Assembly (NCBI GenBank): GCA_013003715.1
Contig: JABDIN010000081.1
Location: 1-62,123, forward strand
Length of the DNA: 62,123 nucleotides
Origin: Desulfobacteraceae bacterium
GTDB taxonomy: Bacteria; Desulfobacterota; Desulfobacteria; Desulfobacterales; Desulfosarcinaceae
Direction: 5' to 3'
Positions 1 to 62,123 of this stretch are shown one piece after another (positions within the stretch are counted from its first letter, which is position 1; the number at the start of each line of letters is the position of its first letter). Below the pieces are notes generated by a model. That model worked only from the letters and a program-made list of their open reading frames with translations, was not told the DNA's origin and did no database searches. The position numbers and the translations under genes were made by a program.

Positions 1-117
1 GCCGGGCTGGGACCGTTGGCCGGAAAGATCTGGCGGATCGGCCTGATGGGGCACACCGCACGGATTGAGAATGTGGATCGGGTATTGGATGCATTGAAAA
101 TTGTTTTAGAAAAATAG
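1..117 (+). CDS. C-terminal end of a class V aminotransferase (partial)
   Basis: Only the last 38 codons lie in the window; the reading frame is open from base 1 to a TAG stop at 115-117. The peptide contains GKIWRIGLMGHTAR followed by an amphipathic helix. This is the usual tail of PLP-dependent alanine-glyoxylate / serine-pyruvate type aminotransferases, where this strand carries the conserved (W)RIGxMG motif. The PLP lysine and the active site lie upstream of the window, so the substrate cannot be judged. Confidence 0.7.
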   Translation, partial: AGLGPLAGKIWRIGLMGHTARIENVDRVLDALKIVLEK

Positions 118-381
118 CACCTGTGGATGATCGACGCGATCTTGCCGGTGTTGTCGGAAAGGTTTTAAGAGAATGTAGACCATCGTGGATATTTTTGTGT
201 AATGCTGATTGAAAGGCGTTGTTCGGTCGGTTTATACGCCGGTCGTGAACGCGATGAGCTAAATAAAAAAAAATACGTGCCGATATCAATGAGTAGCTGT
301 CGGACGGATCAAACGACCCACACGATTCCTGCCGCAGGCAACTCGCATCTCATCTTTTTCGATCGATAACAGGGGGACCGG
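118..381. other. Intergenic region before the outer-membrane protein gene
   Basis: 264 bases without a convincing gene. An A-rich run lies near 261-275, and a clear Shine-Dalgarno (AGGGGG) sits at 371-376 just before the next start codon. No terminator hairpin or recognisable operator was found; the promoter of the outer-membrane protein gene presumably lies here. Confidence 0.4.
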
Positions 382-1143
382 ATGAAAAAACACATGTGGA
401 CGTTCATGATCTTATGCATCTTGAGTATTGGAGTGAATACCGGCGCAGCCGGGGTGGAAGTTGCGCTGGGCGGGTGGTACCATCTGCCCACCGGGGAGAT
501 GTCTTACAAGGGTGACGGTGTTAATGACGATATCGATATAGCGGATGATTTTGGTTTTGATGCGGAAACCCGTTTTCATGGGCGGCTGAAAATTGAGACG
601 CCTTTGTTGTTGCCCAATCTATATCTGGTCGCTGCCCCCATGGAATTCGAGGGCACGGAAGAACGCAGTGTGAGTTTCCAATTCGGTGATGAAACCTTTG
701 TTGCGGGTTTTGAATACGATACCCGGATGACGGTGAATCAGTATGATATCGGATTATTTTATGGTATTCCCGGTGTCCGGACAGCCACCGCCGGAAAATT
801 CAACATCGATCTGGGCTTAAACGCACGGATACTGGATATGACAGCGGAAATCGAACAGGACCTCTTGACGGAAAAGGCGGAACTTGTGCTTCCGATTCCC
901 ATGATCTATGCCGGTTTCCAGATCAAACCCGTTGAGCGGATCAGCCTGGAAGGCGAGCTGCGTGGTGTCACCTACGAGAATAACAGCCTGTTCAGTCTGA
1001 TCGGCCGGGTAAAAGTCAACATCACGGGGCCTGTTTTCGCAGCAGCCGCCTACCGTTATGAAAGGGTCCTCATCGACACGGACGATATTGAAGTCGACGC
1101 CGTGATATCCGGACCTATGGCGGAAGTTGGGTTTGAATTCTGA
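382..1143 (+). CDS. Outer-membrane beta-barrel protein, TIGR04219-like
   Basis: 253 residues. Residues 1-23 form a signal peptide (MKKH, then a hydrophobic core, ending near GAAG). The mature part alternates polar and hydrophobic residues in short strands, and the chain ends in phenylalanine (GFEF), the C-terminal signature recognised by the BAM assembly machinery. The overall pattern, with the early GGWYHLPTGEM segment and an acidic loop after it, resembles the TIGR04219 outer membrane family. It would sit in the outer membrane; substrate and role are unknown. The start is set by AGGGGGACCGG directly upstream. It is convergent with the SDR gene that follows. Confidence 0.75.
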   Translation: MKKHMWTFMILCILSIGVNTGAAGVEVALGGWYHLPTGEMSYKGDGVNDDIDIADDFGFDAETRFHGRLKIETPLLLPNLYLVAAPMEFEGTEERSVSFQFGDETFVAGFEYDTRMTVNQYDIGLFYGIPGVRTATAGKFNIDLGLNARILDMTAEIEQDLLTEKAELVLPIPMIYAGFQIKPVERISLEGELRGVTYENNSLFSLIGRVKVNITGPVFAAAAYRYERVLIDTDDIEVDAVISGPMAEVGFEF

Positions 1144-1172
1144 CCGTTTCACCATGATCCATATCAGTGGGG

Positions 1173-1901
1173 TCACGATTGCAGATCCCGCACATCCATG
1201 CAGACATCCGGATAGTTCTCCGGTTGTCTGAGAATTTTGAGTATGGATCCGGCTGTTTCTTCAGCGGTCGACAGAACACCGTTTTTTTTCATTTGGACGA
1301 ATCGAGCCTTATCCGCGAAATTCCTGCCGGGCACGGTGCGAAGCTCACGTTGCATATCCGTGTCCACCACACCCGGTGCAATGGAAAACACACGTACCGG
1401 ATGCCCGGTACCGCCGGAAGTCTGTTCACTGTGAAGTACCTGGCTGAACATGTCCAATCCGGCCTTTGCGGAACAATAACCGGACCAGGAGCCCACGGTA
1501 TGCCGGGCTGCTCCGGAACTGATGTTGACGATCAACCGGTCGGCACGCCGGGTTCCGGTTTCGGATAGAAATTTGTTCATTAAAATGGCCGGACTGATCA
1601 AATTGATTTTCATGCATCTCGAGATTTCGAGATCGTCTAATTTGCCCACCGGCGCCACCGGCGCAATCACACCGGCGTTGTTGATCAACACCAATCGTTT
1701 TGCCCGGGGCGGGGGTTGGAACCGGAAACGGGAAACCGCGGTGTCATCCCCCAGATCCAGGTCCACATGGTGATAATTGCCATGACGGATGGTACGGGAG
1801 CGGGCGATACCGAACACCCGGTTTGCCGGGTCCAATAACAACGCTTCGGCCATGGCCCTGCCCAGGCCTCGGCTGGCCCCGGTAATGTAATAGACATCCA
1901 T
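1173..1901 (-). CDS. Short-chain dehydrogenase/reductase (SDR) family oxidoreductase
   Basis: 242 residues in a classical SDR Rossmann fold. The nucleotide-binding motif TGASRGLG is at residues 7-14, NNAG near 78, a catalytic serine in the NISSG segment, and the YxxxK pair in GYCSAKAGLD. The basic residue after the second strand (SRTIRHG) favours NADPH. The general pattern resembles benzil reductase / YueD-like SDRs; the substrate cannot be read from sequence. The ATG at 1901 is preferred over an upstream TTG because GGAG lies 7 bases before it. Its start faces the stop of the phosphatase gene, about 150 bp away. Confidence 0.8.
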   Translation of the reverse strand: MDVYYITGASRGLGRAMAEALLLDPANRVFGIARSRTIRHGNYHHVDLDLGDDTAVSRFRFQPPPRAKRLVLINNAGVIAPVAPVGKLDDLEISRCMKINLISPAILMNKFLSETGTRRADRLIVNISSGAARHTVGSWSGYCSAKAGLDMFSQVLHSEQTSGGTGHPVRVFSIAPGVVDTDMQRELRTVPGRNFADKARFVQMKKNGVLSTAEETAGSILKILRQPENYPDVCMDVRDLQS

Positions 1902-2052
1902 TCGCAAACTCCATTCGGTTTTAAAAAAGGTTGGAGAAAAGCAACCCGCGCCATTGCCGGCCGGCGATCACGCATTAATTCCCGGCATCGGACAATCGAA
2001 AGCTATTTTCGGCACCTTATACAAATTTTAATTTAAAATCCATCCCGAACGA

Positions 2053-3018
2053 TCAGGAAAGCTCTACCACCACCAGGGTGGCGTCATCTTCGGCTTTTTC
2101 ACCGGCCATGAATACATTCAACTCGTCAAAAACCATTTTCAGGATGCGTTCGGGCCCGGCACCGGCGTGTTTGCGAACGATATTCAGTACCGGGTGTTTG
2201 CCGAACATGCATCCGTCGGCATTATGGGCCTCCCAGATACCGTCCGTACCGATCAGGATTATCTGACCCCGGCACAGCCCATTTTTATATTGCTCGGTAT
2301 ATCGCCAGTCAGGGTCCACTCCCATGGCGATACCGCTGCCTTTCAACAATTCGAAACGATCGGTATCCGGGTCGTAGATGATGGCCGGGTGGTGTCCGGC
2401 TCTTACCCAGGATAGCCGGTGTTTTTCCGTGTCGATATCCAATGAATACAGTGTCATGAATTGCCCGGAGTCCTCAACCGCGTTCACAAATTCGGAATTG
2501 ACCCCATTGGCGATGCCGGCCAGGGTCCCGGCACGGGCGGCATGCTTGTGAAGGCAGGCGCGTGCCGAGATCATCAGTGGTGTGATCGCCTTGCCATGAT
2601 CGGCCACATCCCCCACGGTAATGCGTACCCTGTTGCCGTCGAGGTCGGGGGTGGATAAAAAATCATAAAAGTCGCCACCGGTGTCATCGCAGGACACTGA
2701 GCGTGCGGCGATTTTCAATCCCGCCACGGAAGGGATGGGAACGGGAACCACCGCATGGCTGAGTTCACCACCACTGTTTCCCGATACCCGTTTTGCCGGG
2801 GCGTCGCCGGTCGCCGTGGCGGATATATGGAAAATCATCCAAATGCCGGCCACGGATATGAAAAATACCGCGTAGGCGTCCGGCCTGCCGGACCCGAATC
2901 CCAGATTCGGGCTCTCTGGGACCGGACAGGTACCGGGAAAACCGAAGGCCGCGAGCACCGCCAACGGCACGGATCCGGGAACCACCGATATGTTGCATAG
3001 GTTTGGTTTCTCAAACAT
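2053..3018 (-). CDS. SpoIIE/PP2C-type serine phosphatase with N-terminal membrane segments
   Basis: About 321 residues. The C-terminal two thirds is a PPM/SpoIIE phosphatase domain with the metal-binding aspartates in GGDFYDFL, VGDVADHG, GTDGIWEA and EDDATLVVVE. Two short hydrophobic stretches (near residues 10-30 and 45-65) suggest a membrane anchor, but no sensor domain is visible. Such proteins usually dephosphorylate an anti-sigma-factor antagonist in a partner-switching pathway. No antagonist or anti-sigma kinase gene is adjacent, so the partner is unknown. The ATG at 3018 is chosen over a start 13 codons upstream because MFEKPN is preceded by GGAG. A second SpoIIE-type phosphatase lies at 55745-56848. 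Confidence 0.75.
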   Translation of the reverse strand: MFEKPNLCNISVVPGSVPLAVLAAFGFPGTCPVPESPNLGFGSGRPDAYAVFFISVAGIWMIFHISATATGDAPAKRVSGNSGGELSHAVVPVPIPSVAGLKIAARSVSCDDTGGDFYDFLSTPDLDGNRVRITVGDVADHGKAITPLMISARACLHKHAARAGTLAGIANGVNSEFVNAVEDSGQFMTLYSLDIDTEKHRLSWVRAGHHPAIIYDPDTDRFELLKGSGIAMGVDPDWRYTEQYKNGLCRGQIILIGTDGIWEAHNADGCMFGKHPVLNIVRKHAGAGPERILKMVFDELNVFMAGEKAEDDATLVVVELS

Positions 3019-3103
3019 ATAGTCGTCTCTGCTCCACATTCGAGCACACCCGGCCACGGGATCTTCAGCGGATCAGGGTGTTGACATCACGGGGTCGTCC
3101 TGT

Positions 3104-3322
3104 TCAATACCGGTAGGCCGGGGCCGGTTTCATGAGAAGAGCGGCCACAAAATAGAGAACCAGAAATGGAAAGATACCCGTGGTCAGGATCAGGATCATC
3201 AGGATCAAGCGAATCCAGAATACCCGGAAATCAAAGTATTCGGCGATTCCCTTGCACACACCCGCCACCATTCCGCACCGGGATCGATACAGGCCGCGAT
3301 ATCTTCTGTACATTGCTCTCAT
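3104..3322 (-). CDS. pspC: PspC domain protein (phage-shock/envelope stress)
   Basis: 72 residues. It has the basic YRSRCGMVAGVCKGIAEYF segment followed by one long transmembrane helix, the hallmark of PspC domains. PspC is an inner-membrane protein of the phage-shock response that works with PspA to sense or buffer loss of membrane integrity. It is shorter than E. coli PspC (about 119 residues), matching the stand-alone PspC-domain proteins common outside enterics. It lies 48 bp downstream of pspA on the same strand and has its own AGGAG, so co-transcription from the sigma-54 promoter upstream of pspA is likely. Confidence 0.85.
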   Translation of the reverse strand: MRAMYRRYRGLYRSRCGMVAGVCKGIAEYFDFRVFWIRLILMILILTTGIFPFLVLYFVAALLMKPAPAYRY

Positions 3323-3370
3323 GAGAAGCTCCTTATTTGTTTAAAACAATTGATTGATAAACGGACTTTT

Positions 3371-4057
3371 TTAGGCCATGGCCTCCGGTCGGGGTTGGCG
3401 TTGCTGGCGGGAGGCTTTCAGGGCTTGCAGTTCCTCTTCCAATCGCGATTCCGTTATCATGTCCTGAAATTGTTCTTCCAGGCCGTGATTGCGGTCTCCA
3501 TTCACCAGATCCACTTCAGCGTCCATCCGGTCCAGGCGTTCTTCGAATTCATCAAATCGCATAATGGATTCAAAGGAGTCGGAACGGCGGATTTCTTCCT
3601 GGGCCCGCCGTGCATGATGGGCACGAACATACCGGTGGACGAGGATACGCTGTTTCTCACGGGCGCTGACCAGTTTTTCTTCCAAAAGGATGATGTCTTC
3701 ACGATATCGATCCACGATGGCACTGTGTTCGCCGGCCTCGAGTCCCAGGGATTCCACGATACGGCTGATCCTGTGCTTTTCCTTGAGGGCTTGTTTGGCC
3801 AAATCATCCCGTCCTTTTTCAACGGCTATTTCCGCTCGCATCTCCCAATGCCGTTCGCGCGATTGCAACCGGTCAAGACGGCGGCCGATGGTTTTTTGTT
3901 CGGCGATCGCGGCAGCGCAGGTGGACTTGAGTTCCACCAGTGTGTCTTCCATTTCATAGATCATGTGTTGAATCAGTTTTTCCGGATTTTCCGCCCGATC
4001 CAGCATGCTGTTGATGTTGGAATTGATGATATCGCGAAATCGTGTAAAAATACCCAT
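3371..4057 (-). CDS. pspA: PspA/IM30 family membrane-stress protein
   Basis: 228 residues, the usual PspA length. It opens with an amphipathic helix (MGIFTRFRDIINSNINSML). The conserved AENPEKLIQHMIYEME segment follows, then long charged heptads forming a coiled-coil hairpin, as in PspA/Vipp1/IM30. These proteins bind and stabilise the inner membrane, and in E. coli PspA also inhibits the activator PspF. GGAGG lies at good spacing upstream of the ATG. A -24/-12 promoter lies about 45 bp upstream and pspC follows. No pspF or pspB gene is visible in the window. Confidence 0.9.
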   Translation of the reverse strand: MGIFTRFRDIINSNINSMLDRAENPEKLIQHMIYEMEDTLVELKSTCAAAIAEQKTIGRRLDRLQSRERHWEMRAEIAVEKGRDDLAKQALKEKHRISRIVESLGLEAGEHSAIVDRYREDIILLEEKLVSAREKQRILVHRYVRAHHARRAQEEIRRSDSFESIMRFDEFEERLDRMDAEVDLVNGDRNHGLEEQFQDMITESRLEEELQALKASRQQRQPRPEAMA

Positions 4058-4099
4058 TGTGTTGCCTCCAGATTGTTGGTGGTTTTTACGATTCAGTTG

Positions 4100-4116
4100 A
4101 GCATAATCTGTGCCAG
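4100..4116 (-). promoter_or_regulatory. Sigma-54 (-24/-12) promoter of the pspA-pspC operon
   Basis: Read leftward, the sequence is CTGGCACAGATTATGCT. The invariant GG and GC dinucleotides are separated by exactly 10 bases (consensus TGGCACG-N4-TTGCW). The predicted transcript start is near 4090, about 33 bases before the ATG at 4057. The psp operon of enterobacteria is a classic sigma-54/PspF target, so function and sequence agree. Confidence 0.8.
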
Positions 4117-4282
4117 TGGATGTGTAAAGATATATATTAAATAATAACAGATGATTATGATGGGGCTGGCTGGGCTTTGGAGAGTGGCGAAAATAGCCAT
4201 ACTATGGGGAATTTGGCCAAGTGACGGGCATTGCCGGGTCGGGAAGATGATCCAGGCGGCATCTCGGGATTGGACGGCGGGA

Positions 4283-5125
4283 TCAGGTCACCGTTTTCCG
4301 GACTGCCAGATAGACATTGGCTGCAAAAATCAGGAAGGCACCGATCCAGCCGTAAACGGATAAGGCGGGCTCAAGCGCCAGAATCGGCCCGAGAATGGCG
4401 GCCAGGAGAATGCGGGTGGATGAGATGATGGCACCTTCAACGGCAGTAACATATCGAAATCCCAGGGTTAACAGATATTGACCGCCAATGCCGAACGCTG
4501 CGCAAAGTGATAGATAATATAATTCTATGGCGTCTGGCAGGTAAATATGCCGGTGAAAAACCCCTAAAATAAGGAGGCTGCCCAAACCAAACATGAAAAA
4601 TAGAATGGTATTGGTATCATGGTATTGTCGACTGACATTCAGATAGATAATGGCGGCCGACGCCGACATACCCGAACACAGCCCCCATAAATTTTGCGGA
4701 TTCCATCCAACCCGGCCCGGCGCGAGCACCAGCCATACCCCGGCAAAGGCCACGGCAACAATGACTATCGCCACCACATCCCGTTGTTTTTTCAGTAGAA
4801 ACCATGAAAACAGCGCAATAAAAAGCGGGTAGGTCATGTTCAGGATATTAGCCTCGGCCAGGGAAGTCCGGGTAACAGCGGTGAAAAAGCAGAAGACGGC
4901 CACGCAATTGGAAAGGGTTCGGCCGATGAGCAGATGATATTTGACCGGTTTGAGCGGTTGCCGACCGATGACCATTACCGCGCTCACCACTAAAAAACCC
5001 AGCAGGAACCGGAAAAATACGAAAAAGGCCGGATCAATGGCCACTTTGCCCTGGGACCACCGAATCACCAGTGTGGATAGGTAAAAACAGAACGCGGAGG
5101 CGAAAATGGCCGTGCGTCCGATCAT
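4283..5125 (-). CDS. EamA/DMT-family 10-TM transporter
   Basis: 280 residues with about ten hydrophobic helices arranged as two EamA repeats. The motif LSNCVAVFCFFTAVTRTSLAEANIL is in the first half, and the mirrored GIGGQYLLTLGFRYVTAVEGAII is in the second. DMT-family proteins export or exchange metabolites across the inner membrane; the substrate is not predictable here. It lies downstream of and in the same direction as the LOG gene, with a gap of about 130 bp, and its stop is about 170 bp before the psp promoter. The region before its start lacks a strong ribosome site. Confidence 0.85.
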   Translation of the reverse strand: MIGRTAIFASAFCFYLSTLVIRWSQGKVAIDPAFFVFFRFLLGFLVVSAVMVIGRQPLKPVKYHLLIGRTLSNCVAVFCFFTAVTRTSLAEANILNMTYPLFIALFSWFLLKKQRDVVAIVIVAVAFAGVWLVLAPGRVGWNPQNLWGLCSGMSASAAIIYLNVSRQYHDTNTILFFMFGLGSLLILGVFHRHIYLPDAIELYYLSLCAAFGIGGQYLLTLGFRYVTAVEGAIISSTRILLAAILGPILALEPALSVYGWIGAFLIFAANVYLAVRKTVT

Positions 5126-5255
5126 AATGGTTGGGGGCTTGGCGGGCTCGGGGAATTATTCATCAAGTCTGCTCCGTTGCCGGTTAGATGATCAGAGAGA
5201 TAAACCCGTTCCCGGCGCTCGCGTTTAAATTCCGACCGGCAAATGCCGTTTTCCT

Positions 5256-5861
5256 TTACGCAGCATCCGCCCTATGTGCGCTGAGTTCCAGAATCCATTT
5301 GGCTTTATCCACAACCGGCGGCTGCCATGCGGCCATTTTTTCCAGCAGCAGGGCCGGCCGGCCGGCCATCAAGAGTAATTTTCGGTGTGCCGGATTGACA
5401 AACTTCTGTTCCACCATGTGATCGATTAATCCGATGAATGGTTTGTAATAGTCCACGATATTGAGCAAACCGCAAGGTTTGCAATGGAGGCCAAGCTGGG
5501 ACCAGGTCAGGACCTCCACAAATTCTTCGAGGGTTCCGAGACCTCCGGGCATGGCAATGAATCCATCGGAGAGCTCGGCCATGAGTGCTTTTCGTTCATG
5601 CATGGAATCCACTACCCGCAGGTCTTCCAGGGTGGTCAGCGCCACTTCCTTATCCCGAAGCGCTTTTGGGATGACACCGGTCACCCGGCCGCCGCCGGCG
5701 AGAACCGATTTTGCTATTTCACCCATCATCCCTACACTGGCGCCCCCATAAACTAGGCGCAGGCCTTGTCTGGCCATCTCACTGCCCAATAATTTTGCCG
5801 CCGCCATATATTCCGGCCGATCGCCGGGACTTGACCCACAGAATACACAAACTGATTTCAT
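5256..5861 (-). CDS. LOG/TIGR00730 family nucleotide 5'-monophosphate phosphoribohydrolase
   Basis: 201 residues, typical for the TIGR00730 family. It starts with MKSVCVFCGSSPG and carries GGASVGMMGEIA and the catalytic PGGLGTLEEF motif (PGGxGTxxE). Members release free base from AMP-type nucleotides; the plant LOG enzymes activate cytokinins and bacterial ones are general nucleoside-monophosphate hydrolases, often called lysine-decarboxylase-like in error. GCAGGAGG sits 7 bases before the ATG at 5861, which excludes longer in-frame starts. The gene is divergent from the transglutaminase-like gene. Confidence 0.85.
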   Translation of the reverse strand: MKSVCVFCGSSPGDRPEYMAAAKLLGSEMARQGLRLVYGGASVGMMGEIAKSVLAGGGRVTGVIPKALRDKEVALTTLEDLRVVDSMHERKALMAELSDGFIAMPGGLGTLEEFVEVLTWSQLGLHCKPCGLLNIVDYYKPFIGLIDHMVEQKFVNPAHRKLLLMAGRPALLLEKMAAWQPPVVDKAKWILELSAHRADAA

Positions 5862-6070
5862 CGAATTTCCTCCTGCTTCACCGGTGTATGGTACGGAACC
5901 TTCTATATCCAAATGCCTTGGAGATTGCAAATACCTGTTTTTCGATTGGTTTGCTAAGGTTTTGAATGCAAACAGCCGAAAACCCAATTAGTACTACAAG
6001 ATTGTTGTGGCATCAAACGTTCATCATCCTTTCCGGGTGCATGGGAAACACCGGCCCACCCGGAAAAAAC

Positions 6071-9000
6071 ATGAGTATGTGTATGAAAAAAAATATTCCC
6101 GGACGTTTCGCACGAACTGTCATGGTGTGGCTGCTGTTTTTAATATCAGCGGCCGGTCACACAATGGGGGCGGACACCCCTCATGTGGACAAGACACCGG
6201 CACCCCAATGGGTGCATCGGTATGAAATTGTTCCGGCAACCCGGATTCCCCTCGAGGAAATCCAGGACGGTGAATATTTTCTCCATGTCGACCGACAAAT
6301 ACGTGTAACTACCGGTGATCCGGTTGCCTATTTCTATCGATTCGCTGTCCTCATCGTCAATGAAACCGGTCTGGAAAGGGCCTCTCAGATCAGCATTACC
6401 TTTAATCCGGATTATCAACAACTGGCGCTGCATTCCCTGAACATCGTTCGTGATGGAACCGCCATTTCCCGGCTTGATGAGACCTCCCCGCAGTTGCTTC
6501 GCCGGGAGGAGCGAATGGATTCGCTGATTTACGATGGCCGGTACACCACCAACCTGATCGTACAGGATGTGAGGGTCGGCGATATCCTTGAATACGCATA
6601 TACCATCAGCGGCGACAATCCGATCTATGACAACATCTTCTCCTATCAAATACGCACATCCTGGAGCGTGCCGGTAAAACAATTTGATTTCAGGCTGCAT
6701 TGGCCCCGGGATCGTCAACTTCACGAGAAGCGTCTCAACACCACCCTGAATCTCCACAGCGATACGGAAGGTGATTATCTCACCTATGGGTTGTCCCAGT
6801 GGGATGTCAACGCCGTGTACCGACATTCCCAGACCCCGTCCTGGTACCGGACATACGGTGTGATTCAATTGTCGGAAACCCGGCAATGGTCCGATGTTGT
6901 CCAGTGGGCATTGCCCCTCTACGCCGTCGCATACGAATCGCAACCCGTGATCGACCGGATTGCCGGGTCGCTGGTGACCCCCGGAATGTCGAACAAGCAG
7001 AAGGTGCTTGCCGCGTTGAACTATATTCAAAAGGAGATCCGGTACCTCGGTATCGAAATCGGTGTCAATTCGCATAAACCGAGAGCACCCGAAGACACGG
7101 TGGAAAAACGCTATGGCGACTGCAAGGATAAATCCGTTGCGGTGGTGTCGCTGTTGAAATCCATGGGTATATCCGCACACCCGGTACTGGTGCACACCTA
7201 TGACACCCGCAATATAAAGGACCTTCACCCGACCATCAATGCCTTCAATCATGTCATCGTTCGCGTCGATGTCGATGGGGAACACTATTGGCTGGATCCG
7301 ACCCGGGTATATCAGGGAGCCGACCTGGACCATATGTTTCAACCGGATTATGGATATGCGCTGGTGATTGCGCCGGGTGAAAACGATCTTACGCCCATGC
7401 CGGACAATGCCCATCTTGCAAAAACCAAGGTGGAAGAGACCTTCGATCTGTCGGACGGTCCCGGCCACCCCGCATACTATACGATAATATCCCGTTACAA
7501 CGGTCTCGATGCCGAAGACAGGCGCAGCCAGATCGCCGAAGACGGTGCGCAGCAAATACAGAACAGCTATATGGATTTCTATCGTAAATACTATCCGAAA
7601 CTTGAAGCGCGAATGCCCATGGAGATCAATGATAGGATAGACGCCAATGAATTATGGACCATCGAAAAATATATAGTAGAAGACTTCTGGCAGGCGGATG
7701 AGCGTGCTTCGGAATGGACGGCATCATTTTATACCAACATCATCGATTCATACCTGAGTAAACCGTCCCAGCGGCAACGCAGTGAACCGTTCCGGCTGAG
7801 TCATCCTGTAAATGTCCATCAGAGAATAGATGTCCGGCTTCCGGAACCATGGAATATCAGTGAATTTGATGCAAGTGTTAAAAACACTCATTTCGCGTTC
7901 TCTGCAAAGGTCGCATATGATCCGGACGCCACTTCATTTTTCATGGATTACCACTACCAATCCCTCGCCGAAGCCGTCCTGCCTGAAGAATTGGACGATT
8001 ATATGAAGTCCGTCGACAACGCTTCGGAGCACCTGGATTATGAACTCTACACCCCTTTTGAAGGTGTACCGGCCGGTGTTGAAGATGATGAGAAGCCCAA
8101 TTGGTTTGCCGAAAATGCAGACATCCTGTTGATCGTGGTATTGGTGGTCCTGGGGTTGTACGCCATCGTTGAATGGCTGGTGGACACCAAACGGCCCGGT
8201 TTCCCGGAACCCGGTGATTTTTATCCGGTATCCACCGGCAAGTATGTGATCCTGTCCATCGCGACCATGGGGATATATTCCTTGTACTGGTTTTACCGGC
8301 AGTGGAAATATATAAAACAGCGTGACGACAGCCCCATGCTCCCCTTCTGGCGGGCATTTTTCCTGCCGTTCTGGTTCTATTCGCTTTTCAGGGAGATGCG
8401 TGCGGATAGTGAAAAACGCATGGGAAAATCCATACTGCCGGATGGCGTGTGGATGGTGCTGTTACTGATTGTCTACATCGCCACCAACCTTATGGACCGT
8501 CTTGACGGTATTTTTGTATTCATCAGCACCTTGAACCTCCTTTGTCTGTTGCCATTTCTCAATTACACCCAATACATAAACCGCACCCGGCAGGAATTTA
8601 TTTCATTTAATTCGCGCTTCAGGCCCCGCCATTACCTGTTAAGCGTCTTTGCCGGCCTGATCCTGGCCTATTCGCTGTCGACCACCCTGAACTGGATGCC
8701 CAGCGGTGAGGTGGTTAAGGGCGCCCAACTGCCGGAATGGAATATCAAGTTCATGCAACGGAACGGGCTGGTGCAGAACGAAAAGGAACTCCTCTACTTT
8801 TACTCGGATGCGTTCTGGTCGTATAAAGATGACGGCAACGGTATCACCGACAGCAAGATATTTTCCTACTGGCGGGACGAGATCACAGGAGGTCTGAATG
8901 TGAGAACCGCCGAATACAAAGATATATCCGACATCGAGGTCGATTATGGTGCCGAGGAAGGGGATACCACCGTTATCACCGTCCAGCATAGAACCGAGTC

Positions 9001-9097
9001 CGATTTTTATCTCTATGCCGCCGCGGGCAGTGGCATGGATCGGCGGATCGTTCAGGAAATCCGCAACCGAATGGGTATTCGACAGGTGCAACGGTAG
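6071..9097 (+). CDS. DUF3857/transglutaminase-like protein with membrane DUF4234-like domain
   Basis: About 1008 residues. After a signal peptide (hydrophobic core VMVWLLFLISAAG), a DUF3857 beta domain leads into a transglutaminase-like fold. Its triad candidates are Cys in YGDCKDKS (about 349), His in AFNHVIV (about 391) and Asp in YWLDPT (about 408). A long beta-rich region follows, then a TM helix (about 681-703). Next comes a DUF4234-like segment (GIYSLYWFYRQWKY), further TM helices and a C-terminal soluble domain. DUF3857-transglutaminase proteins are periplasmic and probably act as peptidases or peptide cross-linkers. The extra membrane half is uncommon. The start is ambiguous between ATG 6071 and 6083. 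It is convergent with the Dus gene. Confidence 0.75.
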   Translation: MSMCMKKNIPGRFARTVMVWLLFLISAAGHTMGADTPHVDKTPAPQWVHRYEIVPATRIPLEEIQDGEYFLHVDRQIRVTTGDPVAYFYRFAVLIVNETGLERASQISITFNPDYQQLALHSLNIVRDGTAISRLDETSPQLLRREERMDSLIYDGRYTTNLIVQDVRVGDILEYAYTISGDNPIYDNIFSYQIRTSWSVPVKQFDFRLHWPRDRQLHEKRLNTTLNLHSDTEGDYLTYGLSQWDVNAVYRHSQTPSWYRTYGVIQLSETRQWSDVVQWALPLYAVAYESQPVIDRIAGSLVTPGMSNKQKVLAALNYIQKEIRYLGIEIGVNSHKPRAPEDTVEKRYGDCKDKSVAVVSLLKSMGISAHPVLVHTYDTRNIKDLHPTINAFNHVIVRVDVDGEHYWLDPTRVYQGADLDHMFQPDYGYALVIAPGENDLTPMPDNAHLAKTKVEETFDLSDGPGHPAYYTIISRYNGLDAEDRRSQIAEDGAQQIQNSYMDFYRKYYPKLEARMPMEINDRIDANELWTIEKYIVEDFWQADERASEWTASFYTNIIDSYLSKPSQRQRSEPFRLSHPVNVHQRIDVRLPEPWNISEFDASVKNTHFAFSAKVAYDPDATSFFMDYHYQSLAEAVLPEELDDYMKSVDNASEHLDYELYTPFEGVPAGVEDDEKPNWFAENADILLIVVLVVLGLYAIVEWLVDTKRPGFPEPGDFYPVSTGKYVILSIATMGIYSLYWFYRQWKYIKQRDDSPMLPFWRAFFLPFWFYSLFREMRADSEKRMGKSILPDGVWMVLLLIVYIATNLMDRLDGIFVFISTLNLLCLLPFLNYTQYINRTRQEFISFNSRFRPRHYLLSVFAGLILAYSLSTTLNWMPSGEVVKGAQLPEWNIKFMQRNGLVQNEKELLYFYSDAFWSYKDDGNGITDSKIFSYWRDEITGGLNVRTAEYKDISDIEVDYGAEEGDTTVITVQHRTESDFYLYAAAGSGMDRRIVQEIRNRMGIRQVQR

Positions 9098-9107
9098 TTG
9101 AAGAACC

Positions 9108-10037
9108 TCATGTAAATAATCGTTGGACCATGCGCCTGTATTCACTTAATGTCATCGCGGTTTTCACGGCCGGAAAAACCTCCGCATGGTGTTTGACCGA
9201 CGGCGCCAGGTATCGCCACAGCCCTTTCATGCGGTCCAGGATATGGCGGGGGCCATGAAGTGTCCGGCTGTACCGGTCCAATAGGTCGTCGTGGAATGCC
9301 TTCAATTTGATCTGTTTATCATGGACCTGGCCCGCGCCGGAGGCTAGGATGCCGGGAAAAAACGGATCGGCCAGCGCCCCGCGCCCGATCATCCACCGGT
9401 TCACCTCCGGAAAGCGCCGGGAGAGAATTTCGAAATCTTTCGTGGTGCTGAGATCACCGTTGAACACCAACGGGTGTTCGCTTAGCGATCTACAGGTTTC
9501 AAAGGCCGTAAGATCCGTGACCCCCGTGTATCCCTGAATGCCGATGCGGGGATGGATCACCACTTCGGCAATGGGAAGCCGGTTGAATACCGGCAGGAGC
9601 CGGAACAGCTCTTCAGGAACCTTCCATCCCAGCCGGGTTTTTATGGAGAGGTTCCCCTTGAGCGCGGGCACCACGGTTTCCAGAAAGCTTTCGACCAGTT
9701 CCCTGTCTGCCAGGAGCCGGCATCCCCGGTTCTTTGCCGCCGACAGGGGATAGGGGCACCCCAGGTTCCAGTTTACGGTGTTATGACCCATATCAAACAG
9801 GTCATTGGCCAATCGAATGAACGCTTCGGGCGATTTGCTCAGAATTTGCGGAATGACCGGCAGCTCGCGGTTGTTTTCCGGCCATACGTCCTTGAGATAT
9901 TTGCGGCGAATCCGGTGGGCCCCGGACGTGGCGATAAACGGGGCCATGGCCCCATGGAATCCGCCGAAATGACGGGCGAAGGTATTTCGAAAAATATGAT
10001 CCGTCACCCCTTTCAGTGGGGCCATGTATAATTTCAT
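9108..10037 (-). CDS. tRNA-dihydrouridine synthase family protein
   Basis: 309 residues. It opens with the Dus signature MAPLKGVTDHIFRN. The catalytic cysteine lies in NLGCPYPL (Cys94), and NGDLSTTKDF plus the RGALADPF phosphate-binding region follow. Dus enzymes use FMN and NADPH to reduce uridine to dihydrouridine in tRNA. The length and the absence of the DusB-type C-terminal zinc/RNA extension fit DusC-like enzymes, but the position modified is not certain. Its ATG overlaps the stop of the upstream truC-like gene by 4 bp (ATGA), so the two are translationally coupled tRNA-modification genes. Confidence 0.85.
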   Translation of the reverse strand: MKLYMAPLKGVTDHIFRNTFARHFGGFHGAMAPFIATSGAHRIRRKYLKDVWPENNRELPVIPQILSKSPEAFIRLANDLFDMGHNTVNWNLGCPYPLSAAKNRGCRLLADRELVESFLETVVPALKGNLSIKTRLGWKVPEELFRLLPVFNRLPIAEVVIHPRIGIQGYTGVTDLTAFETCRSLSEHPLVFNGDLSTTKDFEILSRRFPEVNRWMIGRGALADPFFPGILASGAGQVHDKQIKLKAFHDDLLDRYSRTLHGPRHILDRMKGLWRYLAPSVKHHAEVFPAVKTAMTLSEYRRMVQRLFT

Positions 10038-10768
10038 TCAACCACCTGTTCCCAGCCGAACCGCCGCAACAATGCGCGATATGAGCCGCCTATTTCAACG
10101 CTCACCTTGATTGCTTTATGGGTAAAGGGATGGACGAATCCGAGAGTCGTGGCCGCCAGCAGCAAGCGGTTACAGTCGAACCGGGATGCAAAGAACCGGT
10201 TATGAACGGATTTGCCGTAACGGGTATCACCGATGATCGGATGGGAGAGATGCTTCAGGTGCTGGCGCAGTTGATGCCGCCGCCCGGTCCGGGGACGAAG
10301 CACCACGAGTGAATACCGGCTCGTGGGATAGGTGTCCACGGCAAAGGGCAATTCAATGGTGGCCAGTGTCTTGTATTCCGTGACAGCGGATCGCCTCTTC
10401 GCCGATCTCCGATGATTCGTTCGATACCGCCCTTCCCGCACCTGTTTTACCGGATAGTCGATCAGACCCTCCGCATCCGTATATCCCCGAACCACCGCCA
10501 GGTAGGTTTTCGCCAAACCGCCGGAGCGGATCAGATCTCCGGTCTTCCGGGCGGCATCGGCATCCAGCGCGAAGAGCAGGACACCGGAAGTCGGGCGATC
10601 CAGGCGGTGGAGCGGGTAGACACGTCGACCCACCATGTCCCGGACCCATTGCAGGGTGTAGCCCTGTCCCCGTGAGTCGGCACCACGATGTACCGATACA
10701 CCGGCGGGTTTGTTCACGGCCACATAGTGCTGATCCTGAAAAATGATATCAAGTTGGCGGGTGGGCAT
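10034..10768 (-). CDS. truC: RluA-family pseudouridine synthase, TruC-like
   Basis: 244 residues. The catalytic motif PLHRLDRPTSGVLLF contains the aspartate nucleophile (about Asp57). The N-terminal NKPAGVSVHRG and the late GRRHQLRQHLKHL are also standard for the RluA family. No S4 domain precedes the catalytic domain, which with the overall size matches TruC, the enzyme for pseudouridine 65 in tRNA. A role in other tRNA or rRNA sites cannot be excluded. It is the first gene of a two-gene unit with dus. Confidence 0.8.
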   Translation of the reverse strand: MPTRQLDIIFQDQHYVAVNKPAGVSVHRGADSRGQGYTLQWVRDMVGRRVYPLHRLDRPTSGVLLFALDADAARKTGDLIRSGGLAKTYLAVVRGYTDAEGLIDYPVKQVREGRYRTNHRRSAKRRSAVTEYKTLATIELPFAVDTYPTSRYSLVVLRPRTGRRHQLRQHLKHLSHPIIGDTRYGKSVHNRFFASRFDCNRLLLAATTLGFVHPFTHKAIKVSVEIGGSYRALLRRFGWEQVVE

Positions 10769-10918
10769 GGGGGATAATACGATAGATCCCGTATTTTAGG
10801 CAATGGAACCTTGAGGCCTGTTTACCGGAGATCACGATCCCCATGCCCGCCATTCAGGGAGGGCAATGACTATCATCACGGTTACCCCCGGCTCAGGTAT
10901 AATCCATTGCCGGCTGGA

Positions 10919-10968
10919 CCGGTGAGGACAAATTGACGCTATCCAACTGCGGTCATTGTCCTCACCGG
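10919..10968. repeat. Long inverted repeat between two leftward genes
   Basis: Arms CCGGTGAGGACAA and TTGTCCTCACCGG (13 bp, perfect) surround a 24-base loop, 64 bp past the stop of the nuclease gene. No T-run follows on either strand, so it may be a factor-dependent terminator or mRNA-stabilising hairpin for the nuclease transcript rather than a classic intrinsic terminator. The rest of the 263-base gap (10769-11031) holds nothing recognisable. Confidence 0.5.
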
Positions 10969-11031
10969 CAGCAAGCGGCCATCGTTTCTCAACCGATGGT
11001 GGATTTCATCCACCGTATCAAATGAAATCGC

Positions 11032-14000
11032 CTACTCCACCCACGCCGTGGGCATCAGTACGGCCCCGGTCTCCGATGCCAGCTCCAGACAATAGTTCCC
11101 TGAAAAGGCTTTTCGACCGCCGAAAAGCGATTGCTCAACCACCATCACTTTGTAGGTGCCGGTGGCCGGCAGTTTTGCCACGATGCCATGGGGGAGCGCG
11201 CCTTGGCGTATTTTCAACAGTTGCGCACCAGTGATGGCATCGGCCAGGATCAGTGCCGCTTTTTTTCCGGTGTGTGCGCCGTCAGGATCAGGTGCCAGTA
11301 ACAATTCCACCTTTTCACCGGCCTCTCCCTGGAAGATGAAGATATCCACATCCGGCCAGAAGCCGCCGTCATCACCCAGGGCCGCGCAATATGTGCTCGT
11401 TCCCGGGATCACCTCGATGCCGACGGAAACGGTATTGTTCACCGGATCCGGGTCCATGGTCGGCGATGATGCCCCGGCGGTGAAGGTGAAACTGCCTTCC
11501 CGGGCGGCAATGGTCGTGATATTGATGTGGGCCGGATTTTCAGATAAGTCACCGAGTTCACAGGTGATGATGCCGCCGGCATCTGCGCAGCTTCCCTGGG
11601 ATGCGTCGGCCGAGCGATAGTCCAGACCGGCGGGCAACACACCGGTCACCTGCACGGTCCGGGCATCGTTGGGACCGCCGTTCTCGACACTGATCTTGAT
11701 CCTTACTTCTTTGCCCAAAACCACCGGTGCCACAGGACCGGTTATGGTCGCGGACAGATCCGCTTCCATGGGATCGCAGGCATCTCCCCTGCCATCACCA
11801 TCAGTGTCCGCCTGATCAGGGTTCGGTATATCCGGGCAATTGTCTATGTCGTCCGGCACACCATCCCCGTCCGTGTCCATGAAAAGATCCAGACCGATGA
11901 TCACCGGGTCGTGATCCGATGCCCGGAAAGGGCCGCTGTCGTAAAGCGACGACACTTGTCCCGGGGTCTTGTACTCCACATTGTAGTCGAGCACCTTGGG
12001 TTCGTCCGGATTGATATGCCATTGTGTGACACCGGTCACCTGATCCGCCAGCGACTCTCCGGCCAGGGCATGATCGAGATAGCCGGCTTCTCCCATAAAC
12101 ACATACGAGTAGGCATCCCCATCGGCAAACCGCTGGATCAGGTTGGCATAGCCACCGGCGGTTAAGGTGGTGATGGGGTCTTCCATGGCATAGGCGTTGA
12201 GATCGCCGATGATCAGGATATCCGGATCGTCGATGCCGGTGGGTGCGGTGGCCAGCCAGGTCATGAGCTCCGCCGCCGCTTCCACACGGGTCAGGTTGCA
12301 GTTACCCTGACCGTCGCCGGTATCCGGGTCGCTGACATCGTCACAGGCACTGCCCTTGGATTTGAAGTGGTTGACCACCACGGTAAAGCGTTCGCCGGTG
12401 GCGATTTCCATGAAGGATTGTGCCAGCGGCTGGCGGTTTTTATCCGCAAAAGCGCCCTCACCGGTGGTGGCTGACATGCCAACGGGTTCAACTACTGACG
12501 CATTGTAAATGATGCCCACGGTGATTTCGTCGCCGCCGATACCGGTCCATCCGGGATCGGTGAAGGCATATACGGGGTCACCGGGAACCAGATCGTTCAA
12601 CCCGTCCACCAGGTCCGCAATGGCGCTGGTACTGCCGAAACCGTCGTTTTCGATTTCCATCAGACCGATCACATGGGCATCCATGGCCTGGATGGCGCTG
12701 ATGATTTTATCGCGTTGCCGGGTGAATTCCTCGGCCGAGTTCGCGCCCCGTGGTGTGGGAAATCCGCCCCCCAGGCCGTCGCCGTTGAAGTAGTTGAGCA
12801 CATTGAAGCTCGCCACGCGTAGGCGGCCACCCACCGGTGCGGGCATATCGGTTCTCGGGTTTTCAAAGGCCTCGAAAAACGGTGCTTCCGTGGCCTGTAC
12901 ATGATACGCCCCGAATCCGTAATTCAGGATGCCGCGCAGTCCGGAGACGGTGTAACCACAGCGTACCGTATTTCCGGCGGTAAGGGCTGGTGCCGGATAG
13001 ATGATGGGATCGGGATTTTGGGAGATAATCGCATCATCCAATAAAATCCGATTGAGCAGATTCTGTTCCTTGACCGCCAGGGCCGGTGCGCCCGGTTCGG
13101 CTACATTGGTGGGATTCCAGAGCCGCCCGTTGGAAAGCAGTAACCGGCCGTACCGGCCCAGATCGTATGTCTCCGATACCGTGAGCGTTTGGGAAAAAAC
13201 AACGGACATGCCTTCGATCTCCTCCCATGCCGCCGTCGTCTCTACGGGCAATTGCGCCGTTACCGGTGCAGGAAGCGGTACGCCGGTGCCGCATATCAGC
13301 AGGTCCGTGACATTGGTCATCTCGGTGAGACCATAGTATTCCGTGATGGTGCCCCGCAAGCGCACCTTGTCGCCGATATTCACATCCTCCAGGCTGCGGC
13401 CGTATACAAACAGGCCCTCGGATGTGGCCGGATTGCCATCGGCATCAGCATCTTCTTCCTGGACAAAAAACCCGCCAAGTGTCGGCGCATCCCCCTGGAA
13501 GTCACCGACCACGATGCCTTCGACGATGACGCCGGCGGTTCCGTTCAATGGGCTGACATCGCCGTCGCCCTGGACCTCATGGATATAGGTGGCGGGATCA
13601 CCGCAGGCACCGAAATCACCGGTTCCTTCGCACCCCTCGAAAGAATCGCCATCCAGGCGTGTGCCGGGTGAGAACAGGGCACCGGATGTCGATGCCGGGC
13701 CGTGTTTGACAAAGGCGCCGGTGAGGTCCGGGGAGCGGGTCAGGGATTGGTTGTCACCACCCTCACCCCCATAGGTCGCCTCAACAATTATGGTATCGCC
13801 GTTTGCCAGTGTGATGGTATCGCCAGTGTTGTTCAAACCCAGCGTGCCGCTCGAAGCGGTCTGGACCACCGCATTCCCGAAATTACCGGCGGGTGAACCG
13901 CCGCCGAAAACAACGACACCGCATTGGGCCGGTATCACCGTACCGGCGGGAAAAAAGTGCCGAACCCCCACCTCATCGGACAGGGTCCAGCCGGAAATAT

Positions 14001-15324
14001 CCGTTGCGGTATTCGTGTTGTTGATGATTTCGACGAATTCGTCCTGGGCCGTATCGACAACCCCGTCTCCATTGGCATCCCCGGCCGTGCTGTCCGGATC
14101 CGCATGGATTTCATTGATTACCAGATCGAATGCAGGCGGAAAAACCAGGTCATTGTCGTCCCGGGGCTGGATTTTGAAGCTGCCGAATGAATAATCCAGC
14201 GGCCCGACAACTGCATCCAGGACGTCGCCAAGACCGGGTACGTAGGTGTAGGCGCCGCGATCATCGATCACCACATCGCCGCTTTCGTCGCTCACCGTCC
14301 ATTCACCGTATCCCAGGTCCGGATTTGTTACGGTTACCGTTTCCACACCCACCAGCATGGCTTCCCATTGTTCGGCGGACACATCGGCCGTCGCCAGGAC
14401 CATTGGTTGGGGCAGGGCATTGCCGGAGGAGATCACCGTATAGGCGGTCAGTTCGTCCAGTTCCGTCAAGTTATAGTATTCTTTGACGGTTCCGGTGATA
14501 CGGAGACGGTCGCCCATGGCCGGGACGTTCACCGTGTCATGCACCCACAGACCGGCCCAGGCCGTTGCCGACGGGTCCTGAATGAAGTATCCGCCGCTGA
14601 ACAGGGCGGTCACCATGCCCTCCGTGGTGATGTCGGCCAGATCCTTCAGGGGAGAATCCCCGACCGGATCGGTGGTGTACTGGATATCGTAGATGGTGGT
14701 ATAGTCAGGACCGGCACCCGGCAGATAACTGCTCAGGGGAAATGGTATTGCCGCCGTGCCGTTGGCGGTTTCGCCGTCCAGGGCATCGGGGCCGCTGAAA
14801 TACCAGTTGGACAATACAAAGGAGGTGCCGTCCGGACCGGTTTCACTCTGCCGGTAGGCCCAGCCATCGCGATATTCCCAGGGTTGGCCCGTACCGCTCA
14901 CATTGATATCTCCGAACACATCCACCACCACACCATTTTCAAACAGCTCGATGGCGTCATCACCGTTGATCGAAGCGGCCGCACCTGTGTAATCCGGGGC
15001 AAATCCGACAAAATTAGTGAATTCCGTTGCTTCCGTAGCAACGTATAGAAAACTGCCGGCCGCCACCGAAACCGCCGGAAATGTAAACTCCTGGCCGTCG
15101 GTACCGCCGCCGTTATTGGCGCTGCCGAATCCATACCGGCTAAGATCCATGACATCGTTTATTGTATAAAATTCAACGGCTTTGGGCAGCCCGCCGGTGA
15201 GCGGCCCATCGATCACGCCGGTGATGATCAGGTCCGATGCCAACACAGCACCCCCTGAACCCATCACTATACTGACCACCAACAACCATCTGAACCATCT
15301 GAACCCTCTAAAAAGCCTCATCAT
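11032..15324 (-). CDS. Secreted multi-domain ExeM/NucH-type extracellular nuclease
   Basis: 1430 residues with a signal peptide (hydrophobic core near 12-28). The order is: an N-terminal LTD-like region; an OB-like segment (near 230-300); a lamin-tail domain (near 405-530, VINEIHADPDS and DISGWTLSDE); a second OB-like segment; an endonuclease/exonuclease/phosphatase domain (about 830-1145, with ASFNVLNYFNGDG, GLMEIENDG, IGDLNAYAMEDP and SDHDPV); calcium-binding thrombospondin type-3 repeats (about 1150-1185, DTDGDGVPDDIDNCPD); a DUF11-like adhesion domain; and a C-terminal beta domain. This is the ExeM/NucH layout. It probably degrades extracellular DNA for nutrient use or biofilm turnover. 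AAAGGAG precedes a double ATG. Confidence 0.85.
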   Translation of the reverse strand: MMRLFRGFRWFRWLLVVSIVMGSGGAVLASDLIITGVIDGPLTGGLPKAVEFYTINDVMDLSRYGFGSANNGGGTDGQEFTFPAVSVAAGSFLYVATEATEFTNFVGFAPDYTGAAASINGDDAIELFENGVVVDVFGDINVSGTGQPWEYRDGWAYRQSETGPDGTSFVLSNWYFSGPDALDGETANGTAAIPFPLSSYLPGAGPDYTTIYDIQYTTDPVGDSPLKDLADITTEGMVTALFSGGYFIQDPSATAWAGLWVHDTVNVPAMGDRLRITGTVKEYYNLTELDELTAYTVISSGNALPQPMVLATADVSAEQWEAMLVGVETVTVTNPDLGYGEWTVSDESGDVVIDDRGAYTYVPGLGDVLDAVVGPLDYSFGSFKIQPRDDNDLVFPPAFDLVINEIHADPDSTAGDANGDGVVDTAQDEFVEIINNTNTATDISGWTLSDEVGVRHFFPAGTVIPAQCGVVVFGGGSPAGNFGNAVVQTASSGTLGLNNTGDTITLANGDTIIVEATYGGEGGDNQSLTRSPDLTGAFVKHGPASTSGALFSPGTRLDGDSFEGCEGTGDFGACGDPATYIHEVQGDGDVSPLNGTAGVIVEGIVVGDFQGDAPTLGGFFVQEEDADADGNPATSEGLFVYGRSLEDVNIGDKVRLRGTITEYYGLTEMTNVTDLLICGTGVPLPAPVTAQLPVETTAAWEEIEGMSVVFSQTLTVSETYDLGRYGRLLLSNGRLWNPTNVAEPGAPALAVKEQNLLNRILLDDAIISQNPDPIIYPAPALTAGNTVRCGYTVSGLRGILNYGFGAYHVQATEAPFFEAFENPRTDMPAPVGGRLRVASFNVLNYFNGDGLGGGFPTPRGANSAEEFTRQRDKIISAIQAMDAHVIGLMEIENDGFGSTSAIADLVDGLNDLVPGDPVYAFTDPGWTGIGGDEITVGIIYNASVVEPVGMSATTGEGAFADKNRQPLAQSFMEIATGERFTVVVNHFKSKGSACDDVSDPDTGDGQGNCNLTRVEAAAELMTWLATAPTGIDDPDILIIGDLNAYAMEDPITTLTAGGYANLIQRFADGDAYSYVFMGEAGYLDHALAGESLADQVTGVTQWHINPDEPKVLDYNVEYKTPGQVSSLYDSGPFRASDHDPVIIGLDLFMDTDGDGVPDDIDNCPDIPNPDQADTDGDGRGDACDPMEADLSATITGPVAPVVLGKEVRIKISVENGGPNDARTVQVTGVLPAGLDYRSADASQGSCADAGGIITCELGDLSENPAHINITTIAAREGSFTFTAGASSPTMDPDPVNNTVSVGIEVIPGTSTYCAALGDDGGFWPDVDIFIFQGEAGEKVELLLAPDPDGAHTGKKAALILADAITGAQLLKIRQGALPHGIVAKLPATGTYKVMVVEQSLFGGRKAFSGNYCLELASETGAVLMPTAWVE

Positions 15325-15688
15325 AATCTCCTTTCATACGAGCGTGGAACGGATTGATTTTCAGGCCGGAGCCGTCCTGTATCCGCTTGCTGCAGACCGG
15401 TGCACTACCGCTATGAGCCCGCACCGGTCGTTGCAATGCCGGGATATGTGCTGCTCCGACCGCGTTTGGAAACACCACACCGAACCAACAAATTGTTCGG
15501 GAATGATTAAATAATGTTTTTTGGGATCACGTTTCAGGATTGAACCGGAAGTGAACGAATGCGAATGCCGGGGCCTGGTGGCAGGAGCAGTAAAGAATCT
15601 GGCCCCCAGAAATAACTGGAACTTTCGCGTCTGCTGGATCCGTCGCGTTGGCCACTGCCGGATACCGGCAGCGGCTTGTGTCTATCGT

Positions 15689-15702
15689 ATGATAATTATC
15701 AT
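15689..15702. promoter_or_regulatory. ATGATAATTATCAT palindrome (Fur-box-like)
   Basis: A perfect 14-bp palindrome whose core resembles half of the classical Fur consensus (GATAATGATAATCATTATC). It lies about 365 bp upstream of the leftward nuclease gene and is not followed by a supported rightward gene. A short frame beginning MKKTSVC starts inside it but has no ribosome site. Regulatory function is only a suggestion. Confidence 0.25.
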
Positions 15703-15777
15703 GAAAAAAACAAGTGTTTGCTCTTTGGGTTCCAGGGTGATCGTATGTGGATTCGGCATGGCATCAGATATTTAAAA

Positions 15778-15947
15778 ATATTGTTCCTGCTTTGATACAA
15801 GGTACGGGGATAATGTCAAATTACAAAATCCAAATGCCAAATGGCGGAATGCTGCCGTTTTATCTTCACTTTTTCGTCAAAGCGAGTCTTTAAAAATAGA
15901 TAGAATACATTCATTTGAAATTTGAGCTTTGGCATTTGACATTACCT
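15778..15947 (+). repeat. Dispersed MITE-like repeat, copy 1
   Basis: About 170 bp, clearly homologous by eye (roughly four bases in five) to the reverse complement of 29485-29648. The inner 134 bp (15811-15944) is bounded by imperfect terminal inverted repeats: TAATGTCAAATTACAAA at the left and the inverse of TAATGTCAAATGCCAAA at the right. Homology continues leftward beyond the inverted repeat over CTTTGATACAAGGT. There is no coding capacity. This fits a non-autonomous miniature element or a dispersed intergenic repeat family. Confidence 0.75.
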
Positions 15948-15966
15948 GTTAGATTGCGGATTCGAT

Positions 15967-16013
15967 ACCCTCTCCCCCGGTTGTATGGATCCTTGCCATC
16001 CGAAGGAGAGGGT
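15967..16013 (-). terminator. Possible hairpin downstream of the 5'-nucleotidase gene
   Basis: Arms ACCCTCTCC and GGAGAGGGT are separated by 29 bases, about 50 bp past the stop of the leftward nucleotidase gene. There is no T-tract, so intrinsic termination is doubtful; it may be a processed 3' end structure. Confidence 0.3.
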
Positions 16014-16061
16014 TTGAGTGATGTGATGACCCGGACATCACGAACACCAATTGAATCTTAT

Positions 16062-17846
16062 TTACTTCTTCCCGAACAACATTTCATGGTCTTTCTGTTT
16101 TGCCTTCTCCCACCACTCCCCGGGGATGACCTGCCAGTTGCCGAAGGCTGCCGGTGTGACGACGCCTTTTTCCTCGATCCATTTCATGAGGAAATAACGG
16201 AGATCTTTTATGGTGGAGGAGATCATCCGATCGGTCAGTTTGTCCTTGGGGATACCCGCGCCCCGGGTGAGATGCCCACCACCGCCGTTACCCCGGTATG
16301 AGTTGATGGCGATGGTATACTCGCTTGTCATGTCGAAGGGCTTGCCGTCCGCCATGGACGAGATGGCAATACGTTCCCCCATGGGTTTTGAAACATCCAC
16401 CGTATAATTGATGCCGGCCGCGGAATCATAGTTGTAGTATCTGGCCGTGGTTTCGTAGGAATTGTTGCGGGGTGAGAAGATAAGGTCTCCCTTGTCATCT
16501 TTTTTGAAATTCATGAGATGGTCCTCGGCATTTTGCATCTGGTTGAACCAGAGACCATAGGAATATTCCAGGAAATCCTTCACCTCCCGGCCGGACAATT
16601 TCATGGTGTACAGCAGGTTTTCATATTTATAGAGTTTGAACATGTCCCGGACAAACATGTCGCCGGCATCGATGGTCTTGTCGAAGCTCAGTGGTGCGGC
16701 AAAGGAAATATCCGCATCGGTGATGTCCAGCTGGATCCGGTGGATCAAGTCTACAAAAGCGGAATCGCCGAACATGGCCTCCCGGGTGGAGATCGCCGAT
16801 GCCAGCGTGCCCACCTTTTTCGATACATAGGACTTGATCATATCGATCTTCGGTTCGAAAGCCGCCATATAGTCAGGGTCGGGGCTCAAACCGGCTACGT
16901 CGATTATTTGCCCCTGTTTCCGCTTGACCCACTTCAGGGCCTCTTTATCCCACTGCAGGTCGATTCGGGCCACGGCCAGTGTCCTGGCGGCATTCCGTGC
17001 GCCGAGGAGCAGCACGCCGTTGTCCAGGATTTCGTTCCATCCCGCGTGATCATGCCCGGCGAATACCACGTCAAAACCAGGCACCTTCAGGGCCACCAGT
17101 TTGGTGGCGTTTTCATTGTTCGGTGTATTTTCATCGCCGCCGCCGTAAGTGAAATCCACGCCGGAATGGAACAATCCCACCAGCAGATCAGGGTTTTCCT
17201 TCTCACGGATGATGGGGACCCATCGTTCGGCGGACACCACCATGTCTTCGAATTCAATGCCCTCCCAGATATTTTCGGGCAGCCAATTGGGAATACCGGG
17301 GGTGATCAATCCCAGGACGGCGATCTTGATACCTTTTTGTTTAATCACAGTATAGGGTTTGAAATACGGTTTTCCTGTAGATTTATCGATGGCATTGGCG
17401 GCCAGCCATGGAAACTCGAATTCCCTGACGATTTTATCGAACACGGGATGCCCCGGTTCGATATCGTGATTTCCCACCGAGCCGGCACCATAGTCCATGT
17501 AGTTCATCACCGAGGCCACGAGGTGTTCGTCTTTCACCGCTTCAAAATTAGAATAATATACGGTGGGCTGTCCCTGCAGGATGTCCCCGTTATCCAGCAG
17601 TAGCGGTGTTATCCCGGCATCTTTCTGCTCGTTTATCCAGGTCTGGATCTGGGCCAGGGAAGTGTCCGCTTTCTTGTTTTCAATAAAATCCCATGGAAAC
17701 AATGCCCCGTGAACGTCTGAGGTTTCAGCAATGACGATGGACGCCGAGTCCGGCCGTTTTTGGATGATACCGGCGCAACCGGCCGTGAGAACCAGGATCG
17801 TGAGGACCCAGGCGATAACCAGCTTGTAGGTGTAAGTTCGATTCAT
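16062..17846 (-). CDS. 5'-nucleotidase/UshA-family metallophosphatase lipoprotein
   Basis: 594 residues. The N-terminus is a lipoprotein signal (VLTILVLTAGCAG), so the protein is anchored on the cell envelope. The metallophosphatase domain (about 35-300) has the metal ligands in TSDVHG, NGDILQG, GNHDIE and GHDHAG. The 5'-nucleotidase C-terminal domain (about 340-540) includes the substrate loop NSYRGNGGGGH. It probably hydrolyses extracellular nucleotides or 2',3'-cyclic nucleotides, which would complement the upstream secreted nuclease in a DNA/nucleotide scavenging pair. AAAGGAG before the ATG at 17846 sets the start and excludes a longer in-frame extension. Confidence 0.85.
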   Translation of the reverse strand: MNRTYTYKLVIAWVLTILVLTAGCAGIIQKRPDSASIVIAETSDVHGALFPWDFIENKKADTSLAQIQTWINEQKDAGITPLLLDNGDILQGQPTVYYSNFEAVKDEHLVASVMNYMDYGAGSVGNHDIEPGHPVFDKIVREFEFPWLAANAIDKSTGKPYFKPYTVIKQKGIKIAVLGLITPGIPNWLPENIWEGIEFEDMVVSAERWVPIIREKENPDLLVGLFHSGVDFTYGGGDENTPNNENATKLVALKVPGFDVVFAGHDHAGWNEILDNGVLLLGARNAARTLAVARIDLQWDKEALKWVKRKQGQIIDVAGLSPDPDYMAAFEPKIDMIKSYVSKKVGTLASAISTREAMFGDSAFVDLIHRIQLDITDADISFAAPLSFDKTIDAGDMFVRDMFKLYKYENLLYTMKLSGREVKDFLEYSYGLWFNQMQNAEDHLMNFKKDDKGDLIFSPRNNSYETTARYYNYDSAAGINYTVDVSKPMGERIAISSMADGKPFDMTSEYTIAINSYRGNGGGGHLTRGAGIPKDKLTDRMISSTIKDLRYFLMKWIEEKGVVTPAAFGNWQVIPGEWWEKAKQKDHEMLFGKK

Positions 17847-18131
17847 GTCCACTCCTTTATAATTGTGTGTATGGGCGTTCTTATGTGGGAATCCGTTCTT
17901 CCCGGTGGTGCTGTTCTGTTGCGGTGTTGCCTCATTCGGCACAACATCACCATACGGTAGAAGCGCTTGCTTTTTCAAGCAGGAAAGCGTGGAATTCTGG
18001 AAACGGTGTTCCCGGCGATGGCATGCCGGCGTTATCCGTGAAAAAACCACCTTTGAAAGGTATTGAATTCAGAGGGCTGCATTGATAAAGATTCAATTGA
18101 GATCGTTTAAATAAAAAAGGAGGAGGCAAAC

Positions 18132-18719
18132 ATGAAATTCAGCGAATTAGAAAGTCTCGGATTTTCCAGAGAGGTCTGGTCCCTGATTCAGAGAGGTTTG
18201 AACCATGCCGGGTTTTACAACGGGACCTATAAGGGAAGACCGGGGGTTAAGACCAGGGCGGCCTATAATGCCTATATCAGTGACGAAAGTGACGAGCCCA
18301 AATGGATGGATATTGCCCGAAAGGAAATGGGGACCAAAGAGTATCTCGGAGATGCGGATAATCCCGAAGTCCTCAAGTATTTGAAAAGTGTCGATACGCT
18401 CAGCATAAGCGCCCAACGCAATGATGAGACGGCATGGTGCAGTTCCTTTGTGAACTGGTGTATGGAAGCGGCGGGAATCCGGGGTACGGAAAACGCGGCG
18501 GCGCGGTCATGGTTGCAATGGGGACGTGAAATCGATATGCCCGAAATCGGCTGTGTGGTGGTTTTGTGGAGGGGGTCTCCAAACGGATGGCAGGGACATG
18601 TGGGATTCTATGTAAAAGAAACCGCAACCAGCATATTCCTGTTGGGTGGGAATCAGGGAGATCAGGTCAATATCAACAGATATGCTAAAAACCGGGTTCT
18701 TGGGTATAGGATGGCCTGA
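18132..18719 (+). CDS. TIGR02594-like CHAP/NlpC-type amidase with peptidoglycan-binding-like N-terminus
   Basis: 195 residues without a signal peptide. The N-terminal 60 residues look like a peptidoglycan-binding helix bundle (VWSLIQRGLNHAGFYNGTYKG). The C-terminal part carries the TIGR02594 pattern: MDIARKEMGTKEYLG, the nucleophile cysteine in TAWCSSFVNWCMEAAG, and the catalytic histidine in GHVGFYV. The likely role is cleavage of peptide bonds in murein or of similar substrates. Related proteins occur in phage and as toxin-like enzymes, but no phage gene or immunity partner is visible. AGGAGG lies 7 bases before the ATG. Confidence 0.75.
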   Translation: MKFSELESLGFSREVWSLIQRGLNHAGFYNGTYKGRPGVKTRAAYNAYISDESDEPKWMDIARKEMGTKEYLGDADNPEVLKYLKSVDTLSISAQRNDETAWCSSFVNWCMEAAGIRGTENAAARSWLQWGREIDMPEIGCVVVLWRGSPNGWQGHVGFYVKETATSIFLLGGNQGDQVNINRYAKNRVLGYRMA

Positions 18720-18782
18720 GACCGAGCACCTGACCGGATCGGCGGTCATCCGTAAGAAGCATGTCTGTGGATCGATCGTATT

Positions 18783-19103
18783 TTACTGTGCGCCGTTACG
18801 AATCCAGTAGACAATGCTGTTTACCAAGTAATACAGGCTGACCATCTCCACGAGGAAGAATATCCAATAGTACCAGAGCCGTCGGATCAGCGTCGTTGGA
18901 ACCAGAATCCCGACACCGACGATTCCCAGGCAAATCAGTGAGAAAAATGTGTAATAATAACCCTTTGCCACCAAACCTGTTAAAAAAAACATACTGATGT
19001 TCACCACTACGAGCAGAGTGTTCAGCCGGGAAAGATGACTCCAGTATATTGCATGATCGTTCTCAAATGCGGTATCCATCCGATCATAATATTTTTTAAA
19101 CAT
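18783..19103 (-). CDS. Small hypothetical membrane protein
   Basis: 106 residues with about three transmembrane helices (near 30-47, 52-70 and 75-95) after a hydrophilic N-terminus containing ENDHAIYWSHLSRLN. I do not recognise the family. The start is supported by AAGGGGG before the ATG. It is convergent with the amidase gene and divergent from the TVP38 fusion gene, so it appears to be a single-gene unit. Confidence 0.55.
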   Translation of the reverse strand: MFKKYYDRMDTAFENDHAIYWSHLSRLNTLLVVVNISMFFLTGLVAKGYYYTFFSLICLGIVGVGILVPTTLIRRLWYYWIFFLVEMVSLYYLVNSIVYWIRNGAQ

Positions 19104-19415
19104 ATCATCCCCCTTGCCAATGGTATGAAATCAATCCGAATGGACCGGTTCCGGTGTTCATGTCGTTGGGACAGCGGAAACCTTACAACATAAATTATCA
19201 TATTTAAAAAATGATAATAAATTGATATGACAGTGTATATGGACGGTCAAACAAGGGAGGCCCCGGCGATTTGAGATGTCATGATGTAAGTTTTTTCGAT
19301 CGAGAACGACTAAGAATGCAACCGGCAACGGGTTCCATTGGATGATGCTACCGGTGATGTGGAGGAGGCCTGACACCAATCACTGTATGCCAACACATTA
19401 TGTGAGGATCGGATC
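19104..19415. other. 312-bp divergent intergenic region with an AT-rich inverted repeat
   Basis: This lies between divergent genes and should hold both promoters. It contains ATTATCAT, 9 bases, then ATGATAAT (19194-19218), a perfect 8-bp inverted repeat that may be an operator. No small gene is supported. Confidence 0.45.
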
Positions 19416-21557
19416 ATGAATAAAAAAAATGCCAGGCTGCTGATCATATTGGTCCTGGGTATGGCGGTGATATCGTTTTTCGCTCTTGATCTCGGACGAT
19501 TTATAACCCTGGAGAACCTGAAAGGTCACCAACAGACCTTTGAGCGATATTACACAGATTATAAATTCATTACGATTTCAGCCTATTTCCTGATCTATGT
19601 GTCCATGGCCACCCTGTCACTGCCGGGCGCCGCCGTGATGACACTGGCCGGTGGTGCTCTGTTCGGATTGGGAACCGGCTTGGTGTTGGTGAGTTTTGCC
19701 TCTTCGGTGGGCGCCACCCTGGCGTTCCTCGTTTCCCGGTTTTTGCTGCACGACATGGTCCAGCGAAAATATGGCGATAAATTGACCGCCATCAATGAGG
19801 GCGTGCAAAAAGAGGGTGCGTTTTACCTGTTCTCCCTTCGTCTCGTGCCGGTCTTTCCTTTTTTCGTCATTAACCTGCTCATGGGGCTGACCCCCATGCG
19901 GGTATTGGTTTTTTATCTGGTCAGTCAACTCGGTATGCTGCCGGGTACCGTCGTATATGTCAACGCCGGTACACAACTGGCGGGGATAGCGTCGCTCCAC
20001 AACATCCTGTCACCGGGATTGATCTTTTCATTTGTGCTGCTGGGGGTGTTCCCGTTGCTGGCCCGGTGGTTGGTCTCCTTTGTTCAGGCGCGCCGCGTTT
20101 ACGCCAAATGGCCCCGGCCACGGAAATACGATTTTAACATGGTGGTGGTGGGCGGCGGTTCCGCTGGTCTTGTGGCGTCCTATATCGGTGCCACCGTGAA
20201 GGCAAAGGTGGCCCTGATTGAGAAGCACAAGATGGGGGGCGATTGCCTGAATACCGGATGTGTACCGAGCAAAGCGCTGCTGCGGTCGGCCAAAATGCTG
20301 GCCTATGCGGCCCGGGCCAGGGAATTCGGATTTCGTTCCGGGAAATTCAATTATGATTTTGCGGAGGTCATGGATCGTGTTCAGCAGGTGATAAAACAGG
20401 TGGAACCCCACGACAGCACCGAGCGTTACACCGGTTTGGGTGTTGACGTGTTTCAGGGCGAGGCTCGGATAACCTCCCCGTTTACCATCGAGGTGAACGG
20501 ACGCCGTCTCACCACCCGAAGCATCGTGGTGGCCACCGGCGCCCGGCCGTTTGTCCCGCCGATCCCGGGATTGGACCATGTGGACTACCTGACATCGGAT
20601 AATATCTGGTCCCTTCGAAAACTGCCGCAACGGCTGGTGGTGCTGGGAGGCGGTCCCATTGGTTGCGAACTTTCCCAGGCATTTGCCCGGCTGGGTTCCG
20701 CAGTAACCCAGGTGGAAATGGCGCCGCGCATCATGATTCGCGAGGATGAAGATGTCTCTGAAATGATTCGTGAGCAATTCGAGGCCGAAGGTGTTCGCGT
20801 CCTGACCGGTCATAAAGCCAAGCAGGTGAGGGTGGACGGGAATCGTCAAATTCTGGTCTGCGGGCATTTATCCGGGGACGTGGAGATCGAGTTCGATAAT
20901 ATCCTTGTGGCCGTGGGCAGAGCGGCCAATGCCAGGGGGTTCGGATTGTCGGAATTGGGGGTGCGTCTGCGGCCCAACGGCACCATTGAGACCAACGGAT
21001 TGCTGCAGACCAATTTCCCCAATATTTATTGTGCCGGGGATGTGGCGGGTCCATACCAGTTCACCCACACCGCAGCCCATCAATCGTGGTATGCAGCCGT
21101 GAATGCCTTGTTCGGCAGATTCAAGACCTTCGGTGTGGATTACAGCGTCATTCCCTGGGCCACTTTTACGGATCCTGAGGTTGCCCGGGTGGGTATCAAC
21201 ATCCAGGAGGCAACGGAAAAAGAGATTCCATACGAGGTCACGGACTATGGTATTGATGATCTGGATCGTGCCATCGCGGACAGTGAGGCCCATGGTGTCG
21301 TCCGCGTATTGACCCGGCCGGGGACAGATAAAATCCTTGGCGTCACTATTGTCGGCACCCATGCCGGTGATCTTATATCCGAATATGTGCTGGCCATGAA
21401 GCAAGGGCTGGGATTGAATAAAATACTGGGCACTATCCATATCTATCCGACCCTGGCGGAAGCGAATAAGTACGCGGCAGGCTCATGGAAAAAGGCTCAT
21501 GCACCGGAGAGATTGCTCAGCTGGATCGGACGCTATCATCGCTGGGTTCGCGGGTGA
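19416..21557 (+). CDS. Fusion of TVP38/TMEM64 membrane domain and mercuric-reductase-like flavoprotein
   Basis: 713 residues. Residues 1-225 are a TVP38/TMEM64 (VTT) domain with about six TM helices and the motif FSLRLVPVFPFFVINLLMGLT. From about 240 a class I pyridine nucleotide-disulfide oxidoreductase follows. It has the FAD motif VVGGGSAGLVASY, the redox-active CLNTGCVPSK pair, the NAD(P) motif VVLGGGPIGCE, CAGDVAGPYQFTHTAAHQ, and a dimerisation domain. The C-terminus lacks the mercuric reductase vicinal cysteines, so mercury detoxification is not supported. The enzyme would be tethered to the inner membrane, perhaps reducing a disulfide or quinone-like substrate. This fusion recurs in other bacteria. 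GAGG precedes the ATG. Confidence 0.85.
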   Translation: MNKKNARLLIILVLGMAVISFFALDLGRFITLENLKGHQQTFERYYTDYKFITISAYFLIYVSMATLSLPGAAVMTLAGGALFGLGTGLVLVSFASSVGATLAFLVSRFLLHDMVQRKYGDKLTAINEGVQKEGAFYLFSLRLVPVFPFFVINLLMGLTPMRVLVFYLVSQLGMLPGTVVYVNAGTQLAGIASLHNILSPGLIFSFVLLGVFPLLARWLVSFVQARRVYAKWPRPRKYDFNMVVVGGGSAGLVASYIGATVKAKVALIEKHKMGGDCLNTGCVPSKALLRSAKMLAYAARAREFGFRSGKFNYDFAEVMDRVQQVIKQVEPHDSTERYTGLGVDVFQGEARITSPFTIEVNGRRLTTRSIVVATGARPFVPPIPGLDHVDYLTSDNIWSLRKLPQRLVVLGGGPIGCELSQAFARLGSAVTQVEMAPRIMIREDEDVSEMIREQFEAEGVRVLTGHKAKQVRVDGNRQILVCGHLSGDVEIEFDNILVAVGRAANARGFGLSELGVRLRPNGTIETNGLLQTNFPNIYCAGDVAGPYQFTHTAAHQSWYAAVNALFGRFKTFGVDYSVIPWATFTDPEVARVGINIQEATEKEIPYEVTDYGIDDLDRAIADSEAHGVVRVLTRPGTDKILGVTIVGTHAGDLISEYVLAMKQGLGLNKILGTIHIYPTLAEANKYAAGSWKKAHAPERLLSWIGRYHRWVRG

Positions 21558-21719
21558 CCGATTGGCTGATGTCGACCATGCAATTGTGGGTTGATTGTAG
21601 ATGCACATCCGGGCGCGGATGGAAACAGGATTTGCCGCTTGAAAACTCGAGACACTTTGCTACCCTGGTGCTAAATCGAAACAACATTGTCCAACATTAA
21701 ACAGGGGAAGCGAAATCAC

Positions 21720-22268
21720 ATGGGTGCCTCGGAACGACTGAATCCTGAAGCATGGGTCGATGCATACGGCGATGCGCTTTTCCGCTTTGCCGTATGCAGG
21801 GTTGACGATAGCGGCATCGCAGAGGACCTGGTCCAGGACACCTTTCTGGCAGCGGTGAAATCCCGGGACCATTTTCAGGGACAATCATCGGAGAAAACCT
21901 GGTTGTTTGCCATTTTAAAACACAAAGTCATCGATTTCTACCGGAAACGCAAATCCTCCGGTTCAGGAGCGGAGATGATTCACGATGCAGATGAGATGGT
22001 ATCGGTTTTTGATGCCGGCGGTGGCTGGTATCAAAAACCCACACATTGGCGTACGGATCCGGAAAAGTCTTTCGAGACAAAGGAATTTATCGATCATTTT
22101 TACGATTGCCTGGCGGATCTGCCCAAACGAAATGCGGATGCCTTTGTTTTCAGGGAGATCGACGGAATGAGCACGGATGAGATCTGCCGGAAGCTTGATA
22201 TCTCCGAAAATAATTGCTGGGTAATCCTCTACCGGGCAAGGGTGCTGTTGAGACGTTGCCTGGAGTAA
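21720..22268 (+). CDS. ECF-type sigma-70 family sigma factor
   Basis: 182 residues. Region 2 is visible as AEDLVQDTFLAAVKSRDHFQG followed by SEKTWLFAILKHKVIDFYRKR. Region 4 is visible as LPKRNADAFVFREIDGMSTDEICRKLDISENNCWVILYRAR. It should direct RNA polymerase to a stress or envelope regulon. The linker is longer than in most ECF factors (the segment with DADEMVSVFDAGGGWYQKP). The ATG at 21720 with AGGGGAAG upstream is preferred to a TTG 11 codons earlier. The putative anti-sigma gene starts 35 bp downstream. Confidence 0.85.
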   Translation: MGASERLNPEAWVDAYGDALFRFAVCRVDDSGIAEDLVQDTFLAAVKSRDHFQGQSSEKTWLFAILKHKVIDFYRKRKSSGSGAEMIHDADEMVSVFDAGGGWYQKPTHWRTDPEKSFETKEFIDHFYDCLADLPKRNADAFVFREIDGMSTDEICRKLDISENNCWVILYRARVLLRRCLE

Positions 22269-22303
22269 GCCGGATTTCATGCACCGGGTGAAAGGAATGG
22301 GAA

Positions 22304-22594
22304 ATGAGGCATTGGATGTTTCGTTGTGACGCCATAACCGAGAAGATTTCCCGGTCACTGGATAAAAGACCGCCCCTGCACCAACGGCTGATGATCCGGG
22401 TACACCTGATGATGTGCCGATACTGTGCCCGTTTCAGCCGGCAGTTGCACATGTTGAGAACCATCAGCCGTCAGGACCAAACCGATGCAGATGCCATGGA
22501 CCCTTCGATCCGCTTGACCGGGGAGGCCCGGCATCGCATGCGGCAGCTAATCGGCGGATATCATGAGAAATCAGCCGATGCACAAGCAAACTGA
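22304..22594 (+). CDS. Putative zinc-finger anti-sigma factor
   Basis: 96 residues. The pattern CDAITEKISRSLDK, a helix, then HLMMCRYCARF gives the H-x3-C-x2-C zinc-binding signature of ZAS-type anti-sigma domains. There is no transmembrane helix, so it would be a cytoplasmic redox- or metal-responsive anti-sigma factor. It directly follows the ECF sigma gene on the same strand, the standard arrangement for a cognate pair. AAAGGAATGG precedes the ATG. Confidence 0.75.
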   Translation: MRHWMFRCDAITEKISRSLDKRPPLHQRLMIRVHLMMCRYCARFSRQLHMLRTISRQDQTDADAMDPSIRLTGEARHRMRQLIGGYHEKSADAQAN

Positions 22595-22769
22595 AAAATG
22601 CCACCCCGTTTTTTTATTCATTTCCAAAAACTCCCCTGCAGAGATTTAATACCATGTCAAGTTTATGTCCGATCGCACTGGATGTGAGATACAAGAGACT
22701 TGAAAAATTCAACTGCTTATGGTGATTTATGGGCTGACTTTACCCAAAGATAAAAAGGACGGCAAACTC

Positions 22770-23834
22770 ATGATAAACACGATTATCACCGGCACAGGCA
22801 GCTACATACCGTCCCGCCATATCCCCAACAGTTTTTTTCTCGACTACGATTTTTACGATGCATCGGGTCAAAAAATGACCAAAGATACGGCGGATATTGT
22901 AGCGAAACTTCAGGACATCACCGCCATCGAGGCCCGCCGCTGGGTGGAAGACCACCTGCGAACCTCGGACATTGCCGCCGAAGCCGCGGCCGCGGCCCTG
23001 GACGGCAGTGATCCGGAAACCATCGACTATATCATCGTGGGTCAGAACCTGGGCGACGTCCCGGCGGGAAATGTTCGGGCCGATGTGGTGCCCGCATTGG
23101 CATCACGCATCAAACATAAATTGAAAATCAAAAACCCATACACGGTGGCCTTCGACATCCCCTTCGGGTGCCCGGGCTGGTTGCAGGGTATGATCACGGC
23201 GGATCTGTTCATCAAGGCCGGCGGCGCGAAAAAAATACTGGTGATCGGAGCCGAGGTACTGAGCCGTATCTGCGACCCCCATGATGTGGATGCCATGATT
23301 TTCGCAGACGGCGCCGGTGCGGTCCTGGTCACCGCGGACCACCGGCCGGATGTGGGTATCCTGGCCCATGTCAGCCGGTCCGATACCTATGAACATGTCG
23401 GGCTGCTGACCATGGGTAGCTCCTACAACCCCCATCACGAGGGCAACGAATTGTACATTAAGATGCAGGGGCATGATATCTATAAATATGCCCTTCGGAC
23501 GGTCCCGATGGTCATCAGACAATGCATCGAAAAGGCGGGGCTGACCCTCACCGATGTGGACAAGGTGTTGGTGCATCAAGCCAATCAGAAAATGGATGAG
23601 GCCATCCTCCAGCGACTGTTCAAAATGTACAACATCGACCGGATTCCCGACCATATCATGCCCATGACCATCGCCTGGCTGGGAAACAGCTCGGTGGCCA
23701 CCCTGCCCACCATGTACGACCTGATCATTCGGGAAGAACTCGAACATCATCATCTCCATTCGGGGGATACCGTGGTTTTTGCCTCGGTGGGTGCGGGGAT
23801 GAATATCAACGCCATGGTCTACCGGTTGCCGTGA
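22770..23834 (+). CDS. 3-oxoacyl-ACP synthase III (KAS III)-like protein
   Basis: 354 residues in a thiolase fold. The catalytic triad of KAS III enzymes is present: Cys in FGCPGW (about 133), His in VHQANQK (about 268) and Asn in GNSSVATL (about 305). The start GTGSYIPSRHIPN is typical. It could condense acyl-CoA with malonyl-ACP or carry out a related Claisen or acyl-transfer reaction. No fatty-acid gene cluster surrounds it, so a specialised role in branched-chain priming, olefin or signal synthesis is possible. The ATG at 22770 is preferred over an upstream in-frame start because GGACGG lies before it. The CreD-like gene follows 85 bp later. Confidence 0.8.
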   Translation: MINTIITGTGSYIPSRHIPNSFFLDYDFYDASGQKMTKDTADIVAKLQDITAIEARRWVEDHLRTSDIAAEAAAAALDGSDPETIDYIIVGQNLGDVPAGNVRADVVPALASRIKHKLKIKNPYTVAFDIPFGCPGWLQGMITADLFIKAGGAKKILVIGAEVLSRICDPHDVDAMIFADGAGAVLVTADHRPDVGILAHVSRSDTYEHVGLLTMGSSYNPHHEGNELYIKMQGHDIYKYALRTVPMVIRQCIEKAGLTLTDVDKVLVHQANQKMDEAILQRLFKMYNIDRIPDHIMPMTIAWLGNSSVATLPTMYDLIIREELEHHHLHSGDTVVFASVGAGMNINAMVYRLP

Positions 23835-23919
23835 ACCGAGCCTCATGGTTCACCACCGCCGGTCTATGCATATTCTCCATGATGATACCTTAAATAATTA
23901 TAGAAAAAAGGGAGAAAAG

Positions 23920-25269
23920 ATGAGCGCACATGAGACGATGCGAAAGACGTCCGATTTTATCCGGAACTCCGCGACGCTGAAGATGTTTTCCATTGGTATC
24001 CTGGTACTCGTGCTGTTGATTCCGACGACCATGGTGTCGTCTGTCATGAGAGAAAGGGAAAATCGGCGGGACGATGTGGTGGCGGAAATCAATTGGAAAT
24101 GGGGTACCGGTCAGACCATCACCGGTCCATTTTTCACCATCCCCTACAAATCGTACTATATGGATGAGCATGACAAATTGAAGCATACCCTCGAACATCT
24201 CCATCTTCTGCCGGAAAAGCTTGACATTTCCGGGGAGATTCATCCTCAAATACGATACCGGAGCATTTACGAAGCCGTATTGTATAATGTGACGGCAACC
24301 CTCAACGGCCATTTTAAAATACCGGATCTTGAACACATCAATATTGAAAAAGAAGATATCCTGTGGGACAAGGCCGTGTTTTCCGTCGGCATTTCGGACA
24401 TGCGGGGCATCCGGGAAAATATCGTCATCCAATTCAACGATGCAGCCTATCAAACCGGCCCGGGACTTAAAACCGGCGATCTTGCCGAATCCGGCGTGAT
24501 GACCGCTATCCCGCTTTCCGCAAGGGATACCCGCTACTCCTTCTCCTTTGACCTCAGTCTCAACGGAAGCGATTTGATCCATATCACTCCCGTGGCGGAA
24601 ACCACCACGGTTTCCCTGAAGTCGAACTGGCCTTCACCGAGTTTTAACGGGTCATTTTTACCGGCTCGACGGGAAATCACCGGAGATGGATTCCAGGCCG
24701 ACTGGAAAATTCTGCATTTGAACCGGAATTATCCGCAATACTGGACCGGCAGCACCCACAACGTCGGGGACTCCTCATTTGGCCTGGAACTGATGATCAC
24801 GGCGGATATCTATCAAAAGTCCACGAGGATCGCCAAGTATGCCATCATGTTCATCATCTTTACCTTCGCCGCCTTCTTTTTTGCGGAAATCATCAACCGG
24901 CGCCGGGTGCATCCCATTCAATACATTCTCATCGGCTTGGGTATTATCCTGTTTTATGTCCTGCTGTTATCCATCTCCGAGCATATTTATTTCAACGCGG
25001 CCTATCTCATCTCGGCCACGGCGGTCACGCTTCTGATCACCGGATACTCAAAAGGCATTCTAAAAAACAACTATTTCACAGTGACGGTATTCGGTATCCT
25101 GGTGGTGTTGTATGCGTATCTGTTTGTGGTGCTGCAACTCGAGGATTATGCGCTTCTCATGGGCAGCATCGGCTTGTTTATCGTTCTGGGTACGGTAATG
25201 TACATCACCCGAAGCATCGACTGGTATGCATTGAATAATCCCGTTGACGGGGATGACGGAGAGGGTTGA
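23920..25269 (+). CDS. creD: CreD-like inner membrane protein
   Basis: 449 residues. One TM helix lies near 20-40, then a large periplasmic beta-rich domain (about 45-300), then a cluster of about six TM helices. The GTGQTITGPFFTIPY segment and the GDSSFGLELMITADIYQKSTRIAKYAIMF stretch match the CreD/Cet family pattern. CreD is an inner-membrane protein of the CreBC regulon linked to envelope stress and colicin E2 tolerance. No creB/creC genes are present here. GGGAGAAAAG before the ATG at 23920 defines the start. It is convergent with the patatin gene, with only 6 bp between the stops. Confidence 0.8.
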   Translation: MSAHETMRKTSDFIRNSATLKMFSIGILVLVLLIPTTMVSSVMRERENRRDDVVAEINWKWGTGQTITGPFFTIPYKSYYMDEHDKLKHTLEHLHLLPEKLDISGEIHPQIRYRSIYEAVLYNVTATLNGHFKIPDLEHINIEKEDILWDKAVFSVGISDMRGIRENIVIQFNDAAYQTGPGLKTGDLAESGVMTAIPLSARDTRYSFSFDLSLNGSDLIHITPVAETTTVSLKSNWPSPSFNGSFLPARREITGDGFQADWKILHLNRNYPQYWTGSTHNVGDSSFGLELMITADIYQKSTRIAKYAIMFIIFTFAAFFFAEIINRRRVHPIQYILIGLGIILFYVLLLSISEHIYFNAAYLISATAVTLLITGYSKGILKNNYFTVTVFGILVVLYAYLFVVLQLEDYALLMGSIGLFIVLGTVMYITRSIDWYALNNPVDGDDGEG

Positions 25270-25275
25270 ACCCGG

Positions 25276-28200
25276 CTAGGTGCCGTCTCTCACCATCTGG
25301 CGGATGAATTTTTGGCCATCCTCGGATCTGAGTGTCTTCATGGCCACATCCATGCCCAACGCGCGGTATGCTTCGAATTGTCCCTCATCGAAAAATTGGT
25401 CCGCAGTGGTTTCATGGGGAAATTTCGGGTGCTCTGCCAGATAGTTCTCCACATATACATTGTGATTATCACCCACGGAGGACTTGAGATAGAGGAGGTG
25501 ACCTTTCTCACCCCTGCCATAATGTATGGTGCCTAATGCATGGTGTATATTGGTGGACTTTGGATCCGTTGTATCGGTATCTTCGGGCCGAATTGATTTT
25601 CTGGCGATGGAATCGAGATCGATGGTCACTTCAATACCCATATCGATCCGGATCATGCGAACGGCTTCGGCAAATCCCTTGAAGGTCATCTGCGGATCAG
25701 CCTCGGCGTCACCCACAACAATAAATTTACACCGTCGGCGGACCAACTCGTAAAGACCCATGTTTTCCAGATGACCGCCGTCACTCAGGTTGATAAACCG
25801 GCATTTTTCATGGATATATCCCAGCATTTCATAGAGCAGGTACGTGGGGCCGACTCTGCCGGGATACAATAGCCGTGCGACCCGTTCCTTGAGGTTCCGT
25901 TCCACGCCGGGTTGAAATTCCCGGGGATTGATGGCCCAATATCCCAGACGAATGTTCAACAGCGCCATGATGAAAGTGAGGATTTTAACGGTAACCCTGC
26001 CCATATTCGGGGCTGCCGCCGCAGCGGAAATCGCCATGGCCGTTGCCAGTCCCATGTCTTTGTCCGTCTTTTCAAATATCCGGGTACGGCAATAACCGGT
26101 CAACCGGCTGCCCGCATATTCCCGGGTGATGCTGAAAAATTCAGCCTTCCGTCCCTTCAGGTTCACCCCGGTTTTACTACTCACATTCATGGTGGTGTTG
26201 ATGATATGCAGCGGTGCGCAAGTGGTGTCCAGACGCTGCAGCTTCTGTTCGTCGTTGTGGGGCAGTTGCTCCGCATTGTCGCCGGGTTGGAACAGGAAGC
26301 CTTTGCTGAGCCGGTCACGATAAAATGGATGAAAAGATGTGCGGTTGACGTTGTAAAACATCCGGCTGATCGTATATGTCAACACGGCAATGGCGATGAA
26401 AACCAGTACGGCATACCCGTCGATCAACTTGAACATTTCCGGGATATAATCCGGATTAAGGGCCCAACCGCAATAGTTGAGATAGAAAATCCAGAGTACG
26501 CCGGGGCCGAGAATGCCCATAGCATACAAATTGATTTTAGCCCTGAGCGTGGATCCCGTACTCATGCTCTGTGCTGTGAATATACTGCCGGCCAGAACGG
26601 AGATACTGCCGAAAATCGCGATAACCTTGTCGGCTCCACCCATCAGACCGGACAGGGTCAAGGTTTCCTTGAAGCGATAAAACAAGTAGATCGCCGCCGG
26701 CTGTAATTCGTAAAAAGCGGCGATGAAGATGGCAACCAGGCCGAAACCGCATAAATAACGGGTCAACAGGTCCCGCCGTCGCCAGGGTGATGTGCCGAAC
26801 AGTGGCATGGAAAGCTGAATCAGCGGATAAAATGCCAATGCGAAAACAAACACCAGCACCAGCCATTTGGTCCATTTAAAGGTGTTGCGGTAAATCCGGG
26901 ACACCGGGTCAAATATTTTCCGGTCATTTCCGCTTTGCCAGGCCACAATTCTTAACGGATTCTCCCGGGTGGCCGCGGTTAACTCCGCCACCGGCAGGGA
27001 AAAGTCGATGGTGTCGATTTCGTCATTGGAAAAAATCCAGGTCCTGGCGCCTACTTGCAACCCTGTCTGGGGCCGGGAGGTTTCAGGCAGGTTGGAAATC
27101 AGGAGGTAACGATCACCTTCGTCGAATTTCCATTGAAATCCGGCCTCATTCAAAACCTGTAGAATTTTATTGTTTGCCGGCAAATCAATCACCATAGATT
27201 TGGGATCTTTTGTGGGCTTCAGGAATCCACCCGGCGGTTGTACCACTTCAAAGCGGCGTAAATTCGGATTAAAGTGCAGTTCCATCGTCCGTTTCGGTGC
27301 CTGGTGAGTCAGGTAATCAGCGCCATAGGTTTGCCAGGCATCCACGGTGAGGGGCTTGTCGGACTCCATATCCGGAATTTGAACTTCGAACCGCAGGCTC
27401 TCGGCTGCTTCACCCTCGAACAGCCAACGGCCGGCATCAAGGAATTTGCCGTGCTCGGCAAAGGAATTTTTCGGTACACCGGATAACATGACGTAATTCT
27501 TCCATCCCACATAGGGCGCAAGATCCAGGGCGGCCGCCCTGTTCCGATAAATTTGTTGTGTCGTTCTGAGGTTTATGGTGCGGGCTTCAAATAAACGGCC
27601 AATCCGGCTGATCCATCGGTAAATCCGTTGGTTCTGCCAGGCGGTGATTTCAAGGTTTGCGGCGGTAACACCTTGCGGCAGTGTTAATGCAAACTTATCG
27701 CTCATGATGTTGTCGGAGCGGAACCTCCATCTGCCGTCACCGAGTCGTTGTCCACCGGCGATATCCCCTTCCGCCGGAACGCCGGATACCAAAACATGCA
27801 ATGGTTTTTTCGTGTCCCATCGATGATTTTCAGTGATCTTTGAAATGAACTCAAGGGATGCCGCCGGGATTATTTGATTTTCTTTGATCCGCATGTTCAC
27901 GGCGCCGAACAACCATGGAGCGGTTTTAAGGGCCTTGATGGTTTTGCGACTTTCCCAGGCGGTGATACCGATGGTCAGGCCGGCAGTATCCGCCGGCAGG
28001 AATAAGTCATAGGGTTTAAGATCGGCCGGTTGGGTTTGCAGGAGGATACGGCCGTCCGGCAGCGCCATGGCTCGTGAGCCATCGGCGGTGCCGCCGGTAT
28101 GTATTTTGGTGCCTGCGGGCAGACCGGTAATAAGGATATCCAGATGGTGCGGGTGTTCGCCCCACTTGATTTCCGATTGCAGGTCGATGGTGTGCCGGCG

Positions 28201-29214
28201 GTAACCCCAGGTCTGGTCCGCAGTGCCGGCGTCATCATCTTCAATACTATATCCGAATTGCCGTGTGTTCAGGGCATCCCGTATATCCTGTTTTGAATTC
28301 AATACGGTTCCCACGGTGAAAAACAGCAGGAGTGGTAGAATAATGAGGACATTAATCAACAAGCCCCGTAGCAACAGGCCGGGCAGGCGAAGTGATGAGA
28401 AGGGGCGCGGTGGTACTAGATAATTGGAAAAGTCTCGTAGATGCTTGAATACGGCCGGCTCCGGCCGTCCGGATGTGTGCCTGAACGGAAAGGGATAACA
28501 TGACCCGAGCCTCAGGTGTATCGATTCACCGGGTGATGCGGGGGAACCGGTAATCGTCAGATAAGGATCACTATCCCCGGCATTGGCTTCGATTTTCAAC
28601 CCCTCCACCGGGTCTCCGCAAGGAACCAGAGGTACCTGTGAATGCATTTCAGGCGCCTGGTATTCTTCCGCATCCGCCTTCTTGAATCGGAATGCGGTCA
28701 GGCGGATATTTATCGACGGGTCTGCACCGGTTGCCGGCGGCGACACGGAGAATTCTTTGGGTCCGTCCATCGGTAATCGCCATACGCCATTGTCGCGTCT
28801 CGTGCCCGAAGACAGGGTCCAATCAGCCGGAACCCCGATGATATCCGTTGCTTCGAATTTTTCATTTGCCGCACCGGTCAGGAACGAACTCAAACAACTG
28901 CCGATATATCCACCCCCGGATACCGTTGACAAATAGTCCACCCGCCGCAGAAGCCCGAAACGGTCGAGGGCCTGGAGCACCCCCAGGTTGAAGGTACTGG
29001 ATCGAATACCGCCACCGGACAGCGCAAGCCCCACCAACCCATGATTCACATCCGGCTTTCCGGCCGAATCGGGAAACCCCTCCGCCGGCAATCCAAGATT
29101 TTTCCGCCGGTCCACAACACACCGTTTTTCCGCCTCGAAAACCGTATCCGGAAGGTTGGCGCTCCCGGGGTCGCTTTTAACGTAATCGGGATACATGTCA
29201 GTTTTATCACTCAT
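25276..29214 (-). CDS. Large membrane-embedded patatin-like phospholipase with internal beta repeats
   Basis: 1312 residues. The patatin halves are split. The oxyanion loop GGGIRSSTFNLGVLQAL (68-84) and nucleophile Ser99 in STVSGGG are near the N-terminus, while the catalytic aspartate lies in SDGGHLENMG (Asp1145). The 1046-residue gap holds TM1 (282-304), further TM helices after 783, and five copies of a roughly 55-residue beta motif at about 125-176, 359-420, 473-527, 574-628 and 703-760 (pattern SGVPxxxxxxxGxxLGxGRWxF...LPxxxxxxxLxITAWQ). The later LATAMAISAAAAAPNMG segment is typical of large bacterial patatins. It probably hydrolyses membrane lipids. It is followed by creD, convergently. 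Confidence 0.8.
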   Translation of the reverse strand: MSDKTDMYPDYVKSDPGSANLPDTVFEAEKRCVVDRRKNLGLPAEGFPDSAGKPDVNHGLVGLALSGGGIRSSTFNLGVLQALDRFGLLRRVDYLSTVSGGGYIGSCLSSFLTGAANEKFEATDIIGVPADWTLSSGTRRDNGVWRLPMDGPKEFSVSPPATGADPSINIRLTAFRFKKADAEEYQAPEMHSQVPLVPCGDPVEGLKIEANAGDSDPYLTITGSPASPGESIHLRLGSCYPFPFRHTSGRPEPAVFKHLRDFSNYLVPPRPFSSLRLPGLLLRGLLINVLIILPLLLFFTVGTVLNSKQDIRDALNTRQFGYSIEDDDAGTADQTWGYRRHTIDLQSEIKWGEHPHHLDILITGLPAGTKIHTGGTADGSRAMALPDGRILLQTQPADLKPYDLFLPADTAGLTIGITAWESRKTIKALKTAPWLFGAVNMRIKENQIIPAASLEFISKITENHRWDTKKPLHVLVSGVPAEGDIAGGQRLGDGRWRFRSDNIMSDKFALTLPQGVTAANLEITAWQNQRIYRWISRIGRLFEARTINLRTTQQIYRNRAAALDLAPYVGWKNYVMLSGVPKNSFAEHGKFLDAGRWLFEGEAAESLRFEVQIPDMESDKPLTVDAWQTYGADYLTHQAPKRTMELHFNPNLRRFEVVQPPGGFLKPTKDPKSMVIDLPANNKILQVLNEAGFQWKFDEGDRYLLISNLPETSRPQTGLQVGARTWIFSNDEIDTIDFSLPVAELTAATRENPLRIVAWQSGNDRKIFDPVSRIYRNTFKWTKWLVLVFVFALAFYPLIQLSMPLFGTSPWRRRDLLTRYLCGFGLVAIFIAAFYELQPAAIYLFYRFKETLTLSGLMGGADKVIAIFGSISVLAGSIFTAQSMSTGSTLRAKINLYAMGILGPGVLWIFYLNYCGWALNPDYIPEMFKLIDGYAVLVFIAIAVLTYTISRMFYNVNRTSFHPFYRDRLSKGFLFQPGDNAEQLPHNDEQKLQRLDTTCAPLHIINTTMNVSSKTGVNLKGRKAEFFSITREYAGSRLTGYCRTRIFEKTDKDMGLATAMAISAAAAAPNMGRVTVKILTFIMALLNIRLGYWAINPREFQPGVERNLKERVARLLYPGRVGPTYLLYEMLGYIHEKCRFINLSDGGHLENMGLYELVRRRCKFIVVGDAEADPQMTFKGFAEAVRMIRIDMGIEVTIDLDSIARKSIRPEDTDTTDPKSTNIHHALGTIHYGRGEKGHLLYLKSSVGDNHNVYVENYLAEHPKFPHETTADQFFDEGQFEAYRALGMDVAMKTLRSEDGQKFIRQMVRDGT

Positions 29215-29736
29215 GGCGATCTCTCTGGCAGCCCGCCGTCGGTAGACGCCGACTGCAATAAAAAGATTATTGGGAAAGAAAAATGAAATGTGGGCTGGAG
29301 AAAAGATCTATAGCAAAAACAACTTCAATCCGGTTCGTCCCTTGTCAGGGCATGCCCCATAGATGAACCACGATTGTACCAAGGCTGTACCATAAAACCA
29401 GGAATTTGAAAAGAACCCTTAACAGTCCCGGGCAGGGCTATCGTATGAAAAAAATGATACGGCTGGAATAGTGTCCGATGAAAAGAGGTAATGTCAAATG
29501 ACAAAGCTTAAATAAAGGTATTCTATTGATTTAAAGGATCGCTTTGATCATAAAATGAAGATAAAACGACAGCATTCCTTCATTTGTCATTTGGATTTTG
29601 TCATTTGACATTATAACCAAACCTTGTATCAAAGCATGAACAATATGTTAAAGCAGGGGCGTCAGGGGGGTACTTGTAACGCAAAAGGGGCAGGCCGGTT
29701 GTGTGATTTATCGATACATATGTAGGGCCTGAATAC
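29215..29736. other. 522-bp gene-free region with the second dispersed repeat
   Basis: Between two leftward genes. The part next to the patatin start should hold its promoter; a weak hairpin (GGTTCGTC...GATGAACC) spans about 29331-29368. Repeat copy 2 occupies 29485-29648. No supported gene was found. Confidence 0.5.
29485..29648 (-). repeat. Dispersed MITE-like repeat, copy 2
   Basis: This copy is inverted relative to copy 1 (15778-15947). Its inner 125 bp (29489-29613) is bounded by perfect 17-bp terminal inverted repeats, TAATGTCAAATGACAAA and its complement. Internal TCATTTG sub-repeats occur near the right end. Homology to copy 1 continues past the right inverted repeat over ACCTTGTATCAAAGCA. 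There is no coding capacity. Confidence 0.75.
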
Positions 29737-30645
29737 TTAGGTGTCTGATTCGTTTTTTTCGCTGTTAAAGTATTCGGGGTAGTATTTTTCCTGGCAATCC
29801 GGACAAATGCTGTGACTGAATTCCGCTTCGGAATGGGCATGAAGATAGGTTTCGATCTGGTTCCAATATCCGTGGTCATCACGAATTTTTTTGCATGACG
29901 AACAGATGGGCAGCAAGCCGCTGAGGGTTTTCACCTTGCCGATTGCGCCTCTGAGCTCAACAATCAACTCGTCTTTTTCTATCTGTGCTTGCCGGCGTTC
30001 CTCCATTTCCCTGCTGATCTTTTCATTTGCCCGTTGGATTTTTTTGTTCTGTTCATGCAACCGCCGTCTGAAATTGGAGACAAAACCACCGAAGAAGGCA
30101 TACCAGAAGAGCAGGATACCGAAGATAGCGAAAAGGAATATCTCGTATTGAATCCGGAATCCCGCCTGTCCCCGGATATACCCCAGGACGAGGATTGAGG
30201 CGTATAATCCCATTACCCCCGCCACCACACCCAGGTATTGCCGTCGTGTCAGGCGCAGCATACCGAAGCTGAAAGCCGGCAAGTAGAACATCAATACGAT
30301 TGGCCGGGCTTCCGGCAGTGAGTATAGCGGCACCATGCCCCAAAGGGCGGAATAGATCATCTGTATCCGGGTCAGCGAAGGGTCGGGAAGCCGTAAATTC
30401 GCGTTGGTGTAGAAAAGTGTCAGGAAGATGCTGTTACCCAGCAAACCCAGCCCGATAAATGCCGTCCACTGCACCCTGTTCATTGCGCCGAGGCCCAGCC
30501 GGGTCACCAGAATGGTTGCCGCAGTCACCAGCACATAGGTGGACAAGGCCATGGCGAAACGATGCAATCGCAGGAGTTGTGAACTTCGCATGGCCGGATC
30601 CTTCGGCATATTTTGCTCAAGTATCCTGGTAAAAAAACCGGCCAT
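29737..30645 (-). CDS. Membrane protein with coiled coil and C-terminal Cys-rich domain
   Basis: 302 residues. About five to six TM helices fill residues 25-180, followed by a charged coiled coil (about 185-235, QNKKIQRANEKISREMEE). The C-terminal block is LPICSSCKKIRDDHGYW ... SEAEFSHSICPDCQEKYYPEYF. This block, with two CxxC pairs, recurs at the C-termini of PAS/response-regulator proteins of Desulfobacterota and probably binds a metal. A GGDEF or kinase domain is absent, so it may be a sensor with an unknown output. AGGAATAAAAC precedes the ATG. Confidence 0.65.
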   Translation of the reverse strand: MAGFFTRILEQNMPKDPAMRSSQLLRLHRFAMALSTYVLVTAATILVTRLGLGAMNRVQWTAFIGLGLLGNSIFLTLFYTNANLRLPDPSLTRIQMIYSALWGMVPLYSLPEARPIVLMFYLPAFSFGMLRLTRRQYLGVVAGVMGLYASILVLGYIRGQAGFRIQYEIFLFAIFGILLFWYAFFGGFVSNFRRRLHEQNKKIQRANEKISREMEERRQAQIEKDELIVELRGAIGKVKTLSGLLPICSSCKKIRDDHGYWNQIETYLHAHSEAEFSHSICPDCQEKYYPEYFNSEKNESDT

Positions 30646-30933
30646 GTTTTATTCCTATTTGAGGTGTAACACCTGGGGCGGTCTTGCCGATATGGTTGTA
30701 AATATAAATCCGGATCCAGAAAACAGCCCTATATTCCGGGATTCGAAAAGGGGCATTGCGGTTTTCGTAAGAGCGGCAGGTGTTCCATGGGATCGGATTC
30801 AATTGACGTGAGCGGGAGCGGTAACAATCGTATTGATCAATGCACGCCTAAACGTAATCGATGAACAGATGATTTGTCAATAATGAAGGCCTTGACCTTC
30901 TTCCCGTAGTGGGCGGTTTCGGGCAGCAATTAC

Positions 30934-32076
30934 TCAAATTTTGATCCACGTCACAATTGCCATGGACCACAAGACTATCGGCCAGTAGGCGACCTTGGGG
31001 ATGAAGTTATCACGATAGTGTATCAGGTTAAAACGTCTCAACTTCCCCAGGGAAAAGACATATGCATTCAAGGCGATCAACAGGATAACGATGTACATCA
31101 CAAGATAGAAGTATTCGATGTATACCAATCCGGATCCTGAGAATTGCGATCGGACCTGTACATGTGCCAGTAAAACGACGAAAAAAAGTGCAGAACACGT
31201 CGCTATTGCCCCGCTGGTGCTAAAACCGAATTTATCCACCAAATCTTGCGATCCGGTGACGATCATCATTTGAGCGAATAGCAGAAGGGCCACCACAAAA
31301 AGCGGGACGAGGTTAATCACGAAAGCGTTGATGAATTTTCGCTGCATTCCAAGGTTGATGAAGAATTCTTTGTAACTGTGGTCTTTCACCTCATTAAAAA
31401 AACCAAAATTTGTATCATACGGTATGTTGTTGTAGCTGAAGAAAGTTTCATCAATTTCCCATTCTCCCGGTACAATGTCCAGATCGAGGCCGAATGTTTT
31501 TCTGTCGGTACGTGCATATGACTTGAAATCGGGAACAAACAATACACGGTTGTCATTCGCGAAATCTTCCGCCCACAGGCGAATCCATACGGTGAGGAAA
31601 TCGAGCGGATAGTTCGAATAATCAAATGATTGTCGTACGGTTACATCAAAATACCAGCCGGTCAATTCATATGTTTTCTTATTTTCGGTCCCCTCATACG
31701 TATACGCTTTTTTTAAAATGGTATTCGCGGACGTCACCTCTTCCGGAAAAATGAATCCTTTTTGAATATCTTTCGGGAAATCTTCCGGATACTTTTGCCA
31801 GATATATCCGGTGATATTGATATCACTGGGTGTCATGAACGCCAGGGACTGGATGAAAAACCCTGTGGGGATATGGTATGGCCGGCGCCCGTTTTTAAAC
31901 TCAACGGTATCTCGGGCCTGCAATAATTTTTTCAGATCGGACGAATTCCTGACCACATTTATATCGACACCGTGTATGCGCTGAACTAGAAACCATTTAT
32001 ATCCAATGGCGCCTATGGCTGCAGCCGATATCACAATGGAAAGGAGCCACCACATGATATGATTCGATTTGATCAT
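30934..32076 (-). CDS. Membrane protein with pentameric ligand-gated-channel-like topology
   Basis: 380 residues. An N-terminal TM helix (8-29) leads to a beta-rich extracytoplasmic domain (about 35-245), then four TM helices (248-272, 287-309, 318-343, 361-378). In the ectodomain, FDVTVRQSFDYSNYPLDF (143-160) resembles the strand-loop before TM1 of Cys-loop receptors (FPFD-type motif). The second C-terminal helix (SGAIATCSALFFVVLLAHV) could be a pore-lining M2. The vertebrate-type Cys-loop cysteines are absent, as in bacterial channels. Alternatives are a sensor domain that has lost its output or an unrelated 5-TM family. AAGGTCTGAGCG precedes the ATG. Confidence 0.5.
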   Translation of the reverse strand: MIKSNHIMWWLLSIVISAAAIGAIGYKWFLVQRIHGVDINVVRNSSDLKKLLQARDTVEFKNGRRPYHIPTGFFIQSLAFMTPSDINITGYIWQKYPEDFPKDIQKGFIFPEEVTSANTILKKAYTYEGTENKKTYELTGWYFDVTVRQSFDYSNYPLDFLTVWIRLWAEDFANDNRVLFVPDFKSYARTDRKTFGLDLDIVPGEWEIDETFFSYNNIPYDTNFGFFNEVKDHSYKEFFINLGMQRKFINAFVINLVPLFVVALLLFAQMMIVTGSQDLVDKFGFSTSGAIATCSALFFVVLLAHVQVRSQFSGSGLVYIEYFYLVMYIVILLIALNAYVFSLGKLRRFNLIHYRDNFIPKVAYWPIVLWSMAIVTWIKI

Positions 32077-32111
32077 CGCTCAGACCTTTTACAATCTCAA
32101 ATAAAATTCGT

Positions 32112-33356
32112 TCATGGTAACTCGAATGTCGCCCGATTCAAGGTTATTACCGCCGGTATGAGGGTGCCGTTTTGATCCGGGCAAAGATAGAAATTGGTGT
32201 CGGGTATCTGATCCGTCCCCCACGACGTATAATATGCGTGGTAAACTCCATTGTCCATAACGACGTCGACACCCGTCAGAAAGCCGAGAGATTCATAGGC
32301 TCGCCGTGGATCATAGGTAAGATCGCGGCGGCTGTAGTCGGGCGTCCAGTTCACCCCGTCGCTGGATTCGGCATACCAGAAACCAAGGACGCTGAATGCG
32401 CTGCAGGGAATTGTTGCCTGCTCTTCGGCAGAGTCGTTACTGAACCACATTTCGTACCGGGATGATATGGTGTTGAACAACACGCTGGGTTGCTGGCCGG
32501 CGGCGACCTCGCCGGATTTGGCGAGACTGGGGAGCGGATTGTCATGAGCTGTATCCCAGTTGATACCGTCCGCCGATGTTGCGTGGGCAATACCGAAAGC
32601 CAATGGCAACCGTCCGACCGGAGCAACTGGATCAGGCACGGATTCGGCATAGCTGGAGAACCACATGTGAAAAACGCCGTGGCGGTGGATCACTTCCGGG
32701 TCGGCAATCAGACCATCACCGAACACTCCCGGCAGGTGTGTACCGAACAAGTCCGCTTCAGCCACGAGCACCAGGCCGGGTTTATTATCAATGCCGGGTA
32801 AATGCCGGGTAAATGATCGGCCATCGGCTGAATATGCCAAGCCGATTTGATAATACGGGAAGACGGTTGGTCTGTTTTCACTGGCCGATAGGGCGGTATT
32901 GGCACCGGCGTACCACATGATATACTGCTGGCCGGCTGGGGCGGAAGGGTCTGGATTCTTGATTACCGAAGGGGTTTCGGTATGTGTGTGATCCCAGGCA
33001 CTGGCATCGGCCGCCACCTGAAGCACGACTTGGGGATCGGACCAGTCAACCCCATCCGGACTTTCCGAATACTTGATGGTCATGGTTTCCACGCCCGTTG
33101 AAGTGCTCTTCAGTGTCGACGAAAACCACGCTTTCCATGTATTGTCCTCTCCATCAAACAGAATGGTTGGATCGGCCGGCCCGAAGTCCAGTGTTGAAAT
33201 GTTGAGTTCCGGAACCAAAAGCGGGTTGTCGGCCTGTCTTATCCACGAGGCCTCCGGTGGGGAGGGGGATTCATGGTTTCCGCTGCCACCGCACCCGGAA
33301 ACGACAAGGGCGATAAGGGCGACAATAAGGATCCGGCCTATGGGACTCTTTATCAT
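32112..33356 (-). CDS. Lipoprotein with five-bladed beta-propeller (glycosidase-like) fold
   Basis: 414 residues. The signal ALIALVVSGCGG has a lipobox, so the protein is a lipoprotein. The mature part has repeated blade motifs: DPTILFDGEDNTWKAWFSS, QQYIMWYAGAN, RHGVFHMWFSSYAE, SRYEMWFSND and NGVYHAYYTSW. These alternate with SPDGVDWS / SADGRSF / TSADGINWD loops, as in GH43/GH32/GH130-like five-bladed propellers. Catalytic acids cannot be assigned by eye, so binding or hydrolysis of carbohydrate is only suggested. The ATG at 33356 (CCAGGTA upstream) replaces a longer in-frame start that lacks the signal. A 12-bp tandem duplication lies near 32789-32815. Confidence 0.7.
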   Translation of the reverse strand: MIKSPIGRILIVALIALVVSGCGGSGNHESPSPPEASWIRQADNPLLVPELNISTLDFGPADPTILFDGEDNTWKAWFSSTLKSTSTGVETMTIKYSESPDGVDWSDPQVVLQVAADASAWDHTHTETPSVIKNPDPSAPAGQQYIMWYAGANTALSASENRPTVFPYYQIGLAYSADGRSFTRHLPGIDNKPGLVLVAEADLFGTHLPGVFGDGLIADPEVIHRHGVFHMWFSSYAESVPDPVAPVGRLPLAFGIAHATSADGINWDTAHDNPLPSLAKSGEVAAGQQPSVLFNTISSRYEMWFSNDSAEEQATIPCSAFSVLGFWYAESSDGVNWTPDYSRRDLTYDPRRAYESLGFLTGVDVVMDNGVYHAYYTSWGTDQIPDTNFYLCPDQNGTLIPAVITLNRATFELP

Positions 33357-33484
33357 TACCTGGCCTTTTGTGTAATTTTGCGGATCGGTGCAGATGCAAG
33401 TCACTGGCAAGCCTTGATAGAAAAAAAATGAGAAAGTCGGATTTTCAACACTGCCCGGGATGTCCATCCATACACAAACAGGTC

Positions 33485-33952
33485 TTACCCCTTGAACACT
33501 ACCTTGAACCATTCCTGGACCAGCACCATATCCTCCGATGGCGCAATGCCGAGTTCCGAACATTCTTCGGTGAAAAATTTCCAGTGCGCCTTGCGCCACC
33601 AGTCGAGGCTCAGATCACCTTCCCCTTCGGCCCTGGCAAATGCTACATCTACCTCTGAGAATCTGCATTCCGACACAGCAGTGATTTCAATGATCGATGT
33701 GGGTTCACCATCCCAGTTGGTGACCACCTGTAAATTGCCGGTTTCAGGCATCTTCTCTTCAGCTGATATGTACCAGTGTTTCAGGCTGCACGTGGCAACT
33801 TTTATCCCCTGGCGGATAAGATCCGCACATATGTTGGCCGACGCCTCATCGGCACAAAAATAGTCGGCATCGAAATTGGTATATTTTCCCCGGACATCAG
33901 CGCTCAGGGTGACAAGGTATTGTTCCAGAAATTGCCTTGCTCTTTCATCCAT
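33485..33952 (-). CDS. ASCH-domain protein
   Basis: 155 residues. It has GIKVATCSLKHWYISAEE, then a beta strand (NLQVVTNWDGEPTSIIEI), VSECRFSEVDVAFARAEGEGDLSLDWWRKAHWKFF, and a final strand. This is the ASCH fold (related to PUA), thought to bind RNA or nucleotides; some members hydrolyse N4-acetylcytidine. Whether this one is catalytic is not known. GAGGGG precedes the ATG. It is the last gene of a leftward run of small genes from about 37.6 kb down. Confidence 0.8.
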   Translation of the reverse strand: MDERARQFLEQYLVTLSADVRGKYTNFDADYFCADEASANICADLIRQGIKVATCSLKHWYISAEEKMPETGNLQVVTNWDGEPTSIIEITAVSECRFSEVDVAFARAEGEGDLSLDWWRKAHWKFFTEECSELGIAPSEDMVLVQEWFKVVFKG

Positions 33953-34033
33953 TGATTATCCCCTCATCTCCACCGCTGTCGGCTGCCGGCGAATAAGCCG
34001 GAAAGATGATGCGGTGGTGAGCCGGTGGCGGCA

Positions 34034-34486
34034 CTACTTGTCAAGATAAACCATCCACCTTTTTAGCCATCGGTCAAAATCCGCCACGCTAAGGTCGAGC
34101 AGTTTCGAAGCGACCCGTCGGATTTTCAGAGCGTCTTTTCCGTATTTTCGTCTGGTAAAATTCCAGACGATGTTTTTTGTCTGTGGGTGTGCCAGATCTT
34201 CCCTGGTCACCTCGACTTTCAATCCATTGACGATGTAAAAGTACATGTGGTGCAAGGCGATTTCCAGGGTGAGATCGATGAACTCGGATTCTTCCAGATC
34301 ATCGGAAGCCAGTACCCATTTATCTCTGAAAAAGCGTCGTACAAAATCGATGGATTCCTTGTACTCGATTCTCACCTGATCAGGCTCGCGATCACGGAAA
34401 AGGTAGTTTTTACCACCAACCCGCGCCCTCGAGGAGGATCCTTCTTGCGTAATTGTCAGATTGTCATCATTTTCCAAAAAAGGCAT
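34034..34486 (-). CDS. Hypothetical protein
   Basis: 150 residues, charged, no signal peptide or TM helix. It is predicted to be mostly helical after a short N-terminal beta part (NLTITQEGSSSRARVGGKNYLF). I do not recognise the family. The C-terminal helices (RRVASKLLDLSVADFDRWLKRWMVYLDK) resemble a small DNA- or protein-binding bundle, but no known motif is visible. It lies between the ASCH and DUF3795 genes on the same strand. The ribosome site is weak. Confidence 0.5.
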   Translation of the reverse strand: MPFLENDDNLTITQEGSSSRARVGGKNYLFRDREPDQVRIEYKESIDFVRRFFRDKWVLASDDLEESEFIDLTLEIALHHMYFYIVNGLKVEVTREDLAHPQTKNIVWNFTRRKYGKDALKIRRVASKLLDLSVADFDRWLKRWMVYLDK

Positions 34487-34577
34487 CGGTTAAATCCACT
34501 CCAAAATCCGTGCCTGAGCGAAAGCCGTTCGATTGATTCCGGCTTGTCCCCATCGCACAATGAATTCACCGCGACAG

Positions 34578-35069
34578 CTAATCCAGGTCCAGCTTTGCCG
34601 CACACTGGTTGCATTTTACGACTCCCCGGAACACCTTATTGCCGCATTCCGGACAAAAATAGCGGGCTTCTTCATCCCGGATCCAGCGTTCAGTACCGAA
34701 CTCCCGCCGGTACGGGACAGACCGCAGGATAACCTTTTTGCCGACCGTCATGGGAAAATTATCTATGTGCCGGCAGGGAAACTCGTCGCATTGATGACAT
34801 CCGGTGAACCCCTTCTTTTTCGTGCAATCCCGGATCTCACATTGTTGGCAGTGCATGAACAGACGGTCGGACAAGCAGCCCTGGCACCTGATATCCGTCG
34901 CAGATAGATTTTCACTGTTTGGTAAAGTGCCCTTGCCGGAAACGCCTCCCTTGTAAAGACCCACCAACCGCTCTTTAAATTTCTGATTATTGTCACGGTG
35001 AGCGATATGAATGGCACAGACACCGCAATAAAGCCCACAGGGAGAAATAAAATCCGGGTTTATACTCAT
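34578..35069 (-). CDS. DUF3795 cysteine-rich protein
   Basis: 163 residues. It begins with SPCGLYCGVCAIHIAHRDNN and continues with RCQGCLSDRLFMHCQQCEIRDCTKKKGFTGCHQCDEFPC, the DUF3795 cysteine pattern. A C-terminal zinc-ribbon-like pair set (FCPECGNKVFRG, CNQC) is added. It probably binds zinc or Fe-S; function unknown. GGAGGTCAAT precedes the ATG. It is 15 bp downstream of the first methyltransferase gene, so co-transcription is likely. Confidence 0.85.
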   Translation of the reverse strand: MSINPDFISPCGLYCGVCAIHIAHRDNNQKFKERLVGLYKGGVSGKGTLPNSENLSATDIRCQGCLSDRLFMHCQQCEIRDCTKKKGFTGCHQCDEFPCRHIDNFPMTVGKKVILRSVPYRREFGTERWIRDEEARYFCPECGNKVFRGVVKCNQCAAKLDLD

Positions 35070-35084
35070 ATTGACCTCCTTTGT

Positions 35085-35720
35085 TTACGTTTTCATCGCG
35101 ACAGCACAGTTGAGAAGCGATGATCCGAACTTTCTGGTTTCAATATGAACAGGGGTTGAAAACCCGGCCTCGATCAACAGGCTTTTTACCCGGTCCGTAC
35201 TATACAGACGGAAAATGTCTTCACTCAATTGTCGTTTTTCCAATTGTTCGATATCTTCGAATGCCGTCACAAACATACCGCCGGGTTCCAGAATATTAGC
35301 GATTTTCCGGGCCGTCTGGTCAGGATCTTGCCAGAAGTATATGGTATTGACGCTGCATGCTTTGGCAAAAATTCCTTTCCTGAAAGGCATATCATCAAAA
35401 TTCCCCTTGTGAATCCTGACTTTTCCCTCTGCGAGATATCCTTTGTTTTTTCGCCGGGCGATGGACACCATATCCTCTGAGAAATCCACGCCTTCGATCA
35501 GTCCTGTATCGATATGTCCGGCCATTTCATACATCAGTTTTCCGGTACCAAAACCGATTTCCAGGATATGATCGTTTTCCTTTACGGACATCATCTCATA
35601 GACAAACCGGTTAATGTTGGCATTGCCGATATTGAAGACGGCGGACATCACCAACCGTCCGAATAGGCCCGAGGGTTTTCTGGCCTGTGATGAAAAAAAA
35701 GCGGATAAACCCATCGTCAA
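35085..35720 (-). CDS. Class I SAM-dependent methyltransferase (A)
   Basis: 211 residues. The SAM-binding motif ILEIGFGTGKLMYEMA is at about 51-66, motif II is EGVDFSEDMVSIARR, and motif IV/V is FDDMPF followed by ACSVNTIYFWQDP. The pattern resembles UbiE-like or small-molecule methyltransferases; the substrate is unknown. It sits 8 bp downstream of a second methyltransferase and 15 bp upstream of the DUF3795 gene. GGAGG lies before the ATG. Confidence 0.8.
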   Translation of the reverse strand: MTMGLSAFFSSQARKPSGLFGRLVMSAVFNIGNANINRFVYEMMSVKENDHILEIGFGTGKLMYEMAGHIDTGLIEGVDFSEDMVSIARRKNKGYLAEGKVRIHKGNFDDMPFRKGIFAKACSVNTIYFWQDPDQTARKIANILEPGGMFVTAFEDIEQLEKRQLSEDIFRLYSTDRVKSLLIEAGFSTPVHIETRKFGSSLLNCAVAMKT

Positions 35721-35728
35721 CCTCCCGA

Positions 35729-36385
35729 TTATTTTTGGATTGAGTAAAGATGCAGCTTATCTTGCAAGCGAACCGGTTGGCCTTCAGTGAGCGGGCCGCG
35801 TAACCGCCGCAGCAACTCGAGAATCCGGTTCCGGTCATCCGGCCGGTGTTCCGTGCGATCAAACGGATAGCTGCACAATTCCTCGTGATCGTGGAAGGTC
35901 ACACCGGTATTGAACCTCTCCTGATGTTCGAGTTTGAAATCACTTTGTGAGATGGCCTTCATCGCCTCGTTCAACCGCTCGGTTTCATCATCAAAGAGAT
36001 GAAAAAACTGTTGAAACTCCCCATCCGCAGCCGGCTCGACGATTACCACCCGTCCGGCCCCGGTCAGCACCCGGTGTGCCTCCCGGAGAGCGACGCGGCT
36101 CTCCTGATGGTGTAGGGACAAGGTATACAGAACCCGATTGAACGACGCATCGGGAAAGTCAAGGGCTTCTCCATTGCCGATCCGAAAGTCTACTTCGGGA
36201 AAGCTGGAGCGGGCATGGCCGATACGGTCGGGATCGGGATCTATGGCGATATAGGTTCGGGACCTGGGTGCCAGCAGGGCTGACACCCGTCCTTCTCCGC
36301 AGCCTATTTCCAGAACATCGCAACGGTGGCCATCGAGATACCGCTCGATCATCCTTATCTCTTTTTGATCGTTATCATACTCCAT
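35729..36385 (-). CDS. Class I SAM-dependent methyltransferase (B)
   Basis: 218 residues. The SAM motif VLEIGCGEGRVSALLA is near residue 20, the acidic residue is in AIDPDPDRIGHA, and RIGNGEALDFPDASFNRVLYTLSLHHQ follows. It is not a close duplicate of methyltransferase A, so the pair is not a simple tandem copy. Substrate unknown. Its ATG lies 3 bp after the stop of the CGGC gene and has no clear Shine-Dalgarno, which suggests coupled translation. Confidence 0.8.
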   Translation of the reverse strand: MEYDNDQKEIRMIERYLDGHRCDVLEIGCGEGRVSALLAPRSRTYIAIDPDPDRIGHARSSFPEVDFRIGNGEALDFPDASFNRVLYTLSLHHQESRVALREAHRVLTGAGRVVIVEPAADGEFQQFFHLFDDETERLNEAMKAISQSDFKLEHQERFNTGVTFHDHEELCSYPFDRTEHRPDDRNRILELLRRLRGPLTEGQPVRLQDKLHLYSIQK

Positions 36386-36388
36386 AAT

Positions 36389-36742
36389 CTAATATGAATG
36401 TGTGCCCAGCACCACATCGATTCCGAATTTTTTTTCGAGGGTGACCTTGAGATCGTCGAAATCAATGGGACATTGGGCGGTTTCCATGGCCAGTTTCATG
36501 CAGGTGCCCAGATGAAGGGTTTCAACAGGCCGGTCGAGGTTTTTGGTGATTTCACTGACCAGCTTAACCCGTGGTACGGAGAGCCCGGGGCAGCCTCCGC
36601 AATCGGTCATGGCGACGAGTTGAATGTCATCGTGACGGGCGAATTCACCGTTTTTTTCAGACATACCTTTGTAGCATTTGGCACAGGCAATACAAGAATA
36701 ATCCTTGATTTTTTTGCAGTACAGAATTCCAACGTTCGGCAT
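36389..36742 (-). CDS. CGGC-domain protein
   Basis: 117 residues. The defining motif DCGGCPG lies near the middle. Other cysteines sit in YCKKIKDYSCIACAKCYKG, LGTCMKLA and QCPIDF. CGGC proteins are common in anaerobes and are thought to bind metal or Fe-S; the function is unknown. GGAGACATTT precedes the ATG. It lies 48 bp downstream of the thioesterase gene and directly upstream of the methyltransferases, making a compact unit. Confidence 0.85.
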   Translation of the reverse strand: MPNVGILYCKKIKDYSCIACAKCYKGMSEKNGEFARHDDIQLVAMTDCGGCPGLSVPRVKLVSEITKNLDRPVETLHLGTCMKLAMETAQCPIDFDDLKVTLEKKFGIDVVLGTHSY

Positions 36743-36790
36743 AAATGTCTCCTTTGTGTTCGTTTAACAAGCTCAGGTTATATAGAAAGA

Positions 36791-37306
36791 TTACCGGTTC
36801 ACTATTTTGTCGGTTTGGAAAATGGAGCAGGTGTTGATACCATGTGCACAGAGATTTCCTTTGCTGTCCGTGATCCTGCCCTGGGCGGTGGCCAGTCGCC
36901 GGCCGAGATGGATGGGTTCGGCATCGCAACGCAAAACACCGTTTTTGATGGATACCGGCCTCACGAAATTCAATTTTATTTCCACGGTGGAACAACTCCG
37001 GCCTCTGGGAAGCGTGGATAGCACCGATGCGGTCATGGCGGTGTCCAGCAGGGTGGAGATGATACCGCCGTGCACCGTGCCGAAGGGGTTGTAATGGCAC
37101 TCTTCCGGCATGATTTCGAATACCACATGGCCTTCACTGACGTCTTGAATACGATACCCGATCAGCATGGCCACCGGTGGTGGACTGATCCGGCCGTTCA
37201 GGATTCCCTGCAAGTATTCCAGTCCGGCCATTGAATCAGTCTGTCGGGAACTGGTTTTCGGATCTTCCCAGGTGATCATTTTTTCGCGATTCAGGCCATC
37301 TGTCAT
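36791..37306 (-). CDS. PaaI-family hotdog thioesterase
   Basis: 171 residues. It has a hotdog fold with the NPFGTVHGGIISTLLDTAM motif. The HGG turn and the following Asp are the PaaI/YdiI-type active-site elements, and VEIKLNFVRPV follows. It would hydrolyse an acyl- or aryl-CoA. The ATG at 37306 has GGAGG upstream; longer in-frame starts would overlap the DUF7661-like gene without reason. The next genes downstream encode CGGC and methyltransferase proteins. Confidence 0.8.
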   Translation of the reverse strand: MTDGLNREKMITWEDPKTSSRQTDSMAGLEYLQGILNGRISPPPVAMLIGYRIQDVSEGHVVFEIMPEECHYNPFGTVHGGIISTLLDTAMTASVLSTLPRGRSCSTVEIKLNFVRPVSIKNGVLRCDAEPIHLGRRLATAQGRITDSKGNLCAHGINTCSIFQTDKIVNR

Positions 37307-37388
37307 ATCTTTTTTAACCCTCCTGTCCGCTTTTTCGATGGTAATTCTGTTTGAGCTAAGCCGTCTCTTTTTCTCATTTTCACATCGA

Positions 37389-37598
37389 CTAATCAATGAT
37401 GTCCACGCCCGCGTTCGACGGTGTGGCCAATTCATGGAAAAAATCCGCCAGGTATCTTGGAATTTGTGATTGATTCAGATTTTCGGGAATTACAATATCG
37501 CTGGCCGGTCGTTTTTTACCTTCTCCTAAGTAAAAGGTTTTCCACCGGCCGTCTGCCCTTATAACCTCCATTTTTTTTCCGTAGACATTCAATCGCAT
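37389..37598 (-). CDS. Small conserved protein, DUF7661-like
   Basis: 69 residues. The sequence RLNVYGKKMEVIRADGRWKTFYLGEGKKRPASDIVIP, then a helix (YLADFFHELATP), resembles small proteins that I recall as the DUF7661 family. No function is known. It starts 6 bp upstream of the membrane-protein stop and may be co-transcribed with it. Confidence 0.55.
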   Translation of the reverse strand: MRLNVYGKKMEVIRADGRWKTFYLGEGKKRPASDIVIPENLNQSQIPRYLADFFHELATPSNAGVDIID

Positions 37599-37604
37599 GT
37601 GTAT

Positions 37605-38153
37605 TCAGGAGCCTCTCATATTTTTGTTCTCATCATTGTTTCGAAAAATGTTGTTTATCCGGGGTTGCAGAAACCATATGCCGACGACATAAAACCACGC
37701 GGCGATGAATGTGCCGGTGTAATCCTGAAACCGGACTTTACGCTTCCGTTCCACCGTGACGATGAGTTTTGCCGTGAAATACAAGGCGAAAATATTACTC
37801 ATGATGGATACGATGTGTAAGGGCAGCAGATAGTCCATCGGGATGATGTCGTAGATATAAAAGACAGGGTAAATCACGATATACCCCATACAGACCTTGA
37901 ACCGGCCGATCGGGACGTCCAGAAAATCAGCATATTTTTCGTAGATCAAGGAGCCGACACTATACAGCCAGAACAGCATCACCCACAACCCGGACAACAG
38001 AATTGTTTTGGACAGGAACATATCATGGGATTGGGCGGGCAAGATAATAAATGAAACAAATGGGATCACCATCAGGGTGAACATCTGGCCGGCCTGGGCG
38101 GTTACGAAAAAATATCTGATTTTATTATACATATGGTCAGTTATATATCCCAT
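37605..38153 (-). CDS. Hypothetical multi-pass membrane protein
   Basis: About 182 residues with five to six TM helices and short loops. I do not recognise the family. Two starts are possible: ATG 38153, which lies inside the last codons of the LuxR/Fe-S regulator gene, or ATG 38132 just past that gene's stop; neither has a strong ribosome site. Overlap with the regulator implies coupled expression, so the protein may act with it. Confidence 0.55.
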   Translation of the reverse strand: MGYITDHMYNKIRYFFVTAQAGQMFTLMVIPFVSFIILPAQSHDMFLSKTILLSGLWVMLFWLYSVGSLIYEKYADFLDVPIGRFKVCMGYIVIYPVFYIYDIIPMDYLLPLHIVSIMSNIFALYFTAKLIVTVERKRKVRFQDYTGTFIAAWFYVVGIWFLQPRINNIFRNNDENKNMRGS

Positions 38154-39078
38154 GGGTCGCCGCCCACACCGAAGCCTGGGTGCGATCGTTGACACCGAGT
38201 TTGTTGAAAATGTGCGTAACGTGGCTTTTCACGGTGTGTTCGGATATATGTAAAACTCCGGAAATGTCCTTATTGGTGAGCCCGTCTGCCATCATTTTTA
38301 AAACCTGGGACTCCCGTTGTGTGAGGGGCGCGGGCAGCCGGATGTTGGCCGCATGGAAATTAGCGGTGCCCTTGCGCTCAGCCGCGGACAGGCGGGATTC
38401 CAGTGACTTTATCAACGACTCCTTCCGGCTGATCTTTTGCCGAAGCCGTCGGGTATCGATATCCAGTGATACGGTCCGGATGCAGTTGCCGTCCCGGTCA
38501 TAGATGGGGAATGTTGCTTTTTCCTCCACCGGCGGATCCAGATGGGGGCATTCCACGGTTAATGTCCGGTTGCGGGCAAGCGCCGCGGCAAAAGCGAGGC
38601 AGGTGGTATATCCACATTCCCCGCAATTGGTGGCGGGCAGCAGGCGGAATATATCCACGGGTGACGCCGGTTTGTATTTCCTATGATCAGGCGTGATGTC
38701 ATGAACTCTTTTTTGGATGCCGATGATAAACGTCGATAACCGGTTTAGATATTCAATGGCCTCCCCTATGTCCCAGGCAGGCGTGAATGCACCGTGCCGG
38801 GGGTGAAATGCGCAGAGGCGATCGGATAGCAGGAAGCGGATGTAATCCGGTTTTTCATAATACTGGGCGCCTTCCACCACTGCATTGATATACGGAAATA
38901 ACGGCGATATATCCCAGTCCAGATTAAATTTCGCCCCCCGCGATCCACAGCTGTCATCCACACCGCAGGGCACCGGACCGGTCTGAATCAGGGACAGGCT
39001 TCGGAAAGCAAATGTGAAATCCCGGTTCTCAGTATAACCTGGATTTTTTTGTATGTTGTCTTCAGCACATGTGGTCAT
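38137..39078 (-). CDS. LuxR-type transcription regulator with 4Fe-4S domain
   Basis: 313 residues in three parts. The N-terminal domain (about 1-140) carries PVPCGVDDSCGSRGAKFNLDW. A 4Fe-4S motif follows, NCGECGYTTC followed after 16 residues by C (C-x2-C-x4-C-x16-C), as in the corrinoid Fe-S protein / PF04060 domain. The end is a LuxR helix-turn-helix (LTQRESQVLKMMADGLTNKDISGVLHISEHTVKSHVTHIFNKLG). It is probably a redox- or metal-sensing activator or repressor. The DUF3786 gene transcribed divergently has the same Cys motif, and a 20-bp palindrome lies between them. GGAGCCGTCAGT precedes the ATG. Confidence 0.8.
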   Translation of the reverse strand: MTTCAEDNIQKNPGYTENRDFTFAFRSLSLIQTGPVPCGVDDSCGSRGAKFNLDWDISPLFPYINAVVEGAQYYEKPDYIRFLLSDRLCAFHPRHGAFTPAWDIGEAIEYLNRLSTFIIGIQKRVHDITPDHRKYKPASPVDIFRLLPATNCGECGYTTCLAFAAALARNRTLTVECPHLDPPVEEKATFPIYDRDGNCIRTVSLDIDTRRLRQKISRKESLIKSLESRLSAAERKGTANFHAANIRLPAPLTQRESQVLKMMADGLTNKDISGVLHISEHTVKSHVTHIFNKLGVNDRTQASVWAATHGIYN

Positions 39079-39177
39079 ACTGACGGCTCCTGTTCTGGTG
39101 AGGATCGTAAACCTGATGTGGATGATCATAGGGATATCCCGGGCCAAAATCAATTTTTTTTGGTCAAAAATGAGACG

Positions 39178-39197
39178 AATCCCCCATTCGGGGGATT
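39178..39197. promoter_or_regulatory. Candidate operator between the LuxR/Fe-S and DUF3786 genes
   Basis: AATCCCCC-ATTC-GGGGGATT is a perfect inverted repeat of 8-bp arms in the 221-bp divergent region. No T-tract follows and no convergent transcription meets here, so an operator is likelier than a terminator. The adjacent dimeric LuxR-type protein is the natural candidate ligand; this assignment is inferred from position only. Confidence 0.5.
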
Positions 39198-39299
39198 GCA
39201 AATGCTATTGCACCGGCTATGATATAGACCATCGTTTTTCGGACACCAACTAAAGCCGGCCACCGGATGGTATTCAGGAAAAAAAACAGGAGGGACCTC

Positions 39300-40109
39300 A
39301 TGGCTCAGTTCAAAAATTTGATGGAGATATTCAAATTATTGAATAAAACCAATTGCCGGAAATGCAACGAGACCACCTGTCTGGCCTTTGCCGCCGCTGT
39401 TTTCAAAGGAGAAAAACAACTGGCGGCGTGTCCGGACCTCGACCCCGGGATAATAGCGCAATATGGCGTACAGGAAAAACGGCAATCCGGATATGAAGCG
39501 GATCTTGAAAAAGCATTGGCATATTTAAAAAGTGAAGTCAGCGCGGTGGATTTCAGCACGGCCGCGAAACGGATCGGGGCGGTCAGCGCCAACGGGAAAC
39601 TGACCCTGAAGGTGATGGGCAAAGATTTCAGCGTGGACAATAAGGGGTATCTTTATTCGGATATTCATGTGAATCCCTGGGTCACCATCCCCATATTGAC
39701 CTATATTTTGCAGTGTAAAGGGTCGCCGGTGAACGGAAAATGGATGCCGTTGCGCGAATTGCCCGGCGGTCAGGAGCGGTACCGGCTGTTTGCCCAACGA
39801 TGTGAAAAACCATTAAAAAAATTGGCCGACACCCATACGGAATTGTTTGAAGACCTGGTGGATATTTTCAATGGCAGACCGGTGGAAAACCATTACCAGT
39901 CCGATATCGCCATCGTATTGCAGCCACTTCCCCTGGTGCCCATGCTGGTGTGTTATTGGAAACCCGAAGACGGCATGGCGTCGGATCTGAATCTCTTTTT
40001 TGATGCCTCCGCACCGGACAATCTTGGTATGGATGGTATCTATGCACTCGGCACCGGTATTGTAAACATGTTCGAAAAATTGGCCTTGCGTCACGGCGTT
40101 GTCCAATAA
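39300..40109 (+). CDS. DUF3786 protein with N-terminal 4Fe-4S domain
   Basis: 269 residues. The N-terminal 45 residues hold NCRKCNETTC followed after 16 residues by C (C-x2-C-x4-C-x16-C), the same spacing as in the divergent LuxR regulator. The rest is a DUF3786 domain, with DNKGYLYSDIHVNPWVTIPILTYIL and GIYALGTGIVNMFEK near the end. DUF3786 is frequent in anaerobes with corrinoid or Wood-Ljungdahl enzymes; its role is unknown. AGGAGGGACC before the ATG at 39300 sets the start. It heads a three-gene rightward unit. Confidence 0.8.
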   Translation: MAQFKNLMEIFKLLNKTNCRKCNETTCLAFAAAVFKGEKQLAACPDLDPGIIAQYGVQEKRQSGYEADLEKALAYLKSEVSAVDFSTAAKRIGAVSANGKLTLKVMGKDFSVDNKGYLYSDIHVNPWVTIPILTYILQCKGSPVNGKWMPLRELPGGQERYRLFAQRCEKPLKKLADTHTELFEDLVDIFNGRPVENHYQSDIAIVLQPLPLVPMLVCYWKPEDGMASDLNLFFDASAPDNLGMDGIYALGTGIVNMFEKLALRHGVVQ

Positions 40110-40221
40110 CAAAAAGCGGTACACGAAATCAGGTCATTTCTTAATGCGCTATGCCGGGTTCAACTCTGTGGGTCTCGGTGTTCAAGCAGTAACTGAAAAA
40201 GAATGGGAGGGTGAATAACAA

Positions 40222-40854
40222 ATGGTTATGGGAAAAAGAGCGCCTGTATTCGACGAGATCCTTCAGGATTACCTTTCACAGATTACTATTAAAAAGGATG
40301 GCCCGCGCAAGGCAGCAATTCTGGGTATCCATATTGAGGAAGACAATTACAGAATCCCCTTTTTCAATCGTGTCTATACCCTTACCCCGACCGGGATCAC
40401 AGATGACCATGGTGAAATGCACCATCATGCAATTAATGTTATTCTATGCAAATACCTTTTATTGTGCCCCGTACCCGGAACAGGTGATTCATCACCGGGC
40501 GGTAGTGAATTGGTTACCTACAAGGACTTTAGGGATGCCGCGCCATATGCGGGCGGATTCATGAGTTCGGCGGAGCAGCCCATTGCCGGCTATTTTGAGG
40601 GAAAAATCGAAAAGTTTCAAGAACGATGCCGCCGGCTGGGTGGGGAGTTGTTTGATACTGATGTGGCCTGCCAGTGCGCCTATAAATTCAGCGCCTTACC
40701 TAAAGTGCCGATTTATCTGATGTTCAACGACGCCGATGAAGATTTCCCGGCGGATTGCACCCTGTTGTTTCAGCGGGATGCAGCAAATTATCTGGATATG
40801 GAATGCATTGCCATGGTTGGCAGCGTACTGGCCGTATGGCTGAAAGAATCTTGA
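40222..40854 (+). CDS. DUF3786 protein (stand-alone)
   Basis: 210 residues, lacking the Fe-S N-terminus of its neighbour. It carries the DUF3786 pattern: HHHAINVILCKYLLLCP, then ELVTYKDFRDAAPYAGGF and YLDMECIAMVGSVLAVWL. The two DUF3786 genes are divergent paralogues rather than a recent duplication. GGAGGG precedes the ATG at 40222; an ATG two codons later is also possible. Its stop is directly followed by the DUF2284 start. Confidence 0.8.
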   Translation: MVMGKRAPVFDEILQDYLSQITIKKDGPRKAAILGIHIEEDNYRIPFFNRVYTLTPTGITDDHGEMHHHAINVILCKYLLLCPVPGTGDSSPGGSELVTYKDFRDAAPYAGGFMSSAEQPIAGYFEGKIEKFQERCRRLGGELFDTDVACQCAYKFSALPKVPIYLMFNDADEDFPADCTLLFQRDAANYLDMECIAMVGSVLAVWLKES

Positions 40855-41436
40855 ATGAGTTTGGCAGAACTGACACGGCTGGCCATCGCCATGGGGGCAA
40901 GCGATGCCGCCATCATCGATTCGAGAGAGATTTCAGCTGAAGACGGATTGGCCGGGATATGCAAGGAACCCGGTTGCGAGAATTATGGGCTGTCACCGAG
41001 TTGTCCGCCGCATGTCTCAGGGCCGGCAGCCTTCCGTCAACTCCAGAAAAAACTTGCATATGCCATGGCGGTCAGATTGGTTGTTCCTTCCGAATCGCTG
41101 CTTTCAGGTGAACGACGGGAGATAATGAGATTGCTCCATGAAATCGTTGCTGGTGTTGAACAGGCTGCCATCACCATGGGATATACCCAATCACAGGCGT
41201 TTGCGGGTGGTTCCTGTAAAAAAATATTCTGCCCGGATCATGTGGACTGCCGGCGCTTGTCGGAATATGGTGAATGCCGCCATCCCCTGCATTGCCGGCC
41301 CTCAATGTCCGGATTCGGCATCAATGTTCCAGAATTGCAGAAAACCTGTGGATGGTCCGGAAATTTGGGCGCCCAAAAAAAAGCAGCGGATGCTGATTCC
41401 ATGTCCTGGGTGGCCGGTCTCGTCCTGATCGGCTGA
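40855..41436 (+). CDS. DUF2284 predicted metal-binding protein
   Basis: 193 residues with the DUF2284 cysteine pattern: ICKEPGCENYGLSPSCPPH, SCKKIFCPDHVDCRRLSEYGECRHPLHCRPSMSGFGIN. These proteins are annotated as metal-binding and often sit beside corrinoid methyltransferases. None is visible here. The start codon directly follows the stop of the second DUF3786 gene, so translation is coupled. It is convergent with the HdrA-like gene, and the stops are 1 bp apart. Confidence 0.85.
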   Translation: MSLAELTRLAIAMGASDAAIIDSREISAEDGLAGICKEPGCENYGLSPSCPPHVSGPAAFRQLQKKLAYAMAVRLVVPSESLLSGERREIMRLLHEIVAGVEQAAITMGYTQSQAFAGGSCKKIFCPDHVDCRRLSEYGECRHPLHCRPSMSGFGINVPELQKTCGWSGNLGAQKKAADADSMSWVAGLVLIG

Positions 41437-41437
41437 T

Positions 41438-43870
41438 TTAATTCATAAAACTGTAAAATGCCTCCCGGTTTTCGTGGGAGAGGGTGATGGCACCGTCGGT
41501 GACAAGACCCCAGAGACAGTCGGCCACATGCGCCTCGTCTTCTTTGAGGACAGCGGCCAGGTCGGCGAGCCGAAGGGCCTGCCGTTGATCGGCCAGGATT
41601 CGGACCAGCCGTTGTCCCAGGTACTCCTCTTCGAGAACAGCGGAGAAATCCCGGTCATATTCCAGGGCATGCCGTTGATCGCCGCGATAGTCTTTCTCCC
41701 AGGGGCGGCGAAGGCCCGCAGAGAGCAGATGTCGAACCCGTGTGTTGTTGCGAATCAGATCATAGATGGATTCAAGTTTCTCTACATTATCCGCTGACCT
41801 CGGGATGGGCCCCATCAACGCTATCGTCCGTGCGAAACTCTCCACTGTGAGGATGAACTCTTCGGGTTTGTTCAGGTCTGCATGGGCCAATGCGATGCGC
41901 TGCCGGTTGAAACCCGCCAGGGTCAGTAATTTTTTAATGACGTTCACCCGGCTCCAGGCATGGTCCACGCCGTAACTGTGGTGGCACTCCTCGGGAAGGC
42001 ACCCGACGAGGATTACACCGGGCGCGCCTTCCATCAGCGCACGCGCCATGATGCACGGATCGATTTGCCCCACACAGGGGACACCGAGGATGTGGACACG
42101 CGGGTCATATTTCAACCCTTTTTTACCCGCATTATCCGCAGCTGGCAGCCCGCCCCATACACACCCGATAGCCATGACTTCGTCTTGTGCCAGTTGGCCG
42201 GCCAGGGACGCCACCCGTGCCTCGCGTTGATCGTTGCTGTTGTTCTGCAGGGTGAGCGCATGGTACGGGCAGGCGGCCGCACAGGTGCCGCCGCCCGTGC
42301 AGACCATGGGATCCACCACCCGGGGCAAACCGCCGCGTGTGCCGTCGACAATACCGATACCCCCGCAATCACAGAGTTCCTGGCATTGCCCGCATCCGAT
42401 ACACAGATCCGGATCCACTACGCAAACCACCCGGGGAACCCGCAAGCGGCCTTCCGATGCATTTTTAACCATCTCGGCGGTTTTGGTTCCGGCGCGCCGG
42501 CCCTGATTCAAGGATTCCTGAAGATCACATGGATAACGGGCACTGCCGGCCATGTAGGTTTCTTCCCGTCCGACCATTTCGGGCCGCACCTTGGCATGAT
42601 GACCGGTGAGAAACCGTTCTTCCTTGTGCACCAGGCCGAGAATTTCGGCGGTGGCGGCCGTTTCTTTACCCAGCAGCCGAATGGGTGATAGTACAAGATA
42701 GTCCCAGTTCAGTTCATGTTCCACATGGTCGGTCAGGCTGCAGAAGGTGACCACGCTGTCCTGGACTGTGGGCTGGATGGCTTTGTCGTAAGGTATCCAG
42801 AGAATACCGAGTTTCCGGTTCACCACACGTTCTGAAGCGGACAAAGGGATTTCCATGTCCTGGTGATATAAAATCATGGTTTGTGTGTGCGTCGAGCATT
42901 CGCGGATATGCCTGGCCATGTGCCAGGCCGTGATGGCGGAGAGCTGGGCGAAATCCGATTGTCCGGTCTCATCATCGTTGACCCAGAAGAGGATACTCCC
43001 CTTGGGAGCCCCGTTTTCCCACATCAGCTCTTCCATTTCCGGTTGCGTCATGACCGTATTCCCATCGTATCCGAATTCGGGTCCCGGCGCCGCCATCTGC
43101 GCATCCAGGCACGCAATAATAGCGCCGGATTTGTATTTGATGGGGGATTCTTCTCCGTCTAATTCGAACCGCAGGGTATAATCACCGGTAACGCCGGACA
43201 GGCCGGTCAACTTCCCCGGCGGGATCACGGTGGCATGGGTGCTGGTGACGGCATCCGACACGATTTTTTTTATCCGGTCATAGTGGGGCCTTTCCCCCGG
43301 ATAAGAGCAGTGCAGGTGCCGGACCACGGCTTCGGGGTCTGTGGCCGATACCGCCAGAAAATAATCAATACCCTTTTGGGCCAGGCTCTGGGCCGCCGTA
43401 TACGATGCTATGCCATCGCCCACGACCATGACCGGGCCGTCGATTTTGGCCATGGTTTGTTGTGTCGGGCGCATGGCTGTCATCTCAGCAATAGCGGCAT
43501 TCACCAGCTTAGCTGATTTATTCGCTTTTTCCACTGCTGTTTGGTCGGATACCGCAGCCACATGCCCCCTGAGATTGACCATATCGATTTGTCCTTTATG
43601 CAATTCCAGATCGGCAAAGGCCTTTTCAAACTTTTTATTCATCAATCGTCCTTCACAGCCGGCCACAATAATCCGGTTCAGTTTTTTGCGGATGATTTGC
43701 TGGGTGATATGATCCACACCCGGTTGCAGGCAGGGGTAGGATAATATCTCGCAATGGCCCACGTGATCGCTTCCCGCGATGGTCTGCTCCAGTGTTTTTA
43801 AATCGATATGGGGGTCGATCTGGTTACCGCAGCGGCACAGGAAAACCCCGATATTTGCAATTTCGTACAT
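41438..43870 (-). CDS. HdrA/MvhD-like electron-transfer protein with altered FAD motif
   Basis: 810 residues. It starts like HdrA (GVFLCRCGNQID). An FAD-binding-like strand reads VVGDGIASY (about 145) where HdrA has GGGxAG. Two ferredoxin-type motifs lie near 490-540: CIGCGQCQELC is intact, while CTGGGTCAAACP lacks one of the four usual cysteines. An MvhD-like domain (about 565-690, GCVWGG, VPCVGQIDPC, GCLPEECHH) and a C-terminal winged-helix-like tail (about 740-810) follow. It probably relays electrons between NuoEF/HoxU-like partners upstream and an unknown acceptor. It is the last gene of the operon, 16 bp downstream of hoxU. GGAGG precedes the ATG. Confidence 0.8.
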   Translation of the reverse strand: MYEIANIGVFLCRCGNQIDPHIDLKTLEQTIAGSDHVGHCEILSYPCLQPGVDHITQQIIRKKLNRIIVAGCEGRLMNKKFEKAFADLELHKGQIDMVNLRGHVAAVSDQTAVEKANKSAKLVNAAIAEMTAMRPTQQTMAKIDGPVMVVGDGIASYTAAQSLAQKGIDYFLAVSATDPEAVVRHLHCSYPGERPHYDRIKKIVSDAVTSTHATVIPPGKLTGLSGVTGDYTLRFELDGEESPIKYKSGAIIACLDAQMAAPGPEFGYDGNTVMTQPEMEELMWENGAPKGSILFWVNDDETGQSDFAQLSAITAWHMARHIRECSTHTQTMILYHQDMEIPLSASERVVNRKLGILWIPYDKAIQPTVQDSVVTFCSLTDHVEHELNWDYLVLSPIRLLGKETAATAEILGLVHKEERFLTGHHAKVRPEMVGREETYMAGSARYPCDLQESLNQGRRAGTKTAEMVKNASEGRLRVPRVVCVVDPDLCIGCGQCQELCDCGGIGIVDGTRGGLPRVVDPMVCTGGGTCAAACPYHALTLQNNSNDQREARVASLAGQLAQDEVMAIGCVWGGLPAADNAGKKGLKYDPRVHILGVPCVGQIDPCIMARALMEGAPGVILVGCLPEECHHSYGVDHAWSRVNVIKKLLTLAGFNRQRIALAHADLNKPEEFILTVESFARTIALMGPIPRSADNVEKLESIYDLIRNNTRVRHLLSAGLRRPWEKDYRGDQRHALEYDRDFSAVLEEEYLGQRLVRILADQRQALRLADLAAVLKEDEAHVADCLWGLVTDGAITLSHENREAFYSFMN

Positions 43871-43886
43871 GACATACCTCCTTATG

Positions 43887-44492
43887 TTAGACCGCCAGTT
43901 GGGTCATCTCCATGGCGGGTTTTCCGCGTACCGTATCAAAGATGGACTGCATGGCCCCGGTGGGGCACACGCTTACACAACAGCCACAAGCCACGCATAC
44001 ATCAGTGGGCCGTAAAAAAGGGGAGCCGATTTTTTTGTGGACACCGCGATCCATGACGGCAATGGCCGACAGTCCCACCACCTCTTCGCATACCCTTGCA
44101 CACAATCCACATACCATGCAGTTCTGATCCGGATCATGAACCGGCATTTGAGTGGATACCACACCATATCGGGCGGCCATTTCACGAATTTCCTCACTGG
44201 CCGGGCATGTGGCGAGCAACATTTCGAATATCCAGCGTCGGACATTGTTGACCCGTTCTGTTTCGGTATGGACATCGATGCCTTCCTGGACGGGATAGAT
44301 GCAGGATGCCACCAGTTTCGACCAGTCCCCTTCTTTGAGTTCAACCATACATAGTCGACAGGCACCACTGGGTTTCACCGATTCGTGGTAGCAGAGTGTG
44401 GGGATGTCGATGCCGTAGTATCGGGCGGTTTCCAGCACTGTCCAGCCCGGTTGGGCGGATACCTTTTGGTTGTTGATGGTAAAGTCAATCAT
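43887..44492 (-). CDS. HoxU/NuoG-N-type iron-sulfur subunit
   Basis: 201 residues. An N-terminal [2Fe-2S] domain (PTLCYHESVKPSGACRLCMVEL) is followed by a His-Cys-type region (DVHTETERVNNVRRWIFEMLLATCP) and two [4Fe-4S] motifs (CMVCGLCARVCEEV and CVACGCCVSVCPTGAM). This is the subunit that joins the NADH module to a partner in HoxFU, NuoG and FeFe hydrogenases. No H-cluster or molybdopterin domain is present, so it is a connector, not the catalytic subunit. It lies 37 bp after nuoF and 16 bp before hdrA-like. GGAGG before the ATG. Confidence 0.85.
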   Translation of the reverse strand: MIDFTINNQKVSAQPGWTVLETARYYGIDIPTLCYHESVKPSGACRLCMVELKEGDWSKLVASCIYPVQEGIDVHTETERVNNVRRWIFEMLLATCPASEEIREMAARYGVVSTQMPVHDPDQNCMVCGLCARVCEEVVGLSAIAVMDRGVHKKIGSPFLRPTDVCVACGCCVSVCPTGAMQSIFDTVRGKPAMEMTQLAV

Positions 44493-44529
44493 TCATATGC
44501 CTCCTTGCACATTTCTATACCCATAGGTC

Positions 44530-46431
44530 TCAGCTGACCCGCACGGCATCGAATTTACAGGTTTCCCGGCAAATACCGCATCGGATACACTGGTCCGTAT
44601 CAATGGTGTGAGGTTCCTTTTTCCTGCCGGAAATACAATTGTTGGGACACTGCCGGGCGCAACTGGTGCAGCCGGTACATAGCCCGGGATCGATGGTGTA
44701 GGTGATCAGTTCCTTGCACACCCCGGCCGGACATGTCTGATTGTTGACATGGGCGAGATACTCGTCTTTGAAGTAACGCAGGGTGGTGAGTACCGGATTG
44801 GGGGCGCTGGACCCCAGGGCACAGAGAGCGCCGTCCTGAACCGCCTGGGCCAGGCTGATCAAATCTTCGATGTCCTGTTCGCTGCCGCGGCCCCGGGAGA
44901 AGTTGTCGAGAATCTCCCGCATGCGGGACAAGCCCAAACGGCACGGCAAGCATTTACCGCAGGACTCTTCTTCCAGGAATCGGAGGAAATACCGCCCCAC
45001 ATCCACTACGCAGTCACCCTCGTCCATTACAATCATGGCACCAGAACCCATCATGGAACCGGCCTTGGTCAGCGAATCGAAATCCACCGCTGTGTCCTTC
45101 AGGGAGTAGGGGATGCAGCCGCCGGATGGGCCACCGGTCTGAACTGCTTTGAACGGCTGGCCACCGGGCACGCCGCCCCCGATATCTTCGACGATTGCCG
45201 ACACCGGCACACCCATGGGGACTTCCACGAGGCCCACATTGTTCACTTTGCCGACCAGTGAGAACACCTTGGTGCCGGTGCTGTGGGGTACGCCCAGTTT
45301 TTTATACCAATCCGGTCCCTTGCCGATGATCAACGGTATATTGGCCCAGGTCTCCACATTATTGAGAATCGTGGGCCGACCCCATAATCCTTCTTCGACG
45401 GAGCGTACATACTTGGGCCGGGGATTGCCGGGTTTCCCCTCGATGGATGTGAACAACGCCGTGGATTCACCGCAAACAAAGGCGCCGGCCCCACGGTTGA
45501 TCCGGACATCGAAAGAAAATCCGGAGTTGAGAATGTTCTCACCCAATAGTCCGAGTTCTCTGGCCTGTACCATGGCGACTTCCAGGTGTTTGATGGCCAA
45601 GGGATATTCGGCTCGCACATACATATATCCTTTTTCGGCACCCAGGGCATACGCCCCGAGGATCAGGCCTTCCAAGACGGCATGGGGATCACCTTCCATA
45701 ATGGTGCGATCCATGAACGCCCCCGGATCGCCTTCATCCCCGTTAACCACAACATAAACCGGCCGTCCTTTTGTCTCGATGGCCTTCAGCGCGCTGCGCC
45801 ATTTGCGTCCCGTGGGAAAACCCGCACCACCGCGGCCGCGCAGTCCGGATTGTTCGATATGTTCCACTACCTGTTCGGCGGTCATCCCGGCGAGCGCTTT
45901 GGCCAGTGCCTGGTAGCCACCGGCGGCAATGGTATCGGCAATGTCCGTGGGATCGATTTTACCGATGTTGTGAAGAACCACCCGTTCCTGGAGTTTGTAA
46001 AAGGGGATATCCTGTTCATTGAGAATGGTGTCGCCGCTGGCGGGGTCCTTGTACAGGAGCCGTTTGACAGGCTCGCCTTTCAAAAGGGTTTTTTCGATAA
46101 TCTCGGTTGCGTCTTTGGGTTTGACCCGTTGATAAAATAACCCCCCCGGCCTGATCAGTACCAGTGGGCCGCGGGAACAGAATCCCTGGCAGCCCGTGGT
46201 TTTAATGCCCGGCATCACCTTGGCCTCTATTCCGGCGTCGGCAAGTGCCGTTCGCAAGGCGTCGCTTACCTTCTCACTCCCATTGGCCAGACAGCCGGTT
46301 CCGTGGCAAACCACGATTTCCGGGCGATTCGGATCACGGCCGCTCAAAATCTGTTTTTGCAGGGCCTTGAGGTCTTCGGCTGAGGTCAGACGCCAGTCTT
46401 CTATTTTTAACGCCTCACTCACATTAGACAT
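44530..46431 (-). CDS. NuoF/HndC-type NADH dehydrogenase flavoprotein subunit
   Basis: 633 residues. The N-terminal thioredoxin-like [2Fe-2S] domain (VVCHGTGCLANGSEK ... TTGCQGFCSRGP) precedes a NuoF core with the FMN/NADH motif GLRGRGGAGFPTGRKW and GDEGDPGAFMDR. The SLBB-type region and ESCGKCLPCRLGLSR follow. A C-terminal ferredoxin ends the chain (CTGCTSCARQCPNNC, CIRCGICRETCKFDA). This layout is that of HndC/HydB subunits of electron-bifurcating enzymes. It should oxidise or reduce NAD(P). The ATG at 46431 (AAGGAG 8 bases upstream) overlaps the nuoE stop region. Confidence 0.9.
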   Translation of the reverse strand: MSNVSEALKIEDWRLTSAEDLKALQKQILSGRDPNRPEIVVCHGTGCLANGSEKVSDALRTALADAGIEAKVMPGIKTTGCQGFCSRGPLVLIRPGGLFYQRVKPKDATEIIEKTLLKGEPVKRLLYKDPASGDTILNEQDIPFYKLQERVVLHNIGKIDPTDIADTIAAGGYQALAKALAGMTAEQVVEHIEQSGLRGRGGAGFPTGRKWRSALKAIETKGRPVYVVVNGDEGDPGAFMDRTIMEGDPHAVLEGLILGAYALGAEKGYMYVRAEYPLAIKHLEVAMVQARELGLLGENILNSGFSFDVRINRGAGAFVCGESTALFTSIEGKPGNPRPKYVRSVEEGLWGRPTILNNVETWANIPLIIGKGPDWYKKLGVPHSTGTKVFSLVGKVNNVGLVEVPMGVPVSAIVEDIGGGVPGGQPFKAVQTGGPSGGCIPYSLKDTAVDFDSLTKAGSMMGSGAMIVMDEGDCVVDVGRYFLRFLEEESCGKCLPCRLGLSRMREILDNFSRGRGSEQDIEDLISLAQAVQDGALCALGSSAPNPVLTTLRYFKDEYLAHVNNQTCPAGVCKELITYTIDPGLCTGCTSCARQCPNNCISGRKKEPHTIDTDQCIRCGICRETCKFDAVRVS

Positions 46432-46921
46432 GTCCATGCTCCTTTGTTTCGTTTTCCAGGTCATAATCCAGGGTTTTCAGGTGTTTTTCCAATTTTTTGG
46501 CTGTCATGTTGGACAGATACTCTTCATCCACCACCACCACTGGAGCCAATGCACATGCCCCCACACAATTGACCGTGCTCAATGTGTATCGCAAATCTTC
46601 GGTGGTGCCGCCGGCCGCAACATTCAGCCGCCGTTCCACTTCTTCCACGATTCGTTGGCCGCCTTTGAGGTGGCAGGCGGTCCCGAGGCACACCCGTACC
46701 TCGTGCTCGCCCCTGGGATCCAGCCGGAACGATTGGTAAAACGTCGCCACCGAATATCCCTGGGTCAGGGGCACACCACTGTAATCGCACACCACTTTCA
46801 TGGAATCTTCGGATATGTATCCGTATGTGGATTGGATATCCTGGAGCATGAAGATCAGATACTCAGGTTGCCCGGGATAACGTTCGACAATTTCATCCAA
46901 TGTTTCGACCGATTGGCTCAT
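46424..46921 (-). CDS. NuoE/HndA-type [2Fe-2S] subunit
   Basis: 165 residues in the 24-kDa thioredoxin-like fold. The cluster ligands are CLGTACHLKGG and, later, CVGACALAPVVVVDEEY. It supports electron transfer next to the NuoF flavin. It is the first gene of the operon nuoE-nuoF-hoxU-hdrA/mvhD-like, and its stop overlaps the start of nuoF by 8 bp. AAAGGAGAG lies before the ATG, and a sigma-54 promoter is located 72-87 bp upstream of the start codon. Confidence 0.9.
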   Translation of the reverse strand: MSQSVETLDEIVERYPGQPEYLIFMLQDIQSTYGYISEDSMKVVCDYSGVPLTQGYSVATFYQSFRLDPRGEHEVRVCLGTACHLKGGQRIVEEVERRLNVAAGGTTEDLRYTLSTVNCVGACALAPVVVVDEEYLSNMTAKKLEKHLKTLDYDLENETKEHGHV

Positions 46922-46992
46922 TATTCTCTCCTTTGATGTCCGATTCTGGTATCACGCGAACGATTCTGTCCGCATCTGTTGAAAGGTGACAG

Positions 46993-47008
46993 AGCAATTG
47001 GCGTGCCC
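46993..47008 (-). promoter_or_regulatory. Sigma-54 promoter of the nuoE-nuoF-hoxU-hdrA operon
   Basis: Read leftward, GGGCACGCCAATTGCT has GG and GC separated by exactly 10 bases, with CAC and TTGC elements intact (only the first T of TGGCAC is changed). The transcript start should be near 46983, leaving a leader of about 60 bases. The enhancer-like repeat at 47090-47109 lies about 117 bp upstream of that start. Confidence 0.8.
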
Positions 47009-47089
47009 AGTTTGTAAGTAGCTGTAATATAATAAAAATAATCTCATGCGAAGGGGGCCGCGGCTCGGGAACGCCGGTATGTACCGCGG

Positions 47090-47109
47090 TGAAACAATAT
47101 GGTGTTTCA
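47090..47109. promoter_or_regulatory. TGAAACA-N6-TGTTTCA enhancer site (nuoE promoter, proximal)
   Basis: A perfect 7-bp inverted repeat with a 6-base spacer, about -117 from the predicted start. This is the typical position for a bacterial enhancer-binding protein. The same half-site occurs upstream of the neighbouring activator gene, which supports recognition by one or both PAS sigma-54 activators. Confidence 0.7.
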
Positions 47110-47184
47110 ATCCTGTTCACAGGGGGAGTGAAGCGTTTTTGGTAGCTTCGGGTATACGTATAATTTTCAGATATTTATTGACCT

Positions 47185-47215
47185 TGAAACAGGTGTTGAA
47201 ACACCGGTGTGAAAC
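47185..47215. promoter_or_regulatory. Cluster of three TGAAAC half-sites (nuoE promoter, distal)
   Basis: TGAAAC occurs at 47185, 47197 and 47210, in direct orientation 12-13 bp apart, around -200 to -230 from the predicted start. Together with the proximal palindrome this looks like a two-part enhancer that allows cooperative binding or looping. Confidence 0.5.
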
Positions 47216-47224
47216 GCGAATCGG

Positions 47225-48556
47225 TCAGATCAGGGCCGCTTCCTTCATCCGGCGCCACATGGAGGTCCGGCTGATGCCCAGAAGCGCGGCGGCCTCCTGG
47301 CGTCTGCCATTGCATTTGTTGAGCGCCCAGATCATGGTGGCTTTAGTGATGGCGGTTTTGTCGGTCCTTGATGAAGCCGGTAACAGGTGAGACGGGGGAG
47401 GCAGGTGGATTTGATCTTCCATATCAGGTAAATAGTGGGCGAAAATGACAGGACCTTTAACGAATACAAATGCATGTTCGATACATCGTTCAAGCTCCCG
47501 GACATTTCCCGGCCAGGAATAGGCGGTGAGGCGCTGAACGACTTTCGGGTCCACGGATCTCACCCGTTTATTGTATTTCTGATTAAACTGATGGATGAAA
47601 TGGTCCATGAGCAGGGGAATGTCCTCCGGCCGCTCGCGCAATGGTGGCAGATGAAGGGGAACCGTGCGCAGGCGGTAATAGAGATCCTCCCGGAACCGGC
47701 CCTCCGAGCGCGCCAGGTTCAGGTCCTGGTTGGTGGCGCTGATAATGCGGGCATCCAGGCGAATGGGCTGAGTTCCGCCCACGCGCTCGAATTCACGTTG
47801 CTCGATAATCCGCAGCAGTTTAACCTGAAGTTCAGGTTTCATTTCTCCGATTTCATCCAAGAACAAGGTGCCGTCTTTGGCCATTTCAAACCGTCCGGGT
47901 TTGGTGCGCTCAGCGCCGGTGAACGCGCCCTTTTCGTGACCGAACAGTTCGGATTCCAGCAGGGATTCAGCTAGCGCAGCACAATTGACGGCAACAAAAG
48001 GTCCCTTACGATGTGCCGATAACCGGTGCACGGCACGGGCAAGGAGCTCTTTACCGGTGCCGCTTTCGCCGCTGATCAGGACATTTGCTTCGCTGGAAGC
48101 CACATCGGTAAGCCGTGAGAAAATCATCCGCATGGACGGACTCCGGCCCACCAGTCCGGTAATCCGATGATCCCATGCCCCCTCATGCGTCGGGGTGATA
48201 GGGCCTTTACGGATCGAGCGAAATGTTTCGATGGCTCCGAGAACCCGGCCCTCGTCGTTTCGCATCACCCCCACATTTACCAACAGGATCTGGCGTTCTC
48301 CGCGCCGGTTGAAAGTGTTAATCTCCTGGTCCATTCGTGTTTCACCGGTTTCCATGGCGTGGCCCAGCGGGCAGTTTTTGCGGCAGCGGTCGGAGCGAAA
48401 CACATCCCAGCACTTTTGTCCGACCACTTCACGGGTGTTGAATCCGGTGATGTCGGCAGCCATACGATTGAAGGATGTGATGCGGAACTGCGGATCGATG
48501 GTGAACACCCCTTCGGGCAGTGTGGCGAATATGGTTTCGTAGTCAAAACAGCTCAT
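47225..48556 (-). CDS. PAS-domain sigma-54-dependent activator (A)
   Basis: 443 residues. A single PAS domain (about 8-120) contains [14 protein letters not shown] (C-x8-C-x3-C), a possible metal or redox centre. The AAA+ domain (about 140-370) has Walker A GESGTGKE and the sigma-54 contact loop GAFTGA. The C-terminal Fis-type helix-turn-helix reads [19 protein letters not shown]. Its own gene has a -24/-12 promoter and TGAAACA sites upstream, so it is probably autoregulated. It lies next to, and transcribed in the same direction as, the nuoE operon, its likely target. Confidence 0.9.
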
Positions 48557-48636
48557 GGTTTCAATGTTCCCGGGGGGTTGTTAGTTTTTATCGCATTCCG
48601 TCGATTCCAGCTTCCCGGTGACGGGAGGGTCTATAT

Positions 48637-48652
48637 TGCAAACCATGGGCCA
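48637..48652 (-). promoter_or_regulatory. Sigma-54 promoter of PAS activator A
   Basis: Read leftward, TGGCCCATGGTTTGCA has the GG and GC pairs exactly 10 bases apart. The predicted start is near 48626, about 70 bases before the ATG. The TGAAACAATTGTTTCA palindrome at 48739-48754 is about 120 bp upstream, the same distance as at the nuoE promoter. Confidence 0.75.
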
Positions 48653-48738
48653 CAAGTTTAACCAGCTGATTCAATGATAAATTTTAATCTACTTGGCGGT
48701 CGATGGGCGGGCTGGGCGGTATTGGGGGAAAAAAACCA

Positions 48739-48761
48739 TGAAACAATTGTTTCATGAAACA
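48739..48761. promoter_or_regulatory. TGAAACAATTGTTTCA enhancer palindrome plus extra half-site
   Basis: A perfect 16-bp palindrome (48739-48754) is followed directly by a third TGAAACA (48755-48761). It lies about 120 bp upstream of the predicted start of activator A, which fits an autoregulatory enhancer. Confidence 0.7.
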
Positions 48762-48849
48762 GTCAGGCGTCGTGCCGGCCTGGAGGGATTCCGATCAAAT
48801 AATAATGATATCGAATGGTTAATTAAAAATGGTCCATGTTTGGAACAAA

Positions 48850-48884
48850 TGAAACAGGTGAAACGCTATTGAAACAATGTTTCA
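48850..48884. promoter_or_regulatory. Distal TGAAACA cluster overlapping the activator B stop codon
   Basis: Half-sites lie at 48850-48856 and 48859-48864, then TGAAACA-A-TGTTTCA at 48870-48884. The last arm overlaps the stop codon of the PAS activator B gene. The group is at about -225 to -255 from the activator A start, mirroring the two-part enhancer at nuoE. Confidence 0.55.
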
Positions 48885-50588
48885 CTGGATATTCAGGGCT
48901 TTCATGTGCCGCCACAGCGAGGTTCTGCTCATTCCCAATGCAGCGGCCGCAAGCGTGCGGTTGCCATCGGTTTCAGCAAGTGCCCGGAATATGTTCTGCC
49001 GGCTGGGTTCGGTTTTGCGGTGTCTGCCTGCAATGAGCCGGGCTGATGCGCGTCGGCCGAACTCCTCGGATGCCGGCAAAAATCGCTTTAAAATCGTGGC
49101 GCCTTTGACAAATACATAGGCATATTCCAGGGTCCGCTCCAGTTCCCGGACATTTCCGGGCCAATGGTATTCCTGAAAAAAGGTCATGACATCCGGGGAA
49201 ACCGCGCGTACCTTCTTCTTATGCCGCTTATTCAGCAGGGTGATGAAATACTCCACCAGCAATGGAATGTCTTCGGGCCGTTCACGAAGCGGTGGGATGG
49301 TGAGCGGTACGGTTCGCAGCCGGTAAAACAGATCTTCCCTGAACGAACCCTGTGTCATTGCCATGGGCAGGTCCTTATTGGTGGCTGCGATGATGCGCGC
49401 TTTCATCGGCAGGGTCCGGGTACCGCCCACCCGTTCGAATTCTCTTTGTTCCAGCACGCGGAGCAGTTTGATCTGTATGTCGGGTTTCAATTCACCGATT
49501 TCATCCAGAAAAATCGTGCCGCCTTCAGCCATTTCAAATCGGCCCTGTTTGCTGTTTGTGGCGCCGGTGAATGCGGCTTTTTCATGGCCGAACATTTCGG
49601 ATTCCAGCAGGGATTCGGCAAGGGCAGTGCAATTCACCGCCACAAATGGTTTTCCCCTGCGGGAGGAATGGTTGTGGAGGGTTCGGGCGAACAGATCTTT
49701 TCCGGTGCCGCTTTCCCCGCAAATCAGTACATTGGCTTCACTGGCGGCCACATCCGGCAACATGGAGAAGAGATGTCGCATGGCCGGACTTTTCCCGACG
49801 ATGTTGGAGAACGTGTATCTGGACAAACCCGGTCCTGTCCGAATGCGTTCGCCCACCAGGAGGCGGAATGTTTCAACAGCACCTGCGATGTTGCCCTGGG
49901 TATCTTTGAGCACCCCCGCATTGACCAATATGGAGAGTTTTTTTCCCTGCTTGGTGATGATGCGAACATCCTGATCCATTGAAATCCGTCCTTTTTCAAG
50001 TGCAGTGCGCAGGGGGCAGCTGATATCACAAAGGTCGGAACGGAATATTTCCCAGCAATACCGGCCGATGACCTCCTCTCGGCTGTAACCGGTGATTTTT
50101 TCTGCTGTATGGTTAAACCAGGAAATTCGCCATTGGGTGTTTATGGTGAACACGCCTTCGGGAAGCGCCTCCAACAGGTAGTGGTGCTCACTGCTGGCCA
50201 AGTCGAGGTCGGGCGTGTGTGCACCGGGCCCGGGGTCCGCCGGGTTCAGCGACAGACTGACGGCGTCCTCATCGCTCTGACCGGTGAGCAGCGGATCAAT
50301 GCTGCAGACCATACGCTGCAATTCACCGGATGTATTGACGATTTGAACATGCAGATTCTTCACCGCCTCGTGCGTTGAAAAAACCTGTTCTATGGCCGCT
50401 GCGACTTTCTGGCGATCCGCCGGAATTATCACAGATTCAATTTTCCGGTTTTCCCCCAGGCGTAAATGTGTCCCGAGAAACCGGTTGGCCTTTTGATTGA
50501 AATGAAGGACCCGGTGGTCTTTTCGGATCAGCAGAATACCCGCATTCATACAGGTTGGTGCTGACGGTCGATCGAACGAATTATTCAT
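48882..50588 (-). CDS. PAS-domain sigma-54-dependent activator (B)
   Basis: 568 residues. There are two PAS-like domains (about 10-115 and 140-250); the second holds CWEIFRSDLCDISC (C-x8-C-x3-C), nearly the same as in activator A. The AAA+ domain has GESGTGKD and DEIGELKPDIQIKLLR, but the GAFTGA loop reads AAFTGA. The C-terminal Fis-type helix-turn-helix reads LAAAALGMSRTSLWRHMK, almost identical to that of A, so both should recognise the same DNA motif. The ATG at 50588 is preferred over a TTG 13 codons upstream. No sigma-54 promoter is evident before it. Confidence 0.88.
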   Translation of the reverse strand: MNNSFDRPSAPTCMNAGILLIRKDHRVLHFNQKANRFLGTHLRLGENRKIESVIIPADRQKVAAAIEQVFSTHEAVKNLHVQIVNTSGELQRMVCSIDPLLTGQSDEDAVSLSLNPADPGPGAHTPDLDLASSEHHYLLEALPEGVFTINTQWRISWFNHTAEKITGYSREEVIGRYCWEIFRSDLCDISCPLRTALEKGRISMDQDVRIITKQGKKLSILVNAGVLKDTQGNIAGAVETFRLLVGERIRTGPGLSRYTFSNIVGKSPAMRHLFSMLPDVAASEANVLICGESGTGKDLFARTLHNHSSRRGKPFVAVNCTALAESLLESEMFGHEKAAFTGATNSKQGRFEMAEGGTIFLDEIGELKPDIQIKLLRVLEQREFERVGGTRTLPMKARIIAATNKDLPMAMTQGSFREDLFYRLRTVPLTIPPLRERPEDIPLLVEYFITLLNKRHKKKVRAVSPDVMTFFQEYHWPGNVRELERTLEYAYVFVKGATILKRFLPASEEFGRRASARLIAGRHRKTEPSRQNIFRALAETDGNRTLAAAALGMSRTSLWRHMKALNIQ

Positions 50589-50686
50589 GATCCACTTTGA
50601 AACGAAATTCCATATCCAATCCGGCAATGTAACCCTGATTCTGATTCAATTCATTGTTCATTGCGGGTTCAGGTGAAAATCAATGG

Positions 50687-51067
50687 TCAGTGAGCACATC
50701 CGCCATCAGGTCCATGTCCGGCACAGGTGTGGTCCGGTGAAAATTCAGATAGCTTTCCCTGGGTAACCAGCGCCAGGTTATCCGTTATGGTGCCTTCAAC
50801 CGCACGATACACCTTGACGCCCCCATTGACCAATTGCATCAGCGCCCCCCTGCCGATACCGGCGACGGCAACAGCATCGGGCTTGGCCGTGCCGAGAGCG
50901 ACGAGCGGCTGGCAGTGGCCGTGCTGATGGTTCAGGTTCCGGTTGGATTGGGCTGTAAACGTATTGGTTTCAGTATCCACAATGAGAAAGGTTTCAGCCG
51001 ATCCGAAGTGGGTATAGACTTGGCTGCTCAGTCCATTTTCTTCCTGTGTGGGGAACGCGATTTTCAT
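50687..51067 (-). CDS. NifX/NifB-C-like Fe-Mo-cofactor-type binding protein
   Basis: 126 residues. KIAFPTQEENGLSSQVYTHFGSAETFLIVD and GHCQPLVALGTAKPDAVAVAGIGRGALMQL are typical of the dinitrogenase iron-molybdenum cofactor family. The C-terminus ends HTCAGHGPDGGCAH, a His/Cys-rich metal-binding tail. Free-standing members outside nitrogen fixation bind Fe-S or other metal clusters and often accompany redox genes. AGGAG is 5 bases before the ATG at 51067. TGTTTC half-sites lie about 80-95 bp upstream of the start codon. Confidence 0.8.
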   Translation of the reverse strand: MKIAFPTQEENGLSSQVYTHFGSAETFLIVDTETNTFTAQSNRNLNHQHGHCQPLVALGTAKPDAVAVAGIGRGALMQLVNGGVKVYRAVEGTITDNLALVTQGKLSEFSPDHTCAGHGPDGGCAH

Positions 51068-51147
51068 GGTCACTCCTGATGTGGTTGAGGTGTTATTTTA
51101 AGTATATGCTCAAAATAGTAACTGCCTTGATTTAATTGTCAAGTGAT

Positions 51148-51162
51148 TGTTTCAGGTGTTTC
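51148..51162. promoter_or_regulatory. Paired TGTTTC half-sites upstream of the NifX-like gene
   Basis: TGTTTCA and TGTTTC occur 9 bp apart on the + strand (TGAAACA orientation for the leftward gene). They match the half-site of the two PAS activators. No -24/-12 promoter was found between them and the start codon, so regulation is only tentative. Confidence 0.35.
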
Positions 51163-51241
51163 GGGCTGGATGGCATGGGGTGGTATCCGGCAGGGTTAGC
51201 GCATGTAAAAATGATAGGGTTGACATTATTTGCTGCCTGCG

Positions 51242-52507
51242 TCACCAGTTGACGGGTTGCCGGGCGATGGGCAGGGTCATGCAGCGGCACCCACCGCCAC
51301 CGCGGGATAATTCGGCCCCATGGATGGTAACCACGAATTTTTCATAGTCCGATAGATTCACACGTCCTTTAATCACCGCTTCGGCTTCTATTATTTCAAA
51401 TCCGTGGCGGTTCATCTCCTCCAGGGTATGGACATTGCGGGAATAACCGATGACCTGTCCGGGTCCAAGGGCAAAAAAGTTGGCCCCACTGTGCCATTGT
51501 TCGCGTTCCTGAAACCAGGTATCCGCTTTGCCGCCGCAGTACACCGGCTCCAGATCAAAACCCAGGGATGCAAGTACTTCCATGATATTAGCAACAGTTC
51601 GAATGGCGGAGACCTTCCCATTGTCCAGAGAGATGTGAACGGTCTGAAAACGGTTGGGTTTCAGGACAATCGGCGCATATACCATGCATTTATCCACGTC
51701 GAGAAAGGTGAACACCATATCCAGATGAATGAAGGATTCCGGGCTCGAGGGCAACTCCTGAACGATAATATGTTTTGCCTGTTTTTCCTTCTTCAGCCGG
51801 TTGATGATAAAGTCAACGCCCTCCGGGGTGGTTCTGGTGCCGATACCTACGAGAAGAACGTCTTCCCGGGCAACCAGGACGTCCCCCCCTTCGAGCTTCA
51901 GCGTCTGGAGATTGTCCACCATGAGCCCGTGGGGGGATACGGTTTTGGCTTTCAATTCGGGGTGAAAATCGAATATCGCCTCAACGATCATGCTTTCACG
52001 TTCCCTGACCTGGTTGGCCATCCTGCCGATAAGAACCCAACCGGGCAAGGCGACCGCCGCATCACGGGTAAAAAAGAAGTTGTGCAAGGGGCGAAGGGCA
52101 TAATACTCCTTGCTCAGGTATTTTGTCAGGCTGTCCTTCACCAGAACCACGCCTTCAATGAGTTGCCGGGCCAGTTCGTTTGCCGGCAGACCGAGAAGCG
52201 ATTCTGTTAAGTCATCAACGGATTCGCGCCGGCAAATGTTCCGGACAAGGGTCTCTTTAACGCCGTGGTTCTGAAGGATATCGGTTAGCAAATCGCGGAT
52301 GTAGAAGGTTCGTGTGGTTTTGTCGAGGATACCCCGCAACTGGTCATACTCCGGCTTTACAACCGCAAGATTCAGGATATCACTGTAAAGGGCTCTTTCG
52401 ACGTTTTTCGGGGTCATGTTTTCCACCTCACTGCCGGGAGTGTGCAGAATAACCCCTTCCAGTGACCCGATTTCCGATTGAGCCCCAACCCGCAATTGTT
52501 TGCCCAT
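51242..52507 (-). CDS. arcA: Arginine deiminase
   Basis: 421 residues. ADI signatures are present: FFTRDAAVAL, LEGGDVLVA, HLDMVFTFLD and the nucleophile region GGGGCRCMT near the end. It converts arginine to citrulline and ammonia, the first step of the ADI pathway. No arcB, arcC or arcD lies in the window, so it may serve pH or nitrogen balance rather than ATP formation, or the partners lie elsewhere. The ATG at 52507 has AAGGAG upstream. Confidence 0.9.
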   Translation of the reverse strand: MGKQLRVGAQSEIGSLEGVILHTPGSEVENMTPKNVERALYSDILNLAVVKPEYDQLRGILDKTTRTFYIRDLLTDILQNHGVKETLVRNICRRESVDDLTESLLGLPANELARQLIEGVVLVKDSLTKYLSKEYYALRPLHNFFFTRDAAVALPGWVLIGRMANQVRERESMIVEAIFDFHPELKAKTVSPHGLMVDNLQTLKLEGGDVLVAREDVLLVGIGTRTTPEGVDFIINRLKKEKQAKHIIVQELPSSPESFIHLDMVFTFLDVDKCMVYAPIVLKPNRFQTVHISLDNGKVSAIRTVANIMEVLASLGFDLEPVYCGGKADTWFQEREQWHSGANFFALGPGQVIGYSRNVHTLEEMNRHGFEIIEAEAVIKGRVNLSDYEKFVVTIHGAELSRGGGGCRCMTLPIARQPVNW

Positions 52508-52814
52508 TTGATCCTCTCCTTGTCGTCTCAATTTGGACGTCACGGCAGAACGCGAGACAGCCCCGACCACCCGGCCAACTTACACCTGAACATCCTTAAT
52601 TTCAAGACTACTGATCGAATAACGGGCAGGGCACTATCACCGTTTTCTTAAAAAAAGGTATTCCTATAAAATCCATGCCGATGCCAAATGCGGTTGCCCT
52701 GGGTGTGGGTCCGTATTTTATTGCAATTAACTTCATGATTTACTATTTATATTGGCTTGGGACTACTCTCGCTATGATACTATCGTTTTTTTTCATAGAC
52801 CCTTGAGGAGGGCC
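52508..52814. other. 307-bp divergent region between arcA and the PilZ gene
   Basis: This should hold promoters in both directions. A possible sigma-70-type rightward promoter is TTGCAA (52721-52726), a 17-base spacer, then TATTTA (52744-52749), about 65 bp before the PilZ start. Nothing else is recognised. Confidence 0.35.
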
Positions 52815-53147
52815 ATGGATTACCTGAGTCCGGATCGCCGGCGACAATCAAGAAAGTCCATCAGCATTACCATCTCCTTTGCCCCCAAACGAAATGATAT
52901 CACCCAATCGGACTGGTATTTTGGAGAAATGAGAAATGTTTCGTTCGGTGGGGCGTGTTTTTATGTCGAAGGATTGCCAAGATTCCTATCCGGAGAGGCC
53001 ATCGATATATTGTGCTTCCCAAATCCGAAATTTGTTGTAGAGACCGGCTTGGTACCCTATCGTATCACCGGACAGATGGTTTGGCTGGACCGCAGCAGTC
53101 AACAGATTGGCATCCGATACGAACCGCCCGGTAAGATAACAAAGTGA
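52815..53147 (+). CDS. PilZ-domain protein (probable c-di-GMP receptor)
   Basis: 110 residues. The cyclic-di-GMP signatures RRRQSRKS (RxxxR) near residue 8 and NVSFGGACF ((D/N)xSxxG) near 43 are both visible, followed by beta strands of the PilZ barrel. It is a single-domain receptor; the target process (motility, exopolysaccharide) is unknown. GAGGAGG 4 bases before the ATG at 52815 sets the start. Confidence 0.8.
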   Translation: MDYLSPDRRRQSRKSISITISFAPKRNDITQSDWYFGEMRNVSFGGACFYVEGLPRFLSGEAIDILCFPNPKFVVETGLVPYRITGQMVWLDRSSQQIGIRYEPPGKITK

Positions 53148-53340
53148 CGGTGTTGATGTGAAGGCCGATTACTATTAGTATAACTTTGGATTGAAATTCA
53201 AATGCCATTGCGGTATGGCTGGCTTGCAACTTTTCACAGCTTTGAATTCTATTTCTATCAATCGGCTGTGTTCTTGATAACCAGTTGTTTTTGGCGGTAT
53301 TTTTATACCGTTGCGATCAGACCTGCGAATTGGAATGCAC

Positions 53341-53724
53341 ATGATACCGGTGGTGAAGACGATTTTTAAAAAATGTATGGTATGCGAGACCGAGTGGAAC
53401 GAATTAACAGATTTCCTGGAAGATCCTGATCTGAAATTGATTGGTTTCCAGAGCCTTTACGATAAACAGGGTGATGGACTGTTTCTGTTTAACCACTCCT
53501 GTCGCGGAACGCTCGCCTGCAATGTGAAGGACTTTACTTTTTTATATGAAGGGCCGGTATTCCCGGAGATAATGACGGGTTCCGATGAATGCCCCGGCTA
53601 TTGCCAGGTGGCGGACAATCTGGAACCTTGCGCCGCCAATTGTCAACGTGCATATATTCGCGAGGTGCTTCAGATCGTTAAAGAATGGCCCAAAAAGCAT
53701 CCAGTAGCCTCCCTGGTGGGATAA
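53341..53724 (+). CDS. Hypothetical cysteine-rich cytoplasmic protein
   Basis: 127 residues without signal or TM helix. Cysteines occur in CMVCETEW, HSCRGTLAC, CPGYC and CAANC, and the chain ends in an amphipathic helix (YIREVLQIVKEWPKK). I do not recognise the family; the pattern suggests metal or Fe-S binding. ATG 53341 with GGA 6 bases before it is the favoured start; ATG 53335 is an alternative. Confidence 0.5.
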   Translation: MIPVVKTIFKKCMVCETEWNELTDFLEDPDLKLIGFQSLYDKQGDGLFLFNHSCRGTLACNVKDFTFLYEGPVFPEIMTGSDECPGYCQVADNLEPCAANCQRAYIREVLQIVKEWPKKHPVASLVG

Positions 53725-54112
53725 GAACACCTTGCCCGCTCATCGTTCATTTTTCGGAACCAATCATAAACAGTTTTAATGTGGGAGGATATTCCCTAAG
53801 TAACGAATAAACCTTTGTGCAGTGAGCGTTGCAATGGACTTTCCTCGGCCTGTAGTGCGGAGTTGAACCGGAAGAACTGTACCTGCGACACCGGGCCGCT
53901 GGATTCGCGCTTATCCATTTTAAAGACACTCGAGTTGTCACAGAAACAAGGTTGAATTATTTTACCGCTGACGGATAAGTATCTGGGTCGTCAGGATTGT
54001 AAAATTAAGGTGTACCGGACACCCCGACCGAGACCTTCACCTCAACAGCAAGCCAGTGACATTGATATTCAGGAACGGTAGCCGGCTTGAATGGAAAGGA
54101 TTGGAACAACGC
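53725..54112. other. 388-bp gene-free region before the HisH-HisF gene
   Basis: No supported gene, terminator or repeat was seen. The weak ribosome site (AAGGATTGG) before the fusion gene lies at its right end. Confidence 0.35.
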
Positions 54113-55684
54113 ATGGTCACTTTATTGGATTATGGCGCAGGTAATGTCCGAAGTGTCATCAATGCCCTTGAAGGTCAGGGGGCATCCGTTAAAATAGTAG
54201 AAAAAAACGAGGATATTCTCAGTGCGGAACGCCTGGTGTTTCCGGGAGTTGGTGCGTTCGGCCATATGATGCAGGTGTTGCACCAGCGGGGGTATATCGA
54301 ACCGTTGAAAGCGTATCTGGCTTCCGGCAGACCTTACCTGGGCATCTGTCTGGGGATGCATGCGCTGTTTGACGCCAGTGACGAGGCATTGGAAACCAGG
54401 GGACTGGGAATTTTGAACGGCCGGGTGAAGCAGTTTGATATAGATCTGGCCGTTCCGCACATCGGATGGAACGGTGTGCATATTAAACAACCGTCGCGGT
54501 TGTTTTCAGGATTTTCAGGCGGCGAAAAATTTTATTTCGTGCATTCGTATTATGTGGAGCCTTTGGATGAAGATGTCGTGCTCACGGTAACGGACTATGG
54601 CCAGTGCTTTGTCAGCGCTGTTCAAAAGGGAAGTATTGTCGGAACCCAGTTCCACCCGGAAAAAAGCGGGAATGCAGGCCTGCGCCTGTTAAAGAATTTT
54701 ATGGATGAAACCACGCTGCCTGCTCAACCCGCACAGGCTTTTGATAATACACAATTGGCCAAACGCATCATTGCCTGCCTGGATGTGCGGGCCAATGACC
54801 AGGGCGATCTTGTGGTGACCAAGGGTGATCAATACGACGTGCGGAAAGACGGCAACGTCCGTAATCTCGGCAAACCCGTTGAATTGGCCAAGCGGTATTA
54901 CGATGAAGGCGCCGATGAGATCACCTTTCTGAATATTACGGGTTTCCGGGATTTTCCCCTTGAAGATATGCCCATGATCGACGTGTTGAAGCAAACCTCA
55001 AGGAATGTATTCGTTCCGTTGACCATCGGAGGCGGCATCCGTGACTATACGGATAAAGACGGAAAAACATATTCCGCGTTGGACGTGGCGGAGGCCTACT
55101 TCCGATCCGGTGCCGATAAAGTCTCCATTGGAAGTGATGCCGTATTGGTAGCTGAGCAATACCTGGCCACCGGAGAAAAAACCGGCAAATCGGCCATCGA
55201 GGAGATATCAAGGGTATATGGCAGCCAGGCGGTGGTAATTTCAATCGATCCCAGACGCGTATATGTGGCATCCCCGGATGATGTCAAACACGTGGTGATA
55301 AAAACCGGGATACCGGGACCGGATAATGAACACTATTGCTGGTATCAATGCACCATAAAAGGCGGGCGTGAGGGCCGCGAACTCGATGCCATTACCTTTG
55401 CCGTGGCATGTGAACACCTGGGTGCCGGAGAGATATTACTCAATTGCATTGATCGTGACGGTACGACTCAGGGGTTTGATACCGAATTGATCAATGCCGT
55501 GAAAAAAATGGTTTCCATCCCTGTGATCGCCTCCAGCGGTGCCGGCAGTGCAGCCCATTTTCATGAGGTGTTTTCAACGACCGGGGCGGAATCCGCTCTG
55601 GCTGCCGGTATTTTTCACCGCCGGGATGTACCCATCGGGGAGGTAAAATCCTATTTGATGGATAAAGTCCCCATTCGTGAATGA
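54113..55684 (+). CDS. hisHF: Bifunctional imidazole glycerol-phosphate synthase (HisH-HisF fusion)
   Basis: 523 residues. Residues 1-200 are the HisH glutaminase with Cys79 in GICLGMH and His181/Glu183 in TQFHPEKSG. Residues 215-520 are the HisF cyclase barrel with CLDVRANDQGDLVVTKGDQY and CIDRDGTTQGFD. The HisF part carries insertions (TKGDQYDVRKDGNVRNLGKP and GPDNEHYCWYQCTIKGG) that I recall from eukaryotic HIS7 rather than from ordinary bacterial HisF. It converts PRFAR plus glutamine to IGP and AICAR in histidine synthesis. It is a lone his gene here. ATG 54113 is used. Confidence 0.9.
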   Translation: MVTLLDYGAGNVRSVINALEGQGASVKIVEKNEDILSAERLVFPGVGAFGHMMQVLHQRGYIEPLKAYLASGRPYLGICLGMHALFDASDEALETRGLGILNGRVKQFDIDLAVPHIGWNGVHIKQPSRLFSGFSGGEKFYFVHSYYVEPLDEDVVLTVTDYGQCFVSAVQKGSIVGTQFHPEKSGNAGLRLLKNFMDETTLPAQPAQAFDNTQLAKRIIACLDVRANDQGDLVVTKGDQYDVRKDGNVRNLGKPVELAKRYYDEGADEITFLNITGFRDFPLEDMPMIDVLKQTSRNVFVPLTIGGGIRDYTDKDGKTYSALDVAEAYFRSGADKVSIGSDAVLVAEQYLATGEKTGKSAIEEISRVYGSQAVVISIDPRRVYVASPDDVKHVVIKTGIPGPDNEHYCWYQCTIKGGREGRELDAITFAVACEHLGAGEILLNCIDRDGTTQGFDTELINAVKKMVSIPVIASSGAGSAAHFHEVFSTTGAESALAAGIFHRRDVPIGEVKSYLMDKVPIRE

Positions 55685-55744
55685 TGCATGGTTCCAGCAA
55701 CAATCTAATCCACAGACCAAATGCCTTTTGGCTGAGAGCCGCAT

Positions 55745-56848
55745 ATGATGCTCACGAGAAAAATAAACAAATTGAAAAGTTTCTACTCCCTTTACACCAG
55801 CGGGTTGAACCGGAATGAAGTTGAGTCCCTGCTGAAAAAGGACACGGTGGATGCGATTGCATACCTCCAGGGAAAATCCGGGGGAAAGCCCGGTATCGAA
55901 GGGAGATCATCACTCCGGACATTTTTGAAGACATGGAAGGAAATTTTTATCAGCTTCGTGATGCGCCTGACCCCGGCCAGACGCCTGGTTTATGGTATAG
56001 CGTTTATCACTTTTTTTCTAGGATTGATCCACCAGAACGGGCTGTATCTATTGGGGTCGTTTGGGTTGATCAACTTCCTTCTGGTGTTGGAATTGGTGGA
56101 TAAGCTGACCACACGGGATGAACTGGAAATCGCCCGTGAAATCCAGGTCAGCCTTCAACCCGAACACATACCGGATTTTCAACTGCTTTCATTCGCCACT
56201 TTTTCAAAACCGGCCAGGGTGGTGGGCGGAGATTTTTTCGACATTATACAATCTGATTCGGATAAGGTGATCAGCATCCTGGGGGATGTGGCGGATAAAG
56301 GAATTTCCGCGGCCCTTTATGCAGCCTATGTGCAAAGTATGTTCCAGTCCCTGTCCCTGAAGAATGCATCTCCCACGGATATTTTCAGCAGCCTTAACCA
56401 CCTCATCAGCAAGCGGCTGCGGAGCGGAGATTTTGTTACCGCCGTCATCGCCCTGTTTGATCTGACGGAAAAATCGGTGACCATTTCCCGTGCCGGGCAT
56501 AACTGGCCTTTGTTCTATTGCTACAAGACCCGGGAAATTCAGGAACTGAGACCCAAAGGCCTGAGCATCGGTACGGTGGAAGACCGGATTTTTGATGAAC
56601 AGCTCGAGGCTAAGAAGATTTATCTCTCATCCGGAGATTTATTGCTGCTGTATTCGGACGGTGTCACCGAGGCCGCCAATGCAGATGACCACATGTTCGA
56701 TATTTCTCGATTAAAATCAGCAGTTTTCGAAAGTGTAGGGCAATCCAGTAAAAATGTCATTGACCATATCAACCACGAGTTGAACGATTTCGTGCGGTCC
56801 GGTGAATTACAGGATGATGCCACCATGCTGGCGGTGAAAATCAAATGA
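55745..56848 (+). CDS. SpoIIE/PP2C-type serine phosphatase with membrane anchor
   Basis: 367 residues. A helical N-terminus is followed by two hydrophobic helices (about 80-115). The phosphatase domain then shows GGDFFDII, LGDVADKG, YSDGVTEA and DDATMLAVK, all with metal-binding aspartates. It is better conserved than the one at 2053-3018. It probably acts on an anti-sigma-antagonist phosphoprotein; no partner is nearby. Two in-frame ATGs at 55745 and 55748 are possible starts. It starts 60 bp after the hisHF stop. Confidence 0.85.
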   Translation: MMLTRKINKLKSFYSLYTSGLNRNEVESLLKKDTVDAIAYLQGKSGGKPGIEGRSSLRTFLKTWKEIFISFVMRLTPARRLVYGIAFITFFLGLIHQNGLYLLGSFGLINFLLVLELVDKLTTRDELEIAREIQVSLQPEHIPDFQLLSFATFSKPARVVGGDFFDIIQSDSDKVISILGDVADKGISAALYAAYVQSMFQSLSLKNASPTDIFSSLNHLISKRLRSGDFVTAVIALFDLTEKSVTISRAGHNWPLFYCYKTREIQELRPKGLSIGTVEDRIFDEQLEAKKIYLSSGDLLLLYSDGVTEAANADDHMFDISRLKSAVFESVGQSSKNVIDHINHELNDFVRSGELQDDATMLAVKIK

Positions 56849-56993
56849 ATGATATGCCTTTCTGTATCAGACGCCGCATACGCGGAAATACCACGGATGT
56901 GATGTCCTGACGCTGGTTGGAGGCTTGAACTGCAAGCTCAAGCCCTTTCCCATGGTTTGCCGCTGGATTTTTCGATACACCTGCATTCAGGCA

Positions 56994-57554
56994 TTACCCC
57001 GGTGGGAACTGCGACAGGATTTTCGTCACCAACTCGGTGATGATTTCCGCCCGTTTTTCCGGCCGTGTATGCGTCATGAACCGGTGTGTACCGGTTCCCC
57101 GCCACATGAGATTTCCCGTGACGGCATCAATGAAATCGATGACGAGCAGGCCCTCATCATACTGTTCCACAGAGCTGCCGGTGTGGGCACCGACACCGCC
57201 ATGACGCCCAAAATGTCCAAAGCCGAAACCGATACCGGTACGGGGCTCATTTGATGCAATCCGGCTGTGGATATCATAGTTGTAGTCCGCATAGAAATCA
57301 GGCGTTGCCCCGGTAGTTTTACGGAATCCACGTTCGGCCAACACGCTTTCCACAGCCGCCTGAACCCGTGATGCCGTCAAGGGATCGTTCACCCGCGGAT
57401 CACCGGTTTTTTCCGTGGCCGAAATCCGCCAACCATAATCACCGATAGCTGTAAACCCCCTGGATAAATCGTAATCCTGACTCACCCGCACCGATGTGCA
57501 ATTCAGCAGCCCCACTGCTAACACGAAGGAAAGGAGACGATAGGTATTGTTCAT
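56994..57554 (-). CDS. DUF4136 lipoprotein
   Basis: 186 residues. The lipobox is LAVGLLNCTS, so it is membrane-anchored. The mature part has SRVQAAVESVLAERGFRKTTGATPDFYADYNYDI, a glycine/histidine-rich loop (GFGFGHFGRHGGVG) and LVIDFIDAVTGNLMWRGTG, matching DUF4136. Family members are found in the periplasm of many Gram-negatives with no known function. The ATG at 57554 (GGAGG upstream) is preferred over a start 56 codons earlier that lacks the signal at its terminus. Confidence 0.8.
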   Translation of the reverse strand: MNNTYRLLSFVLAVGLLNCTSVRVSQDYDLSRGFTAIGDYGWRISATEKTGDPRVNDPLTASRVQAAVESVLAERGFRKTTGATPDFYADYNYDIHSRIASNEPRTGIGFGFGHFGRHGGVGAHTGSSVEQYDEGLLVIDFIDAVTGNLMWRGTGTHRFMTHTRPEKRAEIITELVTKILSQFPPG

Positions 57555-57861
57555 GTGATCCTCCAACATTGGTTTTGGAATGAATAAATTAATCCAGCAA
57601 ATAAGTAGTGTGATGTATGTCCGGTTTGCGTAATTTTCCGCCGGAGCAATAATATAACACCATTTAACCAATACACCAATTAACCATGCAACGCGCTCAA
57701 TCGACTCTCCCGGAGGATGCATGTTTTTATCACAACCGGCACTTTATAGTGAAGTGTATTAATCAAAAAGGATCTTATGACCGATAAAGACATTATCGAC
57801 GCAAAAACGCATTGTTGCCGACGACCCATGACATTAAAAATAGAGACCTTGATTATATCCG
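57555..57861. other. 307-bp divergent gap
   Basis: Lies between the DUF4136 gene (leftward) and a small membrane-protein gene (rightward). It is AT-rich near 57640-57690. No operator or hairpin stood out. Confidence 0.3.
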
Positions 57862-58170
57862 ATGATATTCCTTCGATTTCTTGTTTTTGCCTTACCCCAA
57901 CTATTGGTTTTCCTTTTGCTGGGAGCGACGTTCGACCTGTTGGGGGGGCGGGACCAAGCGGATTCCGCGGTTGGTGTACTGATCGTCCTGTTCTTTCTGA
58001 ATCCTGTGGCAACCGCTTTTCTGGTGGTAATTGAAACCCTCACAGCCCTGGAAAAACGCAAGAACGAAAGCCCATCGCACTCATTTGTCATGTTGGGTCT
58101 GGCCGTTTTTCTCCTGTTCCAGGCGATAACCACAAATGTCGTTATCCTGATGCAGGTTAAACTGCATTGA
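57862..58170 (+). CDS. Small membrane protein, unknown
   Basis: 102 residues with three TM helices (about 3-25, 35-58, 75-97) and a short cytoplasmic EKRKNESPS loop. I do not recognise the family. No strong ribosome site precedes the ATG at 57862, so the start, and to a lesser extent the gene itself, is uncertain. It is supported mainly by its hydrophobic pattern and lack of a competing frame. Confidence 0.45.
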   Translation: MIFLRFLVFALPQLLVFLLLGATFDLLGGRDQADSAVGVLIVLFFLNPVATAFLVVIETLTALEKRKNESPSHSFVMLGLAVFLLFQAITTNVVILMQVKLH

Positions 58171-58402
58171 CCGTCCATCGGTTTTCCCCATCACCCCGAC
58201 AACATCCCCACCGGGCATGCCGTGCTCCCATGATATTCTGACCATTATTTCCATGATGTTCTGCTCTTGACGCCAATGGAGATGTCTGGTATCTTTCCTG
58301 AATTACATACGTCCAGTAGGCGGCCTGTCCCCTGATAGGTCATGGATGGCCTGGTATCGGCTGACGAGATTAAACAACTGCTGTAACCATAAGGAGGTAC
58401 TT

Positions 58403-59170
58403 ATGATGTTCAAAAGCAGGAGGTGGTTGTGGGCTACAACGGCTTTGCTCATAGGTGTCGGATTATTAATTGGATGCGGTGGCGGTGGCGGCGGAGGTTC
58501 GGATGATACGCCGGTGCTGGTGAACCTGGCCGGAATCTGGCAAGTGGAAGAGACCGTTGACGGTGATTGCAGCGGCAATGATTATCCCTATTCACGGATA
58601 ATGATCTATACCGTTACACAGAGCGGGAATTCAGTCACCATGCGCGATGACCTTGAAGACGAAGAGATGACAGCGACGTTGAGCGGTTATACCCTGAGTA
58701 TCGATGACACGCTGCCGAACGGGGACGGCTCTATCACCATAACCGGCGATGCCGAGTGTTCCACGGACGGCCGGCGTTTCAGCGGGACCGCCACATGGAC
58801 ATATACTGAACCCGGTTACTCGTGTAGCGGCACCAGAACGCTTACCGGCACCAAAACCAGCGATGCCCGGGTTGATGCCGGCGGTGACTGGAGCGGTACA
58901 TATGATAGCGACGAATACGGTGTCTCCGATACCTTCTCGGCAACCATAGTGGACACCGACGGTGTTTTGACCGGTACGATCAGTGTTCCGTTTATCGGAA
59001 TGTCCGACGCCGTGCTCACCGGAACCGTAGACGGCAGTGCCATCACATTTGGTGATATCAGCGGGCAAATCACATTCACCGGTGTCATCACTGAATCCGG
59101 GACGGCTTCCGGATCCTATGCATTTGACAGCCTGGGCGATGAGGGAACATGGGAAGCCCACCGGTTATAG
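58403..59170 (+). CDS. Beta-rich lipoprotein, unknown
   Basis: 255 residues. The lipobox LIGVGLLIGCGGGG is followed by a run of seven glycines, a common linker after the lipidated cysteine. Two related beta domains follow: IWQVEETVDGDCSGN ... GTATWTYTEPGYSCSGTRTLTGT, and GDWSGTYDSDEYGVSDTFSATI ... GTASGSYAF. They look like a duplicated lipocalin-like or META-like barrel. AAGGAGG precedes the double ATG. A strong intrinsic terminator lies 34 bp downstream. Confidence 0.7.
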   Translation: MMFKSRRWLWATTALLIGVGLLIGCGGGGGGGSDDTPVLVNLAGIWQVEETVDGDCSGNDYPYSRIMIYTVTQSGNSVTMRDDLEDEEMTATLSGYTLSIDDTLPNGDGSITITGDAECSTDGRRFSGTATWTYTEPGYSCSGTRTLTGTKTSDARVDAGGDWSGTYDSDEYGVSDTFSATIVDTDGVLTGTISVPFIGMSDAVLTGTVDGSAITFGDISGQITFTGVITESGTASGSYAFDSLGDEGTWEAHRL

Positions 59171-59203
59171 TTGTTGCCGGCCACATGATGTTTCATCCAA
59201 TAG

Positions 59204-59251
59204 GGGTGTCGTGCGAACCCGCATGGTCTTCCATAGGCACGACACCCTTTT
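59204..59251 (+). terminator. Rho-independent terminator after the lipoprotein gene
   Basis: GGGTGTCGTGC (59204-59214) pairs perfectly with GCACGACACCC (59237-59247) and is followed by TTTT then AAAA. The stem is 11 bp and GC-rich. The A-run on the other side means it could also work leftward. Confidence 0.85.
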
Positions 59252-59337
59252 AAAATCCTCTTCAATTTCAGAACCCCAACAGATCTATCCACTCTTTTTG
59301 GCCAGACCTTGTTCTATGTCACCCCGGTTTAATCCTT

Positions 59338-59649
59338 GGATATTTCAGCACCCTGCTGGATCGGATCAGTCGGCTATCGGAAGAACGGGTCATCGAGGCC
59401 GGAAGGCGTTCGGCCGCGGAAGAAAAAATGGCCCTTGCATTGAATCTGCATGATCGGCTGAAGTCCAAGTTGACGGCTATCCTCTGGATGTTTAAATCGA
59501 TGACACAACAGAATGAGGACACCCCCGCCATATCCGGGAAAATCATCCGTATTCTGAATAATTATCAGCAGCATCAAAATTACGGGCTGACCAAAAGAGA
59601 AAAAGAAATTTTAATTCATATCTGTCAGGGGGTAGCGGATGTGACCTGA
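59338..59649 (+). pseudogene. Remnant of a LuxR-type regulator gene
   Basis: The frame reads GYFSTLLDRISRLSEERV, then EEKMALALNLHDRLKSKLTAILWMF, and finally LTKREKEILIHICQGVADVT before a TGA. The last part is the first two helices of a LuxR DNA-binding domain cut off before the recognition helix, and no start codon with a ribosome site precedes the frame. It therefore looks like an internal fragment of a PAS/LuxR regulator. The bases AAATGTCAAATG follow the stop, resembling the end of the dispersed repeat. Confidence 0.45.
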
Positions 59650-59654
59650 AAATG

Positions 59655-60806
59655 TCAAATGGGACTTCCATAATTATGTGGCAGCGAGTCAGACCCGGTT
59701 TTATGCCTTTGGGCCATATGTTTAAGCCGGGTTTCCGGTTCATGATACCGGCGGTAGTAATGGGTGAGCGTCGTGATAGTAAAAAAAGTGTTCATCATTG
59801 GTATGCGGATCAGATGCCAGAACAACCAGTATGAAAAGAAAAGCGCAGGCAGTACATAAATTAAGTTGAGTATTTCAGTAGGCCAATACCCGCGGATAGC
59901 GGGTACTAAATCAGACAGTTCATGCAACCACAACAATAAAGCGGTAAAAACAGGGATGGATATAATAAAGTATAAGAGAATCGCCCACAAATGGCCGGCT
60001 TCCACAGCCCTTTTGGAACAATAGCCCATGCAGCGCAGGCAGACTTCACAGTGATAGGTCCAATAGGGGCGCTTCTTCTTGCCGGCGCTTCTCATCTCTA
60101 TGGCCTGATTGGGACAGAACCGGGCGCACCGCCCGCACCCCACACAGCGATCGCTGGAAAACATGAGCTTCGCCATAAAAAGCTTCCCGATCAGAAGATA
60201 AAGGAGGGGGAAAACCGGTATCAGCCAGAATATTCCGATGCTCCACATTGCCTCCCATAGATTATTACGTGTAAAATAGACGCTGCGGCCTTCCATAATG
60301 CGGGGCACCAGCATCGCCAATTTCTGCTCCGCCTTCCCGGTGATTGCCGCTACATTTTTTGAGTACAGACCCCAGTGGAAATTGATGAGATTGGACGGCA
60401 TGTCCAGGCTGAAGAGCGCACGAGGCCGATATCCTTTTATCATCATGAGAAAGGCGGCCAGAAATGTCCCCAAGCCCGCCGCGCCGGGAATGCGCAACGG
60501 CCCCACCTTTATCCCCCCACGGGTGGCCGCACACAATGCCGGCACCCTTTTTTGTCTGCGCATTCCCAACAAAAACTTGATCATGGACCAAGGCGGCATG
60601 AACCCGTGTGCCGGAAATAAAACCCCCACCAGGGTGTCCCTGGAATGAATCGTTTCGTCTTCCGTATCCGATCCATCGATCATCACGATTCTGGTATTCT
60701 CAATATATGGGCCGGCAAACTCCAGCACCCAGCGGGCGGCGCGATAGGTATTGCCCGTTCCACTCATCACGTACAGGACCGCATTTTTATAAGGCAGGTT
60801 ATCCAC
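59655..60806 (-). CDS. EFR1-type membrane ferredoxin-flavodoxin protein
   Basis: 383 residues. The N-terminal flavodoxin-like domain starts VLYVMSGTGNTYRAARWVLE, a phosphate-loop pattern. Two [4Fe-4S] motifs follow near 218-265 (CVGCGRCARFCPNQAIEM and CEVCLRCMGYCSKRAV), then a pair of TM helices. A hydrophobic segment also precedes the ferredoxin. This is the EFR1-family layout found in anaerobes; it probably passes electrons at the inner membrane. The start is a GTG at 60804-60806 with GGGGAT upstream. It is convergent with the LuxR remnant. Confidence 0.8.
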   Translation of the reverse strand: MDNLPYKNAVLYVMSGTGNTYRAARWVLEFAGPYIENTRIVMIDGSDTEDETIHSRDTLVGVLFPAHGFMPPWSMIKFLLGMRRQKRVPALCAATRGGIKVGPLRIPGAAGLGTFLAAFLMMIKGYRPRALFSLDMPSNLINFHWGLYSKNVAAITGKAEQKLAMLVPRIMEGRSVYFTRNNLWEAMWSIGIFWLIPVFPLLYLLIGKLFMAKLMFSSDRCVGCGRCARFCPNQAIEMRSAGKKKRPYWTYHCEVCLRCMGYCSKRAVEAGHLWAILLYFIISIPVFTALLLWLHELSDLVPAIRGYWPTEILNLIYVLPALFFSYWLFWHLIRIPMMNTFFTITTLTHYYRRYHEPETRLKHMAQRHKTGSDSLPHNYGSPI

Positions 60807-60877
60807 GAATTTATCCCCTGTACTCGTGGGTTACGGTAGCGTTCGTAAAAGATCAGTGAATCGACTACTTGGCTACC

Positions 60878-61675
60878 TCAAATTAGAATTTTCCCCTCAA
60901 TTACAATGGTTGCATTGCCAGACAACTTGACTCTTTTATGATCAACTATTTTGATGATAACAACCCCACCACGCTCGGATGCCTGGTAACCGGCCATTTT
61001 TACCCTATTGAATTTTTTGTTCCAATAATATGCAAGGGCGCAGTGGGTAGAGCCTGTTACCGGGTCTTCATTTACGCCGACCCAGGGTGCAAAGTATCTC
61101 GAAAAAAAATCGTAACGCGTATCATTCGATTTGGATGTCACCACGATCCCACGGCCGGGAAGGTTTGACAGACCACTAAAATCTGGTCTTATATTCCTTA
61201 GTGTCTCAACGCTTTCAACTTCAAAAAAATCTTTTTCACCGGCATTTCCATAAAAAACGATATTGTGTTCATTGATTCCTAAAAGAGCGGTCTTCGTTCC
61301 ATCAAGTTTAGACCGCTGTTCAACCTTGATCAAGGGGAAATCCATTTCGACATAGCCGTCCTTGACACGAACCGTTAGTTCACCTGACCTTGTGTTGAAT
61401 TTCACAAGCTGATTTTCCCGGATGATACCTTTACAATACAATACCCATGCGGTTGCCAATGTCGCATGACCGCACAACTCCACCTCAACCCGGGGGGTGA
61501 ACCATCGTAATGACATATTTTCCAATGAGATGAAGGCTGTTTCCGAAACCGCCATTTCCATGGCGATTTTCCGTAGCAGACGATCATCATGATGCTCATC
61601 CAGAATGCAGACGCCGGCGGGATTCCCCCTGAAAGCCTCAGTTGTAAATGAATCCACTTGAAATATTTCCATCAT
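60878..61675 (-). CDS. PhzF-family isomerase-like protein
   Basis: 265 residues. VDSFTTEAFRGNPAGVCIL opens the chain. The catalytic glutamate Glu45 lies in SETAFI, and ELCGHATLATA is at about 66-76; a second half carries EDPVTGSTHCALAYYW. PhzF-like proteins share the diaminopimelate epimerase fold and usually act as isomerases on small amino-acid-like compounds. No phenazine genes are present, so the real substrate is unknown. Two adjacent ATGs (61675 and 61672) follow AGG. Confidence 0.85.
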   Translation of the reverse strand: MMEIFQVDSFTTEAFRGNPAGVCILDEHHDDRLLRKIAMEMAVSETAFISLENMSLRWFTPRVEVELCGHATLATAWVLYCKGIIRENQLVKFNTRSGELTVRVKDGYVEMDFPLIKVEQRSKLDGTKTALLGINEHNIVFYGNAGEKDFFEVESVETLRNIRPDFSGLSNLPGRGIVVTSKSNDTRYDFFSRYFAPWVGVNEDPVTGSTHCALAYYWNKKFNRVKMAGYQASERGGVVIIKIVDHKRVKLSGNATIVIEGKILI

Positions 61676-61856
61676 CCTATCGACCCTCTGATCACAACCC
61701 CGTTACTCGCAAAGGTTCTTGGCATGTAAAAAGATTCAATTGCCGCATCGCACATTTCTTCCTATAAATTTGTATTTCGTGGCGTTATGGTTTCCAAATA
61801 AGTCGCTACCTTCAAGATGCCCGTTTTTTCATACGATACCGTCCCCATTGGAGATA

Positions 61857-62123
61857 CTACTCCGCCTTTAGATCGTTATAGTTCAGGTCGACAGTCATAT
61901 TCCCGTCGACCACTATATCAATCTCTTTGTCAAAAGATCCTACAGATATATGTAATTTAACTGTGTCGCCGCCAGTGAAAATTTGAGGAATCTTTGAATT
62001 CCCCTGGGTAGAACTTGGTTCTTTTATTAAGGTGGAGATTTCACCGCTGGATTCAAACAAGATATAACCGGTGGCACCGGCATACTTTACGCCAACCGTG
62101 GCAATTACACCGAACATTTCATC
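61857..62123 (-). CDS. Hypothetical protein, possibly cut by the window edge
   Basis: At least 86 residues, beta-rich: VGVKYAGATGYILFESSG, then FTGGDTVKLHISVGSFDKEIDIVVDGNMTVDLNYNDL. An ATG lies at 62117, but the frame stays open to the window end (codons GAT GAA before it), so the gene may continue. No signal peptide is seen in this part. The family is not recognised. Confidence 0.45.
   Translation of the reverse strand, partial: DEMFGVIATVGVKYAGATGYILFESSGEISTLIKEPSSTQGNSKIPQIFTGGDTVKLHISVGSFDKEIDIVVDGNMTVDLNYNDLKAE

Follow-up and report, generated by a model that had tools for sequence, protein, structure and literature searches.

Genes of the locus

The window, meaning the whole 62,123-nucleotide stretch analysed here, belongs to a Desulfobacteraceae assembly that is 97% complete, with a genome size of 5.5 Mb. 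On the minus strand it carries, in this order, the genes for activator B, activator A, nuoE, nuoF, a NuoG-like/ferredoxin-like protein and an HdrA/FlpD protein.

48882–50627, minus strand: activator B; PAS domain with C-x8-C-x3-C, AAA+ domain with AAFTGA, Fis-type HTH; start uncertain
47225–48556, minus strand: activator A; PAS domain with C-x8-C-x3-C, AAA+ domain with GAFTGA, Fis-type HTH
46424–46921, minus strand: nuoE-like gene, thioredoxin-like [2Fe-2S] (PF01257, E 1e-46)
44530–46464, minus strand: nuoF-like gene, start codon uncertain (PF01512, PF10589)
43887–44492, minus strand: NuoG N-terminal-like/ferredoxin-like gene (PF13510 and Fer4 families)
41438–43870, minus strand: HdrA-like protein with FlpD/MvhD domain (PF02662)

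The PAS sigma-54 activator that the first-pass annotation had placed directly beyond the gap upstream of nuoE is activator A, in which PAS, AAA+ and Fis-type HTH domains are all recognized. Both activators match PF00158 (sigma-54 interaction AAA+) and PF02954 (Fis-type HTH), and sigma-54 itself is encoded in the genome (PF00309 match, E 5.5e-17). The NCBIfam models for FeFe hydrogenase A6, HoxU and NuoG score below cut-off on the NuoG-like/ferredoxin-like gene, as does the HdrA2 model on the HdrA-like/FlpD protein.

Several neighbouring genes merit mention in their own right. Downstream of the operon, an open reading frame at 38137–39201 (minus strand) joins a LuxR-type HTH to a PF04060 Fe-S domain, an unusual combination; it adjoins a DUF3786 plus Fe-S protein at 39267–40109 (plus strand). 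A dinitrogenase-cofactor-like gene (PF02579; 50687–51073, minus strand) adjoins activator B. At L239, another locus of the same genome, an open reading frame (946–1347) that appears similar by eye to the PF02579 gene lies behind another bEBP gene.

The nuoE promoter and its enhancer

The region between nuoE and activator A (46922–47224) holds a sigma-54 box and two groups of half-sites, TGAAAC or GTTTCA according to direction.

46993–47008, minus strand: sigma-54 -24/-12 promoter of nuoE, GGGCACGCCAATTGCT, 15 of 16 positions identical to TGGCACRNNNNTTGCW
47090–47109, no strand assigned: proximal enhancer of nuoE, perfect TGAAACA-N6-TGTTTCA, TGAAACAATATGGTGTTTCA, exact match
47185–47215, minus strand: distal enhancer of nuoE, three tandem GTTTCA half-sites, spacing 12 and 13 bp

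The box has a single mismatch to the consensus and the exact GG-N10-GC spacing originally reported, with GG at 47007/47006 and GC at 46995/46994. Boxes with at most three mismatches are as frequent in the window as in shuffled sequence (88 observed, 94 expected), so the nuoE box alone is weak evidence. The enhancer is far more distinctive. Its palindrome, the sole exact N6 copy in the window, places half-sites at -115 and -101 from the C of the GC; the earlier estimate of a centre about 117 bp above the predicted start holds when the start is taken about 12 bp beyond the GC. The three additional half-sites noted before are likewise present, as a tandem array at 47185, 47197 and 47210, or approximately -196 to -221 relative to the C of that GC. 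The region thus holds five half-sites against a shuffle mean of 0.23, and none of 2000 shuffles reaches five.

The promoter of activator A

A second copy of the same box and half-site architecture lies upstream of activator A, where it was overlooked at first pass.

48637–48652, minus strand: sigma-54 box of activator A, TGGCCCATGGTTTGCA, 1 mismatch to TGGCACRNNNNTTGCW
48739–48760, no strand assigned: proximal enhancer of activator A, three half-sites including TGAAACAATTGTTTCA
48850–48884, no strand assigned: distal enhancer of activator A, three tandem half-sites and one inverted

Eight half-sites occur in 48557–48890, against a shuffle mean of 0.30; none of 2000 shuffles reaches eight. The distal array adjoins the activator B gene at its stop codon. 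Judged by these elements, activator A is probably autoregulated, or else driven by B. Since box and array are found at A and none was seen at B in the window, B may act first.

Extent of the regulon in the genome

The palindrome TGAAACA-N0..10-TGTTTCA occurs at four places in the assembly. Three are at the two promoters described above, and the fourth, on contig C65, falls within a reading frame of 362 aa. Triple tandem arrays with half-sites 3–7 bases apart number just two in the genome, one at each of these promoters. Pairs in the same direction at that separation are found at 22 places, of which only four have a box with at most two mismatches nearby, all at the nuoE and activator A promoters. 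Among ten inverted pairs checked elsewhere, one (L011) has such a box, approximately 320 bp away; this check covered contigs other than C84, C93 and C110, and for the C65 pair the coding frame was the criterion. Conversely, an array with 9–13 bp spacing is absent from all seven exact-consensus boxes elsewhere in the genome, one of which (L239) has a pair of half-sites separated by 24 bp. Because arrays and palindromes are essentially confined to the two promoters, the regulon looks local, activator included. A wide regulon in this genome is rejected, half-site pairs elsewhere being almost all without a box.

Across the order, triple GTTTCA arrays occur in 45 of 291 genomes, and TGAAACA/TGTTTCA palindromes are present in 39 of 97 relatives. 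Twelve triple-array loci were opened in full; two carry A-type activators and ten do not. Many of the other arrays are simple tandem repeats. At L167, L168, L169 and L172, in other genomes of the order, GTTTCA arrays with 9-bp spacing lie near genes without A/B-type activators.

Conservation of the promoter in related bacteria

Two sets of related loci were assembled. The first was found by NuoE: matches of at least 70% identity occur in seven of the 29 other genomes of the family, and matches with E <= 1e-55 in 19 of the 291 genomes of the order, the window's genome counted. Family and order matches combined give 22 loci, window included. The gene order nuoE-nuoF-Fd-HdrA/FlpD is retained as far as the contigs extend, and an A/B-type activator is on the stretch at 18 of the 22 loci, window included. 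No activator above 100 bits is on the stretch at L098, L103 (where 428 bp upstream are available), L110 or L111; L098 has both box and half-sites. L110 and L111 are both nuoE/HdrA copies from genome G160 and have neither a half-site cluster nor a box. A blind k-mer count upstream of the remaining 20 nuoE genes, leaving out these two, returned GTTTCA as the top 6-mer (78 copies) and TGAAACA as the top 7-mer (58 copies). At L104, where nuoE is on the plus strand, an inverted repeat of approximately 40 bp that starts TGAAACTCTCAT and ends GAGTTTCAT is present three times (3713–3751, 6425–6463 and 6503–6541), with two copies between box and nuoE.

The second set was found in GTDB genomes with an alignment of 13 HdrA/FlpD proteins as query. 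It comprises 62 named loci, several on the same contigs as the first set, with titles spanning Desulfosarcina, Desulfatitalea, Desulfotignum and Desulfatibacillum to Desulfarculaceae, Dethiosulfatarculus and Desulfobaccales. nuoE is present at 40 of them. The scan of related genomes for the motif near -24/-12 boxes, proposed as a check on the original interpretation, bears out its promoter and enhancer: 30 of the 40 have a box with at most two mismatches no more than 320 bp from nuoE. These loci were selected by the box alone, and each of them has two or more half-sites within the 260 bp considered. Together these promoters hold 141 half-sites. Permuting the hexamer gives 119 other sequences, which average 3.7 copies and reach at most 33. 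They are not all independent, because some come from close relatives with near-identical site positions (L220/L227 and L214/L230). As a control, 22 nuoE paralogues of 35–43% identity have a mean of 0.09 half-sites per 400 bp and one box in total. The type strain Desulfatibacillum alkenivorans DSM 16219 (L208) carries the operator.

Activators accompany these promoters. One is found near 28 of the 30 box loci, as a full gene within 5.5 kb at 25 and as a contig-edge fragment at three (L190, L204 and L210). The two others, L193 (2.8 kb of sequence available upstream) and L227 (1.6 kb available), have box and half-sites and no visible activator by nuoE; the genome of L193 carries an A-type activator with its own array on a different contig (L166). 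The ten nuoE loci without a box follow a pattern of their own. At seven, nuoE begins 29–93 bp past the match to the activator, and half-sites lie within 700 bp before that match in all seven (a single one in L188), together with a box of at most two mismatches in six. The seventh, L189, has the array at the activator and no box within three mismatches. L223 has three half-sites at nuoE and no box within two mismatches. L216 and L235, from one genome, have no sites, no box and no activator.

Geometry of the enhancer

Measured from the C of the GC, half-sites at the 30 promoters peak at approximately -181 to -260 and again at approximately -81 to -140. In the far-zone bins, 57 of 66 half-sites read GTTTCA on the coding strand. 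None falls within 60 bp of the GC, and a single one lies between -80 and -61. The enhancer was first described as having two parts. This holds at the window and at the 22 of 30 promoters with sites on either side of -160; it fails as a universal layout, since eight have one zone, the nearer in six and the farther in two. At least three tandem GTTTCA half-sites 8–13 bp apart are found at 15 of the 30, and an inverted TGAAAC...GTTTCA pair 12–15 bp apart at 11. The pair of the window (-115/-101) is matched within 1 bp at L079 (-116/-101) and L082 (-115/-101).

Spacing in the first set is similarly regular: among 51 same-direction spacings of at most 35 bp, 23 are 9 bp, ten are 11 bp and five are 12 bp. 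The sample for spacing and shuffling comprised 25 promoter regions, including the two of the window, L164 and L166, which were found by the motif, and L083, whose box has three mismatches. In view of this make-up, the permuted-hexamer test on the 30 loci is the cleaner of the two.

An IHF-like element beside the -24 box

Both promoters of the window have a sequence resembling WATCAANNNNTTR, which we take to be the IHF consensus, next to the -24 box; the first-pass annotation did not list it.

47015–47027, minus strand: degenerate IHF-like element by the -24 of nuoE, TTACAGCTACTTA, 3 mismatches
48659–48671, minus strand: IHF-like element by the -24 of activator A, AATCAGCTGGTTA, 1 mismatch

When one mismatch is allowed, WATCAANNNNTTR occupies one fixed place just upstream of the -24 at 16 of the 30 orthologous nuoE promoters (mean 0.18 and maximum 2 in 500 shuffles). 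It is found at that place in none of seven other exact sigma-54 boxes of this genome, and, at the same stringency, in none of nine activator promoters of other loci. The genome has six HU/IHF-family genes, HU and IHF counted together. NifA promoters are an example of sigma-54 promoters assisted by IHF, with remote sites and a bend between enhancer and promoter. Here, in contrast, the IHF-like element directly abuts the -24 box, and TGTTTCA is the half-site.

The two activators

Cysteines C49, C58 and C62 of the PAS domain are invariant in an alignment of 26 related first-set activators and absent from one unrelated activator aligned with them; the incomplete activators of L080 and L108 were omitted from alignment and tree. 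In the second set, where activators above 430 bits within 5.5 kb of nuoE were counted, C-x8-C-x3-C is present in all 42 full neighbouring activators and SRxxxWR in 41, the single exception having masked sequence there. Since the activators were selected by similarity, conservation of the cysteines does not by itself imply a function.

Activators A and B carry the same recognition-helix signature in the alignment. The array accompanies a lone type A at L099 and a lone type B at L105; because each occurs alone with it, both types probably read the array. In most B-type proteins the sigma-54 loop reads AAFTGA or SAFTGA in place of GAFTGA, a first-position change that is not among the D. vulgaris variants in Table 1 of PMC4641369. 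Such a protein is the sole neighbouring activator at several loci, so the variant is presumably active. The AlphaFold model of activator A (13 sequences) has a mean pLDDT of 76.9 and a pTM of 0.53, and a PDB search with it returned the expected bEBP folds and no pointer to a PAS ligand. The activator tree is poorly resolved, with seven of 24 inner branches well supported, and no duplication order is therefore inferred.

Proposed mechanism and alternatives

The TGTTTCA/sigma-54 switch of the electron-transfer cluster in these anaerobic bacteria of sediment type is very probably genuine. Conservation, position and co-occurrence strongly support the original proposal that the nuoE operon is under sigma-54 control through TGAAAC/GTTTCA sites and the neighbouring activator; with its redox-sensing component included, the interpretation as a whole is partly supported. 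In established bEBP biology, an activated hexamer meets the sigma-54 holoenzyme via a DNA bend and opens the promoter. Starting from the observed sites, geometry, conservation and activator linkage, we infer binding, activation, IHF action and a cascade order, as follows. (i) One or both Cys-PAS activators would occupy the distal tandem array and the proximal inverted pair. (ii) A DNA bend, possibly made by IHF next to the -24 box, would join the activators to sigma-54 RNA polymerase. (iii) The activators would trigger open complex formation, and nuoE-nuoF-nuoG'-hdrA/flpD would be switched on. (iv) Through the like elements before gene A, A would be autoregulated or driven by B. As a prediction from sequence, it is highly likely that the Cys-PAS activators bind the TGTTTCA half-sites, drive nuoE-nuoF-nuoG'-hdrA/flpD via sigma-54 and feed back on A.

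An origin of the half-sites in chance, in a REP-type repeat or in a terminator following activator A is barely conceivable. The distal array does abut the activator stop codon at several loci, but arrays are also found before activator genes and between divergently oriented genes, and their numbers, positions, conservation and spacing, mostly 9–13 bp, speak against such an origin. Chance is rejected on the basis of shuffles, permuted hexamers and genome-wide counts; a terminator, REP or CRISPR-like repeats by position and conservation. It is also improbable, though less remote, that the TGTTTCA sites serve another regulator, such as a repressor or global factor, while an unrelated activator serves the sigma-54 box. 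The ten opened triple-array loci near genes without an A/B-type activator are in its favour, as are L193 and L227. The arrays nevertheless follow the activators closely. They precede the activator itself where nuoE closely follows it, accompany activators where nuoE is absent from the contig or stretch (L164 and L166, found by the motif), sit between the divergent activator and nuoE in Desulfatibacillum (L109), and are missing from the one genome in which both copies lack an activator; an activator or fragment is present at 28 of 30 box loci.

Within the preferred reading, control by the Cys-PAS activators, two points are less settled. The first is the signal. Redox sensing is plausible, the pointer being the invariant C-x8-C-x3-C of the PAS domain, and three invariant cysteines together with an NADH/HdrA/MvhD-type target make a redox or Fe-S signal a reasonable guess; a thiol switch or metal cluster on these cysteines would be the best guess at its nature. 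PAS domains bind many ligands, and the chances are evenly balanced that A and B sense a non-redox signal instead, such as a small organic ligand, a CoA ester or a metal; the three cysteines in 42 of 42 activators and the redox operon as target weigh on the other side. The second is the division of labour. That one of A and B alone acts on the array, its partner being inert or inhibitory, is a real possibility, if a little the less probable one. The loci with a lone A or B type and the same array are compatible with it, and there is a precedent in D. vulgaris, where one of the two co-localized activators DVU2956/DVU2960 bound (PMC4641369). The recognition-helix signature common to both types, each of which is found alone with the array, argues that either can read it.

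A fuller picture can be drawn tentatively, and is rather doubtful as a whole. The locus may represent an undescribed, widely conserved Desulfobacterota module in which Cys-PAS bEBPs read thiol/Fe-S redox state via C-x8-C-x3-C, B switches on A and A amplifies itself, so setting the level of an NADH-linked, possibly electron-bifurcating HdrA/FlpD complex.

Relation to known systems and significance

The available text of PMC4641369 describes one-component sigma-54 regulons of D. vulgaris that mostly comprise one to four operons. As here, they have an activator gene by the target, upstream activating sites and a -24/-12 promoter. The DVU2956 site has three conserved half-sites, comparable to the triplet here, and two activators can be co-localized with one promoter, comparable to the A/B pair (PMC4641369). 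The present system differs in its nuoEF-nuoG'-hdrA/flpD target and in its Cys-PAS pair, which are not described in that text, and neither TGAAAC nor GTTTCA occurs in the main text, that is, outside logos and supplements (PMC4641369). DVU3142-ohcBAC is alike in pairing a one-component activator with an electron-transport operon and a sigma-54 promoter; unlike here, the target is an octaheme cytochrome complex and the activator is divergent from it (PMC4641369). The NuoEFG-HdrA-MvhD operon of Desulfotignum phosphitoxidans is of the same type, an NADH module with HdrA and MvhD, and the available text describes no promoter or regulator for it (PMC4046663). No description of the operator or the activators was found in the literature searched, which lay outside figures, supplements and most subscription journals. 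The original observation is confirmed, and the TGTTTCA operon switch would be a new regulon built on the already known design of a sigma-54 activator beside its target.

HdrA/MvhD-type complexes are thought to share in electron bifurcation in these anaerobes, according to the text available of PMC5109826 and PMC4046663. The conserved operator, the activators and their candidate sensing cysteines provide a testable handle on an operon without a described regulator in the literature searched. In one survey, as far as its available text goes, the largest bEBP numbers are found in Desulfobacteria (PMC12316311). A motif and a target for one bEBP clade therefore help to decode others in the group that is richest in them in that survey.
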